Assembly (NCBI GenBank): GCA_024275165.1
Contig: JAJRZQ010000025.1
Location: forward strand, 1-64,000
Origin: a bacterium
GTDB taxonomy: Bacteria > SAR324 > XYD2-FULL-50-16
Direction: 5' to 3'
DNA length: 64,000 nucleotides
Of the stretch, positions 1-64,000 are shown in pieces; position 1 is the stretch's first letter; every line of letters begins with the position of its first letter. The notes below the pieces were generated by a model. The model ran no database searches. It worked only from the letters and a program-made list of their open reading frames with translations, and was not told the origin of the DNA. The translations under genes and the position numbers were made by a program.

Positions 1-69
1 ATTGACCTTAGAAGAATGAGGGATTAAAGAATCGGCAAAATCTGGCGCCGCCGCTTTCTCAGATGACAT
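1..69 (-). CDS. N-terminus of an unidentified protein (partial, runs off left edge)
   Basis: On the complement an ATG at 69 is preceded by AGGAG (76-80) with a six-base spacer, a good ribosome binding site. The frame stays open for 23 codons to the window edge and begins MSSEKAAAPDFADSL. This is too short to assign a family. It is divergent from the pyruvate kinase gene, with a 227-bp intergenic region between them in which I recognise no convincing promoter. Confidence 0.55.
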   Translation of the reverse strand, partial: MSSEKAAAPDFADSLIPHSSKVN

Positions 70-296
70 GGGGAACTCCTGTTTCGGGCTTAACCTATAA
101 TATCAAAGGGGATAGATAGAGTCTAGCTGTGCAGAGGTCTCAAATAAATAAAAAAAATTCTGCAAAGCTCAGAGGTTCTTTATAGGTCAACATCGCCCGC
201 CCTGCCAGCTCTCTGCGCATTTTGCGCTTTCTCCCATAAAAACCTTGCCCACCGCCTTGGAGAGGGATAGAATAATGAAACTACCGGAGTCCCTTC

Positions 297-1745
297 ATGC
301 CTTTAGTCATCAGTAAATCCAAGATTCTCTGCACCCTAGGCCCCTCATCGGACAAAGCCGAACAAATCGAAAAACTCATTGCCGCGGGCATGAATTGCGT
401 GCGGATCAATTTTTCTCACGGCACAGAAGAAGACAAAACCACCCTCTTTGAACGGGTACGGCAGGCCAATCCAACCCTGGCCATTTTATGTGATATTCAG
501 GGGCCGAAGATCCGCATTGGGGAGGTCGAAGAAGGGGTGATTCTGCGCCGGGGAGCTTCGTTCATCTTAACCACCGAGCCGGTCATAGGCGATTGGCACC
601 GGGTCAGTGTGAGCTATGCCAACCTACCCAAAGAGGTCAAAAAGGGAGAGATGATCTTCATCAACGATGGAATCGTTGGTTTAGAAATCTTAGGCATCGA
701 AAAAACGGAGATTCACTGCAAAGTCTTAAACGGCGGCCCAATCTATACCAGAAAGGGGTTAAACCTTCCCTCCACGGAATTGGGTTTAAGGGTGCCCACG
801 GAAAAAGACATTCATGACTTGGCTCTTATCGCCAAACTCAACCCCGCTTTTTTAGCGGCGAGCTTTGTCGGCAGCGCCGAAGATGTCACCACCATCCGCC
901 ACATTTTAGCGAGCCACAACAACTTGCAAACCAAGATTATCGCTAAAATCGAGCGGCCTATTGCCGTGGAAAATTTTGATGAAATCCTCCAAGCCTCCGA
1001 CGGGATCATGGTTGCTCGAGGCGATTTAGGAGTCGAGTTGCGCCCCGAAGAGGTGCCCTTTATCCAAAAAGAAATGGTTAAAAAATGCAACCAAGTGGGC
1101 AAACCGGTTATCGTGGCGACCCAGATGCTGGAATCCATGGTCAAGACACCGATTCCCACCAGGGCCGAGGTTTCGGATGTCTACAACGCCATCAATGACG
1201 GGGCCGATTGCGTTATGCTCTCGGCAGAAACAGCGAGTGGAGACTTCCCCACCGAAGCGGTCAAGGTGATGCGCAGGATCATTCGAAACGCGGAAGAACA
1301 CTTAAGCCCTCGTGACCCCGGCAGGTACGATGCCCATAACCAATCCATTCCCGAACTGTTGGGTCACCTGGTACACGATGCCTGCGAACAGCTCATGCAC
1401 GAAGGCTACGGTAGGGGCAAGATTCTCTGCCTCACCCAATCGGGGTTTACGGCTCGCATGATCTCTAAATTTCGTCCCCGCTTGCCGATTGTCGCGGTAA
1501 CCCAAAACCAGCACACCGCCAGGGAAATGAATATTTATTGGGGGGTGCAACCCCTGTATATGCCTAAAATCATGGAACAGAGTAACCGCGCCAGCCGAAT
1601 TCGCCTCATTTGGGAGGAATGCCGCAAACATAACCTGGTCGATGATGATGAGACCTTGGTTTTAGTGGGCGACTTTTTCGACCTCACCCATCGCACCAAC
1701 ATGATCACCCTCATGCGCTCGACGGAAATCGCTCTTTTAGATTAA
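297..1745 (+). CDS. pyk: Pyruvate kinase
   Basis: Catalyses phosphoenolpyruvate + ADP to pyruvate + ATP, the last step of glycolysis, in the cytoplasm. The 482-residue product has full family length. The N-terminal barrel start (SKILCTLGPSS) is followed by the small B domain. The catalytic-lysine region is IIAKIERP and the Mg/PEP site is MVARGDLGVEL. The helix motif MLSAETASGDFP is present, then the C-terminal regulatory domain from about residue 350. The ATG at 297 follows GGAG (286-289). It stands alone, with fliM starting 119 bp downstream. Identification is secure; allosteric properties cannot be read from the sequence. Confidence 0.97.
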   Translation: MPLVISKSKILCTLGPSSDKAEQIEKLIAAGMNCVRINFSHGTEEDKTTLFERVRQANPTLAILCDIQGPKIRIGEVEEGVILRRGASFILTTEPVIGDWHRVSVSYANLPKEVKKGEMIFINDGIVGLEILGIEKTEIHCKVLNGGPIYTRKGLNLPSTELGLRVPTEKDIHDLALIAKLNPAFLAASFVGSAEDVTTIRHILASHNNLQTKIIAKIERPIAVENFDEILQASDGIMVARGDLGVELRPEEVPFIQKEMVKKCNQVGKPVIVATQMLESMVKTPIPTRAEVSDVYNAINDGADCVMLSAETASGDFPTEAVKVMRRIIRNAEEHLSPRDPGRYDAHNQSIPELLGHLVHDACEQLMHEGYGRGKILCLTQSGFTARMISKFRPRLPIVAVTQNQHTAREMNIYWGVQPLYMPKIMEQSNRASRIRLIWEECRKHNLVDDDETLVLVGDFFDLTHRTNMITLMRSTEIALLD

Positions 1746-1864
1746 GGAAAGACTATTTTACTTTTTCCCCTGATTTGGTAAACTTTGTGCAAAACTCTTT
1801 TCAAGCCTTCCTTTCCCCTTGGTTTGGGGGTAAAGGGCCCTTAAAAAAGTCGTAAGAGGAAAAA

Positions 1865-2863
1865 ATGTCCCAGGTTTTAAGCCAAGACGAAGTCGATAGC
1901 CTGCTCAAGGATATCTCCGGTGGAGGAGATGACGACTTCGATATGCCAGATATGGATGCCGATGCGGTCATCCCCTACGATCTCACCAGCCAAGACCGGA
2001 TTATCCGGGGCCGTATGCCCACCTTGGAAATCATCCACGACCGCTTTGTGCGGATGTTCCGCCTGACCTTATCTTCCGCTTTGCGCAAGGTCGTTGATAT
2101 TTCGGTGCGCAGTACGGAATTGATTAAATTCGGAGAATTTTTAAAAACCCTGCCCGTACCCAGTTCCTTAAACCTCTTTCGCATGAACCCCCTGCGGGGA
2201 AATGCCATCTTGGTTTTAGAAACCCGCTTGGTTTTTACCTTGATCGACATCTTTTTTGGTGGCACCGGCGAGTTGGAAGTCAAGGCAGAGGGCCGTGATT
2301 TTACCGCCATTGAGCAAAAAATGGTTAAGCGAGTGGTAATCAGTGCCTTGGAAGACTTACAAAACGCCTGGAAACCGGTGTTTCCCTTGCAGGTGGCCTA
2401 TACCCGTACAGAAATCAATCCTCAGTTCGTTGCCATCGTACCCCATTCCGAAGTGGTGGTGGTGGTTACCTTTGATGTGGAAATGGGTAAGGCCCCCATG
2501 ATGCTCACCATTTGCATCCCCTACTCCATGGTGGAACCAATTCGGGGCAAATTGGATTCCGGTTTTCAATCCGACCAAAACGAAGAGGATCATGTCTGGG
2601 GAAAACGCTTCCGCGATAATCTGGCCGAGGCGAAGATCAATATCTTAGTCGAATTGGGTCGCACCGATGTAACGGTAGAAAAATTCTTGAACCTCCAACC
2701 GGGGGATATATTAAACCTCGATCACGAGGCCAATCAACCCTTGGATATCTTAGTCGAGGGGGTGGTGAAATACCGTGGTTTTCAAGGGAGTTATAAGGGC
2801 AAGCAAGCCATGAAGGTGAGTGAACTGGTCTATATCCCCCCCATTGCCGATGAATTTGAGTAA
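1865..2863 (+). CDS. fliM: Flagellar motor switch protein FliM
   Basis: FliM forms the middle of the flagellar C-ring and binds phosphorylated CheY to switch rotation. The product is 332 residues, a normal length. Residues 5-14 (LSQDEVDSLL) are the N-terminal CheY-P binding helix, followed by an acidic Gly/Asp linker. The CheC-like middle domain follows, and a SpoA (FliN-like) domain occupies roughly residues 250-325. The start is supported by AGAGGA just upstream of the ATG. The gene is an orphan here: no other flagellar gene is adjacent, although a stand-alone receiver-domain protein lies 2 kb downstream. Confidence 0.96.
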   Translation: MSQVLSQDEVDSLLKDISGGGDDDFDMPDMDADAVIPYDLTSQDRIIRGRMPTLEIIHDRFVRMFRLTLSSALRKVVDISVRSTELIKFGEFLKTLPVPSSLNLFRMNPLRGNAILVLETRLVFTLIDIFFGGTGELEVKAEGRDFTAIEQKMVKRVVISALEDLQNAWKPVFPLQVAYTRTEINPQFVAIVPHSEVVVVVTFDVEMGKAPMMLTICIPYSMVEPIRGKLDSGFQSDQNEEDHVWGKRFRDNLAEAKINILVELGRTDVTVEKFLNLQPGDILNLDHEANQPLDILVEGVVKYRGFQGSYKGKQAMKVSELVYIPPIADEFE

Positions 2864-2884
2864 CCCTAACTGCGCTTAGAGCTT

Positions 2885-3301
2885 TTACTTCGGGCGACTG
2901 TATCGCATGAAGCTCAGTTCGGCTTCCCTCGCTTTGGTGATAAAGCCGAAAGGCCGGTAAAAAGACTCCATCGCGGGGAGGCAATAAAGTTCAAAATGAG
3001 AAGTATGGGCCAGTTTGGGATATTCTAAGATTGTGGTCATTAACTTTTTTCCCAGCCCCTGGCCCCGTTGGTCTACCGCGATTAGAATATCGAAAAGTAA
3101 AGCTTTGTAGACAAAATCACTCAATACCCGAGCAAAGCCGATCAAGCGTTCGCCCTCCTGAAAACCAAAAATGAGGTCGCTGTTTTTCAACATGACTTTT
3201 ACATCCTCAACTTGGCGATGAACGCTCCACCATTCTTGTTGGTATAGCTCGACTAAGTCGAAAGTCTGCGCGTCTGTAAGGTGATCAATGAAGTCCGGCA
3301 T
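2885..3301 (-). CDS. GNAT-family N-acetyltransferase
   Basis: The 138-residue protein has the GNAT fold signature. A central strand (DILIAVDQ) leads into the acetyl-CoA pyrophosphate loop RGQGLGKKLM (about residues 79-88), and a C-terminal FYRPFGF motif is present. Such enzymes transfer acetyl from acetyl-CoA to an amine; the acceptor cannot be predicted. It converges on fliM, with a 21-bp gap between the stop codons and no obvious terminator hairpin. Its upstream region contains a dispersed palindromic repeat (3389-3421). Confidence 0.85.
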   Translation of the reverse strand: MPDFIDHLTDAQTFDLVELYQQEWWSVHRQVEDVKVMLKNSDLIFGFQEGERLIGFARVLSDFVYKALLFDILIAVDQRGQGLGKKLMTTILEYPKLAHTSHFELYCLPAMESFYRPFGFITKAREAELSFMRYSRPK

Positions 3302-3388
3302 TTTTCCTCAGCAGCTTGATTTAGCGTTCTTCACCCTAAAACTCAATCCCTGTTTTTGTAAAGCGCGTCTACAGCAGGCGGGTTCAGT

Positions 3389-3421
3389 TAAGGAAACTCC
3401 GCGTTTTTCAGAGTTTTCTTA
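3389..3421. repeat. 33-bp palindromic repeat, solo copy of the element end at 12972
   Basis: Eleven-base arms (TAAGGAAACTC at 3389-3399 and GAGTTTTCTTA at 3411-3421, one mismatch) flank a ten-base loop. The reverse complement of the whole unit matches 12972-13001, the left end of the MITE-like element, at 29 of 30 positions. It lies between divergent genes and carries no coding capacity. It is either a remnant of the same mobile family or a REP-like sequence. Confidence 0.7.
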
Positions 3422-3496
3422 GGCAAGCTGATTGCTTTTTGAAAAAAACAAAAACACGGATTTGCCAAGGTACCTTGAGCAGGCTAACCTGCATCC

Positions 3497-4237
3497 ATGA
3501 AATCATTCCTTTATTTGCTTGTTTGCTGCGGCTTTGCCTTGCCTGCGCAAGCTATCGTGAACATCGAAAGCCAGCGGAAACTATTTTCGCAAGAGGGGCT
3601 GCATGGCCGAGCTAAACTTAGGCTGGATCAACGCAAAGGGGCAAAGGATATTGATAAAACCTCCTTCAGCCTCACCCTCGCTTATCTATCCCAAACCAGT
3701 GAAACCCTACTTTTTGCCAGCAACGACTATGCGAAAAGTCATCAAGTCGTGGCAGAGGATGAAAGCTTTTTTCATCTAAGGCAGGTTTGGCCTCGGGGGC
3801 AAACCTGGGCAGGGGAAGTCTTTATCCAACAAGAACGAGATCTGTTTACTCTCTTGCAACGCCGTCGTTTGTGGGGGGCCGGAGCCCGCTATAGGGCCAG
3901 CGAGGAAGAGGCGACCTGGAGGCAATATTTAGGGGCCGGGGCCTTTGCGGAAGAAGAGATCTACGCAAACGAAAAAGAAGCAAGAAAAAGGGGCAACTTC
4001 TATTGGCAGACTCAAGCCAATTTTGAGCAAACAAGTTTTTCACAGGTATTATATTACCAGCCTGCCGCTGAAAACAGTTCTGATTTTAGAATTTTAGAAG
4101 AATTCACTTGGTCCTTGAAAGGGCAAAACGGATTGGGTTTAAGTCTTTCTTTGCGTTTTCGGCATGACAACGCGCCTTATGGGGAGGACCCCAAACAAGA
4201 TTGGCGAGTGACCCAAGGCATAACCTACAGTTTTTAG
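3497..4237 (+). CDS. Exported DUF481-like outer-membrane protein
   Basis: A 246-residue protein with a clear signal peptide (MKSFLYLLVCCGFALPAQA) and a mature part rich in alternating polar/hydrophobic strands. It ends in an aromatic residue (GITYSF), the usual C-terminal signal for outer-membrane beta-barrels. Strand pattern and length resemble the DUF481 (YdiY-type) family of barrel proteins, whose function is poorly known. It lies 34 bp before the sequence preceding the ferritin-like gene but has no shared-operon signature. Family assignment is by pattern only. Confidence 0.65.
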   Translation: MKSFLYLLVCCGFALPAQAIVNIESQRKLFSQEGLHGRAKLRLDQRKGAKDIDKTSFSLTLAYLSQTSETLLFASNDYAKSHQVVAEDESFFHLRQVWPRGQTWAGEVFIQQERDLFTLLQRRRLWGAGARYRASEEEATWRQYLGAGAFAEEEIYANEKEARKRGNFYWQTQANFEQTSFSQVLYYQPAAENSSDFRILEEFTWSLKGQNGLGLSLSLRFRHDNAPYGEDPKQDWRVTQGITYSF

Positions 4238-4257
4238 CTGAAGCTTCTTTGGTATTT

Positions 4258-4266
4258 TGCTATACT
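4258..4266 (+). promoter_or_regulatory. Extended -10 promoter for the ferritin-like gene
   Basis: TGC immediately precedes TATACT (4261-4266), an extended -10 element matching the TGn rule and 5 of 6 bases of TATAAT. The -35 region (about 4238-4243, CTGAAG) is poor, as is common with extended -10 promoters. Transcription would start near 4273, so the stem-loop at 4275-4294 would sit at the very 5' end of the mRNA. Confidence 0.45.
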
Positions 4267-4274
4267 CCTAGTGG

Positions 4275-4294
4275 GAGGGTCTATAAAGACCCTC
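4275..4294 (+). promoter_or_regulatory. 5'-leader stem-loop upstream of the ferritin-like gene
   Basis: GAGGGTCT / ATAA / AGACCCTC forms a perfect 8-bp stem with a tetraloop. It lies 27 bases before the ATG at 4322 and is not followed by a U-tract, so it is not a classical terminator. Its position at the predicted mRNA 5' end suggests a stabilising or regulatory leader hairpin. Confidence 0.5.
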
Positions 4295-4321
4295 TTGATT
4301 ACCCCAATCCGAGGAGGAATC

Positions 4322-4828
4322 ATGCTAGAAAGCAAATATACACGCCGCCTCAGCGTGAAAGACTTGCTTGCTCTCGGGGTCATTTTCGAGTCTCAAGCGG
4401 CTCGATTCTATACCCAAGTGGCCAAGACCTTTCACAAAGACGCAGCGTTCAAAGAAAAAATGATGAATTTTGCTCAGGAGGACTGGGCAAACCGAAAACA
4501 TTTTAAAGAAATGATCGCTCGTTTAAGGGAAAACGAAAGCATTTTCGTTGATGAAGCGGAGTACCAGCATCTGCGGCAGATGCGACCGGAAAATTTTGTC
4601 GCCATGGATATGGAGCATCACCAGCACATGGGGCCGCAAGCGGCCTTAAAGGGGATCTTGAAGTTTGAACGAGGCTTCATGAGCTTTACCAAGGATCTGC
4701 TCTCAAATCCGAGGGGCTATAATCAGTCCTTGTCTCCCACCGCGGAAGTGATGGAGATGCTATCTTGTGAGCAGAAACACCTAGAAAAGGTGGAAAAATT
4801 CCTTCATGATCATTATCCGCTTGCCTAA
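4322..4828 (+). CDS. Ferritin-like / rubrerythrin-type diiron protein
   Basis: I chose the ATG at 4322 because GAGGAGG sits directly upstream; an earlier in-frame ATG at 4271 lies within or before the leader hairpin. The 168-residue helical product has four-helix-bundle spacing of acidic and His residues: an early Glu in FESQAARFY, EDWANRKHFKEM near residue 60, and CEQKHLEKVEKF near the C-terminus. This pattern is typical of ferritin-like diiron proteins. It probably handles iron or peroxide. No rubredoxin domain is present. A 9-bp hairpin follows the gene. Confidence 0.7.
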   Translation: MLESKYTRRLSVKDLLALGVIFESQAARFYTQVAKTFHKDAAFKEKMMNFAQEDWANRKHFKEMIARLRENESIFVDEAEYQHLRQMRPENFVAMDMEHHQHMGPQAALKGILKFERGFMSFTKDLLSNPRGYNQSLSPTAEVMEMLSCEQKHLEKVEKFLHDHYPLA

Positions 4829-4852
4829 GAGAAACCGGATATCGCAAAAGGT

Positions 4853-4879
4853 GACGGCACCTTAAAAAAGGGTGCCGTC
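4853..4879. terminator. Inverted repeat after the ferritin-like gene
   Basis: GACGGCACC (4853-4861), loop TTAAAAAAG, then GGTGCCGTC (4871-4879): a perfect 9-bp stem 24 bases after the stop codon. On the plus strand the 3' flank is A-rich, not T-rich, so intrinsic termination is doubtful. The stem could still protect mRNA ends or work with Rho. Confidence 0.4.
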
Positions 4880-4983
4880 CGGCATAAAAAACCCCAGGCC
4901 TGTCGCTTTATTTAAATAATGTTTTTTTATTGCTCTATAAAAAAAAGCAACCTACACTTTGCTCAACCCGCAAAAAGAGCTAA

Positions 4984-5361
4984 ATGGACAAAAAACGGAT
5001 TTATTTTATCGGCGATGACTTTTATTTTTTAGTTCTTTTAAAAAAATACTTCACTGCCCAAGGCTATGAGCTTTCTACCTTTACTTCTGGCATAAAAGGC
5101 TTAAGGGCCTATGAAAAACTACCCCCTGCCTTACTGATCACCGACATCTATATGCCCGACCTTGATGGAGTTGATCTCATGCGCAGCATCCGTGCCATCA
5201 ATCCACAGGCGAAGGTCTTCACCATGACCGCGTTCGAGGCCGGTACCTTTATCGACCCCTTGGAGGTGTGCCGGCAATTGGGTTCGCAAGCTTGCTTTCA
5301 TAAACCCTTTGATTTTCGTGAAATGCGCCAGCGGATTGAGGAATGCTTAAAATCCGCCTAA
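4984..5361 (+). CDS. Single-domain response regulator (receiver domain only)
   Basis: At 125 residues this is a stand-alone CheY-like receiver. The acidic pocket (GDD, about residues 10-12), the phospho-acceptor Asp in DIYMPDLDG (about residue 57), the Thr switch in FTMTA and the conserved Lys in HKPF are all present. It should therefore be phosphorylatable. There is no output domain, so it must act by protein contact. No histidine kinase is adjacent. A link to FliM 2 kb away is only speculation. Confidence 0.88.
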   Translation: MDKKRIYFIGDDFYFLVLLKKYFTAQGYELSTFTSGIKGLRAYEKLPPALLITDIYMPDLDGVDLMRSIRAINPQAKVFTMTAFEAGTFIDPLEVCRQLGSQACFHKPFDFREMRQRIEECLKSA

Positions 5362-5420
5362 GGGGGCGCCAACCTGCTTTGCCGCTTTCCATGCGTTGTT
5401 GAAGGCAACGCCCCAAGGCG

Positions 5421-6455
5421 TTAAAACTCGATTTTCAACCTGCCGTCACTTAAGTTTAAGGCCCCTTGCAATTCTTTACTCGGCTGACCCTCGGCCAGCT
5501 CCAGCAGATAAGGCAAAATCGCCGCCCCTAAGTTGATCGAGCCCGTGCGCGGTACGGCAGCGGGTAAATTGGGGATAGCGGAAATCTGTATCCCCTCCCA
5601 TTGAAAAACCGGGTTTCCATGACTACAGGGCCGGGTTACGCTAAAACATCCCCCTTGATCCACCGCAATATCCACCGCGACCGCCCCTGGCGGTAAAAAG
5701 CGCAAATGCTCTTCTTGGATCACTTTGACCGCTCTTCGCCCCGGGTTGTAGACCGCCCCGATTAAGACATCCGCCCCTTGCAAGGCTTGGGCTAGGTTTT
5801 CGGGGGTATTTATATAAGTGGTGACCCCGGGGTATTGGGCCCGCAAACGCTCTAGTCTCGCCTCCTTTAAATCCAACACCCTTACCTTTGCCCCCATGCC
5901 CCAAGCCAATTCTAAAGCACTGGTTCCGGCAATGCCCGCCCCGATAAGGGTAACGACTCCGCTCCGCCCCTCAAGGCTGCCCCCTAAAAGGCTGCCTCGG
6001 CCCCCTTGGGTCGCTTGCAAGTACCAACTCCCGATTTGCACGGCCAAGCGCCCGGCCAAGCGGCTCATGGGGGCTAAAAGAGGGGTTTGCCCCTCCTTGA
6101 CCAAGCATTCAAAGCCGTAAGCGGTCACGCCGGTGGCGGCTAAGGCCTGGGTCAACTTGGGTGAGCCCCCCAGGTGGAGGTAGCAAAAAAGCTGATGTTT
6201 TTCGGTGAGTAGCGGGATCTCTTGAACTTGAGGCTCTTTGACCTTCACAATTAAGGAACTGGCCCCGTAAAGAGCTTCCATACTCGGTACAAGCTCCGCT
6301 CCCGCGGCAAGGTATTCCGCGTCCATAAAACCGGCTCTTTGCCCGGCCCCGGCTTGAACCAACACCCTGTGCCCCTGCAATTTTGCCACCTCTTTAGGAG
6401 TCAAGGCAACCCGAGTTTCGTAAGCTTTGATTTCTTTTGGAATTCCGATTTTCAT
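5421..6455 (-). CDS. ald: Alanine dehydrogenase
   Basis: NAD-dependent oxidative deamination of L-alanine to pyruvate and ammonia. The substrate residues known for the family are visible: Arg15 (ETRVALTP), Lys73 (VKVKEP), His94 (CYLHLGG) and the Asp in DIAVDQGG. The Rossmann glycine motif lies around residue 172 (LIGAGIAG). The start is strongly supported by AAGGAGG seven bases upstream. At 344 residues it is about 25 shorter than usual, lacking part of the C-terminal tail but no known catalytic residue. Confidence 0.93.
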   Translation of the reverse strand: MKIGIPKEIKAYETRVALTPKEVAKLQGHRVLVQAGAGQRAGFMDAEYLAAGAELVPSMEALYGASSLIVKVKEPQVQEIPLLTEKHQLFCYLHLGGSPKLTQALAATGVTAYGFECLVKEGQTPLLAPMSRLAGRLAVQIGSWYLQATQGGRGSLLGGSLEGRSGVVTLIGAGIAGTSALELAWGMGAKVRVLDLKEARLERLRAQYPGVTTYINTPENLAQALQGADVLIGAVYNPGRRAVKVIQEEHLRFLPPGAVAVDIAVDQGGCFSVTRPCSHGNPVFQWEGIQISAIPNLPAAVPRTGSINLGAAILPYLLELAEGQPSKELQGALNLSDGRLKIEF

Positions 6456-6561
6456 TTGTTCCTCCTTGGAGTCTCACTTTACCCTGCTTGCTACAAAAAA
6501 CAAAGCCCTAGGAAATTTTTCCCGCTCTTGCTAAGTTGGGAGCAAAACAAAAAGGTAAGGC

Positions 6562-8217
6562 ATGAAGAAATGGACTTGGGTTTTGATCCCCCTAACCGCA
6601 TTGGTGGTTTATTTAGTTTCCAAACCCGCTGAGATACCGCCAAAAGCCCCTTTGCAGGGGCCTTTTGCCCCGGCCTTGACCCGCTTGAGCCCCGTTACCC
6701 TAAAAGCAGACCTCTCCGACCTGGCTTTGAAGGATCAAAAGGCCTTAGGGCTGTTGATCCAAGCCAGCGTCATCATTGATCGGCTCTATTGGCTGCAGCA
6801 TTACGGCGACCCGATTCCTCTTTTGGCCCATGCCCCCGACGAGGTTGCCCGGCAATTGTTGCTTGAAAACCACGGCCCTTGGGATAAATTAAGGGATCTC
6901 GCCCCTATTTTTGGCGACTTCCCCCCCCAGCCCCTGGGCGCGAACTTTTACCCCAGCGATTTCGATGAAACCAAGGCCAAACAGCTCCCCTTAAAGATCC
7001 GCCAAAACCCCTACAGCTTGGTTCGACAAAACCAAAAGGGGCAGTTGCGGCAAGTCCCCTACGCGCGGGCCTTTCAACCGGAATTGGCCCAGGTCGCCCG
7101 CCTCTTGCGGCAAGCGGCGGCTCTTTTTTCCGATACTCAATTTGCCGCCTATCTCAAGGCCCGGGCCGAGGGCCTGCAAACAGACCGCTTTCAGCCCTCG
7201 GATCGTCTCTGGGTTGCCTTAAAAACCAACCCCTTTGATTTAATCATCGGCCCGATTGAGTCCTACGATGATCGTTTGTTAGGGGTGAAAACCGCTTATG
7301 AGGCGATGCTTTTAAAGCGAGATTTCACTTGGGATCAAAAGCTTTCCCAATGGGAGGCCCAACTCCCTCACTTTCAGCAGAGCCTACCGGTTGAGGCTGA
7401 ATATAAAAGTGAGACCCCAGGCCCCACCGCGGGCTTAGCGGTCTTTGATCTACTCTACGCCAGGGGGCAGGCCAATTCCGGCCCCAAGGCCTTAGCCGTC
7501 AACTTGCCCAATAGCGAAGAAATTCAACTCCAGCAGGGCAGCCGCCGGATTCAGTTAAAAAATGTGATGGCCGCAAAATATGAGCGAATCTTAAAACCCA
7601 TTGCCCTGGAACTGTTGGCTTTAGACCAAGCGGAACAAACAAGCTTTGCCGCCTTTTTTAACACCACCATGTTTCATGAGGTGGCCCACGGGTTGGGCCT
7701 CAAACACCTTGTCGGCAGGTCGGGAACGGTGCGGCAAGCCTTAGGCGAAGTCGCCGATGATTTAGAAGAGAACAAAGCCGATTTGTTGGCCCTTTATTTT
7801 ATCGCTCAATTGTTGGAGGAAGACCAACTCCAGGGCGACTTAGAAACCTATTACCTCACCTTTACCGCCGACATGCTGCGCAGCATGCGCTTTGGCATGG
7901 AAAGCGCGCACGGACGAGCCGCCATGGCCCGTTGGAATCGTTTTATCCAAGCCGGCGCCATTGTGCGTCAAGAGGGGCGTTATCGGGTCCAGGTTCCAAC
8001 CATGGGCAAAGAGATCACGGCCCAAGCGCGAGAAGTCTTGCTTTTTCAGGGGCAAGGCGACTTGGCTCAAGTCAAGGCTTGGTTAAAAACCAACGCCCAG
8101 CTCAACCCCGACTTAAAGCAAGACTTGGCTCGTTTGGAAAAGGCAAATATTCCCGCGGATATTCGCTTTATTCAAGGAGAAGAGTTTTTAGGGCTCCAGC
8201 CCAAAGAGGAGAACTAA
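6562..8217 (+). CDS. M49-like (dipeptidyl-peptidase III-like) zinc metallohydrolase, membrane-anchored or exported
   Basis: The 551-residue protein starts with a basic-hydrophobic segment (KKWTWVLIPLTALVVYLVS), a signal anchor without a lipobox Cys. The zinc site is H372-E373-V-A-H376 (FHEVAHGLG), followed about 26 residues later by EENKAD (402-407). That matches the second motif EExxAE/D of peptidase family M49, whose classical first motif is HExxGH. Here the first motif is the shorter HExxH, as in some bacterial members. It probably cleaves peptides in the periplasm. It precedes glpD by 6 bp and is likely co-transcribed. Confidence 0.72.
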   Translation: MKKWTWVLIPLTALVVYLVSKPAEIPPKAPLQGPFAPALTRLSPVTLKADLSDLALKDQKALGLLIQASVIIDRLYWLQHYGDPIPLLAHAPDEVARQLLLENHGPWDKLRDLAPIFGDFPPQPLGANFYPSDFDETKAKQLPLKIRQNPYSLVRQNQKGQLRQVPYARAFQPELAQVARLLRQAAALFSDTQFAAYLKARAEGLQTDRFQPSDRLWVALKTNPFDLIIGPIESYDDRLLGVKTAYEAMLLKRDFTWDQKLSQWEAQLPHFQQSLPVEAEYKSETPGPTAGLAVFDLLYARGQANSGPKALAVNLPNSEEIQLQQGSRRIQLKNVMAAKYERILKPIALELLALDQAEQTSFAAFFNTTMFHEVAHGLGLKHLVGRSGTVRQALGEVADDLEENKADLLALYFIAQLLEEDQLQGDLETYYLTFTADMLRSMRFGMESAHGRAAMARWNRFIQAGAIVRQEGRYRVQVPTMGKEITAQAREVLLFQGQGDLAQVKAWLKTNAQLNPDLKQDLARLEKANIPADIRFIQGEEFLGLQPKEEN

Positions 8218-8223
8218 CCTCCC

Positions 8224-9903
8224 ATGAAATCAGGCCCCGTGAACCGTCATCACCGAGACCTAAGCCCCCTAGAGCCCATTCGCTACGATCTGCTGATCCT
8301 CGGTGGAGGGGTAACCGGGGCCGCCATTTTATGGGATGCCAGCTTGAGAGGGCTAAAATGCCTGCTGTTGGAAAAGGAGGACTACGCCCATGCCACAAGT
8401 TCGGCAACCAGCAAGATGGCCCACGGCGGTTTGCGCTACCTCAAAATGCTGGATTTTTCCCTGGTACGCGAATCCCTGCGCGAGCGACGGATTTTGCAAG
8501 AGATTGCCCCCCACCAAGTCACCCCCTTAAGCTTTCTCTTACCGACCTATAAAGATTGGGGGCGCAGCCGGGTTTTTTTCTGGTCTGCCATGGCCTTGTA
8601 TGAGGCCTTGAGCTACGATAAGGCCGATCTCGCCGACCCAGACCAAAGGCTGAAATCCTTTTTCTCCCTTAATTCGGCTCAAGTGCTGGAACAAGCGCCG
8701 ATTTTACCCCCAAAAAACCTGACGGGAGGTTTTGTTTACCAAGACTGCCAGATGCACGACCCGGAACGCATTGTCTGGAGCTTGATCCGAGGGGCCAAGG
8801 AGCAGGGCGCCGAGGCCCACAACTACCTCGAGGCCACTGCCCTGCGCTATCAAGGGAGAAGGGTCGTGGGGGTGGAGGCAAAAGATCGACTGAGTGAGAA
8901 AACCTATCATTTTACTGCCCAGGCAGTCATCAACGCCAGCGGACCCTGGTCGGATCAAATCGCCGGCTGGCTGCAAAACAAACCGACGCATCACCTCATG
9001 CGCTCCAAGGGGATTCATATTTTGGTCGACCGCCTCCCCCATCAAGAAGCGATTGCCCTGTTTACAAAAAAGGGTCGCCATCTCTTTATTCTGCCCTGGC
9101 AGGGGATGACCCTCTTCGGCACCACCGATGAAGCCTTTTTAGGCGGGCCCGATGAACTCACCTTAGACGAAGGGGATTTGACCCGTTTTTTGGCGGTGAT
9201 CAACGAGGCCCTCCCCGCCTTGCGGTTAACCCTAAAAGATATCCGTCATTTTTATGCGGGCATCCGCCCCATGACAGCGAGCCAGACCCAAGAAGCCACC
9301 AACTCCTACCAAGTGAGCCGAAAGCATGAGCTTATCCATCACGCGACCGAGGGCTACCCCGGATTTTACAGCGCTACTGGGGGAAAATTCACCACCAGTC
9401 GGGGCTTGGCTGAAGAATGTATTGATCTGGTAGCGCAACAAGAGGGGTGGAACCTCCCCCCCTGCAAAACCGCCTCAACCCCTTTGTGGGGGGGCGATAT
9501 CGGCAACTTGGCCCGCTTTACCCAAAGCTTAGCAGAAGCCTGCCCCAACCTCCCCCCCCTGTGGGTACAAGGCTTGGCCCGCAGGCAGGGAAGCAAGGCT
9601 AGAGAGATCGCGGAACAGGCAATGGAGAAAAAAAGCTTACAGCAAAAAATCGGCTTGAACCTGCTGCGGGCAGAGGTGGAATTCATTTTAGAAGAAGAAC
9701 AGGTATGGCACCTCAGTGACCTGCTCTTTCGCCGCTTGGGCCTGGGCAACTTAGGGGACCCCGGTTCTTCTTTTTTATTTCACCTCGCCCATATTGCCGG
9801 GCAAAAATGGGGTTGGGACGAAGCAAGGATCAAAGCGGAAGCGAAATCCTGCCAATCCCATTACATCCCCGGCAAACCACTTTATCAAACCCCGGGCCCA
9901 TGA
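8224..9903 (+). CDS. glpD: FAD-dependent glycerol-3-phosphate dehydrogenase
   Basis: Oxidises glycerol-3-phosphate to dihydroxyacetone phosphate at the inner membrane, feeding electrons to quinone. The FAD-binding Rossmann motif (LLILGGGVTGAAI) is at residues 21-33. The family signatures SSATSKMAHGGLRYL and FGTTDEAFLG and the C-terminal DAO_C domain are present. At 559 residues the length is normal. It is followed, with ATGA overlap, by a lipid kinase gene, which fits a role in phospholipid/glycerol metabolism. Confidence 0.94.
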   Translation: MKSGPVNRHHRDLSPLEPIRYDLLILGGGVTGAAILWDASLRGLKCLLLEKEDYAHATSSATSKMAHGGLRYLKMLDFSLVRESLRERRILQEIAPHQVTPLSFLLPTYKDWGRSRVFFWSAMALYEALSYDKADLADPDQRLKSFFSLNSAQVLEQAPILPPKNLTGGFVYQDCQMHDPERIVWSLIRGAKEQGAEAHNYLEATALRYQGRRVVGVEAKDRLSEKTYHFTAQAVINASGPWSDQIAGWLQNKPTHHLMRSKGIHILVDRLPHQEAIALFTKKGRHLFILPWQGMTLFGTTDEAFLGGPDELTLDEGDLTRFLAVINEALPALRLTLKDIRHFYAGIRPMTASQTQEATNSYQVSRKHELIHHATEGYPGFYSATGGKFTTSRGLAEECIDLVAQQEGWNLPPCKTASTPLWGGDIGNLARFTQSLAEACPNLPPLWVQGLARRQGSKAREIAEQAMEKKSLQQKIGLNLLRAEVEFILEEEQVWHLSDLLFRRLGLGNLGDPGSSFLFHLAHIAGQKWGWDEARIKAEAKSCQSHYIPGKPLYQTPGP

Positions 9904-10820
9904 ATCCCTTTGTGATCTTCAACCCCGCTGCCCAAGGCGGCAAGGCGGAAAAACTCTGGCCCAAGGTGCAAGCTTTATTAAAAAACCAGCTCGGCCCCTT
10001 TGAATTTGCCTTGACAACCGCCCAGGGAGAGGCGGAGAGCCTAGCTCAAACAGCGCGGGAAGCGGGCTTTAACTGGTTTATTGTTTTCGGCGGCGACGGC
10101 ACCTTGAGCGAAACGGTCAACGGTCTCTTTGACCCCAAACAGAACAAAGTCGCCCCTCTTTTCAGCTTTTTAACGCTCGGTACGGGAGGGGATTACGAAC
10201 GGAGTTTTTCCCTGGCCAAAGATTTACCCACAAAGCTTCATGGTATTGTGAACAACCCCATCCAAGAAGTGGATATAGGCCGCTATCGCTTTATCGACTG
10301 GGAAGGAAAGGAGTCCACCCGCTGCTTTATCAATGCCGCGAGTTTTGGCATGAGCGGCGAAGTGGGGAAATGGGTCAACGAGGCCAAGGGATCGAAGTTG
10401 TTGGGGGGCACGGTGGTTTTTTACCTCTCCACCTTAAAAGCCCTCTTTGCCTATCCCAATCCGCTCATTTCCATCAAGGCCGAAGAACGGGAATTGGAAT
10501 TTCGTTCCAATTCGGTCGCTTTGGCGAACGGTCAATTCTTTGGCGGGGGGATGTGGATCGCTCCTAAGGCGAAATTGAACGATGGGCTGTTGAATGTGGT
10601 TTGCTTTGGGGATGTCAAACCCTTAGATTTAATCCTTTCGACCAAAAAACTCTACAGCGGGCACATTGGAGAGCATCCGAAGGTGGAGGAATTTACCAGC
10701 AAACGACTCAGCGCGGAATGCAAAGAGCGGGAGGTACGCTTGGAAATCGATGGAGAAAACCCGGGAAAACTCCCCGCCACCTTTTGGATTCTGCCCAAGG
10801 CCATGAGAATCAAAATCTAA
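9900..10820 (+). CDS. Diacylglycerol/sphingosine-type lipid kinase (DAGK catalytic family)
   Basis: The start at 9900 overlaps the glpD stop (ATGA), indicating translational coupling; an upstream in-frame start at 9807 would lie deep inside glpD. The 306-residue product has the N-terminal FNPAAQGGKAEK nucleotide-site strand and the diagnostic GGDGTLSETVNG loop (about residues 65-76). The C-terminal beta-sandwich carries LANGQFFGGGMWIAPKA. Members phosphorylate diacylglycerol or related lipids (YegS/DgkB-like). The exact lipid substrate is not decidable. Confidence 0.88.
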   Translation: MNPFVIFNPAAQGGKAEKLWPKVQALLKNQLGPFEFALTTAQGEAESLAQTAREAGFNWFIVFGGDGTLSETVNGLFDPKQNKVAPLFSFLTLGTGGDYERSFSLAKDLPTKLHGIVNNPIQEVDIGRYRFIDWEGKESTRCFINAASFGMSGEVGKWVNEAKGSKLLGGTVVFYLSTLKALFAYPNPLISIKAEERELEFRSNSVALANGQFFGGGMWIAPKAKLNDGLLNVVCFGDVKPLDLILSTKKLYSGHIGEHPKVEEFTSKRLSAECKEREVRLEIDGENPGKLPATFWILPKAMRIKI

Positions 10821-10824
10821 CACC

Positions 10825-12225
10825 CTAGACCGCTTCTTGACTCTCTGAATTTTCCAGTCTCCCTTCCGTATCGAGGTCTTCATCGGCTAAGGGGTCGCTT
10901 TCCATGTCGAGCTTTAAATTGGGGTCTGCGTCCAAGAGCCCATCTAAACGGCTCATCAGCTCATCACTCATCTGCATAAAACGCCGGTCATCGCTTCCAT
11001 CCAGCAGGGCCACCCGTTCTAAAACCTTCATGGCCGCGCTCACCATTTTATTGCGCTCTGTTGGTTTATACAAATTCAGGCTGAATTCGGTAATCAAGGC
11101 CAGATTTAAGTAAGGGTCGAATTCAGAGGCATGCCGGATACTGCGGTTGCGCACCGTTTTCAGCATTTTTAGGTTTACGCTGTAGATCCTCTTGGCAAGC
11201 TTTTTCATGGTATCAATATCGTGCATGGTCACGGCGATTTTGAACTCGAAGAAAAGCCGAGAGGAAAAGATCGCCACCTGCTGCATGCGCATGTTGATTT
11301 TAGTGGAGGCCAAGGCCTTCATCAGCTCGTTGACCAAAGGGTCTAACACGGGAATCTTCGCCAAGGTGTTGGTAATCCCCGCCACATATTCTACGATTTT
11401 ATCAGCCTGACCTTGGGCTAACTTTTTCATGGGCATCCCCCCATTGATATAATCCACCGCCTTTTTAATGGTCAAAAAATCAAAATGGGTATTGGCCATG
11501 CTCGATTTATTGAATTTTTCGGTAAGATAGCCCAACATGGCATTGCAGCCCTTTTGCTTTTCTTTTAAGAGATCGGTAATCTGCATGGCGTAGATCAAAT
11601 TGAGGCGCAAGGCGCCATAGGCTTGATCATTGCGCACCAAGTCATAGGCCCTTTGTTGCAGCCGCTGCAATTTTTCCAAATAGGCAAAATAGATTTCAAA
11701 AAAATGCCGTAGATTGTTTAAGGTCAGGCCGTCGCTGAGCAGCGCCGTAGACGCGTCCAATACCGCCATGCGCAGTCCGCTGACAATATTGGAAAGTTCC
11801 CCCTTGGTGTGGCGCAACATGCGATGGGTGCAAAGCGCGCTGAGCATGTACAGGTCCCGCTTTTTGGGGAAGGATTTGATGAGGTTCTGCACCTCCATGC
11901 GGGTGCTGCCCGGGGTTTTTTCCGCCTGCTCTTTGAGTTGGACCAGTTTTTTTTCCGTAAGTTCAGAGCGGCCAATCAAGCCTTTTTTCTTCCGGCTTTT
12001 GTCTTTGAGCAGGTCTTTTACCTGCCACATGACATCCAGTTTCGGCACGGGAACATTTGCCGCGTCCAGCAGTTTGCGTTCTGTTTCCTGATCGCGAAAG
12101 CGGTGTTGACCGATTTGATAATTCTTATTTAAGCCCTGGGGATTTGCCGCCAGTAAACTTTGCTGGTCGCCTCGCAGTTTGAGGTGCTTTTTTTTCGGCT
12201 CTTTGACTGTCAACTTTTTTCCCAT
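10825..12225 (-). CDS. Conserved-looking helical protein of unknown function
   Basis: I chose the ATG at 12225 (MGKKLTVKEPKKKH), which has TGGAG upstream; a TTG at 12249 is the only longer option. The 466-residue product is almost entirely predicted helix. It has a very basic N-terminus (residues 1-100 rich in Lys/Arg), a long central helical body with many Leu/Met and regular heptad-like spacing, and an acidic tail rich in Asp/Glu. There is no signal peptide or membrane segment. I recognise no family. It converges on the lipid kinase with only 4 bp between stops. Confidence 0.75.
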   Translation of the reverse strand: MGKKLTVKEPKKKHLKLRGDQQSLLAANPQGLNKNYQIGQHRFRDQETERKLLDAANVPVPKLDVMWQVKDLLKDKSRKKKGLIGRSELTEKKLVQLKEQAEKTPGSTRMEVQNLIKSFPKKRDLYMLSALCTHRMLRHTKGELSNIVSGLRMAVLDASTALLSDGLTLNNLRHFFEIYFAYLEKLQRLQQRAYDLVRNDQAYGALRLNLIYAMQITDLLKEKQKGCNAMLGYLTEKFNKSSMANTHFDFLTIKKAVDYINGGMPMKKLAQGQADKIVEYVAGITNTLAKIPVLDPLVNELMKALASTKINMRMQQVAIFSSRLFFEFKIAVTMHDIDTMKKLAKRIYSVNLKMLKTVRNRSIRHASEFDPYLNLALITEFSLNLYKPTERNKMVSAAMKVLERVALLDGSDDRRFMQMSDELMSRLDGLLDADPNLKLDMESDPLADEDLDTEGRLENSESQEAV

Positions 12226-12399
12226 AAATACTCCACTGGAGCCTACCAATGCAAAAGGCCCGCCTTTATCCCTAATAGCTTCAATTTAATCCTTTTTCTA
12301 TGAATGTCCATGTTAAAATATAAAAGATCAAAGTGGATTCATCCCTAACAGGCCAGAGCCCTCTTCTGCTTTTTCTTTTCATTTCGGAGGGGAAAAGCT

Positions 12400-12483
12400 A
12401 TGCTGATAAAAAAATTCCATAAGACCGCTTATGGCCTTGCCGAAGTTCTTTACTCGAGCAATCGACTTAAGCCCTCTTATTGA
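12400..12483 (+). CDS. Small 27-residue ORF upstream of hemerythrin (putative leader peptide)
   Basis: ATG at 12400 is preceded by CGGAGGGG, one of the better ribosome binding sites in the window, with a seven-base spacer. The frame encodes 27 residues (MLIKKFHKTAYGLAEVLYSS and seven more) and ends at TGA 12481-12483. That stop overlaps a possible TTG start (12480) of the hemerythrin frame, a TTGA overlap like the one seen at 46717-46720. It could be a leader peptide or a genuine small protein. The 12226-12539 region otherwise contains only an AT-rich stretch with TATAAA at 12319-12324. Confidence 0.45.
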   Translation: MLIKKFHKTAYGLAEVLYSSNRLKPSY

Positions 12484-12539
12484 AGTCAAAGACGATACCA
12501 GCATACACCGAGGCTTGCCCCAACTTAAAGCATTTTGTC

Positions 12540-12974
12540 ATGAAACAAGCAAATCAATTGATCGAGTGGGATTCAAAACTAGAAACGGGGATTTTTGTTA
12601 TTGATCAAGAGCATCGTTTTCTCATCGAAAACATCAACCTATTGCACCAGATCTCGACCCATCCGCAGGAGGACGCCGCGGCGCTGGAAAACGAACTCAC
12701 CGCGGTTTTTGATAACCTGGTGCATTATTCCCGCACCCATTTTGTGGTGGAAGAAGAATTGATGCGGGTTTGGTCCTATGAGGGGCTCCATTCCCATAAA
12801 CTGGAACACGACCGCTTTTTACAGCGCATCTTGAGTTTACAGCAAGATATGCAAGAGCAGGAGGTTCAACTCGGGCAAGCCTTATTGAATTTCCTTAAAG
12901 AGTGGCTCACCCAGCATATTCTAGTCGTAGACCAAGCGATGGCCCATTATTTAAAAGCCAAAGGCCAAAATTAA
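12540..12974 (+). CDS. Bacteriohemerythrin
   Basis: A non-haem diiron O2-binding four-helix protein. Family ligands are visible: His/Asp region FVIDQEHRFL, the third-helix set HFVVEEELM with Tyr and HSHKLEHDRF, and WLTQHILVVDQ at the end. From the ATG at 12540 it is 144 residues, typical for the family. An in-frame TTG at 12480 would add 20 residues and couple it to the small ORF upstream. The stop codon TAA (12972-12974) is the first three bases of the inverted-repeat element that follows, so the original C-terminus may have been altered by that insertion. Confidence 0.88.
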   Translation: MKQANQLIEWDSKLETGIFVIDQEHRFLIENINLLHQISTHPQEDAAALENELTAVFDNLVHYSRTHFVVEEELMRVWSYEGLHSHKLEHDRFLQRILSLQQDMQEQEVQLGQALLNFLKEWLTQHILVVDQAMAHYLKAKGQN

Positions 12975-13188
12975 GGAAACTCTGAAAAACGCGGAGTTTC
13001 CCAGCAAGGCAGGGACGCCTTGCCAAATCAAAAAGCGCGACTTATTGATTCGCGTTGGGATTGTGGATTTCCTTCCCCACCGAAACGACCGAAAAACTTG
13101 ACGCGCCCCAAGGGCTATAATCAGCCCAAAGGGCATGAACCTACCGCTTGAACAAGCGGTAGGCAAGGAGTTTTTCAGAGGTTCCTTA
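12972..13188. mobile_element. 217-bp MITE-like non-autonomous element with terminal inverted repeats
   Basis: The left end TAAGGAAACTCTGAAAAAC (12972-12990) matches the complement of the right end at 13188-13170 at 18 of 19 positions. Inside are two perfect hairpins: GCAAGGC/GCCTTGC (13004-13023) and CCTACCGCTT/AAGCGGTAGG (13140-13163). A third stem is formed by the left end itself (GAAACTC/GAGTTTC). No transposase frame exists. The flanks read T-TAA at the left and TTA-A at the right, compatible with a short TA/TTAA target duplication. A solo copy of the left end lies at 3389-3421. Confidence 0.75.
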
Positions 13189-13253
13189 AGCCCAGGAGAA
13201 TGAAAGGCCTTCAGCAACAGGTTTGAGTTTGATTAGCCCCTGCCGAAAAGGCT

Positions 13254-16157
13254 TTAGGGGGTTATGGTGGGGTCTGCCTTGCGGCCTAGCCATTGATCGA
13301 ATTTCAAATCATTGACCATCATTTTGTGCGATTCCACCGCTAAGCTCCCCCATAGGGCTTCGGGTTGTTTTTTTGCCTGCTCAATCAACTCTTCAAAGAT
13401 TTTTAAGGCCTTTTCCTTCTGGTTGTATTTAATGTAAATCTGGCCCTTTTGATATTTTGCCCAGGGGGTTTTTTCCGAAGCGGGAAACAGGGCAATCGCC
13501 TCGTTGTAGGCCGCTAAAGACTCGGGCAGGGCAGAGAGCTCGTAATAGAGGTTGCCTAAGATAAAGTGGGTATCGACCACAATCTCGGCCACATCTTTAT
13601 CTTGCAGCGGATGCTCATACATCGAGATCACTTTTTTATAAGAATCAATGGCTTGATCATACTTGCCAATGGCCTGGTAGAGGTTTCCCAGGGCAAAATA
13701 ACAGGGTACGATCACCTCTCGATCCAAGGGGTTGACCGAGTCTCGATAATCGCGAATCGTCTGGTTGTAAATCCGAATCGCCTTATCCACCCGGTCAAAC
13801 TTATGCACCTTGTAATAGGCATCTCCAAAGGCCTTTTTGACATAGGGAACCAAGGTGTGCTGAGGAAACTTGACAATCCAATCGCTATAAATCTGTTGGC
13901 TTTCTTCTGGTTTTTCCAAACTATCATAGATCTGCCCTTTGTTAAACCAAGCGAGAGGGGCTAAGGGGTCTTGGGGATTTTTCAAGATTTCGTCATAGAG
14001 GCTCAAGGCTTTTGTATGCAGACCCAAGCGATAATAGGAGTCGGCGATTAAAAACAAAGGAGCCCGTTGCACAATGGGGAGGGTGCGCTCCCCAAAACCC
14101 GTTTCTTTGGGTAAATGGTAACAGGCTGAGCTTTGGGGCCGATAATAATAATTGTTTTCGTACTTTTCCCAAACCGATAAGGCTTCCAGGTAAAGCCGTT
14201 GGTCATAGTAATCGGTAATATAAGCGCTGATGGTATCGAGCAAGCGGTCATGAAGAATCCCATTTTTGACATAGATGTTTTTAGGGTACTTTTTGCAAAA
14301 GCCTTCCATGGTATCAACGGCTTTGGGGTATTCTTGGAATAAAGATTGGGTCAACCCCTTTCTCAACCAGGCCTCTTCCACCTGATCCGAAAAGGGATGT
14401 TTATGGATCACAAAATCATAGATCGCCAGGGCTTTTTTGTATTCCTTTTCTTCAGGTCGCTCCGCATAGATGTTGGCGATGCGCATCTTGCCGATCAGCA
14501 AAAGCTCTTTGGCATAACTGACAATCGCTTTTTCATAGGCCTTAATCGCGTCTTCATACTTCCCCTCTTCCCTTAAAAAGTCGCCAATCCGAATGGCGAC
14601 CAGGTTGGAAAAGTTCTCTTTAGGGTAAAGATCAATCAAGTCTTCATAGATACTGCGCGCTGTTTGGTAATCCTTGTTTTCAAAATAAGCCTCTCCCATA
14701 TGAAACATCAGCACCGGATCGGATTTCATATATTTTTCATCCATACTCCACGCTTTGTCGAAATTCTTTTTCGCGTCCGCAAAGCGATTGAGCTGAAACT
14801 GCGCCTCGCCCACTTTATAATAGGCCCCCGGAACATGGCGCGAGCGGCTGTTTTCGCTGATAAAGGCCTGCAAGGTCTCAATGGTTTGGTCGTAACGCTG
14901 CAAACTGAGTTGGATCACCCCTTTTTGAAAAAGCGCCTCTTTGGAAAAGGGCGAATTCGGGTGCAGTTGAAGAATAATTTCAAAAAAGTTGAACGCCTCG
15001 GTATAGAGTTTTTTCGACAGCAATATCCGCCCCATATTATAATAGGCCCGGGGGACATCTTCATACCCTAAATCGGCGGTTAAGGCCGTATTGATGGCAA
15101 TGCGGTATTCTTGCAGCACAAAGGCATGATCTTTGGTAAAGTCTTCCTTCTTCACGGATTCCACCTGATAATAAGAGTCCGCGCTGCGAAAGGCGGCTCG
15201 GACACCCATTTCAGAAAGAGGGCTGAAGTTGTAGATATTCTTAAACATCAAGCCGGCCTTAGAATAATTACCTAAGCGAAATTGGTATTCCGCCTCTTCA
15301 AACTTTTTTGCCATGAAACGCTCGCGTTCGAGCTGTTCTTTATCCGATTCCGCGGCTTGCTGTTTCTTTTTTTCCTCAATGATCGCTATATCGGCAAGGG
15401 CTTTTGTTTTATCTTCGGAAATACTTAAAATGATCTGAAATTCCGGGCTTTTAATCACCCTTTGGTTGATTTTTAAGACAAATCGAGCCGGGGCTAGAGT
15501 AAAGAGCAAATACTTACCCCGCTGCTCCATCTGTACCGATTTGATCATTTTGGTTTTTGCCGAGGGCACGATTAAATCCGGCGGGGCCTTGGCGGCCAGT
15601 AAGCGCACCTTGACAAGGCCACCGGGTTGGCTTTGATCCCGAATCACATCATACTGAACCGGACGATCAAGGGTGATCAGCAACCGCTCTGAATTTGGAT
15701 TTAGCTCTCTAAACATTTCAACAACTTCAGCCTTATCCGAGCTTTTTGCCGCCGTGACCTCTCGATTGAAACGAATGGTAAGCTTATTTTTATTTTTTTG
15801 TTGGGGAATCACGCGATACAACAGCCCGGGATGCTTGGTTTTAAGCTTAGCCCAGACCTCGTTTTTTTTGATCTTGATAATCTCGATCCCCGCGAGTAGA
15901 GGATCTTGAAAGACGATCAAATTGGGGAGTTCGCCCAACTGGACATTGCGAAGCTTTAAAATCAACACCCTCGCTTTCAGGTTTTCTTGGATTTCAAACA
16001 GGGGGCGCCGGGTAAACTCAAAGGTGAGTAAGGTTTCGGTTTCAGTGGTAGGCTGGTTGAGAATGCGTTGCAATTGGTTGGAAGATTGGGCAAAAACCTC
16101 CCCCCCTCCTCCGTAGAAGAACCACAACAAAAATAAAATAGGTAATTTTTTCAGCAT
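13254..16157 (-). CDS. Large exported TPR protein with N-terminal AMIN-like domain
   Basis: The 967-residue protein has a signal peptide (LPILFLLWFFYGGGGEVFA). Beta-rich repeats over about residues 30-240 resemble AMIN cell-wall-targeting domains (RVLILKLRNVQLGELP). From about residue 280 to the end, a long array of tetratricopeptide repeats follows (for example KAGLMFKNIYNFSPLSE, DAIKAYEKAIVSYAKEL, QAIDSYKKVISMYEH). It should be a periplasmic scaffold. It is the last gene of a minus-strand cluster after bactofilin (79-bp gap), suggesting a role in cell-envelope organisation. Function beyond that is unknown. Confidence 0.8.
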   Translation of the reverse strand: MLKKLPILFLLWFFYGGGGEVFAQSSNQLQRILNQPTTETETLLTFEFTRRPLFEIQENLKARVLILKLRNVQLGELPNLIVFQDPLLAGIEIIKIKKNEVWAKLKTKHPGLLYRVIPQQKNKNKLTIRFNREVTAAKSSDKAEVVEMFRELNPNSERLLITLDRPVQYDVIRDQSQPGGLVKVRLLAAKAPPDLIVPSAKTKMIKSVQMEQRGKYLLFTLAPARFVLKINQRVIKSPEFQIILSISEDKTKALADIAIIEEKKKQQAAESDKEQLERERFMAKKFEEAEYQFRLGNYSKAGLMFKNIYNFSPLSEMGVRAAFRSADSYYQVESVKKEDFTKDHAFVLQEYRIAINTALTADLGYEDVPRAYYNMGRILLSKKLYTEAFNFFEIILQLHPNSPFSKEALFQKGVIQLSLQRYDQTIETLQAFISENSRSRHVPGAYYKVGEAQFQLNRFADAKKNFDKAWSMDEKYMKSDPVLMFHMGEAYFENKDYQTARSIYEDLIDLYPKENFSNLVAIRIGDFLREEGKYEDAIKAYEKAIVSYAKELLLIGKMRIANIYAERPEEKEYKKALAIYDFVIHKHPFSDQVEEAWLRKGLTQSLFQEYPKAVDTMEGFCKKYPKNIYVKNGILHDRLLDTISAYITDYYDQRLYLEALSVWEKYENNYYYRPQSSACYHLPKETGFGERTLPIVQRAPLFLIADSYYRLGLHTKALSLYDEILKNPQDPLAPLAWFNKGQIYDSLEKPEESQQIYSDWIVKFPQHTLVPYVKKAFGDAYYKVHKFDRVDKAIRIYNQTIRDYRDSVNPLDREVIVPCYFALGNLYQAIGKYDQAIDSYKKVISMYEHPLQDKDVAEIVVDTHFILGNLYYELSALPESLAAYNEAIALFPASEKTPWAKYQKGQIYIKYNQKEKALKIFEELIEQAKKQPEALWGSLAVESHKMMVNDLKFDQWLGRKADPTITP

Positions 16158-16236
16158 ATTCAGCCAGCGTTAAGAAAAAAGCCCAGCGAGGCTGAAGATG
16201 GTTTAAGCAAAAGTCTTGCCTTTTTCGCTCCCTTGC

Positions 16237-16719
16237 TTAGGGCTCTGTCGCCTCTTCCGAAGATTCTTCCCAAATCGAGACCCGCTCGCTTTGCAGCATA
16301 TGCTCATGATGGATGTTGTAAAAGCCCTCGCGCTTCATCCCTCGCTTGTCTTCGGCAGAGAATTGACGCAGCATCACGCATTCCCCTTGGAACAGGGCTC
16401 CGTCTTGAATCGAAAGGTCGGAAGTATAAACTAAGCCCTCCACCCGAGCCGGGGCAATGAGCTCTAGCTTTTCAATGGCCTTGAGGTTTCCAGAAAGCAT
16501 CCCCGAAACCAAGATCACATCGGCGATGATATTGGCCTCCACCACCGCGTTTTCGGTAATGATCACCGTCGAGGGCTGATTGCTTTTGCAGATGATTTCG
16601 CCATTGACGGCCCCGTCAATCCGCAGGGTTCCGTCAAAAAGAATACGCCCCTCAAACAGGCTCCCGGGGCCTAAAACCCCGGTAATCACCTCTGGGTTGT
16701 TAATGATTCGTTCGATCAT
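16237..16719 (-). CDS. Bactofilin family cytoskeletal protein
   Basis: Bactofilins polymerise without nucleotide and position envelope enzymes. The 160-residue product has the short N-terminal tail (MIERIINNPEVITGVLGPG). The right-handed beta-helix core of repeated strands runs from SLFEGRILFDGTLRIDG through GEIICKSN, VVEANIIADVI and GNLKAIEKLEL, with regular hydrophobic/glycine spacing. A charged C-terminal tail follows. The gene lies 4 bp after a membrane-protein gene whose N-terminus resembles bactofilin-associated LytM peptidases, and before the AMIN/TPR protein. Confidence 0.88.
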   Translation of the reverse strand: MIERIINNPEVITGVLGPGSLFEGRILFDGTLRIDGAVNGEIICKSNQPSTVIITENAVVEANIIADVILVSGMLSGNLKAIEKLELIAPARVEGLVYTSDLSIQDGALFQGECVMLRQFSAEDKRGMKREGFYNIHHEHMLQSERVSIWEESSEEATEP

Positions 16720-16723
16720 GGTA

Positions 16724-17482
16724 TTATTCCAAGAAAAGCTTTTTATCCAGAGGCAGGGTTTTTTTATGCAACAGGGTTCCCCGGTAAGAATAGAGAAAAA
16801 TCGTCATGTCCGTATAAAACTCTTCTTTTGTCGAAAGCTTGTAATGGAGGGCGACCTTGCGAAATTTATTGGGGCCGATAAAAAATTGATTTCCTGATTT
16901 ATAGCTTTCGGGAAAACCGTCCTTCCCCAATTTTCCACCGGTTACGGCGGTATAGGTAATGGGGGCGACATCCTTGTTGATGAGGGAAACAAAAATATAA
17001 CCGCCGATATCTTGCGGGGGCACGGAAATATTTTGAATGCGCACATAGATGGAAAGGCGGTCGCCATGCAATTCCACCAAGGTTTTGGGAATTTCCAAAT
17101 CCAGACTCTCCACCTTAACGCTCTCGCTCCCGCCACCGATCCACAGACCCGTGGTATCCACCTCTTCTTGTTGGGTCAGGCTTTCTTCCAAGCTGCCGTC
17201 TTGCAGGGGGCTCTGGTTTGCTTTTGCCAGACGAGCTTTTTCAATCTCCTGCAGGTGGTGATTGAGGGCGATGATTTTCTTGCCTTGCGCTTGCATGGAC
17301 AGGCGCAAGGTTTTTTGTCGGGCAGAAAGCACCAAGTAATCCGAAACCATGAAAACGAGCAGCACAGAGAGCGACAACAGCGCGATCAAAGCCAACCAGA
17401 CCTTTTTTCGTTCTAAGGTAAAGGATACCGGAGAGCCGTAATTGCGTAAAATGGTAATGGTGTAGTGAACCTTTTCTTTCAT
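16724..17482 (-). CDS. Bactofilin-associated single-pass membrane protein (LytM-like N-terminus without peptidase domain)
   Basis: The 252-residue protein starts with a short cytoplasmic beta-like segment (YTITILRNYGSPVSFTLERK). One transmembrane helix (about residues 29-50, ALIALLSLSVLLVFMVSDYL), a coiled coil (55-100) and a beta-rich periplasmic domain (120-250) follow. The N-terminal layout resembles that of M23/LytM peptidases commonly encoded beside bactofilins, and of the LytM-like protein at 36006 in this window. However, there is no LytM domain. It most likely links cytoplasmic bactofilin to periplasmic partners; this is inference from context. Confidence 0.75.
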   Translation of the reverse strand: MKEKVHYTITILRNYGSPVSFTLERKKVWLALIALLSLSVLLVFMVSDYLVLSARQKTLRLSMQAQGKKIIALNHHLQEIEKARLAKANQSPLQDGSLEESLTQQEEVDTTGLWIGGGSESVKVESLDLEIPKTLVELHGDRLSIYVRIQNISVPPQDIGGYIFVSLINKDVAPITYTAVTGGKLGKDGFPESYKSGNQFFIGPNKFRKVALHYKLSTKEEFYTDMTIFLYSYRGTLLHKKTLPLDKKLFLE

Positions 17483-17507
17483 TGCGGTAAAGCGGATTTG
17501 ACTCTTG

Positions 17508-19883
17508 CTACCTTAAGGGGAAGCCCTCTTGGGCCAAAGTGGCGATCATTTTATCTTGCAAGGCCTTAATCTCATCTGGTTCCAAGGTTTTTTGGTGGTC
17601 GCGAAACAGCAGGCTTACGGATAAGGACTTCCTTTCTTTTTCTAAAGTAAATTGGTCTAAAAAGGTGACCTGAACGACCTTTTTACTGGCCTGAAACAAA
17701 AGGTCTCGCACTTGGGCAAAAGTCACCCTTTCTGGGGTCACTACAGAAAGCTCAAAATGCACCCCAGGATACCTATAAGGTTCTTGGTAACGATATTCTG
17801 CCTGATCCATCTGAAAAAGTAAATCCAAGTCGATTTCAGCCAAGGCGACTTCGCCTTTCAGCTCTTGGGATTGACAGGTTTGGGGGTGCAGGTGAAAAAT
17901 CTCGGCAAAGGTTTTTTGGCCTTGGAGCAATTCTGCTTGAATGTGAGGATGCTGGTACAGAGCCAATTGATCCGCTGCTTTTTGCCGGACCTCCAAGCCC
18001 CCCACTTGGATTTGACCGAGTAGGGAAAGCAGATCGGCTTTTAACTGATAAAAGGCCTGACCGAGTTCCCCCTTGTCGACAGAAAGACCTAAAATGAGGT
18101 GATTGCGCTCTACAATTTGCCCCTCGATTTTTTTATAGCTGCGTCCAAGTTCGAAGAGACGAAAGTGAAGGTCTTCTTTTTGGGCTTGGCGCACGCGCTC
18201 GACAAAGTGAGGAATCAAGCTGGTGCGCATCTGGCTATGGAGGTCGCTGACCGGGTTGATGAGACGCATCACCCCCTTTTGGTCCAGGCCGTAGGGAGCC
18301 TCTTTCTTATCGGTGGTCATGGGATAGCAATAAACCTCATAAAAACCCAAATCCACTAAACATTGCTGAATCCTTCGTTCCAGGCGCACCTTTGGATTCA
18401 GGCGCGGTTTTTCAATGGGAAAGCTGGGCGCCTGCGGCTCGATATGGTTAAATCCATGAATCCGCCCCACCTCTTCGATCAAGTCTTCTGCGATGGCGAT
18501 GTCTTTGGTGGCGCGAAAGCTGGGTACAACGACCTCCAAGCGGTTTTCCAACGGCTTCACCCCAAAGCCTAAACGAGTTAATATATCTATTGTTTCAGCA
18601 GATTCAATCTTTTTTCCCAAACGGCGAGAGATCAACTCCTCGCTGATTTGCAGGGGGAGCGATTCCTTTGCGGCCGCTTGATGATCAAAGAGCCCCCCGT
18701 AAAAGCTCAAATTGGGGCAGGTCAACCGCAACAGCTCCAGGGCGCGCCCCAGAGCAGGCAGGGTCAGGCTCGAATCGAGCGACTTTTCAAAGCGCTGACT
18801 CGAATCGGTGCGCAGCCCAATGCGGGTTGAGGTTTTCCGCACCGCCACGGGGTTCCAGTTCGCCGCTTCCAACAACAATTGACGGGTGGAATCCTTGACC
18901 CCCGAGCCTTCGCCCCCGACGATCCCCGCGATAACGGCCGGCCCCTGGGCATCGCAAATCAAGAGGTCTTCCGGGGTAAAAACCGCTTCCTTCCCCACCA
19001 GGGTGGAAAGCCGTTCCCCTGCTTGGGCTTGGCGGATGAGCAGTTCCCCCCCCTGGATGGCCTGAAGGTCAAAGGCGTGCATGGGCTCACCCAACTCGAG
19101 CATCACAAAATTGGTGGCATCCACCGCGTTGTTGATCGCGCGCAGGCCTAAACGATAAAGGCGGTGGCGGACCCAAGCCGGGCTGTGGGCGATTTTCACC
19201 CCGGTTATGGCCAAGGCGGAGTAGCGAGGGATTAAGGCGGGAGCCTGCAACGAAATTCGCACCGGGCAAGGGTCTTGTTTTAAGGGGAGGGCAATAACGG
19301 GGTAGGGCTTGAGCTTGACCCGATAAATAGCGGCAAGCTCACGGGCAAAGCCGTAATGCCCCCATAAATCAGGCCGATGGGTGATGGATTTGTTGTCAAT
19401 TTCCATGACCAAATCCACCTGATCCGGATAAATCTCACTCAAGGGGGTGCCCGGTTTCGCCTCTGGTTCTAAGATCATCAAACCGTCATGTTCATCCGAA
19501 AAGCCGAGTTCATCTTCGGCGCAGAGCATCCCTAAGGACTCCACCCCGCGAATTTTCACTTTTTTAAGCTTAAATCCCCCGGGAAGCTCAACCCCTAGGC
19601 CCGCAAAGGCCACCTTGTCGCCAACGGCAAAGTTCCAGGCCCCGCAAACTACCCTTTCTTGGCCTTGACCGGGGTTGATGGTCACGAGTTGCAGCTTCTC
19701 CGCGTTGGGATGGGGTTCAATGGCAATGACCTCAGCCGCTACGATGTCCTTTAGATGATTTCCCTTTGCTTCATAAGCTTCCACCTCGCAGGTAGAAAGG
19801 GTGATGGATTCCACCAAATCTTTGGGTTCGGGGCAATGGGGGAGGTCCACAAATTCTAAAATCCAGTTGAGAGAAAGCTTCAT
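17508..19883 (-). CDS. pheT: Phenylalanyl-tRNA synthetase beta subunit
   Basis: The 791-residue length is normal. An N-terminal tRNA-binding (EMAP-II-like) domain at about 40-150 (HPNAEKLQLVTINPG, GMLCAEDELG) is followed by the B3/4 editing region and the B5 domain. The C-terminal anticodon-binding fold is present, ending in FRDHQKTLEPDEIKALQ. It forms the alpha2-beta2 enzyme with PheS, whose gene ends in a 4-base overlap with this start (19880-19883). Downstream genes (membrane protein, bactofilin, TPR) follow closely on the same strand. Confidence 0.96.
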   Translation of the reverse strand: MKLSLNWILEFVDLPHCPEPKDLVESITLSTCEVEAYEAKGNHLKDIVAAEVIAIEPHPNAEKLQLVTINPGQGQERVVCGAWNFAVGDKVAFAGLGVELPGGFKLKKVKIRGVESLGMLCAEDELGFSDEHDGLMILEPEAKPGTPLSEIYPDQVDLVMEIDNKSITHRPDLWGHYGFARELAAIYRVKLKPYPVIALPLKQDPCPVRISLQAPALIPRYSALAITGVKIAHSPAWVRHRLYRLGLRAINNAVDATNFVMLELGEPMHAFDLQAIQGGELLIRQAQAGERLSTLVGKEAVFTPEDLLICDAQGPAVIAGIVGGEGSGVKDSTRQLLLEAANWNPVAVRKTSTRIGLRTDSSQRFEKSLDSSLTLPALGRALELLRLTCPNLSFYGGLFDHQAAAKESLPLQISEELISRRLGKKIESAETIDILTRLGFGVKPLENRLEVVVPSFRATKDIAIAEDLIEEVGRIHGFNHIEPQAPSFPIEKPRLNPKVRLERRIQQCLVDLGFYEVYCYPMTTDKKEAPYGLDQKGVMRLINPVSDLHSQMRTSLIPHFVERVRQAQKEDLHFRLFELGRSYKKIEGQIVERNHLILGLSVDKGELGQAFYQLKADLLSLLGQIQVGGLEVRQKAADQLALYQHPHIQAELLQGQKTFAEIFHLHPQTCQSQELKGEVALAEIDLDLLFQMDQAEYRYQEPYRYPGVHFELSVVTPERVTFAQVRDLLFQASKKVVQVTFLDQFTLEKERKSLSVSLLFRDHQKTLEPDEIKALQDKMIATLAQEGFPLR

Positions 19884-20929
19884 CGACGAAAGGCCAGGTC
19901 AGCGGGCAGGGTGAAATCGCGCATGAACCCCAGACCGCCGTTGTGGAGTTCGCGAATATCGGAAATGGCATACTTCATCATGGCCAAGCGATCCAGGCCA
20001 ACGCCAAAGGCAAAACCGGAATATCGCTGGGGGTCGATTCCCCCGGAGCGCAAGACACTAGGATGGACCATGCCGCAACCTAAAAGCTCCAACCAGCCCA
20101 CCCGCTTGCAGACGCTGCAACCCTTACCGTCACAGATCAAGCAAGAGATTTCCAACTCGAACCCGGGTTCGACAAAGGGGAAATAGCCCGGGCGCAGGCG
20201 CACCTTGACCTCTTTTTCAAAAATCTCGGTGAGCATGGTTTTCATGAAATAGATCAAATGGGCAACGGAGATGTCTTCATCCACCATCATGCCTTCAATT
20301 TGGTGAAAGCAGCTATCATGGCTCGCGTCGGCTCGTTCGCAACGAAAGACCTTGCCCGAAGCGATAATCCGCAAAGGCGGCTTGAGGTATTCCATGCCGC
20401 GAATCTGAATCGTGCTGGTCTGGGTGCGTAAAAGATGCCCGTCTGTAAAGTAGAAGGTATCTTGCATATCCCGGGCAGGGTGATGCGCGGGGATGTTTAG
20501 GGCCTCGAAGTTGTAATGCTCTGTTTCGATATGGGGCCCGTCTAAAATCTGAAAACCCATGGCCGTAAAAAGCCCTTCCAACCTGCGTTGGATCAAGCTA
20601 ACGGGGTGAAAAGCGCCTAAGCCCCGATCAGCGGGGTTTAAGGTCACATCAATCCATTCGGCGTCCAGCGCCCGGGCTTGCTCGGCCTGGGCAAAGGCCT
20701 TGGTTTTTGCTTCCAAGCCCGCTTGCAGGCTTTGTTTGAGGTCGTTGATCCCCTTACCGGCGGCGGCTTTGTCTTGGGGGGGTATGGATTTGAGTTCCGC
20801 CATCAAACCGCTGAGCCGCCCTTTCTTCCCCAGGTAGGCAACCTTGAGTTCTTCTAAGGTTTTTGAGTCTCCCGCTTGTTCCAGCGCGGTCTGGAACTCT
20901 TGTTTTAACCGCTTGAGTTGTTCTTTCAT
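19880..20929 (-). CDS. pheS: Phenylalanyl-tRNA synthetase alpha subunit
   Basis: The 349-residue catalytic subunit charges tRNA-Phe. The N-terminal coiled coil (residues 1-90) is followed by the class II core. Motif 2 lies near FRCERADASHDSCFHQIEG and motif 3 is FAFGVGLDRLAMMKY; both are family hallmarks. A CLICDGKGCSVC segment adds four cysteines, as in many bacterial PheS. The start lies one base after the gatA stop and the end overlaps pheT by ATGA, so the three genes are a single translational run. Confidence 0.96.
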   Translation of the reverse strand: MKEQLKRLKQEFQTALEQAGDSKTLEELKVAYLGKKGRLSGLMAELKSIPPQDKAAAGKGINDLKQSLQAGLEAKTKAFAQAEQARALDAEWIDVTLNPADRGLGAFHPVSLIQRRLEGLFTAMGFQILDGPHIETEHYNFEALNIPAHHPARDMQDTFYFTDGHLLRTQTSTIQIRGMEYLKPPLRIIASGKVFRCERADASHDSCFHQIEGMMVDEDISVAHLIYFMKTMLTEIFEKEVKVRLRPGYFPFVEPGFELEISCLICDGKGCSVCKRVGWLELLGCGMVHPSVLRSGGIDPQRYSGFAFGVGLDRLAMMKYAISDIRELHNGGLGFMRDFTLPADLAFRR

Positions 20930-20930
20930 C

Positions 20931-22394
20931 TTATAGGGCCAGTGGGGGAGGGCTCAAGGTTTGGTTTTGCTCAAACCAATGGGCAAGGCGAAATATTTTT
21001 TCTTCTTGCAAGAGACCGCCTAAAATCTGCAAGCCCACGGGCAAGCCCTCTTGAGTAAAGCCGGCGGGAACCGAAATACCGGGGATCCCCGCCAAATTAC
21101 CGGGAATGGTAAAGGCATCGGAAAGATACATCTGTAAGGGGTCGGCTAAATGGGCATTCAACTTAAAGGCCGGGGTCGGGGTCACGGGACTCACAATGGC
21201 GTCCACTTGGGTAAAGGCCTTTTGGAACTGCGCGCGAATGAGGTTTTGCACCTGCTGGGCCTTTAAGTAATAGGCATCGTAATAACCGGCGGACAAGGCA
21301 AAGGTGCCAAGCAGGATGCGCAATTTGACTTCCCGACCCAGCCCCGCCTCCCGACTCAGTTGGTAAACCTCGCCGAGGTTTTTTGCCTCCGGGGAGCGAT
21401 ACCCGTAGCGAATTCCGTCATAGCGGCCTAAGTTACTGCTCGCCTCACTGGGGGCTAAAACATAATAAGTGGCTACGGCGTGCTGGAGGTTGGGCAGGCT
21501 CACCGGGCAAATCTCCGCGCCCCCTTGTTTTAGGGTCTCTAGGTTTTCTGCAAAAACCCGTTGCACCTCTGAGTCGCAGGCAGAGAGGTCTAAATCTTGA
21601 ATCACCCCAATCTTCATTCCCTTCACCTCTTGACGCAAAGAGGCCATGAGGTCGGGCGGGGTAGCGGTTAAGCTGGTGGAATCGTTTTTGTCATGGCCCA
21701 TGATGGCTTCCAGCATTAAGGCGGCGTCTTCCACATCACGGGTCATGGGGCCTGCTTGGTCTAAACTGCTCGCGTAGGCGACGATCCCCCAACGGCTGAC
21801 GCGCCCGTAGGTCGGTTTGACCCCGACAATGCCGCAAAAGCTAGCCGGTTGGCGGATGCTGCCGCCCGTATCGGTACCCAAGGCGGCCAAGGCTTGCCCA
21901 GCGGCTACCGCAGAGGCAGAGCCCCCAGAAGAGCCCCCGGGAACCCGCTCTAAATCCCAAGGGTTTTTGGTGACCTGAAAAGCGGAGTGCTCGGTGGAGG
22001 ATCCCATGGCAAACTCATCCATATTGGTTTTACCCACTAGATTATAGCCCTGAGCCAAAAGTTTTTGGGTCACCGTGGATTCGTAAGGAGCGATGAAGTT
22101 TTTCAACATCTCGCTCGCGCAGGTGGTGGCCTGCCCCTTGATGTTGAAAATATCCTTTACCGCTATGGGCATCCCGGCTAAGGGGTTGACCTCTTCCCCT
22201 TTTTGGAGTTGTTGGTCCACCGCTTTTGCCCGCTCCATCACCGCTTCAGACTGCTCTACAGCTAAATAGCTGCCTAATCGCTGTTCTGTTTCGGTGATGC
22301 GTTGCAGCACTGATTGGGCGATTTCCTCGGTGGTGACTTCTTTGGCGAGACGCTGTTGGTGCAGGGTATGGATCGGTTTTTGGTAGAGCTTCAT
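20931..22394 (-). CDS. gatA: Glutamyl-tRNA(Gln)/aspartyl-tRNA(Asn) amidotransferase subunit A
   Basis: GatA hydrolyses glutamine and supplies ammonia to GatB for conversion of misacylated Glu-tRNA(Gln) or Asp-tRNA(Asn). The amidase-signature triad is intact: Lys80 (AVKDIF), cis-Ser155 (PGGSSGGSASAV) and Ser179 (TDTGGSIRQPAS). The 487-residue length is standard. gatC and gatB are not adjacent, so the complex is encoded in at least two loci. No good Shine-Dalgarno precedes the ATG. It leads the operon gatA-pheS-pheT. Confidence 0.95.
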   Translation of the reverse strand: MKLYQKPIHTLHQQRLAKEVTTEEIAQSVLQRITETEQRLGSYLAVEQSEAVMERAKAVDQQLQKGEEVNPLAGMPIAVKDIFNIKGQATTCASEMLKNFIAPYESTVTQKLLAQGYNLVGKTNMDEFAMGSSTEHSAFQVTKNPWDLERVPGGSSGGSASAVAAGQALAALGTDTGGSIRQPASFCGIVGVKPTYGRVSRWGIVAYASSLDQAGPMTRDVEDAALMLEAIMGHDKNDSTSLTATPPDLMASLRQEVKGMKIGVIQDLDLSACDSEVQRVFAENLETLKQGGAEICPVSLPNLQHAVATYYVLAPSEASSNLGRYDGIRYGYRSPEAKNLGEVYQLSREAGLGREVKLRILLGTFALSAGYYDAYYLKAQQVQNLIRAQFQKAFTQVDAIVSPVTPTPAFKLNAHLADPLQMYLSDAFTIPGNLAGIPGISVPAGFTQEGLPVGLQILGGLLQEEKIFRLAHWFEQNQTLSPPPLAL

Positions 22395-22571
22395 GTCGCG
22401 TTGGGATCAGGTATCAAAGCATAAAGAATCTTTTTATCCCGAACAGGGCATACTGACAAGCCCAAAGGGGGGGAAGGGCTTGCTACAATGCGTAAATCAC
22501 ATTATATTGCGGCTCAAAACTCGAGTTTTTCTTGCCTGTGCCCGGTCTGCAACCTCAAAGCATTTTGCTCT

Positions 22572-23390
22572 ATGCTCTGGTCTGAAATTTTAATCTTTCT
22601 GTTTGCCGGGGCAATGGCCGGCACCTTGGCGGGCTTGATGGGGATTGGCGGCGGAGTGATCTATGTGCCCCTGTACCTGTGGTTTTTTGCCCAACACCCT
22701 CTGCCCCATTCCTTGGCCCCCTTGGTCTCGGTATCCACCAGTTTGCTGGTGATTTTTCCTTCCATCTTAATCAGTGGTTACACCCACTACCAGGCAGGCA
22801 ACCTGCGGATTCGCCCCTTGAAGGGATTGATTCTTTCTGGGATTTTTGGGGCCTTGGCGGCAACCCTGGCCCTGCGCTATATTTCCGCCGATCCCTTTAA
22901 AACCGTCTTAGGGCTTTTTCAGCTTTATTTGGGGGGGCTCTTTGTTTTTGGCAACGCCATGCATCACCAAGAGCAGAGTACCAAAACTTGGCGCTTTTGG
23001 GGAATTGGGGCCATCGCCGGATGGATTTCCGGTTTTTTTGGGGTCGGAGGGGGGATGTTGGTCACCCCTTTGCTGCACCTCAGCGCGGGCTTTAGTTTAC
23101 CTGCTGCCGTAGGCACGGCCACGGGGTTCATGATTTTTTCTGTGGGGGTCAGCCTGCTGAGCTATTTTACCCAGAGCCTTAGCGTGGATTACGAAATCGC
23201 GGGGCTTTGGGGGAGTTTTTATCTCCCCGCTGTTGGAGCGATCCTCCCCACGGCGTTTGTTTTTAGCCGAATTGGGGCTTTGTCGGTGGGGCGCGTTCCG
23301 GCCCATAAGCTAAAAAAAGCCTTTGGCTGCCTGGTCATGGCCTTGGGGCTCTATTCAATCTCACAAGGCCTCAGGGGCCTGCTTACTTGA
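22572..23390 (+). CDS. TauE/SafE-family membrane transporter (sulfite/anion exporter-like)
   Basis: The ATG at 22572 starts directly before the first membrane helix; an upstream in-frame ATG (22488) would add a Cys-rich 28-residue leader atypical of the family. The 272-residue protein has about eight membrane segments. It also has the two family repeats, each with a glycine motif: AGTLAGLMGIGGGVIYVP near residue 20 and GWISGFFGVGGGMLVTP near residue 155. Family members export sulfite or sulfur-containing anions. It converges on the sco gene with an 8-base overlap. Confidence 0.87.
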   Translation: MLWSEILIFLFAGAMAGTLAGLMGIGGGVIYVPLYLWFFAQHPLPHSLAPLVSVSTSLLVIFPSILISGYTHYQAGNLRIRPLKGLILSGIFGALAATLALRYISADPFKTVLGLFQLYLGGLFVFGNAMHHQEQSTKTWRFWGIGAIAGWISGFFGVGGGMLVTPLLHLSAGFSLPAAVGTATGFMIFSVGVSLLSYFTQSLSVDYEIAGLWGSFYLPAVGAILPTAFVFSRIGALSVGRVPAHKLKKAFGCLVMALGLYSISQGLRGLLT

Positions 23391-24012
23391 GCATCTTGCT
23401 CAACCAATTTTCTCCAGGGGCTAAGGATGTGCTGCCCAAACCCTTCAAAAGCATTTCGGTCATTTGCAGGTATCTTTCCACCGGGCTTTTGGAGGGGAAA
23501 ATAAAACGCAAGGCACCCCCCTTATCCGTCAAATAGACCGCGCCGGTGTGATCAATGGAATAACCCAAGGCACTGCGGAGCTTTCGCTTTTGAAAAAAGG
23601 CGCTGTATTGTTTGGCCACCGCGGTGATTTCCTTCACGCTCCCGGTTAAACCGATCAGGCTTTCATCAAAGTTGATCAAATAATTTTTTAGGTTTTCCGA
23701 GGTATCCCGCTCTGGGTCGAGGGTGATAAACACCATCATCACCTTGTCTTGATTGGGACCCAACATTTTTTTCACCTTCAGCATTTCCATTAAGGTGGTG
23801 GGGCAAATATCGGGGCAATTAAGATAGCCGAAAAAAATCAAAGCGATTTTATTTTGTTTGGCTAAGTTCCAAGGTTTGCCAAACTGATCGGTGAGGGTGA
23901 AATCTCCTCCCCGCTTTTTGTATTCCTTTAAGCTTAACCGTTCCCTTGCGTACGAGGAGGTGGAAAAAACACTCAACAACAACAACAAGGTCAAAAAGCG
24001 CAATGTTTTCAT
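23383..24012 (-). CDS. Sco1/SenC/PrrC-family copper chaperone
   Basis: I use the ATG at 24012, which gives a clean signal peptide (MKTLRFLTLLLLLSVFSTSS) and starts one base after the upstream stop. The ATG at 24030 lies inside the upstream gene. The thioredoxin-like fold carries the copper ligands C66-x3-C70 (NCPDICP) and His155 (SIDHTGA). The 209-residue protein delivers copper to the CuA site of cytochrome oxidase. It is paired with the PCu(A)C gene. It is one of two Sco proteins in the window; the other is in the NO-reductase operon. Confidence 0.92.
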   Translation of the reverse strand: MKTLRFLTLLLLLSVFSTSSYARERLSLKEYKKRGGDFTLTDQFGKPWNLAKQNKIALIFFGYLNCPDICPTTLMEMLKVKKMLGPNQDKVMMVFITLDPERDTSENLKNYLINFDESLIGLTGSVKEITAVAKQYSAFFQKRKLRSALGYSIDHTGAVYLTDKGGALRFIFPSKSPVERYLQMTEMLLKGLGSTSLAPGENWLSKMLK

Positions 24013-24013
24013 T

Positions 24014-24559
24014 TTAATGCCCCATTCCATGCATGCCCGCGTGAGGGCCCATTTTTAAGACCGGTACCTTTAGCGTCACCTTCCCCGCTTTTTTAAACTC
24101 AAAGGTAACCTGAATCTGGTCCCCTTTTTTCAGATTCTTTTTTAAGCCGATCAACATGAGGTGATAGCCCCCGTGCCGAAAGGCCAACTTGCCGCCGGCG
24201 GGGATTTTGATGGATTTCACGGGCAGCATTCGCAGGACCTCTCCTTGTTGCTTGCTTTCATGAATTTCAACGGCTTTCGCTATCTTGCTTTGCGCGCCTA
24301 GCAATTCATCTTCTACTTTTGCGGTGTTGGTCATCATCACAAAAACCACCGCCGGCACCGAAGCAATGGTCGGCAAACTGTAAGCCCCCACAATATGCAT
24401 GGCGGTGCTTTCATTGCGGATCAAGGCCGGGGCATGGGGGTGTTTTTGAATTGAGCCGCTCAAGCCGTGATTCTTCTGGGGGTGGCAGGGCTGAGGGTTG
24501 GCGGCCCATAGGGCGGCAGGAAGCAAGAGACTAATAAAAATCAGCGCAATGGGTTTCAT
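24014..24559 (-). CDS. PCu(A)C-family periplasmic copper chaperone
   Basis: A signal peptide (MKPIALIFISLLLPAALWA) precedes a His-rich stretch and the family domain. The copper motif H-x10-M-x21-H-x-M is exact: H100, M111, H133, M135. A His/Met tail (HAGMHGMGH) may add Cu sites. PCu(A)C proteins pass Cu(I) to Sco or directly to CuA centres. The gene directly precedes sco and diverges from the haem O synthase gene, forming an oxidase-assembly locus. Confidence 0.92.
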   Translation of the reverse strand: MKPIALIFISLLLPAALWAANPQPCHPQKNHGLSGSIQKHPHAPALIRNESTAMHIVGAYSLPTIASVPAVVFVMMTNTAKVEDELLGAQSKIAKAVEIHESKQQGEVLRMLPVKSIKIPAGGKLAFRHGGYHLMLIGLKKNLKKGDQIQVTFEFKKAGKVTLKVPVLKMGPHAGMHGMGH

Positions 24560-24753
24560 GCGAAATTTCCTTCAAAGGGGGGTTGGCTTGTGTAGAATAT
24601 AAGCCTAAGCTCTCCAAGGTACAGAGGCAAGGTTTTTTGCTACTCAAAGCGGGAAAAAACCACCCCTCGCGAATCGGCCCTCGCGAAGTTCTTAGTTGCT
24701 GCAATACTACAAAGCTGGCATAAATAATCCTTTTAGCCGGCTTAATATTCTAA

Positions 24754-25629
24754 ATGAATCCATTTTTACCGCTCCTAAAGCTCACCAAGCCTAGAATTTT
24801 CTTAGCCATTGGCCTGACATCCTGGTTGGGCTTTTTTTTAAAAGAAGACTTCTTCAACTTTCGTTTTGTCGATTCGGTGATGCTCTTTTTATGTACCGCT
24901 TTGGCCAGTAGCTCTGGAGCGGTCTTCAATCACTATTTCGAGCGCAAGACCGATGCCTTGATGCCTCGCACCCAAAAGCGCCCCCTCGTCAACGCGGATC
25001 AAGGCACTCTAACCTTGGCCTTAGCCTTTGGCGCTCTTTTGGGTCTCTTGGGCCATGGTTTGAGTTGGTACTTGTTTGGCATGGTCAGCGCCTTTTGGCT
25101 TTTTATGGGCTGGATCAACTATGTGGTGTTTTATACCCTGATCTTTAAGCACCACAGCCACTGGAATGTCACCATTGGCAGCTTTGCCTCCAGTTTTGCC
25201 GTGCTTGCGGGGGACACCGCCTTTTCAGGGGAACTCACCACCAAAGGAATACTGCTTTCTTTGCTCCTGTTTTTTTGGAACCCTGCCCACTTTTGGAACC
25301 TCACCGCCTTATATCAAACCGATTACGAAGCGGCCAAGATCCCCATGCTCACCTCTTGGGTCGGGCGGAAAAAGGTGGTGGGGATGATTCTTCTGCACCT
25401 GTTGGCCGTCTTGGCTTGCGTATATGGGCTATGGCATTTCGGCAACCTCGGCCTCATCTACTTGATCGGCGGTTTGGGCACTTGGGGCCTTTTTTTCGCC
25501 TTGAACCTGCAAAACTACTTTGTTTTGAGTGACCGTTATTTTAAGCGAAATTTCATTATCTCCAACATCTATCTTCTGGTTTTGTACTTTACCGTGGTGC
25601 TGGACCGGATTTATCCATTTTACTTGTAA
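24754..25629 (+). CDS. ctaB: Protoheme IX farnesyltransferase (haem O synthase)
   Basis: A UbiA-superfamily prenyltransferase that adds farnesyl to haem B for haem-copper oxidases. The 291-residue protein has about eight to nine membrane segments and the Asp-rich prenyl-diphosphate motif NHYFERKTDALMPRTQKRPL (about residues 59-78). The second loop is YQTDYEAAKIPML. It is divergent from the copper-chaperone pair and 9 bp upstream of leuB. Whether haem O or further haem A is used cannot be told, as no ctaA is in the window. Confidence 0.92.
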   Translation: MNPFLPLLKLTKPRIFLAIGLTSWLGFFLKEDFFNFRFVDSVMLFLCTALASSSGAVFNHYFERKTDALMPRTQKRPLVNADQGTLTLALAFGALLGLLGHGLSWYLFGMVSAFWLFMGWINYVVFYTLIFKHHSHWNVTIGSFASSFAVLAGDTAFSGELTTKGILLSLLLFFWNPAHFWNLTALYQTDYEAAKIPMLTSWVGRKKVVGMILLHLLAVLACVYGLWHFGNLGLIYLIGGLGTWGLFFALNLQNYFVLSDRYFKRNFIISNIYLLVLYFTVVLDRIYPFYL

Positions 25630-25638
25630 GAAATAACC

Positions 25639-26745
25639 ATGAAGACCTATAAAATCGCGGGTCTCGCCGGCGATGGGATTGGCGAGGAAATCATGAACGA
25701 GGCCGTTAAGGTCTTAAAGGTTCTTGAAGAAAGAAACCCGGTCCAATTCGAGATTACCCAAGCCCTCTTTGGTGGGGTCGCCTACTTTAAAACCGGTCAA
25801 TCCTTCCCCGAAGAGACAAAAAAAATCTGTGACGAGGCCGATGCCATTTTAAAAGGCACCATTGGGCTCACCCACGCGGAATCGCAAAAAATTCCGGTGG
25901 AGGAGCGACCCGAGCGGGGCGCCTTACTCCCCTTGCGGAAACGATACAACACCTATGCGAACTTCCGCCCCGTGTACCTCCCGAAGTCCTTGGCGCATTT
26001 TAGTCCCCTCAAGGCCGAAGTCGTGGGGGAAGGGATTCATATCCTGATGATTCGCGAATTGGTGGGGGGGCTTTATTTTGGTAAAAAAGAGCGCGGGGTC
26101 AATGCCCAGGGCAAACGATTTGTGCATGAGCTTTTAGAATATGACGAAGATCAAATCCGTCAGGTGCAGATCGTCGCCTTTAAAGAAGCGATGAAACGCA
26201 AAAAAACTCTCCACAATGTGCAAAAAAACAATGTCTTATTGAGTTCGGTCTTGTGGAATGAGATTTTAGACGAAGTCCATCAAGATTATCCCGAGGTGAA
26301 GGTAGAGCATATTTTGGTCGACGCGGCAGCGACCTACCTCTGCCTAAACCCCACCCAGTTAGATGTCATGGTGATGGAAAACATGTTTGGCGATATTTTA
26401 TCCGATCAGGCCGGGGGGATTTTAGGCAGCTTGGGCCTCATGCCCAGCGCCTGCATCGGCCCCGATAAGGCCTACTACGAGCCAAGCCACGGGTCTGCCC
26501 CCGATATTGCGGGGAAAAACATCGCCAATCCCTACTCCATGATCGGCAGCGTGGCCATGATGTTGGAGATGAGCTTTGGCATGAAACAAGAAGCCGACAA
26601 CCTCTGGAAAGCCATGCAAGAAGTTTTTATCCAGGGCTACACCACCCCGGATTTATCTAAATTCGGCGGATCGGCTAAGCAAATCAGCACCAGCGCCTTT
26701 GGCGACAAGGTAGTTGAAGAACTCTTGAAAATGCCGAAGGTTTAG
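25639..26745 (+). CDS. leuB: 3-isopropylmalate dehydrogenase
   Basis: Oxidative decarboxylation of 3-isopropylmalate in leucine synthesis, NAD-dependent. The 368-residue protein has the family signatures LLPLRKRYNTYANFRP, RELVGGLYFGKKERG, the metal-site segment NMFGDILSDQAGGILGSLG and YEPSHGSAPDIAGKNIANP. Other leu genes are absent locally. An accessory insert begins about 60 bp after the stop. Isocitrate or tartrate dehydrogenase relatives are less likely given the exact LeuB-type RELVGG loop. Confidence 0.93.
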   Translation: MKTYKIAGLAGDGIGEEIMNEAVKVLKVLEERNPVQFEITQALFGGVAYFKTGQSFPEETKKICDEADAILKGTIGLTHAESQKIPVEERPERGALLPLRKRYNTYANFRPVYLPKSLAHFSPLKAEVVGEGIHILMIRELVGGLYFGKKERGVNAQGKRFVHELLEYDEDQIRQVQIVAFKEAMKRKKTLHNVQKNNVLLSSVLWNEILDEVHQDYPEVKVEHILVDAAATYLCLNPTQLDVMVMENMFGDILSDQAGGILGSLGLMPSACIGPDKAYYEPSHGSAPDIAGKNIANPYSMIGSVAMMLEMSFGMKQEADNLWKAMQEVFIQGYTTPDLSKFGGSAKQISTSAFGDKVVEELLKMPKV

Positions 26746-26806
26746 ACTATGTTCTAAAGAAGAATCCCTGCCCCCTAGTGGAAATAAACTTTAAAATAGG
26801 CATGAG

Positions 26807-27439
26807 TTGGTTTATAGTAATACGCAACTAGAGGCTATTTTAGGTGATTTGGAATCCGACCTGTACGAAAGGAAAGAAGCCTGGAAAGGAAAGGTTCCAG
26901 ATGCAGGTCGAGCAGCGGTTTGTGCCTTTGCCAACGACCTCCCAGACCACCAAAAACCTGGCATCCTCTTTGTCGGAGTAGACGATAACGGCACCCCCAC
27001 AGGTTTGGAGATTACAGACCAGTTATTACAAACTCTTGCGGATATTAAAACAGACGGACAGATTTTACCTCAACCGAGCCTGATCATTGAAAAAAGAAAG
27101 CTTAAAGACATTGAAGTTGCCGTGATTTCGGTACAACCTGCCACTTCCCCCCCTGTTCGCTACAAAGGACGCATTTACATTCGTACAGGCCCCCGAAAAG
27201 GCATCGCAAGTGCTCAAGACGAAGCCGTTTTAAACGAAAAGCGACGGTTTAAGGATATTCCTTTTGATATCCAACCCTTCGCTTCTGCGACTCTAGAGGA
27301 TATTGATCGAAGAAGTTTTGAAGAGGAGTATTTGCCTCAAGCAACGGAAATCCGGAGCTTCAATTTACCATCGAAGCAACAACAATTCTGTGTACTCTTT
27401 GGAGGTGTACATGACCGTTCCAGTTTTAACCTTTTTTAA
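26807..27439 (+). CDS. AlbA_2 (Schlafen-type) domain protein, C-terminally truncated
   Basis: The only start after the preceding in-frame stop is TTG at 26807, with AGG six bases upstream. Residues 10-150 form an AlbA_2 nucleic-acid-binding domain (LESDLYERKEAWKG, CAFANDLPDHQKPGIL, RYKGRIYIRTGPR). Full-length relatives usually continue with a much longer C-terminal half after the FEEEYLPQA motif. Here the similarity stops at that point and the last 30 residues look unrelated. The end overlaps the ParA-like gene by 29 bases. Probably the residue of a larger regulator after a deletion. Confidence 0.7.
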   Translation: MVYSNTQLEAILGDLESDLYERKEAWKGKVPDAGRAAVCAFANDLPDHQKPGILFVGVDDNGTPTGLEITDQLLQTLADIKTDGQILPQPSLIIEKRKLKDIEVAVISVQPATSPPVRYKGRIYIRTGPRKGIASAQDEAVLNEKRRFKDIPFDIQPFASATLEDIDRRSFEEEYLPQATEIRSFNLPSKQQQFCVLFGGVHDRSSFNLF

Positions 27440-28415
27440 CAATAAGGGCGGCGTAGGAAAAACCTCTTTAGTTTATCATGTCGCGTGGATGTTATCTGAA
27501 ATGAGGAAAAGGGTGGTTGTGGTCGATTTAGATCCGCAAACCAATCTGACTACCGCTTTTTTAGACGAAAATCGGCTCGCCGAGATTTGGCTTCATGACT
27601 GCAAGGAAAAACCCAATACGATTTATCGTGCTGTTCGCCCCTTAACCCGTGTCGGTGATCTACTCAACCCAAAAACAGAAAGCATTAACCATAATCTATG
27701 GTTAATACCAGGGGATGTGGCTTTATCTGAATTTGAAGAACCTTTAGCAGAATGCTGGATCAAAACCATGGGCAGCGGAGATGAGCTATATCGTTCTTTT
27801 CGCATTGTTACCGCATTCTGGCAAGTGGCACAAAAAGTGGCCGAATTCCAAAACGCCGACCTCATTATCGCTGATATAGGCCCTAACTTAGGAGCTTTAA
27901 ACCGTAGTGTTTTGGTAGCCAGTGATTATATCATCATTCCTCTCGCAGCAGATATCTATTCCCTGCAAGGTCTAACAAACCTTGGCCCCACCTTGACTCG
28001 ATGGAAACAAGATTGGAAAAAAAGAGTCGAGAACTGGCAGAATCCCTCGTTTGACATCCCTAACGGAAACATGCGGCCTATCGGTTATATTTGCCAACAG
28101 CACGCCGTCCGAAATAACAAACCGGTTCAAGCCTATGATAAATGGCTCAATAAAATTCCCGACGAATATCGGAATAGTATCCTTAGAAGCAAAGATCAAC
28201 CTACCCACCTCAAACCGGATAAGGATCCCTTGTGTCTAGCCACCATTAAGCATTACCGTAGTCTGGTTCCCATGGCGCAAGAACAAAGAAAGCCCATTTT
28301 TCACTTAACCACGGCCGATGGCGCTATCGGAAGCCATTATAACGCGGTGCAAGCAGCTTATGCAGACTTTGAAAAGCTGACAAAAAAAATTCTTAAAAAA
28401 ATACAATTTTCCTGA
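27411..28415 (+). CDS. Orphan ParA/AAA_31-type P-loop ATPase
   Basis: I set the start at ATG 27411, preceded by a strong GGAGGTG. The 334-residue protein has the deviant Walker A (KGGVGKT, residues 12-18) and DLDPQTNLT (39-47). A third motif, IIADIGPNLGALNR, corresponds to the ParA D-x-P-P segment. There is no ParB gene or recognisable centromere-like repeat array nearby, so plasmid/chromosome partition is not supported. Base composition is more AT-rich than the flanking genes. With the truncated AlbA_2 gene it forms a small accessory insert between leuB and mutM. Confidence 0.85.
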   Translation: MTVPVLTFFNNKGGVGKTSLVYHVAWMLSEMRKRVVVVDLDPQTNLTTAFLDENRLAEIWLHDCKEKPNTIYRAVRPLTRVGDLLNPKTESINHNLWLIPGDVALSEFEEPLAECWIKTMGSGDELYRSFRIVTAFWQVAQKVAEFQNADLIIADIGPNLGALNRSVLVASDYIIIPLAADIYSLQGLTNLGPTLTRWKQDWKKRVENWQNPSFDIPNGNMRPIGYICQQHAVRNNKPVQAYDKWLNKIPDEYRNSILRSKDQPTHLKPDKDPLCLATIKHYRSLVPMAQEQRKPIFHLTTADGAIGSHYNAVQAAYADFEKLTKKILKKIQFS

Positions 28416-28433
28416 TCTACCTGATTTTTTGAC

Positions 28434-29234
28434 CTAACAGCAAAACCAAGTCCCCCGCCCCCCTTGGGCGATTTTTTTGATTCCCTTGCCGCAGCGGGGA
28501 CAAGGTTGCCCCTCCTTGCCGTAAACCTGCAAAAAATTTTGGAATTCTCCCTGTTTATCATCCACCCGTCGGTAGTCTGAAATGCTTGTCCCATTGTGTT
28601 TTAGGGCCAGGTTTAAAATACGCTTGGTTTCGCTTAAAAAGCGTTCCCAATCAGCTGAAGTCAGGCGCCCCGCTTGTTTTGTCGGGTTCAGCCTTGCCCC
28701 AAACAGAATCTCACAAGCGTAGATATTGCCGAGTCCTGCCAAAGTACGCTGATCCATGATGAATTCTTTGATGCTTTTGCGGGTTTTTTTGGCCCGGGCT
28801 TTCATCTCCAGCGCACTAGGCGGAGCGCTCAAGGCATCGGGGCCGAGTCGTCGCAGCCGGGGGTGGTTTTCTGCATTGGTGATAAACTCCACAAAACCAA
28901 AACAACGGATTTCAGAAAAAATCAGGTTCGCCCCGTTGGAGAGATGAAAAATCACCCGATCATGCGCTTTGAAGGCTTGAGGATGAGCATCGTAAACAAA
29001 TTTACCCGACATCCCCAAATGAGCCAGCATGGCCCCTTGGCTCAAGTGAAAAAGCAAGTATTTCGCTTTGCGCTCAACCTGTTGAAAGCTACAACCTGTT
29101 AAGCTCTGTACAAAAGCCCCATGATCCTTTCGCACCACCGAGGGGCGCAAGACTTCCACTTGAGCAATCACCTGCCCGGGCAATACTTGTCGCAACTCCC
29201 GGCAAATGGTTTCTACTTCAGGGAGTTCAGGCAC
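28434..29234 (-). CDS. mutM: Formamidopyrimidine-DNA glycosylase with altered zinc-finger end
   Basis: Bifunctional glycosylase/AP lyase removing 8-oxoguanine. It begins at GTG 29234, overlapping the plsC stop, and encodes PELPEVET with the catalytic Pro2/Glu3. The helix-two-turn-helix region follows. The C-terminal zinc finger starts normally (CPRCGKG) and keeps the Arg (GGRGTWFC). It then ends FCC-stop instead of the family's F-x-C-P-x-C-Q, so the last two Cys are adjacent. The stop lies 18 bp from the end of the accessory insert, which may have replaced the original last codons. Confidence 0.9.
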   Translation of the reverse strand: MPELPEVETICRELRQVLPGQVIAQVEVLRPSVVRKDHGAFVQSLTGCSFQQVERKAKYLLFHLSQGAMLAHLGMSGKFVYDAHPQAFKAHDRVIFHLSNGANLIFSEIRCFGFVEFITNAENHPRLRRLGPDALSAPPSALEMKARAKKTRKSIKEFIMDQRTLAGLGNIYACEILFGARLNPTKQAGRLTSADWERFLSETKRILNLALKHNGTSISDYRRVDDKQGEFQNFLQVYGKEGQPCPRCGKGIKKIAQGGRGTWFCC

Positions 29235-30006
29235 GGGGATTGGACTTGCTGATTCCGGGGAAGCCCTCCCCTTCCGGTAAAGGAGCCGGATAAGAATGAG
29301 GCAGGGGGTCGCCGGCGATCAGCGCTTCCATGGTTTGGCGCAAATCGGCCATCAGCTTTTTCCGCCCCCTTTCCCCATAATTTTGCGTTTCAATGGGTTT
29401 GCCCAGGCGCAGCGTTACCTCGCAACCCTTGACAATGGATACCTTGCCCTTCGGCATAATCTTTTCACTCCCTAAGATCACACTAGGCACGATCACCGCC
29501 TTCATATCCATCGCCATCTTAAATCCCCCAGGCTTAAAATTGCCCAGTTCACCGTTTTCAGAACGGGTTCCCTCCGGGGCAATCCAGATCATTACCCCCT
29601 CTTTCATCTTTTCTTTCGCCTGTTCCAAGGACTCCATTGCTTTTTGCGCGTCCCGCCGATCAATGGAGATAAATTCCGCCCGCCGCATGGCAGCCGACCA
29701 TAGAGGAATGTCAAAGAGCTCTTTTTTGGCCAGCATGCGAATGGTCCATTGACTCAAACCCAAAATAGAAATGGGAATATCGTAAAAGCTGCGATGATTG
29801 CACATTAAGATATAGGGTTGATGCGGCTTCAGCAGAATCGGCTCGTCATATTCCACCCGAACCTTCACCCTTGCTTGATGGATCAAGTTTTGGGCCCAAG
29901 AGACCAACCTTTTTTGGATTCTTTTTCTGGAAAAGGGAAAGGGCGCCTCCATCAAGGTCGCCAAAGAAACCCTTAAGGTACTTAAAAACATACGAAAAAA
30001 AACCAA
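29227..30006 (-). CDS. plsC: 1-acyl-sn-glycerol-3-phosphate acyltransferase
   Basis: Acylates lysophosphatidic acid to phosphatidic acid at the inner membrane. The 259-residue protein has the catalytic H-x4-D (NHRSFYD, about residues 72-78), the GPAT motif FISIDRRD and the EGTRSENGELG substrate loop. An N-terminal amphipathic or membrane-anchoring segment precedes them. The gene follows a DsbD-alpha-like gene (8-bp gap) and overlaps mutM by 8 bases, so the three form one minus-strand transcription unit. Confidence 0.92.
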   Translation of the reverse strand: MVFFRMFLSTLRVSLATLMEAPFPFSRKRIQKRLVSWAQNLIHQARVKVRVEYDEPILLKPHQPYILMCNHRSFYDIPISILGLSQWTIRMLAKKELFDIPLWSAAMRRAEFISIDRRDAQKAMESLEQAKEKMKEGVMIWIAPEGTRSENGELGNFKPGGFKMAMDMKAVIVPSVILGSEKIMPKGKVSIVKGCEVTLRLGKPIETQNYGERGRKKLMADLRQTMEALIAGDPLPHSYPAPLPEGEGFPGISKSNPRA

Positions 30007-30014
30007 CAGCCCTC

Positions 30015-30461
30015 CTAACGCGTTGTGGTAAAAGCCGATTTTTGCGGCAAACTACAGATAAATTGATCGCAAATTTGATAGAGCAAATAACCGGTTACCG
30101 GGCCTTGGAGATTTTTGGAAAAACTTGCCCTCAGGCGCATTTCCCGCTCATGCGCCAACAGTTCGATACCAAAAGCTTGATCCAATATTTTTTTGGCTTT
30201 GGATTCGGTTAAATCTTCTTTGGGGACTTCCACCCCTGGGGACAAAAAAAGTCTCGTGGGTTGCGGCCCCAGTTCGGGATCCACATAAATCGAATATAAA
30301 TGCGCCCCTGGGGGAATGCGTACCCAGAGTTCTAAGTGATTTTGCCTTATTTCCGCAAGAATCTCACCCAGGACTAAGCTTGATGGAGAAACCCATACCT
30401 GGGCAGAGCCAAAAAGGGGCATGGCGACAAGCAAAAAAAAGCCAAGAAGAAAAAAACGCAT
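30015..30461 (-). CDS. Secreted DsbD N-terminal-domain-like (thiol redox) protein
   Basis: The ATG at 30461 has GAGGGG upstream and gives a clean signal peptide (MRFFLLGFFLLVAMPLFGSA). The 148-residue mature fold resembles the immunoglobulin-like alpha domain of DsbD (pfam DsbC). The diagnostic end, GYLLYQICDQFICSLPQK, carries two Cys spaced like the redox pair of DsbD-alpha. The membrane and gamma domains of DsbD are absent, so it is a stand-alone version that would need a separate membrane donor such as CcdA. It heads the mutM/plsC unit. Confidence 0.75.
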   Translation of the reverse strand: MRFFLLGFFLLVAMPLFGSAQVWVSPSSLVLGEILAEIRQNHLELWVRIPPGAHLYSIYVDPELGPQPTRLFLSPGVEVPKEDLTESKAKKILDQAFGIELLAHEREMRLRASFSKNLQGPVTGYLLYQICDQFICSLPQKSAFTTTR

Positions 30462-30587
30462 TTTTTGCACCCCTCTGAGTCATTTTGGAATTAAAATAGC
30501 ATTCCTTTTTAAAGAAGCCAAGCCGCCAAAAGGCTTTTGCAGGGTTCCAAGGTAGGCTCAAGTCCTTTTTTTTTTAACAAATGGGGT

Positions 30588-30616
30588 TTGCCAAGGGTGT
30601 TTTCTTGGGTTAATGT
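30588..30616 (+). promoter_or_regulatory. Putative sigma70 promoter of the IHF/HU gene
   Basis: TTGCCA (30588-30593, 5 of 6 consensus) and TAATGT (30611-30616) are separated by 17 bases. Transcription would start near 30623, leaving a 33-base leader before the ATG at 30656. The -10 match is modest. Confidence 0.4.
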
Positions 30617-30655
30617 GTTATTCTAGGTCAATCTACAGCCATATTACGAGGAACC

Positions 30656-30937
30656 ATGACGAGGATTAAGGAAGACATCATTCGAGATGTAATGAACCGA
30701 ATCACCCTAGACCGAAAATACGCAAAAAACTTGGTAGAAACCATTTTAAAAATCATGAAAAACAGCTTGGAACAGAGCGAAGAAGTCATGATTTCCGGGT
30801 TTGGCCATTTTAAGGTACGCCGCAAGAACCCCAGAATGGGTAGAAACCCCAAGACAAAAGAATCTTACGAAATTTCTGAGCGCACGGTGGTCACCTTTTA
30901 CCCCTCTAAAGTTTTTCGTAAGGAATTGAACTCCTAG
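30656..30937 (+). CDS. HU/IHF-family DNA-bending protein (IHF-alpha-like)
   Basis: The 93-residue histone-like protein starts with a helical dimerisation region (MTRIKEDIIRDVMNRITLD). It carries the DNA-minor-groove arm signature GFGHFKVRRKNPRMGRNPKT (about residues 48-67), and AGGAA precedes the start. The arm with R-NPK-T and the length are closer to IHF-alpha than HU, but a partner subunit gene is not in the window. It bends DNA and helps architecture of nucleoid and promoters. Confidence 0.9.
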   Translation: MTRIKEDIIRDVMNRITLDRKYAKNLVETILKIMKNSLEQSEEVMISGFGHFKVRRKNPRMGRNPKTKESYEISERTVVTFYPSKVFRKELNS

Positions 30938-30985
30938 CCCGGCGGCAAGGCCCAAACAAACCTTTTTTCCCTTGAGGTTTTTGCC

Positions 30986-31417
30986 GTGAATAAATTCCTG
31001 GCAGGGGCATTGACCCTTTTGTTTTTTCTTTCAAGCCTTACCCCTCTCATGGCGCAGGATGAAGCCCCTTTGACGCTTCAAAAAAATCCCCCCATGAGGA
31101 ATGTTTTTTTTAATGTGCTCTGGGGCTCGATGGCTGGTGGAATGACTTATGTCTCCTTATCCATCTTGGATGATTCCAAGCCCAAAGGAGAACGCTACTC
31201 CTTTAAAAACCTGACCAGTAAATTTATCTTAGGCGCTACGGGAGGGGGGTTGCTTGGATTGGCCGCGGGGGCATACTTTTCCTTATCCGATATCAGCTTT
31301 GACCCGAATCGCTCTCGCATCAGCCAGAACTTGAGTCAGCCCGGCCTGCCCGATGAAGGGCCCCGGCAAATGCGCGCGGATCAAATCCCCCTATTGCATG
31401 TCAATGTTCGATTTTAG
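30986..31417 (+). CDS. Small exported/membrane protein of unknown function
   Basis: Starts at GTG 30986 and encodes 143 residues. It has a signal peptide (LAGALTLLFFLSSLTPLMA) and two glycine-rich hydrophobic segments (FNVLWGSMAGGMTYVSL near residue 42 and LGATGGGLLGLAAGAYF near 82). The soluble tail is Pro/Arg rich. Gly-rich paired segments suggest a small membrane-inserted protein. I recognise no family. It lies between the IHF gene and folK on the same strand. Confidence 0.65.
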   Translation: MNKFLAGALTLLFFLSSLTPLMAQDEAPLTLQKNPPMRNVFFNVLWGSMAGGMTYVSLSILDDSKPKGERYSFKNLTSKFILGATGGGLLGLAAGAYFSLSDISFDPNRSRISQNLSQPGLPDEGPRQMRADQIPLLHVNVRF

Positions 31418-31450
31418 TCCTTGAGAGTTCATTTTTATAGATAAACCAAA

Positions 31451-31960
31451 ATGCCCCGAGTTCTGTTGGGGTTGGGCTCAAGCCTCGACCCCTTAATTCA
31501 TCTCGCTCAAGCCAGACAAGCCCTCACCCTTCGCTTTGGCCCTCTCAAAGCGAGCCGCGTCTACCAAAGTGCCCCCTATCACCATTTAGATCAGCCCCCT
31601 TACTCCAATCAGGTTCTTTCGCTGCAAACCCGTCGCGACCCCCTGGAGGTATTAGACCAAATCTTAGAAATCGAGCGGAGCTTAGGGCGAGTTCGTGGGG
31701 AACGGCGTTGGGAAAACCGAAGTTTGGATATTGACATCTTAGATTACGCCGGTCAGGTTTTAGATAGTTCACGCCTAACTCTGCCCCATTATGACCTAGC
31801 GGGAAGAGATTTTTTCCTGCTCCCTTTAGCCGAGGTCGAACCCGACTATATTCATCCGCGCAGTCAAAAAAACCTCGCGACCCTCATTGCCGAGATTCCC
31901 CCACAACTGCAAACCCAGGCGACCCCCTTTCATGAAGATCGTAACGATTCCCTACTTTGA
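31451..31960 (+). CDS. folK: 2-amino-4-hydroxy-6-hydroxymethyldihydropteridine pyrophosphokinase
   Basis: Transfers pyrophosphate from ATP to the pterin in folate synthesis. The 169-residue protein starts LLGLGSSL and has the substrate loop with LGRVRGERRWENRSLDIDIL (about residues 78-97), including the R-x-LDIDIL signature. LPHYDLAGRDFFLLPLAEV follows. Length is typical. The end overlaps the gloB start by 29 bases. Other folate genes are not adjacent. Confidence 0.93.
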   Translation: MPRVLLGLGSSLDPLIHLAQARQALTLRFGPLKASRVYQSAPYHHLDQPPYSNQVLSLQTRRDPLEVLDQILEIERSLGRVRGERRWENRSLDIDILDYAGQVLDSSRLTLPHYDLAGRDFFLLPLAEVEPDYIHPRSQKNLATLIAEIPPQLQTQATPFHEDRNDSLL

Positions 31961-32684
31961 CAACAATTTTGCTCACCTGCTCACCGATGGGGAGGATGTA
32001 GCTATTTTTGATTGCGGCTCTGATAAAGAGGTCTTTCAGGCCTTAGGGGATTTAGGATTAAGGCCCACCCATCTTTTTGTAACCCACCATCACCATGATC
32101 ATCTAGGCGGGGTAGAGAGCCTGCTCCATCGCTTTAAGGAGCTCAAACTGTACCACCCCCCATTCAACAAGCCCTTTTGTCGGGTGGAAGGCGTGGTCGC
32201 AGAAGGGGACAAAATCCCTTTTGGAAAGGGGTACATCTCAATATTTTCAACTCCTTATCATACAAGAACCAGCGTTTGCTACCTCTATCAAGGCAACCTC
32301 TTTGTAGGAGACAGTCTTTTTTTATTCGGCTGTGGCCACCTCTTTGAAGGGCGCCCCAAAGACCTTTACCGTGCCATGGAACGCTTCAAAAGCCTGCCTG
32401 AGGAGGTTCAACTCTTTGTAGGACACGATTACGCCAACAGCAACCTCCGTTTTGCCCAGGCAGTAGAGCCCCATAACCGGCAAATTCAAGAGCGGGCAAA
32501 AAAAATTCGCCACCGCCTGAACCAAGGGGAATTCATCTCCATGACCACGGTAGAAGAAGAAAAACAAACCAACCCCTTTTTGCGCATTGAGCAACCCACG
32601 GTGATCGCGGCGATTGATCCGGAAAAAAAATTCAGCCCCAGCGAGCGAATGGGCCGTTTACGCCAGTGGAGAAACCACTTCTGA
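31932..32684 (+). CDS. gloB: Hydroxyacylglutathione hydrolase (glyoxalase II)
   Basis: The ATG at 31932 starts the family-typical sequence (MKIVTIPYFDNNFAHLL); a start at 31887 would only extend into folK. The metallo-beta-lactamase metal ligands are all visible: THHHHDHLGG (about residues 52-61), the His in TPYHT, the Asp in VGDSLFLFGCG and the His in FVGHDYANSNL. The C-terminal TNPFLR motif matches glyoxalase II. Two usual positions differ (YHTRTSV in place of GHTxGHI, and GCGH in place of GCGR), neither a metal ligand. Confidence 0.88.
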   Translation: MKIVTIPYFDNNFAHLLTDGEDVAIFDCGSDKEVFQALGDLGLRPTHLFVTHHHHDHLGGVESLLHRFKELKLYHPPFNKPFCRVEGVVAEGDKIPFGKGYISIFSTPYHTRTSVCYLYQGNLFVGDSLFLFGCGHLFEGRPKDLYRAMERFKSLPEEVQLFVGHDYANSNLRFAQAVEPHNRQIQERAKKIRHRLNQGEFISMTTVEEEKQTNPFLRIEQPTVIAAIDPEKKFSPSERMGRLRQWRNHF

Positions 32685-32810
32685 ATTTGCGCCCTCCTGC
32701 ATTTTCAGGTGGCAAAGCAGCTTGAAAGGAGTATATTTAACCTGTCCACAAAAGCGCGATGGATCGCGCTCGAATCTACGGCAAAAAGCCAAACTAGAGG
32801 AGTAAAAGAT

Positions 32811-33194
32811 ATGGATTTAAATATTTCCGCTAAACACATGGAACTCACCGACGGTTTAAAACAGCACATTGAAGAACGCATGGGCCGCATCCGCAAATAT
32901 ACCGATGCCCCCTTACACGCGGAAGTGCATATTGGGGTTGAAAAATACCGCAATCACATCCACGCGACCGTCAAGGGGAAAGGCGCCGCCTTAAACAGCG
33001 AAGCCCAAGACCCAAACAGCATGTATAAGGCCATTGACCTTTGTGTCGAAAAGCTGGAAAAACAAATGAGGCGGAATAAAAAAAATATCTACCATGACAA
33101 AAAAGTAGGCAAGGAATTCTTGCGAAAGCAGCAAATCGCCGAAAAAGTCTCACCGGCGAAAACCGAAGAAGAAGTTTTAGACGATATCTCATAA
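32811..33194 (+). CDS. hpf: Ribosome hibernation-promoting factor (short HPF/YfiA family)
   Basis: The ATG at 32811 follows AGAGGAG; an open frame back to 32709 has no credible site. The 127-residue protein has the HPF/RaiA fold: DLNISAKHMELTDGLKQHIE, then VEKYRNHIHATVKGKG and MYKAIDLCVEKLEKQMRR. It lacks the dimerisation domain of long HPF. It binds the decoding centre of idle ribosomes in stationary phase. A strong intrinsic terminator follows within 5 bases. rpoN, a frequent neighbour, is not present. Confidence 0.92.
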   Translation: MDLNISAKHMELTDGLKQHIEERMGRIRKYTDAPLHAEVHIGVEKYRNHIHATVKGKGAALNSEAQDPNSMYKAIDLCVEKLEKQMRRNKKNIYHDKKVGKEFLRKQQIAEKVSPAKTEEEVLDDIS

Positions 33195-33198
33195 TGCT

Positions 33199-33228
33199 AA
33201 AAAAGCCGGGGGGCAACCCGGCTTTTTT
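33199..33228 (+). terminator. Intrinsic terminator after hpf
   Basis: AAAAAAGCCGGG (33199-33210), loop GGGCAA, then CCCGGCTTTTTT (33217-33228). It forms a perfect GC-rich stem followed by a T-run, the clearest rho-independent terminator type. The A/T arms make it potentially bidirectional. Confidence 0.92.
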
Positions 33229-33243
33229 ACTCGGACTGGATGA

Positions 33244-34479
33244 ATGAACCTGCATAATCGCTATCATAGCCAGATACTCAAACTTATTGAGTTAAAGTTG
33301 AATCTCGGGCAGAATGACGGCCCACTCGATAAAAAACTCCAACGGTATTTTCGCAAAAACAAACAGTTTGGCAGTAAAGACCGGAAATGGTGCAGCGCCG
33401 TTCTTTTTGGGTATTGGCGCTGGCATGGCTGGCTGCGATATTTAGAAAGCGATGAACTCCAACTTTTTTTGGGCTACCTGTTTGACAGCAACGAAATCGG
33501 GCCCCTAGCCCGGGACTGGGCCAATAAGCTGGGACTGGGGTTGGATTTTTTAAAAAATTTCGAACACTCGGATCGCTTTGATCTAGAAAAAAAGTTAAGG
33601 CTTTTGCAAAGTTTTTTACCTCAGTTGCAACTCGATGACCTCAACCCGGAATTTATTCCCGCTTGGCCGCTCAGCCTGCATGATGCCATGCAAAAGCGTG
33701 CCGACCTCTGGCTGCGCAGGCAAGGGATGGGTCGGGCCAAGCTGGTCGAAGCCTTGACCCCCTTAGAGGTAGAATATGAATTTCACGAAAAGTTACCCAG
33801 CGCGGTTCGCCTTTGCAAACCCGTTGTTCTAGACGACTTCCCCCCCTATCAGAAGGGCCTCGTTGAGGTGCAAGACCTGCACAGCCAATTGGTGGGCACC
33901 CTCGCGGCCCCTCAATCAGGGCAAAAATGGTTGGACCTCTGCGCCGGGGCGGGCGGCAAATCCTTACACCTAGCCTCGATCATGCGGCCCAAGGGGCGCA
34001 TCCTCGGCTTGGAGATCCGCCCTAAAATGGTTGAAGAGGCTCGCAAGCGGGCCAAGCGGGGATTTTTCCCCAACTTGGAGTTTCGTCACTGGAATGGGGT
34101 AGAACTTCCCCAAATCGGGCCCTTTGACGGGGTGTTGGTCGATGCCCCCTGCACGGGTTCGGGTACCTGGCGGCGTGCCCCCGACCTCCGCTGGCGCACC
34201 CAGGCAAACAGTGCCGAGATAATGGCAAAGACCCAAAAAGACCTCCTGCAAAAGGGGGCCTCTCAAACCCAGAAAGGGGGGCTTTTGGTTTATTCCACTT
34301 GCTCCATCTTTACAAAAGAAAACCAAGAGGTGATTGAGCATTTTTTAAGGCATAACCCTGATTTTTCTCTCCAGCCCTTTTTCCACCCCTTCACCGGTGA
34401 AATGACTCAAGGGATGCACCTCTTCATACCCCCAGACGGTGACGGTATTTTCATTAGCACCTTGCGTCGCCAAGCTTAG
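33244..34479 (+). CDS. RsmB/NOL1-family RNA m5C methyltransferase
   Basis: The 411-residue enzyme should transfer methyl from S-adenosylmethionine to cytosine C5 of rRNA or tRNA. The C-terminal Rossmann domain has the SAM motif DLCAGAGGKSLHLAS (about residues 229-243). The general Cys is in VDAPCTGSGTWRRAPDLRW and the second conserved Cys in LVYSTCSIF. The N-terminal 150 residues are helical and less typical than the NusB domain of RsmB, so the specific target (16S C967 or another) is uncertain. The next gene starts inside its end. Confidence 0.88.
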   Translation: MNLHNRYHSQILKLIELKLNLGQNDGPLDKKLQRYFRKNKQFGSKDRKWCSAVLFGYWRWHGWLRYLESDELQLFLGYLFDSNEIGPLARDWANKLGLGLDFLKNFEHSDRFDLEKKLRLLQSFLPQLQLDDLNPEFIPAWPLSLHDAMQKRADLWLRRQGMGRAKLVEALTPLEVEYEFHEKLPSAVRLCKPVVLDDFPPYQKGLVEVQDLHSQLVGTLAAPQSGQKWLDLCAGAGGKSLHLASIMRPKGRILGLEIRPKMVEEARKRAKRGFFPNLEFRHWNGVELPQIGPFDGVLVDAPCTGSGTWRRAPDLRWRTQANSAEIMAKTQKDLLQKGASQTQKGGLLVYSTCSIFTKENQEVIEHFLRHNPDFSLQPFFHPFTGEMTQGMHLFIPPDGDGIFISTLRRQA

Positions 34480-36022
34480 GCGCAAGGGGGCCTGGCTGCG
34501 ACTGCTCTGCGGTTTGCTGGGGTTTTTTCCCTCTGCGGATGCTTGGGGATTGGAAATCAACCTTCTTTTTACCAGCGATATGCACGGCTGGTATTCCTCT
34601 CGCCTCTTACACCCTCGAGCCAAACCTTACGGGCTGGCGCACTTGGTCAAGGCAATTGCCGAGCAACGGAAAAAAGACCCGGATACTCTTCTGCTCGATG
34701 GAGGGGACAGCTTTCAAGGCTCCAACCTGATCACCTGGGCTCACCGGCATCCAGACGCGCCCAATCCCTTTTCGGCTCTTGTCCGCTCTTTAAACTACGA
34801 TGCCTTTGCCTTAGGCAACCACGATCTCGAAGAAAACCCCTACTTTATCCATCAAGAGGTTGAGCCCAACCGCTGGGTTGCCGCTAATGCCTACCTCCAG
34901 GGGAAAAACCTCTTTGCCCCCTACAAAATATTGGAGAAAAAGGGAGTCAAAATCGCCATCTTGGGGCTCACCACCCCAGGAAGCCATATTTGGCTCAACG
35001 ACCAACGCTTGCAAGGCATCCGAATTAAAGATATGGTGAAAGAGGGATTGTTGTGGATTCAACGGATTCAAAAAGAAGAAAACCCGGATTTGTTGATTCT
35101 TTTGGTCCACTCCGGTTTAAATCCTCTGCGTGATGATCAAACCGCGAAAACCTTGGGGTTACCGGCGGCCAACGCCACCACCGCTTTGTTGCTTCAGGCC
35201 AAGGGGGTTGACCTTGCCTTGAGCGGGCATGATCATCGTTTCCTGCCTACCCGCTCTGGTCCCTTGCCCTATATCGGCACCACCGCGGTGGTGGGCGGCG
35301 GGTATCACGCCAAGGGCTTGATGCACCTCCGCCTGAGTTTGCGGGCCAAACCAGGCGGTTGGAGCTTGACCCAGAGTTGGGCCGAGGTGATTGCCCCCCA
35401 ACCCCTTTCTCGAAAAAAAATCCTCCAACGCTTGCCCCAAGCCTATTTGGATTGGCTGAAAGCCCCCCTGCCCTACTCTCTCCAAAGAAGAAACAAAAAG
35501 GCCTTAAACCAATGCCTCAATCAACTCCAAGCCCAGATGCTGCAACCTCCGGGAATCGCGGGGAGTTTACTCCCCCGGATTTTTACGAAAAACTTGCCCA
35601 AAAAACGGCCAATTCAACGCCAAGACCTCTATAATTGGATCGCCTACGACAATCAGATTGTCTCTGTCCGGCTTTCGCCCCGGCAGATTGAGCTCTTCAC
35701 CCACCCCCCGAAAAAGCGAGGTAAGGTGGCTTATAACCAAAAGCTTTATCTTTTTTTAAAGCGGCCCCTGCTGTTGGAGTCCAACCCCTGGCTACCCCGC
35801 GCCGGGGATTTTCAAGCGACTTGGCCCCTGCTGCTCAGTGGCTATCATGCCCAAGGGGGCGGCGGCTTAGCGGGGATGGGGCAGCTTCAACCAGAGCAGC
35901 GAGAACAGGTACTTGCCCCCAGCATCCGCGAGAGCCTCTTTGCCTACCTAAAAAGCGAGCCCAACCTGCCCCCGCAGTGTTTGGGAATATTGCAAGAAGA
36001 GCAAACTAATCCTGATCATTAA
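34439..36022 (+). CDS. Exported 5'-nucleotidase/UshA-type metallophosphoesterase
   Basis: It starts at GTG 34439, 41 bases inside the methylase gene, so translation is probably coupled. A basic region and hydrophobic stretch (LRLLCGLLGFFPSADA) form the signal peptide. The dimetal phosphoesterase motifs are complete: TSDMHGW, LDGGDS, LGNHDLE, LLVHSG and SGHDHRF. The C-terminal half (about residues 330-520) corresponds to the 5'-nucleotidase C domain. It would release phosphate from nucleotides in the periplasm. It converges on the LytM-like gene, overlapping it by 17 bases. Confidence 0.85.
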   Translation: MTVFSLAPCVAKLRRKGAWLRLLCGLLGFFPSADAWGLEINLLFTSDMHGWYSSRLLHPRAKPYGLAHLVKAIAEQRKKDPDTLLLDGGDSFQGSNLITWAHRHPDAPNPFSALVRSLNYDAFALGNHDLEENPYFIHQEVEPNRWVAANAYLQGKNLFAPYKILEKKGVKIAILGLTTPGSHIWLNDQRLQGIRIKDMVKEGLLWIQRIQKEENPDLLILLVHSGLNPLRDDQTAKTLGLPAANATTALLLQAKGVDLALSGHDHRFLPTRSGPLPYIGTTAVVGGGYHAKGLMHLRLSLRAKPGGWSLTQSWAEVIAPQPLSRKKILQRLPQAYLDWLKAPLPYSLQRRNKKALNQCLNQLQAQMLQPPGIAGSLLPRIFTKNLPKKRPIQRQDLYNWIAYDNQIVSVRLSPRQIELFTHPPKKRGKVAYNQKLYLFLKRPLLLESNPWLPRAGDFQATWPLLLSGYHAQGGGGLAGMGQLQPEQREQVLAPSIRESLFAYLKSEPNLPPQCLGILQEEQTNPDH

Positions 36023-36914
36023 TAGGGAGGAACTTCACCGGATTTTGGGGAATGTAGTTTAAAAGAACCTCATAGTAAAGTTGTGGGCCTGTGGTCCGGC
36101 CCGTTCCCGCGACCTGAGCCAGCACCTGCCCACGCCGCACCGGGTCCCCTGTTTTCACCGCGGGGCTGGCAAGGTTGCCGTAGCGGGTGCGAATGCCGTT
36201 TCCGTGGTCGATGATCACTAGATGCTCGTAGAGGTCATCGGGGCCCGCGAATTCAACAATGCCCTCGGCAGAAGCGATGACCGGGGCAAAGCTGCGGGTG
36301 GCAAAAACAATCCCCTGCTGGGGCGAACTCTGCCCCGTTAAGGTATCAAAGCGAATGCCGAATTCAGTGATCAGCAAACCTCTGACAGGCCAGGTATTAG
36401 GGATGCGGCTTAAGGGGTCGGCCTCTTCTTGATAAAAGGCGAGTAGGTTGTCCAAGCGTTTTTGCTTGGCCTGGAGATCTTCATCAACCTGCTCCGCGTT
36501 CAGATTGATAATCTCCATCACCCCCTTCTTCTTTGCTTTTTGTACTTGCAACTTCTGGGCTTGGATTTCTTCGGAACTGAGGGTAAAATTACTCGCCTGC
36601 GAACTGGTGATGCTTTTCAGTTTAAAATGCAGTTCCTTGAGGTGATCAAGGTATAAAGAGGCTTCCCGCTGACGATTTTTAAAGATTTGAATCCGGTTTT
36701 CCGCCTTAAAGTAGGCCTGTTTGTTTTTTTCTAAAAACCCCACATTGCTGCGCAGTTGATAGTAATCCACTAAAACCCAGCCCCAAGCGAAAAGAATCCC
36801 CAAAAAAATGAAACCCAAGGTTGTAGCCCAGGGCAAAGGCAGGCGAAATTTTTTGACTAAGCTTGTTTCTTCGGGGAGATAAACTAAAGTAATGTGTTTC
36901 GTAAACCAAGACAT
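36006..36914 (-). CDS. LytM/M23-like membrane protein with degenerate active site
   Basis: The 302-residue protein has a short cytoplasmic strand, a transmembrane helix (about 30-50), a coiled coil (55-165) and a C-terminal LytM fold (about 180-295). The zinc ligands of M23 peptidases are replaced. The GxxxxHxGxD region reads SSPQQGIVF, YxHL reads YGNL, and GPHLHFE reads GPQLYYE. It therefore should not cleave peptidoglycan but could activate amidases, as EnvC/NlpD-type LytM factors do. It is the last gene of the Mla operon, two bases after the 64-residue membrane protein. Confidence 0.85.
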   Translation of the reverse strand: MSWFTKHITLVYLPEETSLVKKFRLPLPWATTLGFIFLGILFAWGWVLVDYYQLRSNVGFLEKNKQAYFKAENRIQIFKNRQREASLYLDHLKELHFKLKSITSSQASNFTLSSEEIQAQKLQVQKAKKKGVMEIINLNAEQVDEDLQAKQKRLDNLLAFYQEEADPLSRIPNTWPVRGLLITEFGIRFDTLTGQSSPQQGIVFATRSFAPVIASAEGIVEFAGPDDLYEHLVIIDHGNGIRTRYGNLASPAVKTGDPVRRGQVLAQVAGTGRTTGPQLYYEVLLNYIPQNPVKFLPINDQD

Positions 36915-36916
36915 GT

Positions 36917-37111
36917 TTAATACAGGCTATGGGTCGCCAATTTGAACAACAGGATAAAGACCCCTACCCCTCCTTCTGTCAAGGCCAACCGGCGCAGATT
37001 GAGATGAGGGAAAATCTGGCTCAGAAAGCTTTCCAGCTTCGCGAGGTTCATCCAGGAAAAGAGAGCATCGCCCACCATCAGGCCGGCAATCAGGGTCGTG
37101 ATCAAATTCAT
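36917..37111 (-). CDS. Small 64-residue membrane protein
   Basis: The ATG at 37111 lies 13 bases after the mlaD stop and the TAA lies 2 bases before the LytM-like gene, a spacing that argues for a real gene. Two hydrophobic segments are visible (LITTLIAGLMVGDALFSW and GGVGVFILLFKLATH), separated by a charged loop. I recognise no family. By position it may assist the Mla system or the LytM protein. Confidence 0.6.
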   Translation of the reverse strand: MNLITTLIAGLMVGDALFSWMNLAKLESFLSQIFPHLNLRRLALTEGGVGVFILLFKLATHSLY

Positions 37112-37124
37112 TTTATTCTAAAGC

Positions 37125-38078
37125 TTAGGGGCGAGTCAGTACATTGCTGTTGGTGAGACCGAAAAGAGATTTCATATAGTCTTCGGAAAAATTCACCCCA
37201 ATCCCAATGTAGGGGTTCTTTTTGGGTTTGCCGTTTCGATCTAGGGTTTGATTTAAGAGGTCATCCACCCCGCCAACTAGATAAAAGTTTTGCATAAATC
37301 TCCAATAACCGCCAGCGCTGAGATGGGTTGGTTCCGATTCCCGATTGAATTCAAAGGCCTTTAAGTTTAGCCGAAATTGATCTTGCTTGCCGAAATATTG
37401 ATCCAGCCCAAATCCGGCCGTGTTTTCCATCAAGCCGAAGTGCAATTCGGTATCGTAAAATCGTTGGGTCACCAGCAAGCTGATCCGGTAGGCATCCACG
37501 CTGGCATAGGTCGTTTGATTGCTGACCACTTGGTCACTGCTGTTGTCGCGAATCAATTGATCGGTGCGGGTCTGCTTGCCATCGGGATTGGTGACCAAGC
37601 GCACGGTATAGTAATGATCGCGGACCGGGCGCAGCTTCAAGCTGATGTAAGACTTATAGGCGTCGCGTTGGGTCAGCTTTTCGGTTTGAAAACCGAGATC
37701 GAGCTTGAGGCGATTGACGGGGTTTAAGAATTCATTGACCCCATCCAAGGCTTGGTTCACCGAGTCAATCGTTTCTTCATCGTTGATCAATCGGCCTACG
37801 CTACCTTGGCCCGAATCAAGCTTATAGGCAATGGAGTCCAGGCTATCCATGGCCTTGTTCAGGTCTGCCGAGGCATCGCGAATCTCTTCTAAGGAACCGC
37901 GTAGATTGCCGCGGTTTTCCGCCAACATTCCGCTTAAATTGCCGGTAATCTGTGGGCCTTCTTGCGCTAGATTGGCCATGAAGCTGTCGAGGTTGTCTAA
38001 GATGCGGCCCAGCTCCTCTTTGTTCTCCACCGTAAAATCCGCTAGATTCTCGCTGAAATCGCGAAAATTGCTCACCAA
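37125..38078 (-). CDS. MlaD/MCE protein, C-terminal segment after an in-frame TAG
   Basis: This 317-residue open frame is in the same reading frame as the segment at 38115-38783 and continues its helical repeats (NFRDFSENLADFTVENKEEL, then NLSGMLAENRGNLRGSL). It has no ribosome binding site at its TTG (38078). It then turns into about 200 residues of alternating beta strands (YISLKLRPVRDHYYTVRLV, YYDTELHF-like segments, FYLVGGVDDLL), a C-terminal part found in many deltaproteobacterial MCE proteins. Together the two pieces make a 553-codon mlaD interrupted by a single amber codon at 38115-38117. Confidence 0.75.
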   Translation of the reverse strand: MVSNFRDFSENLADFTVENKEELGRILDNLDSFMANLAQEGPQITGNLSGMLAENRGNLRGSLEEIRDASADLNKAMDSLDSIAYKLDSGQGSVGRLINDEETIDSVNQALDGVNEFLNPVNRLKLDLGFQTEKLTQRDAYKSYISLKLRPVRDHYYTVRLVTNPDGKQTRTDQLIRDNSSDQVVSNQTTYASVDAYRISLLVTQRFYDTELHFGLMENTAGFGLDQYFGKQDQFRLNLKAFEFNRESEPTHLSAGGYWRFMQNFYLVGGVDDLLNQTLDRNGKPKKNPYIGIGVNFSEDYMKSLFGLTNSNVLTRP

Positions 38079-38114
38079 CTCTTTGAATTCTTGTCGATTT
38101 TCGCCCGTAATCCC

Positions 38115-38783
38115 CTAGAGGTCGCCGGTAAACTGCTCCAGATTGTTCATGATGGGGCCGATTTTTTCGTTGGTTACGGCCAAGGTGCCTTTTAAATCCG
38201 TGGTGATTTGGTCTAGGTTGTCGACAATGCGGCCTACCTTGGCGCTGCCCTCTTCCCCGCCTAAGCTTTGGCGCAGGCTTTGGGTAACGACTTTTACATC
38301 GGTAAGAATTTGGCTTAGGTTGGAAACGAGGCTATCTAGATCCGAGGCGGGCGCGACCAAAGCGATTTCATCCCCTTGGGTTAAAAGCTCTTGATTGGCG
38401 CTGCCCAAGGTGAGGTCAATGTACTTATCGCCTAAAATACCGATAGATTGAATCCGGGCTAGGGCGTCGCTATGGAGGCGGAACTTTTCATAAACCGCCA
38501 CCTTGACCTGGGCCCGGCCTTTGACCAATTCAATGGCGGCGACTTCCCCCACCTTGATCCCCGCGATACGCACCGCCGTACCCTGAGCCAAACCCGTGAC
38601 ATTGTCAAAGCGAATCGTCAGCTCGTAGGTGTCGGTTAAATCGGGGTCATAGCGGGTTACCCGGATACTGGCGTAGACCAATAGCATGAGGGCAGAGAGG
38701 ATCAACAGCCCCACCTTCATTTCGGTCGAACTTGCCCATCCTTGGCGCAATCCGTCCCATAGTTTCTTTAGAAACTCATTCAA
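38115..38783 (-). CDS. mlaD: MlaD/MCE-domain protein, N-terminal segment ending at TAG
   Basis: The periplasmic lipid-binding component of an Mla-type phospholipid transporter. A transmembrane helix (about residues 22-42, VGLLILSALMLLVYASIRV) is followed by the MCE domain (45-135). The domain carries TIRFDNVTGLAQGTAVRIAG and LGDKYIDLTLGS, then a helical repeat region (NLSQILTDV, NLDQITTDLKG, NNLEQFTGDL). The frame stops at TAG (38115-38117) in the middle of the helical repeats and resumes in phase. It follows mlaF by 66 bases. Confidence 0.85.
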   Translation of the reverse strand: MNEFLKKLWDGLRQGWASSTEMKVGLLILSALMLLVYASIRVTRYDPDLTDTYELTIRFDNVTGLAQGTAVRIAGIKVGEVAAIELVKGRAQVKVAVYEKFRLHSDALARIQSIGILGDKYIDLTLGSANQELLTQGDEIALVAPASDLDSLVSNLSQILTDVKVVTQSLRQSLGGEEGSAKVGRIVDNLDQITTDLKGTLAVTNEKIGPIMNNLEQFTGDL

Positions 38784-38849
38784 TCCAGCCCTTTTCAGAT
38801 CAACCGCTCCCTTCCTGGGATCGGCGCTGGGCAGAAAATGCCCTATTAA

Positions 38850-39599
38850 TCAGTAAAAAACATCAAAGGGGCCTGTGAGTTCCCCCTGAATAAATTGCTT
38901 CACCAAGGGATCCTTGGTGTTTTTTACCTCTTCTGCGGGGGCGTCGATGACAATGCGTCCATCATAGAGCATGGCAATCTTATGAGCGATACGAAAAGTG
39001 GCGGCGATATCGTGACTGATCACGATATAGGTACAGCCCGTCGCCTTTTGCGTATCGAGGATCAAACGGTTGATCACCGTGGTTACAATGGGGTCCAACC
39101 CACTAGTAGGCTCGTCAAAGAGGACTACTTGAGGGTCTAGAGCAATCGCCCTGGCCAGCGCAACCCGTTTTCTCATGCCCCCGCTCAAGGAAGCGGTGGA
39201 CTTGTGTTTTGCATTTACTAGGCCAACTAGAGCGAGTTTTTTTTGCACGATCTCGGCAATTTCTTCGCGGCTTTTTTGGGTATGCTCGATTAAGGGAAAG
39301 GCGACATTTTCAAAAACGCTCATGGAATCAAAAAGGGCGGAATTTTGAAAGAGCATGCCGAATTTTTTCCGTTTTTCGCGCCACTGTTGGGGGGTGAAGT
39401 GACCCGAATCCTCTCCATCAATAAAAACAGTGCCTTGATCGGGTTTTAAAAACCCCAAAATATGTTGTAAAATCACCGATTTTCCCGCGCCAGAGCGACC
39501 TACAACCACGGTAATCCGCCCCTTGGGGAAGGCGAGGTCCACGCGCTCTAAAACCTGTTCCCCCCCAAAAGCTTTACTCACGCCCTCAAAACGAATCAT
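38850..39599 (-). CDS. mlaF: Mla-type phospholipid ABC transporter ATPase
   Basis: The ATG at 39599 overlaps the mlaE stop (ATGA); a TTG six bases earlier is less likely. The 249-residue ATPase has Walker A GRSGAGKS (about residues 34-41), the ABC signature LSGGMRKRVALARA, Walker B VVLFDEPTSGLDP and the switch His in VISHD. It powers retrograde or anterograde phospholipid movement between membranes, with MlaE as permease and MlaD as lipid-binding ring. Confidence 0.94.
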   Translation of the reverse strand: MIRFEGVSKAFGGEQVLERVDLAFPKGRITVVVGRSGAGKSVILQHILGFLKPDQGTVFIDGEDSGHFTPQQWREKRKKFGMLFQNSALFDSMSVFENVAFPLIEHTQKSREEIAEIVQKKLALVGLVNAKHKSTASLSGGMRKRVALARAIALDPQVVLFDEPTSGLDPIVTTVINRLILDTQKATGCTYIVISHDIAATFRIAHKIAMLYDGRIVIDAPAEEVKNTKDPLVKQFIQGELTGPFDVFY

Positions 39600-40444
39600 G
39601 GCCAATCCAACATAAAAGAGCCGATGAAGTAATCGCTCAGCATGATCAAGACGCTGCCCACCACAACGGCCTGGGTCGTAGCTAACCCTACACCCTGGGC
39701 GCCTCCCCGGGTGAAAAAACCCTTATAACAGCCCACAAAAGTCAAAATAAAACCAAAGGCAACCGACTTGGCCAAGCCTTCAAAAAGGTCTTCCATTTGC
39801 ACCAAATCCGAAATTTTAGAAAAAAACATCCCCGCATCGAGCCCTAAGAGATGAACCGCCACCATGTAACTGGCCAGCATAGCCACCATGTTTAAAATCA
39901 GGGTCATAAAGGGGAGAATCAAGGCCCCCGCAAACAGGCGCGGGCTGATGAGATATTGCACCGAATCGACGCTCATGGCTTCTAAGGCGTCGATTTGCTC
40001 GCTGACTCGCATGGCGCCGATTTCAGCGGCAATGGCACTGGCCACCCGGCCATTGATCATCAAACCGCCTAAAAGCGGCCCCAGCTCTTTGGCCATGACG
40101 AGGGCAACAATCCCGCCCACCATGTTTTCGGAAGAAAACTGGGTTAAGGTTGCCGTGAGTTGCAAGGTTAAGATGGCTCCCACGGCAAAACCGGTCAACA
40201 AAATCACCGTTAGGGAGCGATTGCCGATAAATTCCAACTGCTTTGTATAAAGCCTCCAGCGAAAGGGAGGCAAGAACATGACCCGCAAGGACTCGATCAG
40301 CAAAAGACCGATCCGGCCTAGGGCTTGGGTCCAAATCAAGCCCTTTGCCCCTACCCGTTCCGGAAATTGCAGGTATTCCCTGTGCAGCAGGTAGGAAAAA
40401 AAGCGGGCGATAAAGCCCCGGGGCTTAACGGGCTCTGGGCTCAT
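39596..40444 (-). CDS. mlaE: Mla-type phospholipid ABC transporter permease
   Basis: The 282-residue permease has about five to six membrane segments and the MlaE family core. Landmarks are TGFAVGAILTLQLT, VALVMAKELGPLLGGLMING, IAAEIGAMRVSEQIDALEAM and the C-terminal FTRGGAQGVGLATTQAVVVG. An N-terminal tail of about 50 residues precedes the first helix. Its start overlaps the glgP stop (ATGA), coupling lipid transport to the glycogen phosphorylase gene. Confidence 0.94.
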   Translation of the reverse strand: MSPEPVKPRGFIARFFSYLLHREYLQFPERVGAKGLIWTQALGRIGLLLIESLRVMFLPPFRWRLYTKQLEFIGNRSLTVILLTGFAVGAILTLQLTATLTQFSSENMVGGIVALVMAKELGPLLGGLMINGRVASAIAAEIGAMRVSEQIDALEAMSVDSVQYLISPRLFAGALILPFMTLILNMVAMLASYMVAVHLLGLDAGMFFSKISDLVQMEDLFEGLAKSVAFGFILTFVGCYKGFFTRGGAQGVGLATTQAVVVGSVLIMLSDYFIGSFMLDWP

Positions 40445-42954
40445 TCATCGACTTTGCAAGGGTTCACCTGCCAAATCTCTTTCGCGTATTGGTCGATGGT
40501 CCGGTCTGAAGAAAATTTACCCATGCGCGCGACATTCAAGATGCTCATTTCGGTCCAGGCCTTTTGGTCTTGATAGGTAGCCGATACCTTTTCTTGGCAA
40601 TCGATGTAGGCCTGAAAGTCGGCAAGCACGCAAAAGGGGTCGCCCTCATCCAGCAGGCGATGCACGATACCCGCGAAGCGTTGCGGGTCGTTGGGGTTAA
40701 AATAACCGCTTGCGATTTGATCGAGTACCTCTTTTAAGGCGGGAATGCTCTCATAATATTCTCTTGGGTTGTAGCCTTTTGCCTTCAACTCCATGACCTC
40801 GGTCGCGGTCAAGCCAAAGATAAAGATATTTTCCGAGCCGACTTCTTCTTGCATCTCCACATTCGCCCCGTCGAGGGTGCCGATGGTTAGGGCTCCGTTG
40901 AGGGCAAATTTCATGTTCCCCGTGCCGCTGGCCTCCATCCCTGCGGTGGAGATCTGCTCTGAGAGGTCGGAACCGGGAAAAATGTGTTCTGCCAGGCTGA
41001 CCCCATAATTAGGGAGGAAAACGACCTCTAAGTGATTGTGTATCTTTAAATTATGACTGATCTGGTGGGCGACATGACTGATCAAGCTAATGATTTCTTT
41101 AGCCATATGGTAGCCCGGCGCGGCCTTGCCCGCAAAAATCACGGTGCGGGGCACGAAGTTTTCCAACTCCCCTCGCTTGATGCGGTTATAGAGGTAGATC
41201 ACATGCAAAAGGTTTAAGAGCTGGCGTTTGTATTCGTGAATCCGTTTGACCTGCACATCAAAAATACTGTTGAGGTCCACTCGAAGATGAGACTCATGAT
41301 AGATAATCTCAGCGAGCTTCTGCTTGCCCTGTTGTTTCACGGCCTGCCATTTTTCATGAAAAGCGGGGTCTTGGGCGAATTTTTCCAAGCCCTTTAAACA
41401 GCTTAAATCTTTGATCCAGGCATCGCTTTTTAGGGTTTGGCTGATCAAGTCAGAGAGTTCCGGATTCGCGTAGCGGAGCCAACGCCTCGGGGTGATTCCA
41501 TTGGTTTTGTTATTGAATTTATTTGGCCAAAGCTCGTAAAAATCCTTAAAAATCCCCGTTGTGAGCAACTCGCTATGCAGTTGGGCCACCCCATTGACCG
41601 AAAAGCTACCCACAATGGCGAGGTTCGCCATACGCACCTGCTTGGGCACGGCCTCTTCAATAATCGAGATGCGCTCACGCCGCTCCCAATCCCCGGGGAA
41701 CAGACAGCTCACCTCGTCTAAAAAATGCTGATTGATTTCATAGATCAATTGCATATGCCGGGGGAGAATATACTCCATCATGGGGACCGACCACCTTTCC
41801 AAAGCTTCTGGTAAAACCGTATGATTGGTATAGGCAAAGGTCGCCTTGGTGATTTTCCAGGCCTCGACCCAAGGCAGCCGCCGTTCATCCACCAAAATGC
41901 GCATCAACTCCACAATCGCGATGGAAGGATGTGTATCGTTGAGTTGAATCACCGCCTTTTCAGGTAGGGCTTGAATGGGGTCGTCACAACGCTCCAGGCG
42001 GCTTAAGATATCCCTTAAGCTGGCGGCAACCATAAAATACTGCTGCTTGAGCCGCAGTTCCTTGCCTTCAATATTCTGATCATTGGGGTATAAAACCTTA
42101 GAGATCACCTCGCTGGCGTGTTTCTCCTCAATCGCGCCGGTGTAATCGCCGGCGTTAAAGTTTTCTAAGTTGAAGTCGGTCGAGCTTTTGGCAGACCAAA
42201 GCTTTAAACTGTTCACCGTTTCGGTATCGTAACCCGGCACCGGGACATCATAACAAACCGCGACCACCTTTTCAGCGGGATGCCATTCATGGGGGTCGGA
42301 GGGCATTGCCCCCGGGGCCGCGGTAACCACGCCCTTAAAGGGGACCTCGAACTCATCGCGAACCTCAAAGCGGGGAATCTCCCAAGGGCTCCCCTTGGCG
42401 AGCCAATTATCCGCCGCTTCCACCTGGCAGTGGCGCTGAATCCTCTGCTCAAACATCCCGTATTCATACCGGATGCCATAGCCGTAGGCAGGTAGGTTCA
42501 TGGTAGCCATGGAATCTAAAAAACAAGCGGCCAAGCGGCCTAAGCCACCGTTGCCGAGCCCCGCGTCATGCTCCAGTTCTTCGAGTTCGTTCACCCCTTC
42601 AATGTGGCCGAGCCGCTCTAGGGTTCCCGTTGCTTTAAGCTTGGCTTTTAGTTTTTCCATCGCCGCGACGGCCACCTCGGTTTTGCCTAGATTCATCAAG
42701 GCGTTGCCTAGGGTCCGCCCCATGAGAAACTCCAAGGACAAATAATAAACCCGCTTTGGATTTTGTTTATAATAGGTCAACTGGGTTTTCAACCATTTAT
42801 CCACCAACTCATCACGCACCGCATAGGCTAGAGCGGCAAAACGATCTGTGGGGAGGGTGCTTGCCATATCCCGAGCAATGGTAAAATGTACCCGCCGTTC
42901 AAAATCCAAAAGAAAATCATCTACTTCTTGCTCTCTTGTCGTGCTTCTGTTCAT
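40441..42954 (-). CDS. glgP: Glycogen/maltodextrin phosphorylase
   Basis: Phosphorolysis of alpha-1,4-glucan to glucose-1-phosphate. The 837-residue protein has standard length with N-terminal YLSLEFLMGRTLGNALMNLG and LGNGGLGRLAACFLDS. The pyridoxal-phosphate site is EASGTGNMKFALNGALTIGT, with the Schiff-base Lys in GNMKF. It starts 14 bases after the TPR gene and overlaps mlaE, so it sits inside the TPR-glgP-mlaEFD unit. No glycogen synthase or branching enzyme is nearby. Confidence 0.96.
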   Translation of the reverse strand: MNRSTTREQEVDDFLLDFERRVHFTIARDMASTLPTDRFAALAYAVRDELVDKWLKTQLTYYKQNPKRVYYLSLEFLMGRTLGNALMNLGKTEVAVAAMEKLKAKLKATGTLERLGHIEGVNELEELEHDAGLGNGGLGRLAACFLDSMATMNLPAYGYGIRYEYGMFEQRIQRHCQVEAADNWLAKGSPWEIPRFEVRDEFEVPFKGVVTAAPGAMPSDPHEWHPAEKVVAVCYDVPVPGYDTETVNSLKLWSAKSSTDFNLENFNAGDYTGAIEEKHASEVISKVLYPNDQNIEGKELRLKQQYFMVAASLRDILSRLERCDDPIQALPEKAVIQLNDTHPSIAIVELMRILVDERRLPWVEAWKITKATFAYTNHTVLPEALERWSVPMMEYILPRHMQLIYEINQHFLDEVSCLFPGDWERRERISIIEEAVPKQVRMANLAIVGSFSVNGVAQLHSELLTTGIFKDFYELWPNKFNNKTNGITPRRWLRYANPELSDLISQTLKSDAWIKDLSCLKGLEKFAQDPAFHEKWQAVKQQGKQKLAEIIYHESHLRVDLNSIFDVQVKRIHEYKRQLLNLLHVIYLYNRIKRGELENFVPRTVIFAGKAAPGYHMAKEIISLISHVAHQISHNLKIHNHLEVVFLPNYGVSLAEHIFPGSDLSEQISTAGMEASGTGNMKFALNGALTIGTLDGANVEMQEEVGSENIFIFGLTATEVMELKAKGYNPREYYESIPALKEVLDQIASGYFNPNDPQRFAGIVHRLLDEGDPFCVLADFQAYIDCQEKVSATYQDQKAWTEMSILNVARMGKFSSDRTIDQYAKEIWQVNPCKVDE

Positions 42955-42968
42955 TTTCTTTCCCCTGT

Positions 42969-43478
42969 TTACTCTTGGAGTGCTTTTAAAATTTTCTTTT
43001 TTTGTTTCTTAAAGTAATCTAGGCTGCTTTGGTCTTGGTCCAAGGCCCGTTCGATTGCCTTTAAAGCGCGGTTGTACTCCCCTTTAAGAAAGTAGATTTC
43101 CGCTAAGGTGTCTAAATTGGCTGAGGTGGGGCTGATTTGTACGGCTTTTAAAGAGTATTTTAAAGCCAGGTCTAGTTTTCCGGCCAAGGCTTTGTCTTTA
43201 CTGGTCGCGTAAAGCCAAGCGAGATTATTTAAAACCAGGTGATCTTCTGGTCTTTCTTTTAAGATGCGTAGATAAGTCTGCTCTGAGAGCTCGCCCTCTT
43301 GCGCCAGATCATAGTTTAAGGCAAGGCGAATCTGCGCCCAAATGCTATGGGGTCGCAGTTCCAAATGATTGATTAATAAGGCAATCGCATTTTTATGTTT
43401 TTTTTGTACCTCGTAGACCTGCGCCAGCTTGACCAAGATCCAAGGGTTTTTAGGCGCCTGTCGCAAAGCCCGTTCCAA
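42969..43478 (-). CDS. TPR protein, C-terminal segment (third piece of an interrupted gene)
   Basis: A 169-residue frame of TPR repeats (KAQRLLERALRQAPKN just upstream in frame, then QVYEVQKKHKNAIALLINHL, YNRALKAIERALDQD). It is in the same reading frame as 43527-44795, separated only by TAA (43527-43529) and 16 open codons. The TTG assigned as start has no ribosome binding site. It therefore looks like the last part of one 882-codon gene starting at 45614. glgP follows 14 bases later. Confidence 0.65.
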   Translation of the reverse strand: MERALRQAPKNPWILVKLAQVYEVQKKHKNAIALLINHLELRPHSIWAQIRLALNYDLAQEGELSEQTYLRILKERPEDHLVLNNLAWLYATSKDKALAGKLDLALKYSLKAVQISPTSANLDTLAEIYFLKGEYNRALKAIERALDQDQSSLDYFKKQKKKILKALQE

Positions 43479-43526
43479 AAGCCTTTGCGCCTTTTTGATT
43501 TGCTGGAGGCGCTTTTTGGAAGGAGG

Positions 43527-44795
43527 TTATCCCTCTTTCATCCCCTCCACGGCGGGCTTTAAGGCCAAGCTCCCTTGATAAAAGAGGTGCCAGGCAAAGG
43601 GACTCTTTTTTAAACCGAGGTCTTTGATGCGAAAGGCGACCTTGCCTCGCTGTTCTAAATACTTGCCAAAAAACCTCAAGTAAGGGGCATGGGGGCTTTT
43701 TTTCAAGCGAGCGAGTTTTTTCTTCGCGGTCTTAAAGTCACGCCGAACCAGATTATCTAAAACTTGATTTGCGAGGCTCCCCTTTTTAAACCCCCATACT
43801 CGATACGATTCGCCCCGTAGATAATAATAAAGCTCTAGACTGGCAAAATCAAAGTTTTCGCTATTTAAGGCCTGATCCAAGCTCAGTCGGGCCTTGGCCG
43901 GATCGGAATGAAGCTGCACATAAGCCAGCTTGGTGAGCAACACCGCTTGGCCCGGACTTTTTTCCAAGGCCTGTTGGTAGGCGATTTCCGCTTTTTGGTA
44001 TTGGCCTAAGTCTTCTAAAGCTTGGGCCCGTACCTCATAAAGGGGTTCTTCTTGCGGGGCCAAGCGGATCGCTTGGTCAATGAGGGCCAAGGCTTTTTTG
44101 CTCTTTCCTTGTTGCAGCATGATAAACGACTTTCTGGCCAAGGGCCAATAATTACCCGGCTGCCGGGCAATCATTTGATCCAAAAGAAACAAGGCCTTGG
44201 TCCACTTTTTCTGCTCCACCCGCAAGTCGACCATATAAGCCAGGGTGCGAGCGGAATCAGGGTCGGCAATGAGGGCTTGATTTAAGTAATCCTCCGCGGA
44301 CTTCAGCTGATCTATTCTTAAATAAAGCGTACCGAGCTTGCTCAAAAGAAAGGCATTGGTCTTGTCTCCCCGCAAAGCGGTTTGATAGGCCCTCAAGGCT
44401 TCGTTTATCTTGCCTCTTTTTTCCAAGAGCAGGCCGTACTCCACCATCAGCATGGGGTTGCCGGGGCTGATCTTCAACCCCTCGACAATCACTCGCTCCG
44501 CTTCAAAGGTATCCCCTTGTTGATTGTAATACTTTGCCAAAGAGCCATAAACCAGCATCTCGGCGCTGCCCTGTCCGCGCAAAATCTCCATCTGCGCAAT
44601 CGCCTTGTTCAGCTTGCCTTGGGTTAGAAAAATTCGGGCAACCGTCAAACGGGCACTTTGGTTTTTTGGTTCTGTTGCCAACCCCTTTAGGTAATGAGGA
44701 ACAGCGCCAGGTAAGTTTCGTTCGCTCATGAGGGTCGCGGCAAGCCGAAAATGCAGGGTCGCGTTGTCGGGGTTGGCGTTTAAGCTTTTTTGCAA
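43527..44795 (-). CDS. TPR protein, middle segment (second piece of an interrupted gene)
   Basis: 422 codons of consecutive tetratricopeptide repeats (KAIAQMEILRGQGSAEMLVY, EALRAYQTALRGDKTN, KAEIAYQQALEKSPGQ). The last 100 residues are less repetitive. The upstream in-frame TAA (44808-44810) falls exactly inside a TPR helix: GRLE-stop-SKKLLQKSLNANP keeps the canonical G-to-P spacing of 18 positions if the stop counts as one residue. No ribosome binding site precedes the TTG at 44795. The piece is most simply the middle of a single large TPR lipoprotein. Confidence 0.7.
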   Translation of the reverse strand: MQKSLNANPDNATLHFRLAATLMSERNLPGAVPHYLKGLATEPKNQSARLTVARIFLTQGKLNKAIAQMEILRGQGSAEMLVYGSLAKYYNQQGDTFEAERVIVEGLKISPGNPMLMVEYGLLLEKRGKINEALRAYQTALRGDKTNAFLLSKLGTLYLRIDQLKSAEDYLNQALIADPDSARTLAYMVDLRVEQKKWTKALFLLDQMIARQPGNYWPLARKSFIMLQQGKSKKALALIDQAIRLAPQEEPLYEVRAQALEDLGQYQKAEIAYQQALEKSPGQAVLLTKLAYVQLHSDPAKARLSLDQALNSENFDFASLELYYYLRGESYRVWGFKKGSLANQVLDNLVRRDFKTAKKKLARLKKSPHAPYLRFFGKYLEQRGKVAFRIKDLGLKKSPFAWHLFYQGSLALKPAVEGMKEG

Positions 44796-44807
44796 CAGCT
44801 TTTTGCT

Positions 44808-45614
44808 TTATTCCAAGCGACCGGTTTCTAAATAAAGAATGCTCAAGTAACTCGCGTACCAGGGTTCTTGAGGGAATTCGTTCACCTTTTGCAGTAATTT
44901 TTCCTCCAGGGCTTTTCGCTGCCCTGAATAGTACAGTATTTCCAAGTAAAGCTGTTGGTATTGGAGTTTATCCCCCGCCAGGGCCAAAAGTCGTTTTCCC
45001 GTTTTCATCGCTTTATCCCACCGCTTCAATTGAAATTCGATGCGGAGCTTTAAAAAGAGGGCCTCTGGTTTATCGGGGCGATGCGTCAGAGCTTCGGATA
45101 AAATCTCATAAGAAGAGTAGATATTTTTTTCCTTGAGCCGAATCAGGGCCAAGCTCCAGAGTAACTCAAAGCTGCGATAGTCCGTTTTTTGATACACCCG
45201 TTCCAAGTCTTCCTTAGCCGATACATGATACCCCAATTCCGTTAAGAAAAGGCCGCGGGCAACCAGCAAGCTCGGCACTTTTGGGTGGGCTTGAATTTGC
45301 TCGCTTATCTGATCCAAGGCTTTTTGCGCTTGCCCTTGATCCTTTAATATTTTTGCCCAAATGACCCACAGGTTGGGTTGGTCGGGGTCTTGGGTCAAGG
45401 CGGCCTCGATTTCGCTGCGGGCTTGCTCTAATTGATGGGTCTCAATCTTTTGGAGTACCTGGGCAAAAAAATCCGCTTGCGCCTTGCTGGTCTTTTTGCC
45501 GGCCAAGGCCGCGGGCGAGCGGGGCCAATGGGAAAGATCCCGCGAGGGTTGACTGGAGGAACAGCCGATAACAGTGAAGAGGAGAAGGAAAAAAAGGCAG
45601 GCATGTTTGAACAT
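44808..45614 (-). CDS. TPR lipoprotein, N-terminal segment (first piece of an interrupted gene)
   Basis: The 268-residue frame begins with a lipoprotein signal peptide ending in a lipobox (FTVIGCSSS, acylated Cys18). TPR repeats follow from about residue 50 (QARSEIEAALTQDPDQPNLW, KALDQISEQIQAHPKVP). It is exported and probably membrane-anchored. The frame ends at TAA in mid-repeat (GRLE-stop) and continues in phase downstream. It is the first gene of the run TPR-glgP-mlaEFD-LytM. The 170 bp upstream to 45785 holds no feature I can name. Confidence 0.75.
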   Translation of the reverse strand: MFKHACLFFLLLFTVIGCSSSQPSRDLSHWPRSPAALAGKKTSKAQADFFAQVLQKIETHQLEQARSEIEAALTQDPDQPNLWVIWAKILKDQGQAQKALDQISEQIQAHPKVPSLLVARGLFLTELGYHVSAKEDLERVYQKTDYRSFELLWSLALIRLKEKNIYSSYEILSEALTHRPDKPEALFLKLRIEFQLKRWDKAMKTGKRLLALAGDKLQYQQLYLEILYYSGQRKALEEKLLQKVNEFPQEPWYASYLSILYLETGRLE

Positions 45615-45784
45615 AATCCAAAAGCGGAATAGTAAAGGTTTTAGTTTAAAGCAATTGGAATAAAAGGAGTAGCGCTTTTTCGGCTCCGGGCGCAGGTTGA
45701 AAAATCGCGAAGTCGCGGCGACTAGCTTAGAGGGACCGCAAAAATTCTGGCCCAGGCAAAAGCGTTTTCAAAAAAAACGGGCTC

Positions 45785-46720
45785 CTAAAAAATAAAATGT
45801 CGCTCTGGGATCAGTTCGAGGGTTTGCCCGGAAGAATTTTTAACCACCCGCAATTTAAAGAGCCTGCCTAGAGCTTGCGTGGGCTCCAATTCGGTAAAGG
45901 TCATCTCTAGGTTCTCATGCAAAAAGTGCGTCTCCACCACGGGATGGGTCATGTCTTGAAAGTAAATTTGAGCTAAAACAGGGTCGAGGAGTTGAGTTTT
46001 TAAAACTTCCGCGTCATCGGCTAGGGGCACTTCGGAGATGGTTGGATCAAAGCCGTTCCACCAGCTAAAGTGGGTGATTTGATATTGGTCATTTTGTCTC
46101 AAGCTGACAAGCCAGCGGGTTTGGGCAAAATTGACGGGGCTGATGCGCACCGATTTGTTTCCCTTAAAGGCTTGGGGCAGGGTGGCATAGATGATGCCTT
46201 GCATGGCCCCTTGGAGTAAAATCAAGAGGGCCACCCCGCTCAACCCGTAGCGGCTCACTTGGTTCCAACTCAGGCCAAACCAGCGTTTCGCCGGCAAAAG
46301 CAATGACCCCAGCAACAAAAACAGGCTGTAGCCCGTCAACACCCAGCCTAAATGAAAAGCGAAGTTCGACCAAGGAGTTAAAAAACTCACCTTTTCCGTG
46401 CTGATTATCGTCAACAGGGCATAAGTCAATAACCCTAAGAGCGGTAAAAAGCGTTTTAAGGCTCTTTTTCCATCCCGAAAATAAACCCAATGGATTAAAG
46501 CGACCAAGGCCCAGAGTAGGGTTTGATAGCTCATACTGTGAAAAAATTGGAGACCCAGCCCCATGCTGGCTTCCCCCAGGCGATAGGCCCACCCGTAATC
46601 CAGCAGGGGTAAAAAAGCGCCAAGGGCCACCCAAAAGCAGTCCCGCTTTGTCCAGCCAAAGTTTTTTGCCCAGAGCCCGTAGGCCAACCAGACAACCAGA
46701 ATGGAGATCAGAGAGTTCAA
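45785..46720 (-). CDS. DUF457-like (YdjM-type) membrane-bound putative hydrolase
   Basis: Starts at TTG 46720, overlapping the tkt stop (TTGA). The 311-residue protein has about five N-terminal membrane segments with the family-like [12 protein letters not shown] and [19 protein letters not shown] motifs. Acidic and His residues sit at the membrane edge, as in the DUF457/YdjM putative metal-dependent hydrolases. A soluble C-terminal half of about 130 residues with beta-strand character follows. The enzymatic activity of this family is not firmly established. Confidence 0.7.
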
Positions 46721-48708
46721 GCGCTTACCATCTCTTGAGCGGCCCTAACCACCGCCTCGACCGTGATGCCAAAATGTTGGAACAAATCCGCTGCCGGCGC
46801 CGAGGCCCCAAAGGATCGCATCCCGATAAAACGACCCTGTTCCCCTATATAGCCTTCCCAGCCGCGGATTAAGCCCGCCTCGATTACAATGCGCTGTTTG
46901 CAAGATGGAGGTACGACCTGAGCTTGATATTGTTTTTCTTGCGCCTCAAAGAGCTCAACAGAGGGCAAACTTACCACCCGGGCAGGAGTTCCCGCCTGAT
47001 CCAATCGCTTTTGCGCCTCTAAGGCGAGGCTCACCTCCGACCCCGTTGCCAGCAACAAAACCTGAAAATCTTGGCGGTCGCTCAAGATATATCCGCCTCG
47101 AGCGACCCCTTGGGTGGCGCTGCCCAATTTTGTTTGATCCAGTACGGGCAAACCCTGACGGCTCAAGGCTAGGCAGACCGGGCCTTGGTGATTCAAGGCA
47201 AAGCGCCAGGCCTCACGGGTTTCATAAGCGTCGGCAGGGCGAAAGCTCACCAAACCGGGCAAAGCGCGCAGGTAACCGACCTGCTCGATCGGTTGGTGGG
47301 TGGGGCCGTCTTCCCCTAGGCCAATGGAGTCATGGGTAAAGATAAAAATCCCCGGGTACTTTGATAAAGCGGCGACCCGCAAACTGGGCAAAAGGTAATC
47401 GGAAAAACTTAAAAAAGTGGCTCCATAGGCCTTCAGCATCTTAGAAAGACCGATTCCGTTGATAATGGCCCCCATGGCATGCTCTCGCACTCCAAAACGC
47501 AGATAACGGCCTTGAGGCTCTTGGGCGTTAAAGTCTTCTGCCCCGGGAAAGTGGGTGTTGTTAGAAGGGGTTAAATCCGCTGAGCCGCCCATAAAGTTCG
47601 GGCTTTTCGGCATCACCGCCGCTAAGACATGACCCGAGGCTTGGCGCGTGGCGATTTTTTCTCCAACTTTAAATTCCAACTGATCGAGTAAGGAAACATC
47701 CCATTGATTTTTTTCAGCCTCCTTAAAGGCCTTTGCCAAATCCGGGTGCGCCTGGGCATAAGCTGCAAAAAGTTGATTCCAATCCGCTTCTTCTTTGGCC
47801 CAAGCAGCTTGCAGGCGGCTAAAATGCTCGTACACCTCGCTGGGAACCTCAAAGGGGCTGTAGGGCCAGTTCAAGGCCTTGCGAGTGGCCTCCATCCCGT
47901 CACCCAAGGGGGAACCATGCGCCCCTGAACTGTCTTGTTTCGGACTGCCAAAACCAATGATGCTTTGAATCTTGATCAGGGCGGGTTTATTTTGCGCCTT
48001 TGCCTGGGCAATGGCTTGATCCAGCCCATCCAAATCATGCCCGTCCCCCTGAAGGCTTTGGCAAAACCAACCATAGGCCTCGTAACGCTGGACGACATCT
48101 TCAGAAAAGCTCAACCGGGTACGCCCATCAATGGTGATCTGGTTGTCATCATAAAGCACAATCAGATTATTGAGCCCCAAATGCCCCGCGAGGCTGCTCG
48201 CCTCGGCAGAGATCCCTTCTTGCATGCAGCCGTCGCCAACCACCACAAAGATATGATAATCCAAAAGAGGGAACCCGGGCCGATTAAAGCGCGCGGCCAA
48301 ATGCTTTTGCGCGATCGCCATCCCTACAGAGGTGCTCAGCCCCTGCCCCAAAGGGCCGGTGGTCATCTCTACCCCCGCGGTATGGCCGTATTCCGGGTGC
48401 CCCGGGGTTTTAGAGCCCCATTGGCGAAAGGCTTTGAGGTCGTCTAGGCTCAAGTCGTAACCGCTTAAGTGCAGCAGGCTGTACAACAGCGCGCTCCCGT
48501 GCCCGGCGCTTAAGACAAAGCGATCCCTCCCCGCCCAATATGGGTTTTTGGGGCTGTGGCGCAGGTGACGGGCAAACAAGTCATAGGCCATGGGAGCAAA
48601 CCCTAAGGGGAGCCCCGGATGCCCCGACTTCGCTTTTTGAATGGCATCGACAGAAAGAAAGCGAATGGCGTTGATCGACGCCTGATCCAGAGGGCTAAGA
48701 GCTTGCAT
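46717..48708 (-). CDS. tkt: Transketolase
   Basis: Thiamine-diphosphate enzyme of the pentose phosphate pathway moving two-carbon units between sugars. At 663 residues it has the standard length. N-terminal [20 protein letters not shown] and the ThDP motif [20 protein letters not shown] (with the downstream DDNQITIDG) are present. The pyrimidine domain carries the catalytic Glu (VREHAMGAI) and [11 protein letters not shown], followed by the C-terminal regulatory domain. It precedes the DUF457-like gene by overlap and diverges from the nitronate monooxygenase. Confidence 0.97.
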
Positions 48709-48866
48709 GGTAATTTTTATGAAAGATGAAGTCGTTTGGAGTGCTTTGATTTAGTGCGCTAAAAACTGGCTTTTTATGGGCGATTCATTTACAAAGAAAT
48801 ACTTTTCAGTTAATCCTTAATAGATTAGGCCAAATCTTGTTTCTGAGTTCTTTTTTCGCTGATTCA

Positions 48867-48879
48867 TTGAAGTCTTCAA
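48867..48879. promoter_or_regulatory. Short perfect palindrome in the tkt/NMO intergenic region
   Basis: TTGAAG-T-CTTCAA is a 6-1-6 perfect palindrome in the 270-bp divergent region 48709-48978, about 100 bases before the nitronate monooxygenase start. It could be a repressor operator. I see no second copy and no cognate regulator gene nearby. The rest of the region is AT-rich without a convincing promoter. Confidence 0.25.
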
Positions 48880-48978
48880 ACCTCAAAGTAGAGAGAACCC
48901 CGGGCTTGATCAAGTGCTTTTTTAAGGCAGGAAGCCGGAACAAAGTCAGCAGGCCGACCGAACCAATAAAGAATTCCG

Positions 48979-50271
48979 ATGAAGACGAAATTAGACGATT
49001 TCCGCCTCCGCCTAGGCAAGAATGAATATGTACCCATCATGATTGGGGGGATGGGGATGGACATCTCCACCAGCAAACTGGTTTTGGAAGCAGCTCGTTT
49101 AGGCGGGATCGCGCACCTATCCGATGCCTTGATCAGCGCTGTGACCGACCGCCATTTCGGCACCAATTACATTAAAGAGCGGGCGAAAAAATATAAAAAA
49201 GACGCCCATTTGGTCAATAAACTCCACGCTCAGTTTGATCTGGAAGAAACCTATCGAGCCGTTCGCCTTTTAGTGGAAGACACGATGGAAAAAAAGCAGG
49301 GGAAAGGAGGCATTTTCCTCAATATCATGGAAAAACTTTCCATGGCCAATTCCAAAGGCACCATGCAGGCTCGCCTCAACGCCGCCTTAGATGGGGGGAT
49401 TGACGGCATCAGCTTGGCAGCGGGGTTGCATCTAGGTAGTTTGAAACTCATTGAAGACAACCCTCGCTTTCGCCATGTAAAAATCGGCATCATCGTCAGC
49501 AGCGCGCGGGCCTTGAAACTCTTTCTCATGCGGGCCGCCAAAATCGACCGCATGCCGGACTATATTGTGGTCGAGGGGCCCCTGGCCGGGGGGCATTTGG
49601 GCTTTAAAGTCGATAATTGGCAAACCTTTAACCTCAAAGACATCACCATGGAGGTTTTGGCTTATTTAAAAAAAGCGGACCTCAATATTCCCGTTATTCC
49701 CGCAGGGGGGGTTTTCACGGGCCGTGACGCCGTGGACTTTATTGAGCTCGGTGCCTCGGCCGTGCAGGTAGCGACTCGCTTTACCGTTACTCGAGAGGCG
49801 GGGTTTCCCGCCAAAACCCAACAGAGATATTTTAAGATCAAAGAAGAAGAGATTGTGGTCAACCTCTATAGCCCCACGGGCTACCCTATGCGGATGCTCT
49901 ACGACAGTCCCTGCATCGGCACCGGCATGAGACCCCAATGTGAAAACTTAGGTTTTATTTTAGATGATGAAGGCGATTGCAGCTATATCTCTGCCTACAA
50001 CGCCGAGGTGGAGCGTACCGAAGGCAAGGGAAAGCTGGTCGTACCGGAGAAAACCTGCCTTTGCACCTACATGAAAACATATGGAACCTGGACCTGCGGT
50101 CACATGGCTTATCGCTTGAAGGAGACGACAAACCAACTCCCTGACGGGAACTATCAACAATTGACGGTCGCTCAGGTCTGGCACGACTACCTCCACAGTA
50201 CCGACCATACCCATATCAAGCCTCCTCTGCCCAAAGAGGCGCAGATCTTAGATCAGCACCCGGATCGTTGA
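48979..50271 (+). CDS. Nitronate monooxygenase / 2-nitropropane dioxygenase-family flavoprotein
   Basis: The 430-residue protein is an FMN TIM-barrel: PIMIGGMGMDISTSKLVLEA at the start, the substrate/FMN loop with GPLAGGHLGFK (about residues 200-210), IPVIPAGGVFTGRDAVDF and LGASAVQVATRF at the phosphate site. This matches the NMO/2-nitropropane dioxygenase superfamily, which also includes enoyl reductases (FabK/PfaD). After residue 310 it carries six Cys (312, 321, 334, 360, 362, 373), a Cys-rich extension. A bidirectional terminator follows. The substrate is unknown. Confidence 0.85.
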   Translation: MKTKLDDFRLRLGKNEYVPIMIGGMGMDISTSKLVLEAARLGGIAHLSDALISAVTDRHFGTNYIKERAKKYKKDAHLVNKLHAQFDLEETYRAVRLLVEDTMEKKQGKGGIFLNIMEKLSMANSKGTMQARLNAALDGGIDGISLAAGLHLGSLKLIEDNPRFRHVKIGIIVSSARALKLFLMRAAKIDRMPDYIVVEGPLAGGHLGFKVDNWQTFNLKDITMEVLAYLKKADLNIPVIPAGGVFTGRDAVDFIELGASAVQVATRFTVTREAGFPAKTQQRYFKIKEEEIVVNLYSPTGYPMRMLYDSPCIGTGMRPQCENLGFILDDEGDCSYISAYNAEVERTEGKGKLVVPEKTCLCTYMKTYGTWTCGHMAYRLKETTNQLPDGNYQQLTVAQVWHDYLHSTDHTHIKPPLPKEAQILDQHPDR

Positions 50272-50275
50272 GATC

Positions 50276-50307
50276 AAAAAAACCTCCTAAATTTGGAGGT
50301 TTTTTTT
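50276..50307. terminator. Bidirectional intrinsic terminator between NMO and HPP genes
   Basis: AAAAAAACCTCC (50276-50287), loop TAAATTT, GGAGGTTTTTTTT (50295-50307). It forms a perfect stem with T-runs in both orientations, serving both the converging nitronate monooxygenase gene and the NO-reductase operon. Confidence 0.92.
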
Positions 50308-50309
50308 GC

Positions 50310-50849
50310 CTAGAGCCAGTGCTTGGGATAACTTCTCGTATGGGCCAGATTGTTGACCACCAAAGCAACCACCAACATAACCACGGCCCCGCTCAAGGCG
50401 GGGATCAAGGCATAAAGATAGCCCAAGCGGTGAATGGAATCCGACCCCAGCACCGCGATCAAGGCGGTGGCTCCCCCGGGGGGGTGCAGCGTCTTGGTGG
50501 CCTGCATGAGAGCGATGGCTAAAGAAACCGCCAGGGCAGAAGCCAACACAGGCTCAGACCCGAAGAGTTGAAAACAGGTCACCCCCACTAAGGCGGAGAA
50601 AAAATGCCCTCCCAAAAGGTTTCTCGGTTGGGACAAGGGCGCCTCAATCGCCCCGTAGAGCAACACGGCAGAGGCGCCAAAACTCCCGATAATCATTACC
50701 AGGTCGTTGCTGGTCGCCCAATTCCAATGCAAGGCGGCGACACAGGCAATCCCTAAAAAGCTCCCCAACCAGGACCAGAAAATTTCGATTTTAGGGATTC
50801 GCGGGGCACTCCGCCCGACTCCCTTCATTTTTTTTATATACTGCTTCAC
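50310..50849 (-). CDS. HPP-family integral membrane protein (possible nitrite transporter)
   Basis: The 179-residue protein has four to five membrane segments and the name-giving motif HPPGGATALIAVLGSD (about residues 122-137), with SQPRNLLGGHFFSALVG upstream. Plant and cyanobacterial HPP proteins have been reported to transport nitrite; that is family knowledge, not proof here. It lies 22 bases after the small membrane-protein gene and ends at the bidirectional terminator. It is thus the last gene of the NsrR-linked NO-reductase operon, which fits a nitrogen-oxide role. Confidence 0.88.
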   Translation of the reverse strand: MKQYIKKMKGVGRSAPRIPKIEIFWSWLGSFLGIACVAALHWNWATSNDLVMIIGSFGASAVLLYGAIEAPLSQPRNLLGGHFFSALVGVTCFQLFGSEPVLASALAVSLAIALMQATKTLHPPGGATALIAVLGSDSIHRLGYLYALIPALSGAVVMLVVALVVNNLAHTRSYPKHWL

Positions 50850-50871
50850 CTAATTCCTCTTTGCAAATTGC

Positions 50872-51432
50872 CTAGTCCGAGCTCCTCCTCGGCCCCTGAC
50901 GCACCAATAAAACTCCGGTCCAAAAAACCAGAAACATCAAAAAAACTGGGGCCGCCCACAACATAGCGACCCCGGTAGCCTGTTGTTGTTCTAAAGAAAA
51001 GCTCGCGCAAACCTGCACCGATGTTTGACTTAAAATCAACCCGTACATGCTCCACATGGCGATGCCATAGATTGCCGCGGCAATTTGCACGGGAAAGGCC
51101 AAAAGCGGCAAGCTCAAGGCTAGTACCGCCCCAGATATCAAAAGACTCAAATGAGCCAAAAAATCAATCCCCTCTTGGGCTACCGCCAAATCCAAAGAAC
51201 GAGGGACCATCCAAAACAAAACCCCACCCCAGCCTAAAATCAGCAGACCCAAAGCATTGCCCGGCCCCCAAGAGAGGCGCAAAGGGCTGAAACGCACTCC
51301 CACAGCCCCTAAAATGAAAAGCAAGGGGAACTGAATCAGCATCAAGCGACTCATGGAGTCATCCAGGTAGGGATCGAGAGGGGGGAACATCAACAGAGCT
51401 ACGGTTAGCGCCCAAAACAATCGGCGAATCAT
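50872..51432 (-). CDS. Polytopic membrane protein of the NorSY-SenC operon (Orf1-like)
   Basis: The ATG at 51432 overlaps the senC stop (ATGA) and has AAGAGGGG upstream. A longer frame to 51573 would lie within senC. The 186-residue protein has about five membrane helices, few charges and the segment YLDDSMSRLMLIQFPLLF, faintly like CtaG oxidase-assembly proteins. In the described norSY-senC-orf1 clusters of ammonia oxidisers a small membrane protein occupies this same position. An assembly role is likely, but this is inferred from context. Confidence 0.7.
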   Translation of the reverse strand: MIRRLFWALTVALLMFPPLDPYLDDSMSRLMLIQFPLLFILGAVGVRFSPLRLSWGPGNALGLLILGWGGVLFWMVPRSLDLAVAQEGIDFLAHLSLLISGAVLALSLPLLAFPVQIAAAIYGIAMWSMYGLILSQTSVQVCASFSLEQQQATGVAMLWAAPVFLMFLVFWTGVLLVRQGPRRSSD

Positions 51433-52061
51433 AACCCCTCTTCCCGCAAGGCTGCCTGCAACACCTCCCAAGTGGGAACCTCGGCAAAAGATTGCGTGAT
51501 CAACCCTTGGGGGTTGATCAAAAAGGTTCGGTTGGTATGACGAAGCTGACCCTGAAGATCCAACTCGACCCAAGCGCCCATGGCTTTAAGTTGCTCCCAG
51601 TAGGCCTCCAGCCCGATGTCCTGAGGGCTGGCAAGCAGCCATTGCCGAGGCGAGCCATAGCCCTCCCACACCAGACGCAATAGTTTTACTGAATCCTGCT
51701 CCGGGTTTACCGTTAAGGTCAAGAGGGTTAGAGAGGTTTCTTTTTGCTCTTGCAGCTTTTGGTGCAACCCTTGATAAGCTTCGACCGCCAAGGGACAGGA
51801 GACCGAACAAGCGAGAAAACCAATATTCAACAAATAAAAACGGCCTCTCAGTTGATCTAGGCGAAAGCCCCTCCCCTGATGATCCAAAAACCATAAAAGG
51901 GGAGGGAGCCTGGGCAAGGGCTCGGCAGCTTGAAACACAAATTCGTCGGTGGTAAAGGCCTTAAAACCCAAAGTCCACCAAGAAAGCCCCCCCCAGATCA
52001 GCCCTAAGGCAACCAGGGGGGCGGCTCCCAATTTGAAAAAAAGCCCTAGTTGCCTGACCAT
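51429..52061 (-). CDS. senC: SenC/Sco-family copper chaperone of the NO-reductase operon
   Basis: The 210-residue protein has an N-terminal membrane anchor (about residues 10-32) and a thioredoxin-like domain. The copper ligands are C85-x3-C89 (LACSVSCP) and His175 (LRHTNRTF). It starts 16 bases inside the subunit I gene, indicating coupled translation, and overlaps the next gene by ATGA. It would load the CuA centre of the neighbouring subunit II. It is clearly distinct from the Sco at 23383, so each copper system appears to have its own chaperone. Confidence 0.9.
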   Translation of the reverse strand: MVRQLGLFFKLGAAPLVALGLIWGGLSWWTLGFKAFTTDEFVFQAAEPLPRLPPLLWFLDHQGRGFRLDQLRGRFYLLNIGFLACSVSCPLAVEAYQGLHQKLQEQKETSLTLLTLTVNPEQDSVKLLRLVWEGYGSPRQWLLASPQDIGLEAYWEQLKAMGAWVELDLQGQLRHTNRTFLINPQGLITQSFAEVPTWEVLQAALREEGL

Positions 52062-53485
52062 GCCTGCTTGACGCCTTTAAAGACGGCAATGTAATAGGCT
52101 ATTGCCCCCACCGCGATCAAAAGGATAAACAAAGAGGCAATGCCTGCGGTCATTTGCCCTACCTGGGCGACCGACTTTATGGGAAGGGAGTCGTAATTCG
52201 CCATGCGGCGAGGCACAGACTGAATTCCCCCAATAAAGAACATGGCGACAAAGCCAAAGCCGCCCAAAAGCAAGCTCCAGAGGCCAAAGCGAGCGAGCTT
52301 ATCCTCTTTTGGCCCCATCAGGTAATAAAGAACCGCCAAGATCATCAAGACCACACCGAGCAAAAAGTAGGTATGGAAGTGACCGGGAACCCATTGCGTG
52401 TTGTGCAAAACTTGGTTTAAACGAATGGTGGAGTCCACCACGGCGGCAAAACCGCCAACAATCCAACCCATGATCCCCAAGACAAAGGCCAGGGGAACAA
52501 AACTCCATTTCATGTCAGCGCGGTAAATCTGGGCGAAAACCCCAAAAATGGTCACCACGGTTGCCGGCACGGTACTCAAGTAAGAGGCGAACTGCCCGAC
52601 ATACTGCACCCAAACCGGTTGCCCGAAGTCAAAATAGAGGTGATGGAAGTAAGCGAGAAGAATCAAAAACAAGCTCGCGTTCCAAGAAAGGGCAATGATC
52701 TTGTTCATCTTCCAAGCGCGCCCCGAGTAGAGGGGCAGCATGGCATAAACCGCGGCAACCCCAAAATAAAGGGTGATATTCACTAAAGTATGGCCGAATA
52801 AAAAGACCATGTTTTTCATCAACAGGGCATCAAACTCAAGCGCCGGATTGAGCCATTTCGCCAAGTAGAGCATGAGCATGATCGCGCCCACAACGGTGGT
52901 CAAGGCCCCTGCGATCATGCTCACCGAAGTGATCACCACCATGGGGGGCAAGTCTTTTTCTTTGGGGTTTCCACTGAGATATCCCCAGCCCAGCCCCTCG
53001 GCAAAGCCATACCTTTTGGCAATGGCGCGGAGTACATCCAACTGCCCCAAAAGCCAAGCGACCCCTAAAAGCATTACGGAAATCACCGCGGTGCCCACCG
53101 CCCATTCGGGCCAAGTCTTGATAAAAGGCAAAGGATAAAGCACATACCAACCGGCCCCGAAGCGACCGATTAAGGTCGAGAGCATCAACCCCACCACCCC
53201 TAAAAGGATCAGGACATAATTGAATTTAGCCAGCCCCAAACTCGGTTTCGTGTATTGGGATATGAGATACCAGACCCCAATATAGGCCGCTACATAAAGT
53301 ACCCCTACCATTCCCAACCCGTGCAGGGTCATTAAGGCATAAAAGAAGTCCGGGGGCAGATCCAGGGCTCCTGCTTGGTTGAGGCGCATGGTAAAACCCA
53401 AGAGTACCAGCACAAAGAATACGACCAACCCCGTAATGGCGTATACAATCGCCAATCTTTTGGTCTGCAATTGATTCTCAGACAT
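52046..53485 (-). CDS. Haem-copper reductase subunit I, NorSY/sNOR-type nitric oxide reductase (predicted)
   Basis: The 479-residue protein has about 12 membrane helices with all haem and CuB ligands: His55 (TLHGLGM), His232 (LFGHTLVN), His281/282 (FHHLYFDFGQ), His369 and His371 (WVPGHFHTY). The VPGHFH form is typical of B-family (ba3-like) enzymes. The residue four after His232, Tyr in O2 reductases (GHPEVY), is Asn236. That loss is seen in NO reductases derived from oxidases. Context (NsrR, CuA subunit, SenC, Orf1) agrees. It is likely a cytochrome c- or quinol-linked NO reductase; gene-name order (NorS versus NorY) is uncertain. Confidence 0.82.
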   Translation of the reverse strand: MSENQLQTKRLAIVYAITGLVVFFVLVLLGFTMRLNQAGALDLPPDFFYALMTLHGLGMVGVLYVAAYIGVWYLISQYTKPSLGLAKFNYVLILLGVVGLMLSTLIGRFGAGWYVLYPLPFIKTWPEWAVGTAVISVMLLGVAWLLGQLDVLRAIAKRYGFAEGLGWGYLSGNPKEKDLPPMVVITSVSMIAGALTTVVGAIMLMLYLAKWLNPALEFDALLMKNMVFLFGHTLVNITLYFGVAAVYAMLPLYSGRAWKMNKIIALSWNASLFLILLAYFHHLYFDFGQPVWVQYVGQFASYLSTVPATVVTIFGVFAQIYRADMKWSFVPLAFVLGIMGWIVGGFAAVVDSTIRLNQVLHNTQWVPGHFHTYFLLGVVLMILAVLYYLMGPKEDKLARFGLWSLLLGGFGFVAMFFIGGIQSVPRRMANYDSLPIKSVAQVGQMTAGIASLFILLIAVGAIAYYIAVFKGVKQAWSGN

Positions 53486-53506
53486 TTTTTTTCTCCTTTT
53501 GGATGC

Positions 53507-54055
53507 TTATAAAACGGTGAATTTAGAAGTCATGGACTGGTGTCCCATGCCGCAATATTCGAGACAGACTAAAAAATATTCACCCGGTTCATTAAAGGTA
53601 TAATATAGCTTGGAAGGATACCCCGGCATCGCTTGGGTCTGGATCAACAATTGCCCTTGGGAATTGTAGATGGCCAAGCCGTGGTTGACATCTTCGGAGC
53701 TGATTGAGAATTGCACCAACTTCCCGGCGGGAACAGCGGTGGGGGCAATTTCGGTGGTGCCCGATAAGGCTTTGATCTCGGTGACTTCCCAGAACCACAG
53801 CTTTCCCTTTACGGTGACCTCGTACGCTGGAGCCGCGCCCTCAGGCGGGAAGTAAGGCAAGCCCCGCAAGGTAGCAAAAAGAGTAATGAGAATGACCAGG
53901 GATAAAAATATAAAATATTTGCCCCGCATGGCGTAAATGCCTGGGGTGACGGCCTCTGCCCTTTCAGGGCTGCGAGTCGAGCGAATCAACCAAAAGGTGA
54001 TGCCAAAAATGGTCATCGTCCCAATGAGGGTTATGAGTCCTGCTTGCCAAGCCAT
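53507..54055 (-). CDS. CuA-containing subunit II of the NorSY-type reductase
   Basis: The 182-residue protein has two membrane helices (about residues 6-25 and 46-63) and a cupredoxin domain. The complete CuA site is His125 (DVNHGLAIY), C164-x3-C168-x3-H172-x2-M175 in CLEYCGMGHQSM. It is short compared with aa3-type subunit II and lacks a fused cytochrome c. It is the first gene of the operon, with a leader of about 127 bases from the predicted promoter, and is followed by subunit I after 21 bases. Confidence 0.88.
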   Translation of the reverse strand: MAWQAGLITLIGTMTIFGITFWLIRSTRSPERAEAVTPGIYAMRGKYFIFLSLVILITLFATLRGLPYFPPEGAAPAYEVTVKGKLWFWEVTEIKALSGTTEIAPTAVPAGKLVQFSISSEDVNHGLAIYNSQGQLLIQTQAMPGYPSKLYYTFNEPGEYFLVCLEYCGMGHQSMTSKFTVL

Positions 54056-54165
54056 AGTACCTACCTTTATTGTAGAAGCGTTAACAGAGGGGGAATGCTT
54101 TCACCCCGTTTCATTGTATGCTGAGGCGATTTTGTTTACGATAGGGTGGTTGCCTCCAGCCCCCT

Positions 54166-54190
54166 AAAGATGCATTTAAATTACATCTTT
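54166..54190. promoter_or_regulatory. NsrR operator (predicted) over the norSY transcription start
   Basis: AAAGATGCATTT (54166-54177), central A, AATTACATCTTT (54179-54190). The arms pair at 10 of 12 positions, and the left arm equals the published NsrR half-site AAGATGCATTT. It directly abuts the -10 element of the minus-strand promoter, so bound repressor would cover the start site. The cognate regulator gene is 133 bases away. Confidence 0.75.
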
Positions 54191-54217
54191 TATAAAACAG
54201 GCTTCGATTTAAATCAA
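54189..54217 (-). promoter_or_regulatory. Sigma70-type promoter of the norSY operon
   Basis: On the minus strand TTGATT (54217-54212) and TATAAA (54194-54189) are separated by exactly 17 bases. Transcription should start near 54182, inside the predicted NsrR operator. This is one of the best promoter matches in the window. Confidence 0.65.
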
Positions 54218-54223
54218 TATGTA

Positions 54224-54234
54224 AAATGCATCTT
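54224..54234. promoter_or_regulatory. Second NsrR half-site (predicted)
   Basis: AAATGCATCTT is an exact NsrR half-site in the opposite orientation, just upstream of the -35 of the norSY promoter and about 23 bases before the -35 of the nsrR promoter. The partner half to its left is poorly conserved. It could support repression of both directions. Confidence 0.5.
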
Positions 54235-54256
54235 TATGGACTTTGCCGAAGCCCGC

Positions 54257-54285
54257 TTGTTCATTTGTGAAAAATAGGCTATCCT
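54257..54285 (+). promoter_or_regulatory. Putative promoter of nsrR
   Basis: TTGTTC (54257-54262) and TATCCT (54280-54285) with a 17-base spacer place a start near 54292, about 31 bases before the ATG at 54323. The matches are moderate. No clear Shine-Dalgarno precedes the ATG. Confidence 0.4.
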
Positions 54286-54322
54286 GAATGAAAAAGGTTT
54301 CATTTACTACCCGCACAAAGCC

Positions 54323-54778
54323 ATGCGCATTACCAAACAATCCGATTACGCCTTGCGCGTACTCATGTACCTTTGTGCCTATCCAAAACGCTCTTGCACC
54401 ATCAAGGAGATTTCCGAGAGCTTTGACATCTCCCAAAACCATTTAATGAAGGTCGTTCAGCATTTGGCGCAGCACGGCTTTGTCAAAACAATCCGGGGGA
54501 AAAACGGAGGGATTTGGCTCGGCCGGCCGGCAGAGCAAATTTTAGTGGGGGAGGTCTTACGCAAACTTGGCGAGGGGGATGATTTATTAGAATGTTTTAG
54601 AGAAGAAGACAGCTGTAAGATATCCCCCCTCTGCGCGTTGAAAAAAATCTTTAACCAGGCGAACGAAGCCTTTTTCAACGCGTTGAATCAATACAGTCTC
54701 GCTGACATCATTGGTGATCGGGCAGCGATTTCCAACCTGCTGCAACGCTTGCCAAGCCCATGCAAGCTTGAGGCTTAA
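54323..54778 (+). CDS. nsrR: NsrR-type Rrf2-family nitric-oxide-sensing repressor
   Basis: The 151-residue winged-helix protein matches NsrR rather than IscR. Its start is MRITKQSDYALRVLMYL, the recognition region is ISQNHLMKVVQHL, and the wing is TIRGKNGGIWLGRP. The three iron-sulfur Cys, C91, C98 and C104, lie at nearly the same positions as in E. coli NsrR, with SPLC in place of TPAC. Its Fe-S cluster is expected to react with NO and release DNA. It is divergent from the norSY operon, with NsrR-type operator sequences between them. Confidence 0.9.
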   Translation: MRITKQSDYALRVLMYLCAYPKRSCTIKEISESFDISQNHLMKVVQHLAQHGFVKTIRGKNGGIWLGRPAEQILVGEVLRKLGEGDDLLECFREEDSCKISPLCALKKIFNQANEAFFNALNQYSLADIIGDRAAISNLLQRLPSPCKLEA

Positions 54779-54786
54779 AGGCGCCT

Positions 54787-55665
54787 CTACTCAATATTTT
54801 GCACCTGCTCTCTAAGCTTTTCAATCTCTACCTTTAGCTCTACCCCAATCTCTGCCACCTTGTGATGCCCCGCTTTAGAACAAAGCGTATTGGCCTCGCG
54901 GTTGAACTCTTGCAACAAAAAATCAAGCTTACGGCCTATCGGTACCTCTGCCGCCAGCAACTCGCCAAAGTGGGTTAAATGGGCACGGAAGCGCTCCAAC
55001 TCTTCGGTGATGTCGCCTTTGTCGATAAAAATTCCCAGCTCTTGCAAAATTCTCGGGTCTTCTGGGTTCAACATCCCCCCAGCCTGCTCCACCGCGGTCG
55101 CCAGCCGCTTTTTATACAACGCCGTGATTTCTTTTTTATAACCTGCGATGGGTTGAATCAAGCCCAGCATATGCCGCAATCGAGTCCGCATCTCTTGAGC
55201 TAAAAGCTCGCCCTCTCGAGAGCGCATGGCGACCATTTCTTTTGCCGCAGCGGCTAATGTCTTTTGAAAGAGCCTCTGCACCATGGCTTCATCCACCTCA
55301 GGCTGCTGATAGGTAAAAAGTCCCTTGACCTGTTGCAGGTCGGCCAGATTGAGTCGCAAGGGTTGGCCGATGCGCTCTTCCAGTTGCCCCTTGAGGGCTA
55401 AAAACCCACCCAACACCTTTTCGTCATAGGTTAATCGCTCTTCAACCTGCCCCTCAAAAGACAAGGTGATCTGTACATCCACCTTACCGCGGTGAATCCA
55501 AGAGCGGAGGTTTTTTTTAAATTCTTCCTCCCAGGGACTGTAGGCCTTGGGCATAAAAACCCTCACCTCGAAATGGCGGTGGTTGACGCTGCGCATCTCG
55601 ACTTGGCACAGTAGCCCCGCTTGGCTGGTTTCGGCCTTGGCAAAGCCGGTCATGGATTTTATCAT
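54787..55665 (-). CDS. yicC: YicC-family endoribonuclease
   Basis: The ATG at 55665 gives the family-defining start MIKSMTGFAKAE and 292 residues; a longer frame to 55734 adds an atypical leader. SVNHRHFEVRVFMPKAYS and the C-terminal GRKLDFLLQEFNREANTLCS are conserved family blocks. YicC proteins are endoribonucleases linked to small-RNA turnover. It converges on nsrR with an 8-bp gap and lies 34 bases after the J-domain gene. Confidence 0.92.
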   Translation of the reverse strand: MIKSMTGFAKAETSQAGLLCQVEMRSVNHRHFEVRVFMPKAYSPWEEEFKKNLRSWIHRGKVDVQITLSFEGQVEERLTYDEKVLGGFLALKGQLEERIGQPLRLNLADLQQVKGLFTYQQPEVDEAMVQRLFQKTLAAAAKEMVAMRSREGELLAQEMRTRLRHMLGLIQPIAGYKKEITALYKKRLATAVEQAGGMLNPEDPRILQELGIFIDKGDITEELERFRAHLTHFGELLAAEVPIGRKLDFLLQEFNREANTLCSKAGHHKVAEIGVELKVEIEKLREQVQNIE

Positions 55666-55699
55666 TTTATTCTCGTTTCTTGGCGTAAAGGGGTTGAGC

Positions 55700-57763
55700 C
55701 TAAGCCAGGCCTTGGGACTTGCGTTTTTCATCAAAGCGCTTGCGCTGCGAGGGGTTCATCAACACCTCATAGGCCTCTCCGATCAAACGGGTCATGCGTT
55801 CCGACTCTTCTTTGACCCAGGCAAAGTTGGAGGTTTGATGTTTGTCGGGGTGATACTCTTTTAGTTTTTCCTTATAAGCCCGTTTGATCTCTTCGGGGCT
55901 CGCCTGCGCAGGTAGGGCGAGCAATTGGTAGTAATCGACAAAGTCGCCCTTTTTAGGGCGATAGGGCTCCGTTTTCGCCTCTTGCTGTTGTTGCTCTTTT
56001 TTCTCTTTTTGCGCCTCTTCTTGTTTTGCCTTGGCCTGTTGCGCTTTTTTACGCTCCGCTTCCGCTGTTTTCGCTGATTCTTTCCTCCCAGTGGGTTTTT
56101 TTCTTTTTTTGATTTCCTGAAAGCGTTGGCTCAGCTCTTGACTCAGTTTTTGCAACTCAAGGGTTAAACCGGAAAAATCCACTCCCTGGACTCGCGCCTT
56201 TCGTTGCAGGGCTTCCAACTGGGCTTTGGTGGCTTGCCAAGTGGTGACAAACTCCCGTCGGCGGTCTGCCTCCAGGCATTTTTGCAGTTGGTTCGAAACC
56301 TGCGAAAAAAGGAGGATAAAGGCTTTGCGGGGGTCGGTTTGCCTGCTTTTTGTTCCTGGGGCAACAAAGGGACGCCCTGCCTGGAAGGCAAAAGAGAACA
56401 GGTGAATTTGCCTGGCCTTCAAATAGCGCGACCATAAAAAAAGCGCGAGGAGGGCGAAAAGAACCCAGAAAATACCTTGCAGCAGGCCTTTGCGCTCTCG
56501 CGCTTCGATCTGGGTTAAATAGCGGGTCGCTTCCGCGTCTTTAGGGTACTTGGCCAACAGAGCCTTCAGCAAAACCTTGGCGGTTTCATCGCTCCCCTGA
56601 TTAATCTGCTCCACCGCGCTTTTCAGTTTGTTGCTCGCGTCAACCTGGTTGTAAATTTCTCGTTGCAGTTTGCGGCTTAGAGCATAACTCGATGAGCTCA
56701 AGGGGACCTGGCCGATATACTTTAAAGCGGCCTGCCAATTTTTATTTTCCGCCTCCACGAAAGCGAGCTGATAATAATCGAGTTCCTCCGGCGTTGCTTT
56801 GCCACTGCTTTGAATCATCCGTTCCAGCTTGCCGCCATCGTCATAGAGCCCCTCAAACCCCGTATAAAGGCGTTGATTCGCTGTTTGCCTCAAGGGGGCG
56901 CTGCGCCCTTGAGGCTGTAGGTTCTCAATCGAATGCAGGGAATACTTCACCCCTCGTTTTTGTTCTCCCTTTTGGTATAAGACCAAAAGGTTTTCTCCGC
57001 TTTCATCCAAGGCCATTGCTATGGGCCGCTGTCCCTTATGCCCAAGGTTTTGTTCTAGGGCGATCTCTTTTTTTAAGAGGTCCCAGCGGGCGAGGTGATC
57101 GGAGGCATCTAAACTGTAGAGGTTTTGCCCGTCCGGGCTGGCGGCGCCAATGAGGGTCTCTTGGTGTCCTTTTAAGCTTTGGGGGTGTTTTGCGTCTTGG
57201 GTATGAATCAGGGTTAACTCTTTAGCGCCCTTGAACAGAACGATCAAGCGTCTGTCTTTTAAGGGAACCATACTCCGCACCGGCCTGGGCGGGTCTGCCG
57301 TAAAAACAGAGGATTGCTTTTGATTGTTTAAGTTGATGCTATCAATGCTGGCCCCGCGACTAAAAAAGACCTCGTTCCCCTCTTGGGAAAAACGAGCGTC
57401 TTGAATCGCCGGGCCATCGCTCCGCTGGAGTTGGTAGATTAATTGCGCCCCTGCCAGATCGAGTTCGTAGACCTCCAAGCGCTCTTTAGAGGCAAGGAGC
57501 AAACGCGTGGGTTTGCCTTTGGAAAACTCCACCGCGTTGGGCTGATCTCCAGAGGATTCCCAATGGGTCAACTCCGTCATCGCCCCGGTTTCCATCAGGC
57601 TATAGAGGTTGCGTTTCCCAAAGCGACTCACCTTTAAGAGTTGTTGCCCATCGGGGCTAAAGATAAAAAGCCCTGAGGGGCTTTCTGCCCAGGCAACGGT
57701 AGAAAGCGCCCACAACAAGGTTAGAGCCCAGAAGCTGATTTTAAATTTTTTGCAATTCCACAT
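55700..57763 (-). CDS. Transmembrane J-domain protein with N-terminal beta-propeller-like region
   Basis: The ATG at 57763 overlaps the trmB end by 23 bases and begins a signal peptide or anchor (KISFWALTLLWALSTVAWA). Residues 30-300 consist of repeated WD40/propeller-like strands (FIFSPDGQQLLKV, AASPDGQNLYSLDASDHLARWD). Residues 325-420 are helical and TPR-like, and a transmembrane helix lies at 427-446. A Lys/Glu/Gln coiled coil (540-600) follows, then a C-terminal J-domain (608-680) with HPD at 638-640. The J-domain would face the cytoplasm and recruit DnaK. The arrangement is unusual. Confidence 0.85.
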   Translation of the reverse strand: MWNCKKFKISFWALTLLWALSTVAWAESPSGLFIFSPDGQQLLKVSRFGKRNLYSLMETGAMTELTHWESSGDQPNAVEFSKGKPTRLLLASKERLEVYELDLAGAQLIYQLQRSDGPAIQDARFSQEGNEVFFSRGASIDSINLNNQKQSSVFTADPPRPVRSMVPLKDRRLIVLFKGAKELTLIHTQDAKHPQSLKGHQETLIGAASPDGQNLYSLDASDHLARWDLLKKEIALEQNLGHKGQRPIAMALDESGENLLVLYQKGEQKRGVKYSLHSIENLQPQGRSAPLRQTANQRLYTGFEGLYDDGGKLERMIQSSGKATPEELDYYQLAFVEAENKNWQAALKYIGQVPLSSSSYALSRKLQREIYNQVDASNKLKSAVEQINQGSDETAKVLLKALLAKYPKDAEATRYLTQIEARERKGLLQGIFWVLFALLALFLWSRYLKARQIHLFSFAFQAGRPFVAPGTKSRQTDPRKAFILLFSQVSNQLQKCLEADRRREFVTTWQATKAQLEALQRKARVQGVDFSGLTLELQKLSQELSQRFQEIKKRKKPTGRKESAKTAEAERKKAQQAKAKQEEAQKEKKEQQQQEAKTEPYRPKKGDFVDYYQLLALPAQASPEEIKRAYKEKLKEYHPDKHQTSNFAWVKEESERMTRLIGEAYEVLMNPSQRKRFDEKRKSQGLA

Positions 57764-58439
57764 AATAAACAGGGAGGCCCTGGGATTTGAACAGCAATTC
57801 AAATTCAGTGGGAATATTCTCAATCTCGCTTTGGTGCAGGTCGTGACAAAGGTGAGACACCTCAAACCTAGAGTCGCCCTGCAAAAACTCCAAGCTGCTT
57901 TGGAAGTATTCTTGGTGGTCCGTTTTAAAGACAAAACGACCTTGGGACATTAAAAGCTGGTGAAGGGTTTCTAAAAAAGCAGGTTGGATCAAGCGATTTT
58001 TGCGATGCTTTTTTTTAGGCCAAGGGTCTGGGAAATTGACATGCAACAACTCGACCGAGCCCGGCCTAATCCATTCGGTGGCCACTTCGGCTAGGGAGCG
58101 AATCAAGCGTACATTGTTGATTTCTCCTTTTTTTAATTTTTTCGCCGCAAAGACCAAGCGCTTAAAGCGTAATTCAAACCCCAAAAATCTTTTTTCCGGA
58201 TACCTTAAAGCGAATTGGCGTAAAAAATTACCGGAACCGCAACCGAGGTCAACCACCAAAGGGCCATGAAGAAACTCAATATTTTTTAAATCGCTCCGGG
58301 CGGATTCCACCCCGTCAAACCAAATCAAATCCGCGTATTCAAAAATCCTGGTTGAATAGGGGTTTCGCTCCGGATTGAGTTTAAGTATCTCTGCCGGTTT
58401 TCTCAATTTACGAATCGGTTGCTTTTTTAAGGCGTCCAC
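57741..58439 (-). CDS. trmB: tRNA (guanine-N7-)-methyltransferase
   Basis: Methylates G46 of tRNA with S-adenosylmethionine. The 232-residue protein has the SAM motif VDLGCGSGNFLRQFA (about residues 63-77), FLGFELRFKRL for the ribose site, and the TrmB catalytic block VNFPDPWPKKKHRKNRL. The C-terminal TEFELLFKSQGLPVYYVELQ also fits the family. The stop lies inside the start of the J-domain gene, so the two are coupled. Confidence 0.94.
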   Translation of the reverse strand: MDALKKQPIRKLRKPAEILKLNPERNPYSTRIFEYADLIWFDGVESARSDLKNIEFLHGPLVVDLGCGSGNFLRQFALRYPEKRFLGFELRFKRLVFAAKKLKKGEINNVRLIRSLAEVATEWIRPGSVELLHVNFPDPWPKKKHRKNRLIQPAFLETLHQLLMSQGRFVFKTDHQEYFQSSLEFLQGDSRFEVSHLCHDLHQSEIENIPTEFELLFKSQGLPVYYVELQKI

Positions 58440-58492
58440 AGTATTTTTATTTCCAGATTAAATCGACCCCATTGCCCAGGAGTTGGAAAAAA

Positions 58493-59467
58493 ATGCGCTT
58501 GATCCCACGCTCCCTACTTTTGGGGATAATTTTATTACTTTATCCATCTTTTTCTCTTCTGGCAATGGATAGGCTCCCTTGCGCCGGGGCCGCCTTGGCC
58601 GAAACCTTTTTGCCCGGGGCGGGCTTTGCCTTGAGCGGGAGTTGGGACAAGGCCTTGATTTTAGGCGGTGCCCGCTGGGCGACTATAAATCAATATTCTC
58701 AAGCGATTAAAGAAGCAGGCTATCAAGAAAAAGCAGATCAAATTTATGTGATCCGTGATTACACCGAAACGGCAAGTCAAAAAAACGAACTAGAAATATA
58801 TTACAACCTCCCCACCTGGAACGCCAATTACTACGGCAGTCTTGCGGGCGATCTTTGGTTGATCAGCCTCAGCGACCTCTATGCCAATTCTTGCGAGCAA
58901 AACAACGAAACCTATGGTTATCTCGCCGCGCCCTTACAAATCGGTCACTTTTACGATAACTGGATGTTTTACCCCCCCATTTTGTTGGCGCTCTATAGCT
59001 ACCAAACCTTTGATCAAAATAGCACGGCAAATTATTATTTGGGAATGGGCCTCAGCGAGGGGCGACTCAAGCAAGATGCCTTTAGCCAATATTATTTGGT
59101 GGGTGTGGGCGAAGAGATGTTTTTTCGAGGAGTGGTGCAAAATTGGTTTTTTGGGCTCTATGGAGAAAATTTCGGCCTCTCCAAAGAGCTTTCTCGACAT
59201 TTGGCCGTTTGGAGCGGGGCCGCGGTTTTTGGCGCGGCCCACAACGGGCAGGGGCTCAGCGCCGCGCCAGGGGGGGCTTTTTTCATGGGGGCTTATTTGG
59301 GATACAGCTACCAGCCCTCCCTCGACGAGTTCGACCTCACCACCGCCATCGCCATCCATGCCTGGTGGAATATCTTGGTCACCTACGCGGTGTTAAACCA
59401 CGCGACCTTTACAGAAACCGAAAAAGAAGTGCAAGTCCCCCTATTGAATGTGGCCTTTCAATTTTAG
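58493..59467 (+). CDS. CPBP-family (CAAX-like) intramembrane metalloprotease
   Basis: The ATG at 58493 has AGGAG upstream and starts a signal-like segment (LIPRSLLLGIILLLYPSFSL). In the 324-residue protein the CPBP/Abi motifs are present: GVGEEMFFRGVVQNWFF (Glu-Glu and Arg), FGAAHNG (His) and IAIHAWWNIL (His with x3-Asn). The N-terminal 150 residues are a less usual, partly soluble region with AETFLPGAGFALSG. It probably cleaves membrane protein ends; the substrate is unknown. It converges on murF with a 4-base overlap. Confidence 0.83.
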   Translation: MRLIPRSLLLGIILLLYPSFSLLAMDRLPCAGAALAETFLPGAGFALSGSWDKALILGGARWATINQYSQAIKEAGYQEKADQIYVIRDYTETASQKNELEIYYNLPTWNANYYGSLAGDLWLISLSDLYANSCEQNNETYGYLAAPLQIGHFYDNWMFYPPILLALYSYQTFDQNSTANYYLGMGLSEGRLKQDAFSQYYLVGVGEEMFFRGVVQNWFFGLYGENFGLSKELSRHLAVWSGAAVFGAAHNGQGLSAAPGGAFFMGAYLGYSYQPSLDEFDLTTAIAIHAWWNILVTYAVLNHATFTETEKEVQVPLLNVAFQF

Positions 59468-60909
59468 CCTAGGGGGTCGTGAAAACCGTGATTTTCCTCA
59501 CAGGTCGAACAAGGGGTGAGGCGCTCGCAAGCCGAGAGCAGGCAACTGATCGTCTTTCCCTGAAGTCGTAAAATCACCCGCTCCATATGAGCGGCACGGC
59601 TGCCTTTGACTCCTATAATCGCCCCGGGCTCATCATAGCTTTTGATGTCTTCTAAAAGCTTCGCCAAAGCGGGGTAATAACGGACATCCAACAAAGGGTG
59701 GGCCTGTTGAATCCGCTGCGCCAAGATTACCCCCGTGCCCCCGGTGAGCAGCAGGTGGTCAAGCTTTTTGGGGATATGCTCCGCAATGACTTCCGCGCTG
59801 AGGCTCAAGTCCTCTTCCAATTCACCGAGGTTTCCGATCACGGCGACATAGCTTTCTCCAGGGAGTTGAGTCAGCGTGTACAGCAGGTTGATCACCGATT
59901 CGGGGTTGGCGTTATAGGTATCGTCAATCAAGATGGCCCCCCTCGCGGTTTGCAGCAGCCCGCCCCTTCCCTTTTCGGTTGGAAGTTCCAAGCGATCCGG
60001 AAGCTTTTGAAATAAACCCAACTCGCAAAAAAGGGGCATTAGAGCCGTTAGGGTGGCAGGGGCATGGTACCCGGGGGAGGCAAGAAAAAAGTTCCGCTCT
60101 CCTTGGGGGGTTTTAATCCGCACCTCTTGCCCCTCTAACCGGTGATTAAGGCGCTCGTAAGCGTATTCCCCCCGAGCCTCGCCAAAGCTCACCCGTTTTA
60201 AAGGCGAACTCAACTCCATGAGCTTGGTATCTTCCGCGGGCACAATCGCCAAGCCACCGGGCCGTTGGTGAGAAAAAATCTCCATCTTGGCTTGATAGGT
60301 CTTTTCCAAACTGCCGAACCTGCCTAAATGGGCGTGGCCCACATTGAGCAACAAAGTGAAGTCCGCCGGAGCGATGCGGCTCAATAAAGCCAACTCCCCC
60401 AGGTTGTTGGTCCCCATTTCCAAAATCAGAATTTCCGTCTCTGGCCGCACCGCCAAAACCGTCAAGGGGCAGCCGATATGATTGTTGAAGTTTCCCGGGT
60501 TCGCGATCAAAGAATAATAAGGCTTTAAAAGATAGGCCAGCCAAGTCTTGGCCGTTGTTTTACCGGAGCTGCCGGTCAAGGCGATGATCTTTCCCCTAAA
60601 TTGCTTCGCCTGATGCCGCGCCAGCAGATGCAAGGCCGTTAAAACATCCTCAACCCAGAGTAAATGGAGCCCTCTTACCCTAGGGACTTCCTTGGAAACC
60701 AAAGCGAGCTTCACCCCCGACCCCTCTAGGGAGGGAAGAAAAGCATGGGCATCGCTCGCCCCGGGGAGGGTGAAAAAGATTTCCGCCCCTTGGGTCGCCC
60801 GTGAATCAAAAGTTCCCCCCACTAGGGTTTGGGTTAAGTCTTCTGGAGGGTTTAGCCATCTGCCTTGCGTGAGCTCGGCGATCTGCCCGAAGGTCAAAAG
60901 AGGGTTCAT
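59464..60909 (-). CDS. murF: UDP-N-acetylmuramoyl-tripeptide--D-alanyl-D-alanine ligase with Cys-rich tail
   Basis: Adds D-Ala-D-Ala to the peptidoglycan precursor in the cytoplasm. The 481-residue protein has the Mur ATP loop LTGSSGKTTAKTW (about residues 112-124), NPGNFNNHIGCPLTVL and ILEMGTNNLGELALL, and the C-terminal ILIDDTYNANPESV. The last 30 residues carry C-x4-C-x5-C-x2-C and two His, beyond the normal end of MurF. It begins inside the dinB stop (ATGA). No other mur gene is adjacent. Confidence 0.93.
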   Translation of the reverse strand: MNPLLTFGQIAELTQGRWLNPPEDLTQTLVGGTFDSRATQGAEIFFTLPGASDAHAFLPSLEGSGVKLALVSKEVPRVRGLHLLWVEDVLTALHLLARHQAKQFRGKIIALTGSSGKTTAKTWLAYLLKPYYSLIANPGNFNNHIGCPLTVLAVRPETEILILEMGTNNLGELALLSRIAPADFTLLLNVGHAHLGRFGSLEKTYQAKMEIFSHQRPGGLAIVPAEDTKLMELSSPLKRVSFGEARGEYAYERLNHRLEGQEVRIKTPQGERNFFLASPGYHAPATLTALMPLFCELGLFQKLPDRLELPTEKGRGGLLQTARGAILIDDTYNANPESVINLLYTLTQLPGESYVAVIGNLGELEEDLSLSAEVIAEHIPKKLDHLLLTGGTGVILAQRIQQAHPLLDVRYYPALAKLLEDIKSYDEPGAIIGVKGSRAAHMERVILRLQGKTISCLLSACERLTPCSTCEENHGFHDPLG

Positions 60910-62024
60910 GTTGCAGGGGGGAAAAAATCAAAAATTTGCAATTGCCGGTTTTCCGCCCGGGCCGCTTCTTGGGATGGGTGAATCAACTGCCCTAAACTTA
61001 AACCCAAAAGGCGAATTTTTCTGCCCTCTGCCGAGCTTTGCCAGAGGCTTGCTAGTTTTTCTTGGGCAAAACAACGCATCTGCTCGAAACTTAGAGGGCC
61101 TTGGCGCTGGCTCAGGGCTCGGGTGATTTGGGTAAAGTCGGAAAATTTTACCTTTAAGGTAAAGCTTCTGCCTTGTTGTTGCTTGCCTTGAAGCCGTTTG
61201 TAAAGCCCTACAAAGAGATTTTCCAATTCCTCGGCCAAGGCCGGGCCGTGAGCTAGGTCTTGGGAGAAGGTGGACTCAATCCCGATTGATTTTCGTTCTC
61301 GGCGCGGGGTCACTTCCCTAAAGTCCAACCCCCTGGCGTAGAGGTAAAGCTGCCCCCCCATTTTACCCAAGGTGTTTTCCAACTCGGCCAAAGAATAACG
61401 ATGAAGGTCTCGCACTCGTTGAATGCCCTGGGCGACCAGTTTCGCGCCTGTTACCTTGCCCACCCCGAACAGAACCCCTACGGGCAAGGGAGCCAAAAAA
61501 TCCAAGGCCTTTTGCGGGGGGACGACGGTCAAGCCGTCCGGCTTATTTTGCCCTGTTGCCAACTTGGCTAAAAATTTATTGTAACTGACCCCCGCTGACG
61601 CCGTGAGGCCGGTTTGGCTTAAGATTTCTTGGCGAATCCGTTGGGCAATCCAGGTTGCGGAAGGAACCTCCATCAGGTTTTGGGTGACATCCAACCAGGC
61701 TTCGTCTAAAGATAAAGGCTCAACTAAGTCGGTGTATTGGTAAAAAATTTGCCGAACCTGCTGAGAGATTTCCGCGTAGCGCTCAAAGCGGGGAGGGAGA
61801 AAAACGGCCTGGGGGCACCGCCTATAGGCTTCAGCGCAAGGCATGGCGGAGCGTATTCCGAACTTTCTTGCCTCGTAGCTCGCCGCGCAGACCACCCCAC
61901 GGCTTTGGGGGCTGCCCCCGACTAAGACGGGTCGCCCTTGTAGGCTCGGTTGGTCTAGAATTTCCACGGAGGCAAAAAAAGCGTCCATGTCAACATGGAT
62001 AATCTTTCTTAGAGGAAGGTTCAT
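60906..62024 (-). CDS. dinB: DNA polymerase IV (Y-family translesion polymerase)
   Basis: I set the start at ATG 62024, which opens the conserved N-terminus (KIIHVDMDAFFASVE); a TTG at 62051 adds nine atypical residues. The 372-residue enzyme has both catalytic acidic sites (VDMDAFF and SLDEAWLDVT), the fingers/thumb region with SYNKFLAKLATGQNKP, and a C-terminal beta-clamp-binding motif (RQLQIFDF). It copies damaged DNA. No LexA box is evident upstream. It overlaps murF by 4 bases. Confidence 0.94.
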   Translation of the reverse strand: MNLPLRKIIHVDMDAFFASVEILDQPSLQGRPVLVGGSPQSRGVVCAASYEARKFGIRSAMPCAEAYRRCPQAVFLPPRFERYAEISQQVRQIFYQYTDLVEPLSLDEAWLDVTQNLMEVPSATWIAQRIRQEILSQTGLTASAGVSYNKFLAKLATGQNKPDGLTVVPPQKALDFLAPLPVGVLFGVGKVTGAKLVAQGIQRVRDLHRYSLAELENTLGKMGGQLYLYARGLDFREVTPRRERKSIGIESTFSQDLAHGPALAEELENLFVGLYKRLQGKQQQGRSFTLKVKFSDFTQITRALSQRQGPLSFEQMRCFAQEKLASLWQSSAEGRKIRLLGLSLGQLIHPSQEAARAENRQLQIFDFFPPAT

Positions 62025-62100
62025 CGGCCCCCAACAGGGTAAATTGAACAAATGTTCTGATTTAATCTAACCTCCTGGAGGGGGAAAGACAAGGGTTTTT

Positions 62101-62763
62101 ATGATTATCGCGATTGATGGCCCCGCAGGGAGCGGAAAAAGCACCGTAGCCAAACTGTTAGCCCAAGAACTGGGGATCGAATACATTGATTCGGGCGCCA
62201 TCTATCGCACCTTAGCCTACTTCGGGGTGCGACAATGGGGGGAGGCGCAAGGCCACGCAGAAGAGATTGCCGCATATTTTACGCAAGCCCCCTCAGCCTT
62301 GCGGATTCTCTACCGAGACCACCGGCAAATCATGCTGTTGCAAGGCAAAGAACTACAACAAGAAATCCGCGGTTTAAAAGTAACCGCTCAGGTGCGCTGG
62401 GTCGCCAATCATAAAGGATGCCGGGATTTTGCCAACGCCCAGATACGCGCTATCGCCAACCAATACGCTTGCGTGGTGGATGGTCGAGATATCGGCACGG
62501 TGGTCTTTCCTCGTTCTCTCAATAAGTTTTATTTAAATGCCGACCCCCGGGTACGGGCTGTGAGACGGGCGCAAGAGCTCGGCATCGCTTTAGCGGGGGC
62601 TGAGTTTGAAGCCTTGGTGAGAGAAATTCAAGAGCGGGATCAAAACGATATGCAAAGAGAGCTGGCCCCCTTGCAAAAAGCAACGGACGCCATCGAAATC
62701 GACAGTACCGGCTTAACCCCTCAAGAAGTGCTGGCCTCCATTCGCCAACAACTTGTCTTGTAG
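62101..62763 (+). CDS. cmk: Cytidylate kinase
   Basis: Phosphorylates CMP and dCMP to the diphosphates. The 220-residue protein has the P-loop DGPAGSGKST (residues 6-15), YIDSGAIYRTLAYFGVR at the nucleotide-monophosphate site, VVDGRDIGTVVFP and the lid region ERDQNDMQRELAPL. Length is typical. rpsA, a common neighbour, is not in the window. It converges on a CheW-like gene. Confidence 0.95.
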   Translation: MIIAIDGPAGSGKSTVAKLLAQELGIEYIDSGAIYRTLAYFGVRQWGEAQGHAEEIAAYFTQAPSALRILYRDHRQIMLLQGKELQQEIRGLKVTAQVRWVANHKGCRDFANAQIRAIANQYACVVDGRDIGTVVFPRSLNKFYLNADPRVRAVRRAQELGIALAGAEFEALVREIQERDQNDMQRELAPLQKATDAIEIDSTGLTPQEVLASIRQQLVL

Positions 62764-62772
62764 CCAAGGGGC

Positions 62773-63258
62773 TTAACCGGCTAAAGGCTTAGGCTTGCTG
62801 AGGGTAAAGGCGGCAAAAATCCGTTTTGCCTCGACCAATAAGAACTTCCTCCCTCGCCAGGGCAGGTACCAGCCTAAAGCGGTGGTGGGCATCTTAGGGG
62901 GAAGGCGTTTGATCGCTGTAATTTCTCGCCGGGGCGCCTTTAAACTGGACTTATCCAAATAGCCCAAGGTGTTTTCGATATAAAGTCCCAACAGAGGGTC
63001 TTTTTTGTCTTTTTGCTGAAAAAAGAACACCTGCCCTCCCTTGCTGAAGCTCAAGGGACTTAAACCGAGCAACTGCCCAAAGTGAAGCAAGTGCCCGGTA
63101 GGCGCTTTTGGGTTCGAGGAGGTAAATTGCCAAGCAAAGCCTTGATCTTGACTCGAAGAGATTTCCAACTCCCGCATAGATAAAGGCGGGGAATATTCTT
63201 CTGGGTCTAAAGCAAAATCAAACCCCGCTTGATGGAAAATTAAGTAATGCTGGTCCAT
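62773..63258 (-). CDS. Small CheW-like protein (tentative)
   Basis: The 161-residue protein begins with a strand pattern like CheW (HYLIFHQAGFDFALDPEEY). A middle block with HLLHFGQLLGL and a strand VFFFQQKDKKDPLLGLYIEN follow, reminiscent of the CheW fold in which the domain docks chemoreceptor arrays or CheA. The central RG motif typical of CheW (N-L/I-R-G) is absent. It has no signal peptide. Assignment is by weak pattern only; it could equally be an unrelated beta-rich protein. Confidence 0.5.
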   Translation of the reverse strand: MDQHYLIFHQAGFDFALDPEEYSPPLSMRELEISSSQDQGFAWQFTSSNPKAPTGHLLHFGQLLGLSPLSFSKGGQVFFFQQKDKKDPLLGLYIENTLGYLDKSSLKAPRREITAIKRLPPKMPTTALGWYLPWRGRKFLLVEAKRIFAAFTLSKPKPLAG

Positions 63259-63326
63259 GAAAAAAAGGCTCCGGGCTTGCTTTGTTTCTTTCTGAGGTTT
63301 ATATTTCTATTTCGCCTCACAGGGTT

Positions 63327-63356
63327 TTGTCAAATTTCTCTGTCTAAAGGTTTAAA
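63327..63356 (+). promoter_or_regulatory. Putative promoter of dxs
   Basis: TTGTCA (63327-63332) and TTTAAA (63351-63356) with an 18-base spacer lie 18 bases before the dxs ATG. The start would be near 63363, leaving an unusually short leader of about 11 bases. The match is modest. Confidence 0.3.
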
Positions 63357-63373
63357 CCACAATATCGCGCAGC

Positions 63374-64000
63374 ATGAATCAACGGACCGACCCCCCCTCT
63401 TACCCCTTGCTGGAACAGCTTTCTAGTGTCAAGGAGTTACAGGGCTATTCTATTGCCAAGCTGGAGCAACTAGCCCAGTCCTGCCGCGCGCGCATGATCG
63501 AGGTGACCAGTAAAAACGGAGGGCACTTAGCCAGTAGCCTAGGCACCGTGGAATTAACCCTGGCCTTGGCAAAGGTATTTGACCTTTCTAAAGACAAACT
63601 CATTTGGGATGTCGGGCACCAAGCCTATACTTATAAATTGATCACGGGGCGGCATGCCCAATTTGATCAATTGGGTAAAAAAGAGGGCATCGGCAAATTT
63701 TTAAAACGCAGCGAATCCCCCTTAGATCACTTTGGCGCGGGGCACGCTTCCACCTCGATCTCTGCCGGCTTAGGCATTGCCGTGGGCAATCGCCTGCAAA
63801 AAAAAGGGGATAAAACCATCGTGGTCATTGGGGACGGCTCCCTAACGGGCGGCATGGCCTACGAGGCGATGAACCACGCCGGGCACCTTTCCGAAGACCT
63901 AATCGTCATCCTCAACGACAATGAAATGTCGATTGATCCGGTGGTCGGGGCCTTGTCGAAAACCATCATCAACATCTCTGCCTCAAAATCCTTTAACCTC
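63374..64000 (+). CDS. dxs: 1-deoxy-D-xylulose-5-phosphate synthase (partial, runs off right edge)
   Basis: First enzyme of the MEP isoprenoid pathway, joining pyruvate and glyceraldehyde-3-phosphate. The open frame of 209 codons reaches the window end. It shows the DXS N-terminus (VTSKNGGHLASSLGTVEL), LIWDVGHQAYTYKLITGR, HFGAGHASTSISAGLGIAVG and the ThDP motif GDGSLTGGMAYEAMNHAG with the downstream LNDNEMSI. These exclude transketolase. The start ATG at 63374 lacks a strong Shine-Dalgarno but is the only one fitting the family start. Confidence 0.95.
   Translation, partial: MNQRTDPPSYPLLEQLSSVKELQGYSIAKLEQLAQSCRARMIEVTSKNGGHLASSLGTVELTLALAKVFDLSKDKLIWDVGHQAYTYKLITGRHAQFDQLGKKEGIGKFLKRSESPLDHFGAGHASTSISAGLGIAVGNRLQKKGDKTIVVIGDGSLTGGMAYEAMNHAGHLSEDLIVILNDNEMSIDPVVGALSKTIINISASKSFNL

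What the first reader, a model, noticed from the sequence alone, without database searches (positions are those of the whole stretch)
50310..54778. NsrR-controlled NorSY-SenC-Orf1-type nitric oxide reductase operon with an HPP protein
Seen: a divergent NsrR-like regulator with three Fe-S cysteines, and an operon of CuA subunit II, haem-copper subunit I, SenC, a small membrane protein and an HPP protein, ending at a shared terminator. Known: norSY-senC-orf1 clusters (sNOR) occur in ammonia oxidisers, and NsrR senses NO. Inference: standard annotation would label this a cytochrome oxidase, but it is more likely an NO reductase that removes NO. The HPP gene would extend the operon toward nitrite transport.
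Basis: partly seen in the sequence, partly recalled or inferred. Interest (0 to 1): 0.85.

Follow-up and report, generated by a model that had tools for sequence, protein, structure and literature searches.

The report
NO-sensor-controlled alternative nitric oxide reductase operon
A SAR324-type bacterium carries an operon, probably switched on by nitric oxide, for an unusual copper-containing nitric oxide reductase that standard annotation mistakes for a respiratory oxidase, and the operon ends in a probable nitrite transporter that takes the place of a different transporter used in related operons.

Summary
At 50310-54778 a divergent NsrR-type regulator faces a tight operon norS-norY-SCO/SenC-orf1-HPP, which ends at a terminator shared with the convergent neighbour. 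The reading also holds. NorY has Asn where A- and B-type oxidases have the catalytic Tyr (78 of 78 clade members), lacks the C-type Tyr too, and keeps all haem and CuB histidines. In an ML tree it sits in a well-supported clade with the Ruegeria pomeroyi enzyme, away from A, B, C, cNOR, qNOR and Gln-type (eNOR-like) enzymes. R. pomeroyi has the same six-position operon with a formate/nitrite transporter (FNT) where the window has HPP; in Mariprofundus, HPP is followed by a C-terminal FNT remnant. A near-perfect NsrR operator lies in the divergent promoter and is the only such site in the 2.69-Mb genome. orf1 looks like a shortened CtaG copper-assembly protein. The genome has NapA and NirB but no NirK, NirS, NrfA or NosZ, so the operon most likely removes NO, making N2O. 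NO reductase activity, NO induction and nitrite transport are inferred, not measured. No Nitrosomonas NorY or bNOR sequence could be fetched. The enzyme is a known kind; the operon variant appears new.

The parts
54323..54778 (+). nsrR-type Rrf2 regulator; Cys91, Cys98, Cys104 and Asp8 as likely Fe-S ligands
   Evidence: Pfam Rrf2 3.4e-37; best NCBIfam model is NsrR at 132.7 bits, below its cut-off of 182; best PDB match S. coelicolor NsrR 5n07; ligands invariant in five sNOR-linked copies
54167..54189 (.). NsrR operator AAGATGCATTTAAATTACATCTT (11-1-11 inverted repeat)
   Evidence: 1 mismatch to the consensus, 0.01 expected in the window; the only site in the genome at up to 3 mismatches; same AAGATG-N11-CATCTT arms in the Mariprofundus nsrR-norS gap
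54224..54234 (-). second NsrR half-site (reads AAGATGCATTT on the - strand)
   Evidence: sequence read directly; E. coli NsrR is suggested to bind single 11-bp motifs (PMC5320621)
53507..54055 (-). norS: membrane-anchored CuA subunit II; CuA ligands H125, C164, E166, C168, H172, M175
   Evidence: Pfam COX2; the six ligands 100% conserved in 64 homologues
52046..53485 (-). norY: haem-copper subunit I of sNOR type; H55, H369 and H371 as haem ligands, H232/H281/H282 at the CuB site, Asn236 in place of the catalytic Tyr
   Evidence: Pfam COX1 9.2e-60; alignment; tree; model pLDDT 86.6 with the haem-copper oxidase fold
51429..52061 (-). SCO1/SenC protein, probable CuA copper chaperone (C85-x3-C89, H175)
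   Evidence: Pfam SCO1-SenC 5.6e-14; C, C and H 100% conserved in 63 homologues
50872..51435 (-). orf1: membrane protein, shortened CtaG-like copper assembly factor
   Evidence: 17 of 31 family members hit Pfam Caa3_CtaG at E up to 1, best 8.9e-6; hhalign against CtaG 89%, E 2.3e-6; real CtaG occupies the cluster in two loci that lack both SCO and orf1
50310..50849 (-). HPP-family membrane protein, probable nitrite permease, with HPPGGAT motif
   Evidence: Pfam TM_HPP 8.5e-61; same position in L025 and L099
50279..50307 (.). bidirectional intrinsic terminator shared with the convergent gene 48979-50271
   Evidence: fold -14.8 kcal/mol, z -4.38

Best explanation
This is an NO-inducible sNOR (norSY-senC-orf1 type) nitric oxide reductase operon in a SAR324 / Ca. 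Lambdaproteobacteria genome. Shown by sequence: gene content, active-site residues, phylogenetic placement, operator and operon conservation. Inferred: NsrR represses the operon and, when its Fe-S cluster reacts with NO, leaves the operator at 54167-54189 so that the operon is transcribed. SCO loads CuA on NorS, and the CtaG-like ORF1 probably helps load CuB in NorY. Electrons from a periplasmic cytochrome c or cupredoxin enter at CuA and pass through the low-spin haem to the haem/CuB site, where two NO become N2O and water; Asn236 replaces the redox Tyr that O2 reduction needs. HPP moves nitrite (or a similar anion) across the membrane, so that periplasmic nitrite made by NapA can reach cytoplasmic NirB while NO formed on the way is removed. 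The main role is NO detoxification rather than full denitrification.
For: NorY has Asn at the A/B-type Tyr position in 78 of 78 clade sequences, and the C-type Tyr position is V, I, L or F in all 77 with a residue there. Tree support is 98.7/100 with R. pomeroyi; the published sNOR residue is N. R. pomeroyi has the order Rrf2/CuA/COX1/SCO/orf1/FNT. The NsrR operator is the only one in the genome, and its arms recur only in the Mariprofundus nsrR-norS gap among 130 loci. FNT is found in 13 of 85 clusters, always within 263 bp of the core; Mariprofundus has HPP plus an FNT C-terminal remnant. The genome has NapA and NirB, but no NirK, NirS, NrfA or NosZ. Its other COX1 is an A-type oxidase with the Tyr.
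Against: No biochemical proof of sNOR activity was found in the papers read; a transcriptomic study proposes that N. europaea sNOR is a high-affinity oxidase (PMC6967387). An invariant Tyr240 lies one helix turn below Asn236. NsrR scores below the NCBIfam NsrR cut-off. The closest relative, L025, lacks the AAGATG-N11-CATCTT operator although it has the same operon. Nitrite transport by this HPP rests on distant homologues and position.
Confidence: 0.82

Rival explanations
1. NorSY is a high-affinity terminal O2 reductase that tolerates or is induced by NO, as proposed for N. europaea sNOR.
For: sNOR genes rise 2.7- to 10.8-fold under O2 limitation in N. europaea (PMC6967387); the three CuB His and CuA are kept; fold matches are led by oxidases.
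Against: Neither the A/B-type nor the C-type catalytic Tyr is present in the clade. A dedicated NO-sensor operator controls the promoter. The genome already has an A-type oxidase.
Confidence: 0.1
2. It is an NO reductase, but of another Asn-type class (bNOR/CuANor, or perhaps nNOR) rather than sNOR.
For: CuANor also has Asn at this position (PMC8756737); no bNOR or nNOR sequence could be fetched for the tree.
Against: R. pomeroyi, whose former genus name Silicibacter is listed with sNOR, and a Ca. Methylomirabilis record lie in the same clade; SCO and orf1 neighbours match the norSY-senC-orf1 layout.
Confidence: 0.08
3. HPP is in the operon by chance or transports something other than nitrite (the NO reductase reading would stand).
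For: Only three sNOR loci in two lineages have HPP; relatives L026, L027, L028 and L101 lack it in the stretch held.
Against: HPP sits where FNT sits in R. pomeroyi, and in Mariprofundus HPP is followed by a truncated FNT; HPP proteins of cyanobacteria and chloroplasts transport nitrite (Maeda et al. 2014, as cited in PMC4137279).
Confidence: 0.35

Closest known systems
norSY-senC-orf1 (sNOR) of ammonia-oxidising bacteria
   Same: CuA subunit II, haem-copper subunit I, SenC and orf1 in the same order as listed in PMC4940428; sNOR active-site residue N (PMC8756737)
   Different: The window adds a divergent NsrR with its own operator and an HPP gene; NsrR NE0926 of N. europaea is numbered far from norSY-senC-orf1 NE0683-86. 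Sequences were not compared directly because no Nitrosomonas record could be fetched.
Ruegeria pomeroyi DSS-3 SPO_RS20765-RS20740 (megaplasmid)
   Same: Divergent Rrf2/NsrR, CuA subunit, COX1 with HVFIN, SCO, orf1, then a transporter; same six positions
   Different: The transporter is FNT, not HPP; NorY 34% identical; the intergenic palindrome is a different one
Mariprofundus sp. OFTM123 (L099)
   Same: NsrR, norS, norY, SCO, orf1, HPP, and the AAGATG-N11-CATCTT operator
   Different: HPP is followed by the last 73 residues of an FNT; NorY 39% identical
Ca. Lambdaproteobacteria RIFOXYD2_FULL_50_16 (L025)
   Same: Whole six-gene cluster, NorY 75% identical
   Different: Operator sequence diverged; a heavy-metal P-type ATPase lies downstream
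B-family (ba3-type) oxygen reductases
   Same: CuA subunit, CuB His ligands, overall fold
   Different: They have the catalytic Tyr and the K-path Tyr that the window lacks

Membership tests
sNOR (norSY-senC-orf1) nitric oxide reductase | Asn in place of the helix-VI catalytic Tyr (H-x3-N) | tested here: met
   GHTLVN, N236; 78 of 78 clade members; criterion from PMC8756737 Table A4
sNOR (norSY-senC-orf1) nitric oxide reductase | CuA cupredoxin subunit II encoded just upstream | tested here: met
   norS with all six CuA ligands
sNOR (norSY-senC-orf1) nitric oxide reductase | Gene order norS-norY-senC-orf1 | tested here: met
   order in ammonia oxidisers from PMC4940428
sNOR (norSY-senC-orf1) nitric oxide reductase | Groups with named sNORs in a tree with oxidase and NOR families | tested here: met
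   98.7/100 with R. pomeroyi and Ca. Methylomirabilis (genus-level anchors only); Nitrosomonas NorY and bNOR not available
sNOR (norSY-senC-orf1) nitric oxide reductase | No proton channel | tested here: inconclusive
   The B-type K-path Tyr (ba3 Y244 position) and Ser are lost, but Thr312 and Tyr247 remain
sNOR (norSY-senC-orf1) nitric oxide reductase | Reduces NO to N2O | not testable with these tools
   needs enzyme assay
B-family (ba3) O2 reductase | Catalytic Tyr four residues after the helix-VI CuB His | tested here: not met
   Asn236
C-family (cbb3) O2 reductase | Catalytic Tyr six residues before the HH pair | tested here: not met
   Ile275; V, I, L or F in the clade
cNOR/qNOR | Glu near FeB and grouping with NorB | tested here: not met
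   separate branch from S. meliloti cNOR and C. necator qNOR; Asn at the site
bNOR (CuANor) | Tree placement and one proton channel | not tested
   no bNOR sequence could be fetched
NsrR | Three Cys plus Asp8 Fe-S ligands | tested here: met
NsrR | Score above the curated NCBIfam NsrR cut-off | tested here: not met
   132.7 bits against 182, though it is the best-scoring model; the name NsrR is therefore used for how it looks to work, not as formal membership
NsrR | 11-1-11 AAGATGCATTT-type operator at the target | tested here: met
   E. coli sites in PMC5320621
NsrR | NO-dependent derepression | not testable with these tools
   needs experiment
HPP family (TM_HPP) | Pfam PF04982 above cut-off | tested here: met
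   204.6 bits
HPP family (TM_HPP) | Nitrite transport | not testable with these tools
   needs transport assay
CtaG (caa3 assembly) for ORF1 | Clear homology to Pfam PF09678 Caa3_CtaG | tested here: inconclusive
   window ORF1 itself shows only a weak DUF1404 hit; 17 of 31 relatives hit CtaG weakly; hhalign 89%

The most novel reading that the evidence does not exclude
sNOR operons carry a dedicated nitrite-handling slot filled by unrelated permeases (FNT or HPP), plus a CtaG-like CuB-loading protein (orf1), and in this lineage the whole set is the sole target of a private NsrR-type switch; that makes sNOR an NO/nitrite homeostasis module rather than a terminal oxidase.
Probability: 0.45. Interest if true: 0.6.

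Novelty: new variant of a known kind. Interest (0 to 1): 0.5.

Why it matters
Whether sNOR reduces NO or O2 is debated in the literature read here (PMC6967387). An NsrR-type operator found at this operon alone, the absence of both catalytic Tyr positions and the nitrite-transporter slot all favour NO, and R. pomeroyi DSS-3 carries the same layout, so the question can be tested there. SAR324 bacteria are reported as major carriers of napA and nor genes in oxygen-deficient zones (PMC10359470), so calling this enzyme an oxidase or an NO reductase affects N2O budgets.

Tried and rejected
B-family oxidase reading: rejected on residues and tree. Structure search: model pLDDT 86.6, but oxidases fill the top ranks and cbb3 and a NOR follow at Z about 32, so the fold does not separate oxidase from NOR. 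Viral-contig scan: no relatives. PMC5665590 (Nitrococcus sNOR) is not held. Promoter scan gave no more sites than shuffles, and the terminator scan missed the AT-flanked hairpin at 50279-50307 that folding finds. The TIGR04246 NosZ hit in the genome is only norS itself. A full denitrification pathway was looked for and not found.

Full report
Observation. The five operon genes on the - strand overlap or are separated by about 21-22 nt, and a divergent Rrf2/NsrR-type gene lies 267 bp from norS. The operon runs into a hairpin terminator at about 50279-50307 (z -4.4) that also serves the convergent NMO-like gene 48979-50271. The genome is 98% complete at 2.69 Mb. Its nearest named relative for norY is Candidatus Lambdaproteobacteria RIFOXYD2_FULL_50_16 at 75% identity, so the host is probably a SAR324-type bacterium.

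Subunit I. Pfam and NCBIfam call it a cytochrome oxidase subunit, but far below the curated oxidase cut-off (97.8 bits against 670.75); the R. pomeroyi homologue is annotated as an oxidase. The helix-VI motif is GHTLVN: His232 is kept and Asn236 replaces the catalytic Tyr. In 78 aligned clade members position 236 is always Asn, and the C-type Tyr position (275) is hydrophobic. The haem ligands and the other CuB histidines are kept. The published table gives N for sNOR and CuANor, Q for eNOR, D for gNOR, E for cNOR/qNOR and Y for oxidases (PMC8756737). An ML tree with A-type, ba3-type, cbb3, cNOR, qNOR and Gln-type sequences puts the window in one clade with R. pomeroyi, Thermomicrobium and Ca. 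Methylomirabilis (98.7/100). Two Ca. Methylomirabilis species are reported to carry an sNOR (PMC6094997). The limits are that no Nitrosomonas NorY, bNOR or nNOR sequence could be fetched, and that the named anchors are genus-level. The B-type K-path Tyr is lost, which fits but does not prove the absence of a proton channel. A predicted model has the haem-copper oxidase fold but does not discriminate.

Accessory proteins. NorS keeps all six CuA ligands, and SCO its two Cys and one His, in 100% of homologues. ORF1 looks like a shortened CtaG: 17 of 31 family members hit Caa3_CtaG weakly, best 8.9e-6, profile comparison gives 89% and E 2.3e-6, and two clusters without SCO and orf1 (L017, L021) have a real CtaG instead. 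The window ORF1 itself scores only to DUF1404, so this is a likely, not certain, assignment.

Regulation. The intergenic region holds AAGATGCATTTAAATTACATCTT at 54167-54189, 21 of 23 identical to the E. coli ytfE NsrR site (PMC5320621). It is expected 0.01 times in the window and is the only site at up to three mismatches in the whole genome. A perfect second 11-bp half-site lies at 54224-54234. Among 130 fetched loci, the AAGATG-N11-CATCTT arms occur elsewhere only in the nsrR-norS gap of Mariprofundus (the other hits are copies of the window). R. pomeroyi has a different palindrome, and L025 a diverged sequence. The regulator has Asp8 and three Cys that are invariant among sNOR-linked copies, and its best solved relative is S. 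coelicolor NsrR, but it scores below the NCBIfam NsrR cut-off. NsrR-type control is therefore a strong prediction, and this looks like a one-operon regulon.

HPP. In 85 sNOR-type loci (about 1.0 Mb), 13 contain a formate/nitrite transporter, all within 263 bp of the cluster, and 3 contain HPP, all inside the operon. R. pomeroyi has FNT exactly where the window has HPP. In Mariprofundus HPP is followed by only the last part of an FNT (profile positions 180-240), as if HPP had displaced it. HPP proteins transport nitrite in cyanobacteria and chloroplasts (PMC4137279, PMC7438415). Exchange of two unrelated permeases at one position is the best argument that nitrite, or a like anion, is the cargo, but relatives L026, L027 and L101 have neither in the stretch held.

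Physiology. The genome has NapA (1314 bits), a NirB-type nitrite reductase next to a NarK-type transporter, and DsrAB, but no NirK, NirS, NrfA, NosZ or FNT. So no dedicated NO-forming nitrite reductase was found. NO would come from neighbours, from chemistry, or from side reactions of nitrite reduction (inference), and the operon is most simply an NO-removal system that yields N2O. This fits reports that SAR324 carries napA and nor genes in oxygen-deficient zones (PMC10359470). The alternative that sNOR is a high-affinity oxidase (PMC6967387) is kept as a rival.

Verdict. The enzyme is a member of a known, proposed NOR family; the NsrR-controlled, HPP-bearing operon, the FNT/HPP exchange and the CtaG-like nature of orf1 are the parts for which no earlier description was found in the papers read. 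Interest is moderate.

Noticed in passing
L005, L006, L007 (relatives G025, G020, G011): COX1-family proteins of the same class with FAHNLME: Glu at the catalytic-Tyr position and a haem-ligand His aligned with Met; they form their own long branch. Possibly an undescribed NOR-like type.
   Followed up: partly
L010 (G013), L011 (G034): Gln-type (GHSAQQ / GHSSQQ) eNOR-like subunit I in the same class; G034 has both this and an sNOR-type NorY.
   Followed up: partly
L089:7680-9170: A second, divergent Asn-type COX1 (AFAHTLVN) on an Acidobacteria contig that also has an sNOR-FNT operon; it branches outside the main clade.
   Followed up: no
L070:5893: A Sphingobacteriales NorY homologue with GHTLST and a CuB His replaced by Gln, so it may be inactive or changed in function.
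   Followed up: no
L099:5196-5417: FNT reduced to its C-terminal 73 residues directly behind HPP in the Mariprofundus sNOR operon.
   Followed up: yes
L131 (own genome C17:157-159 kb): dsrA and dsrB are present, so the host has a dissimilatory sulfur pathway as well.
   Followed up: no
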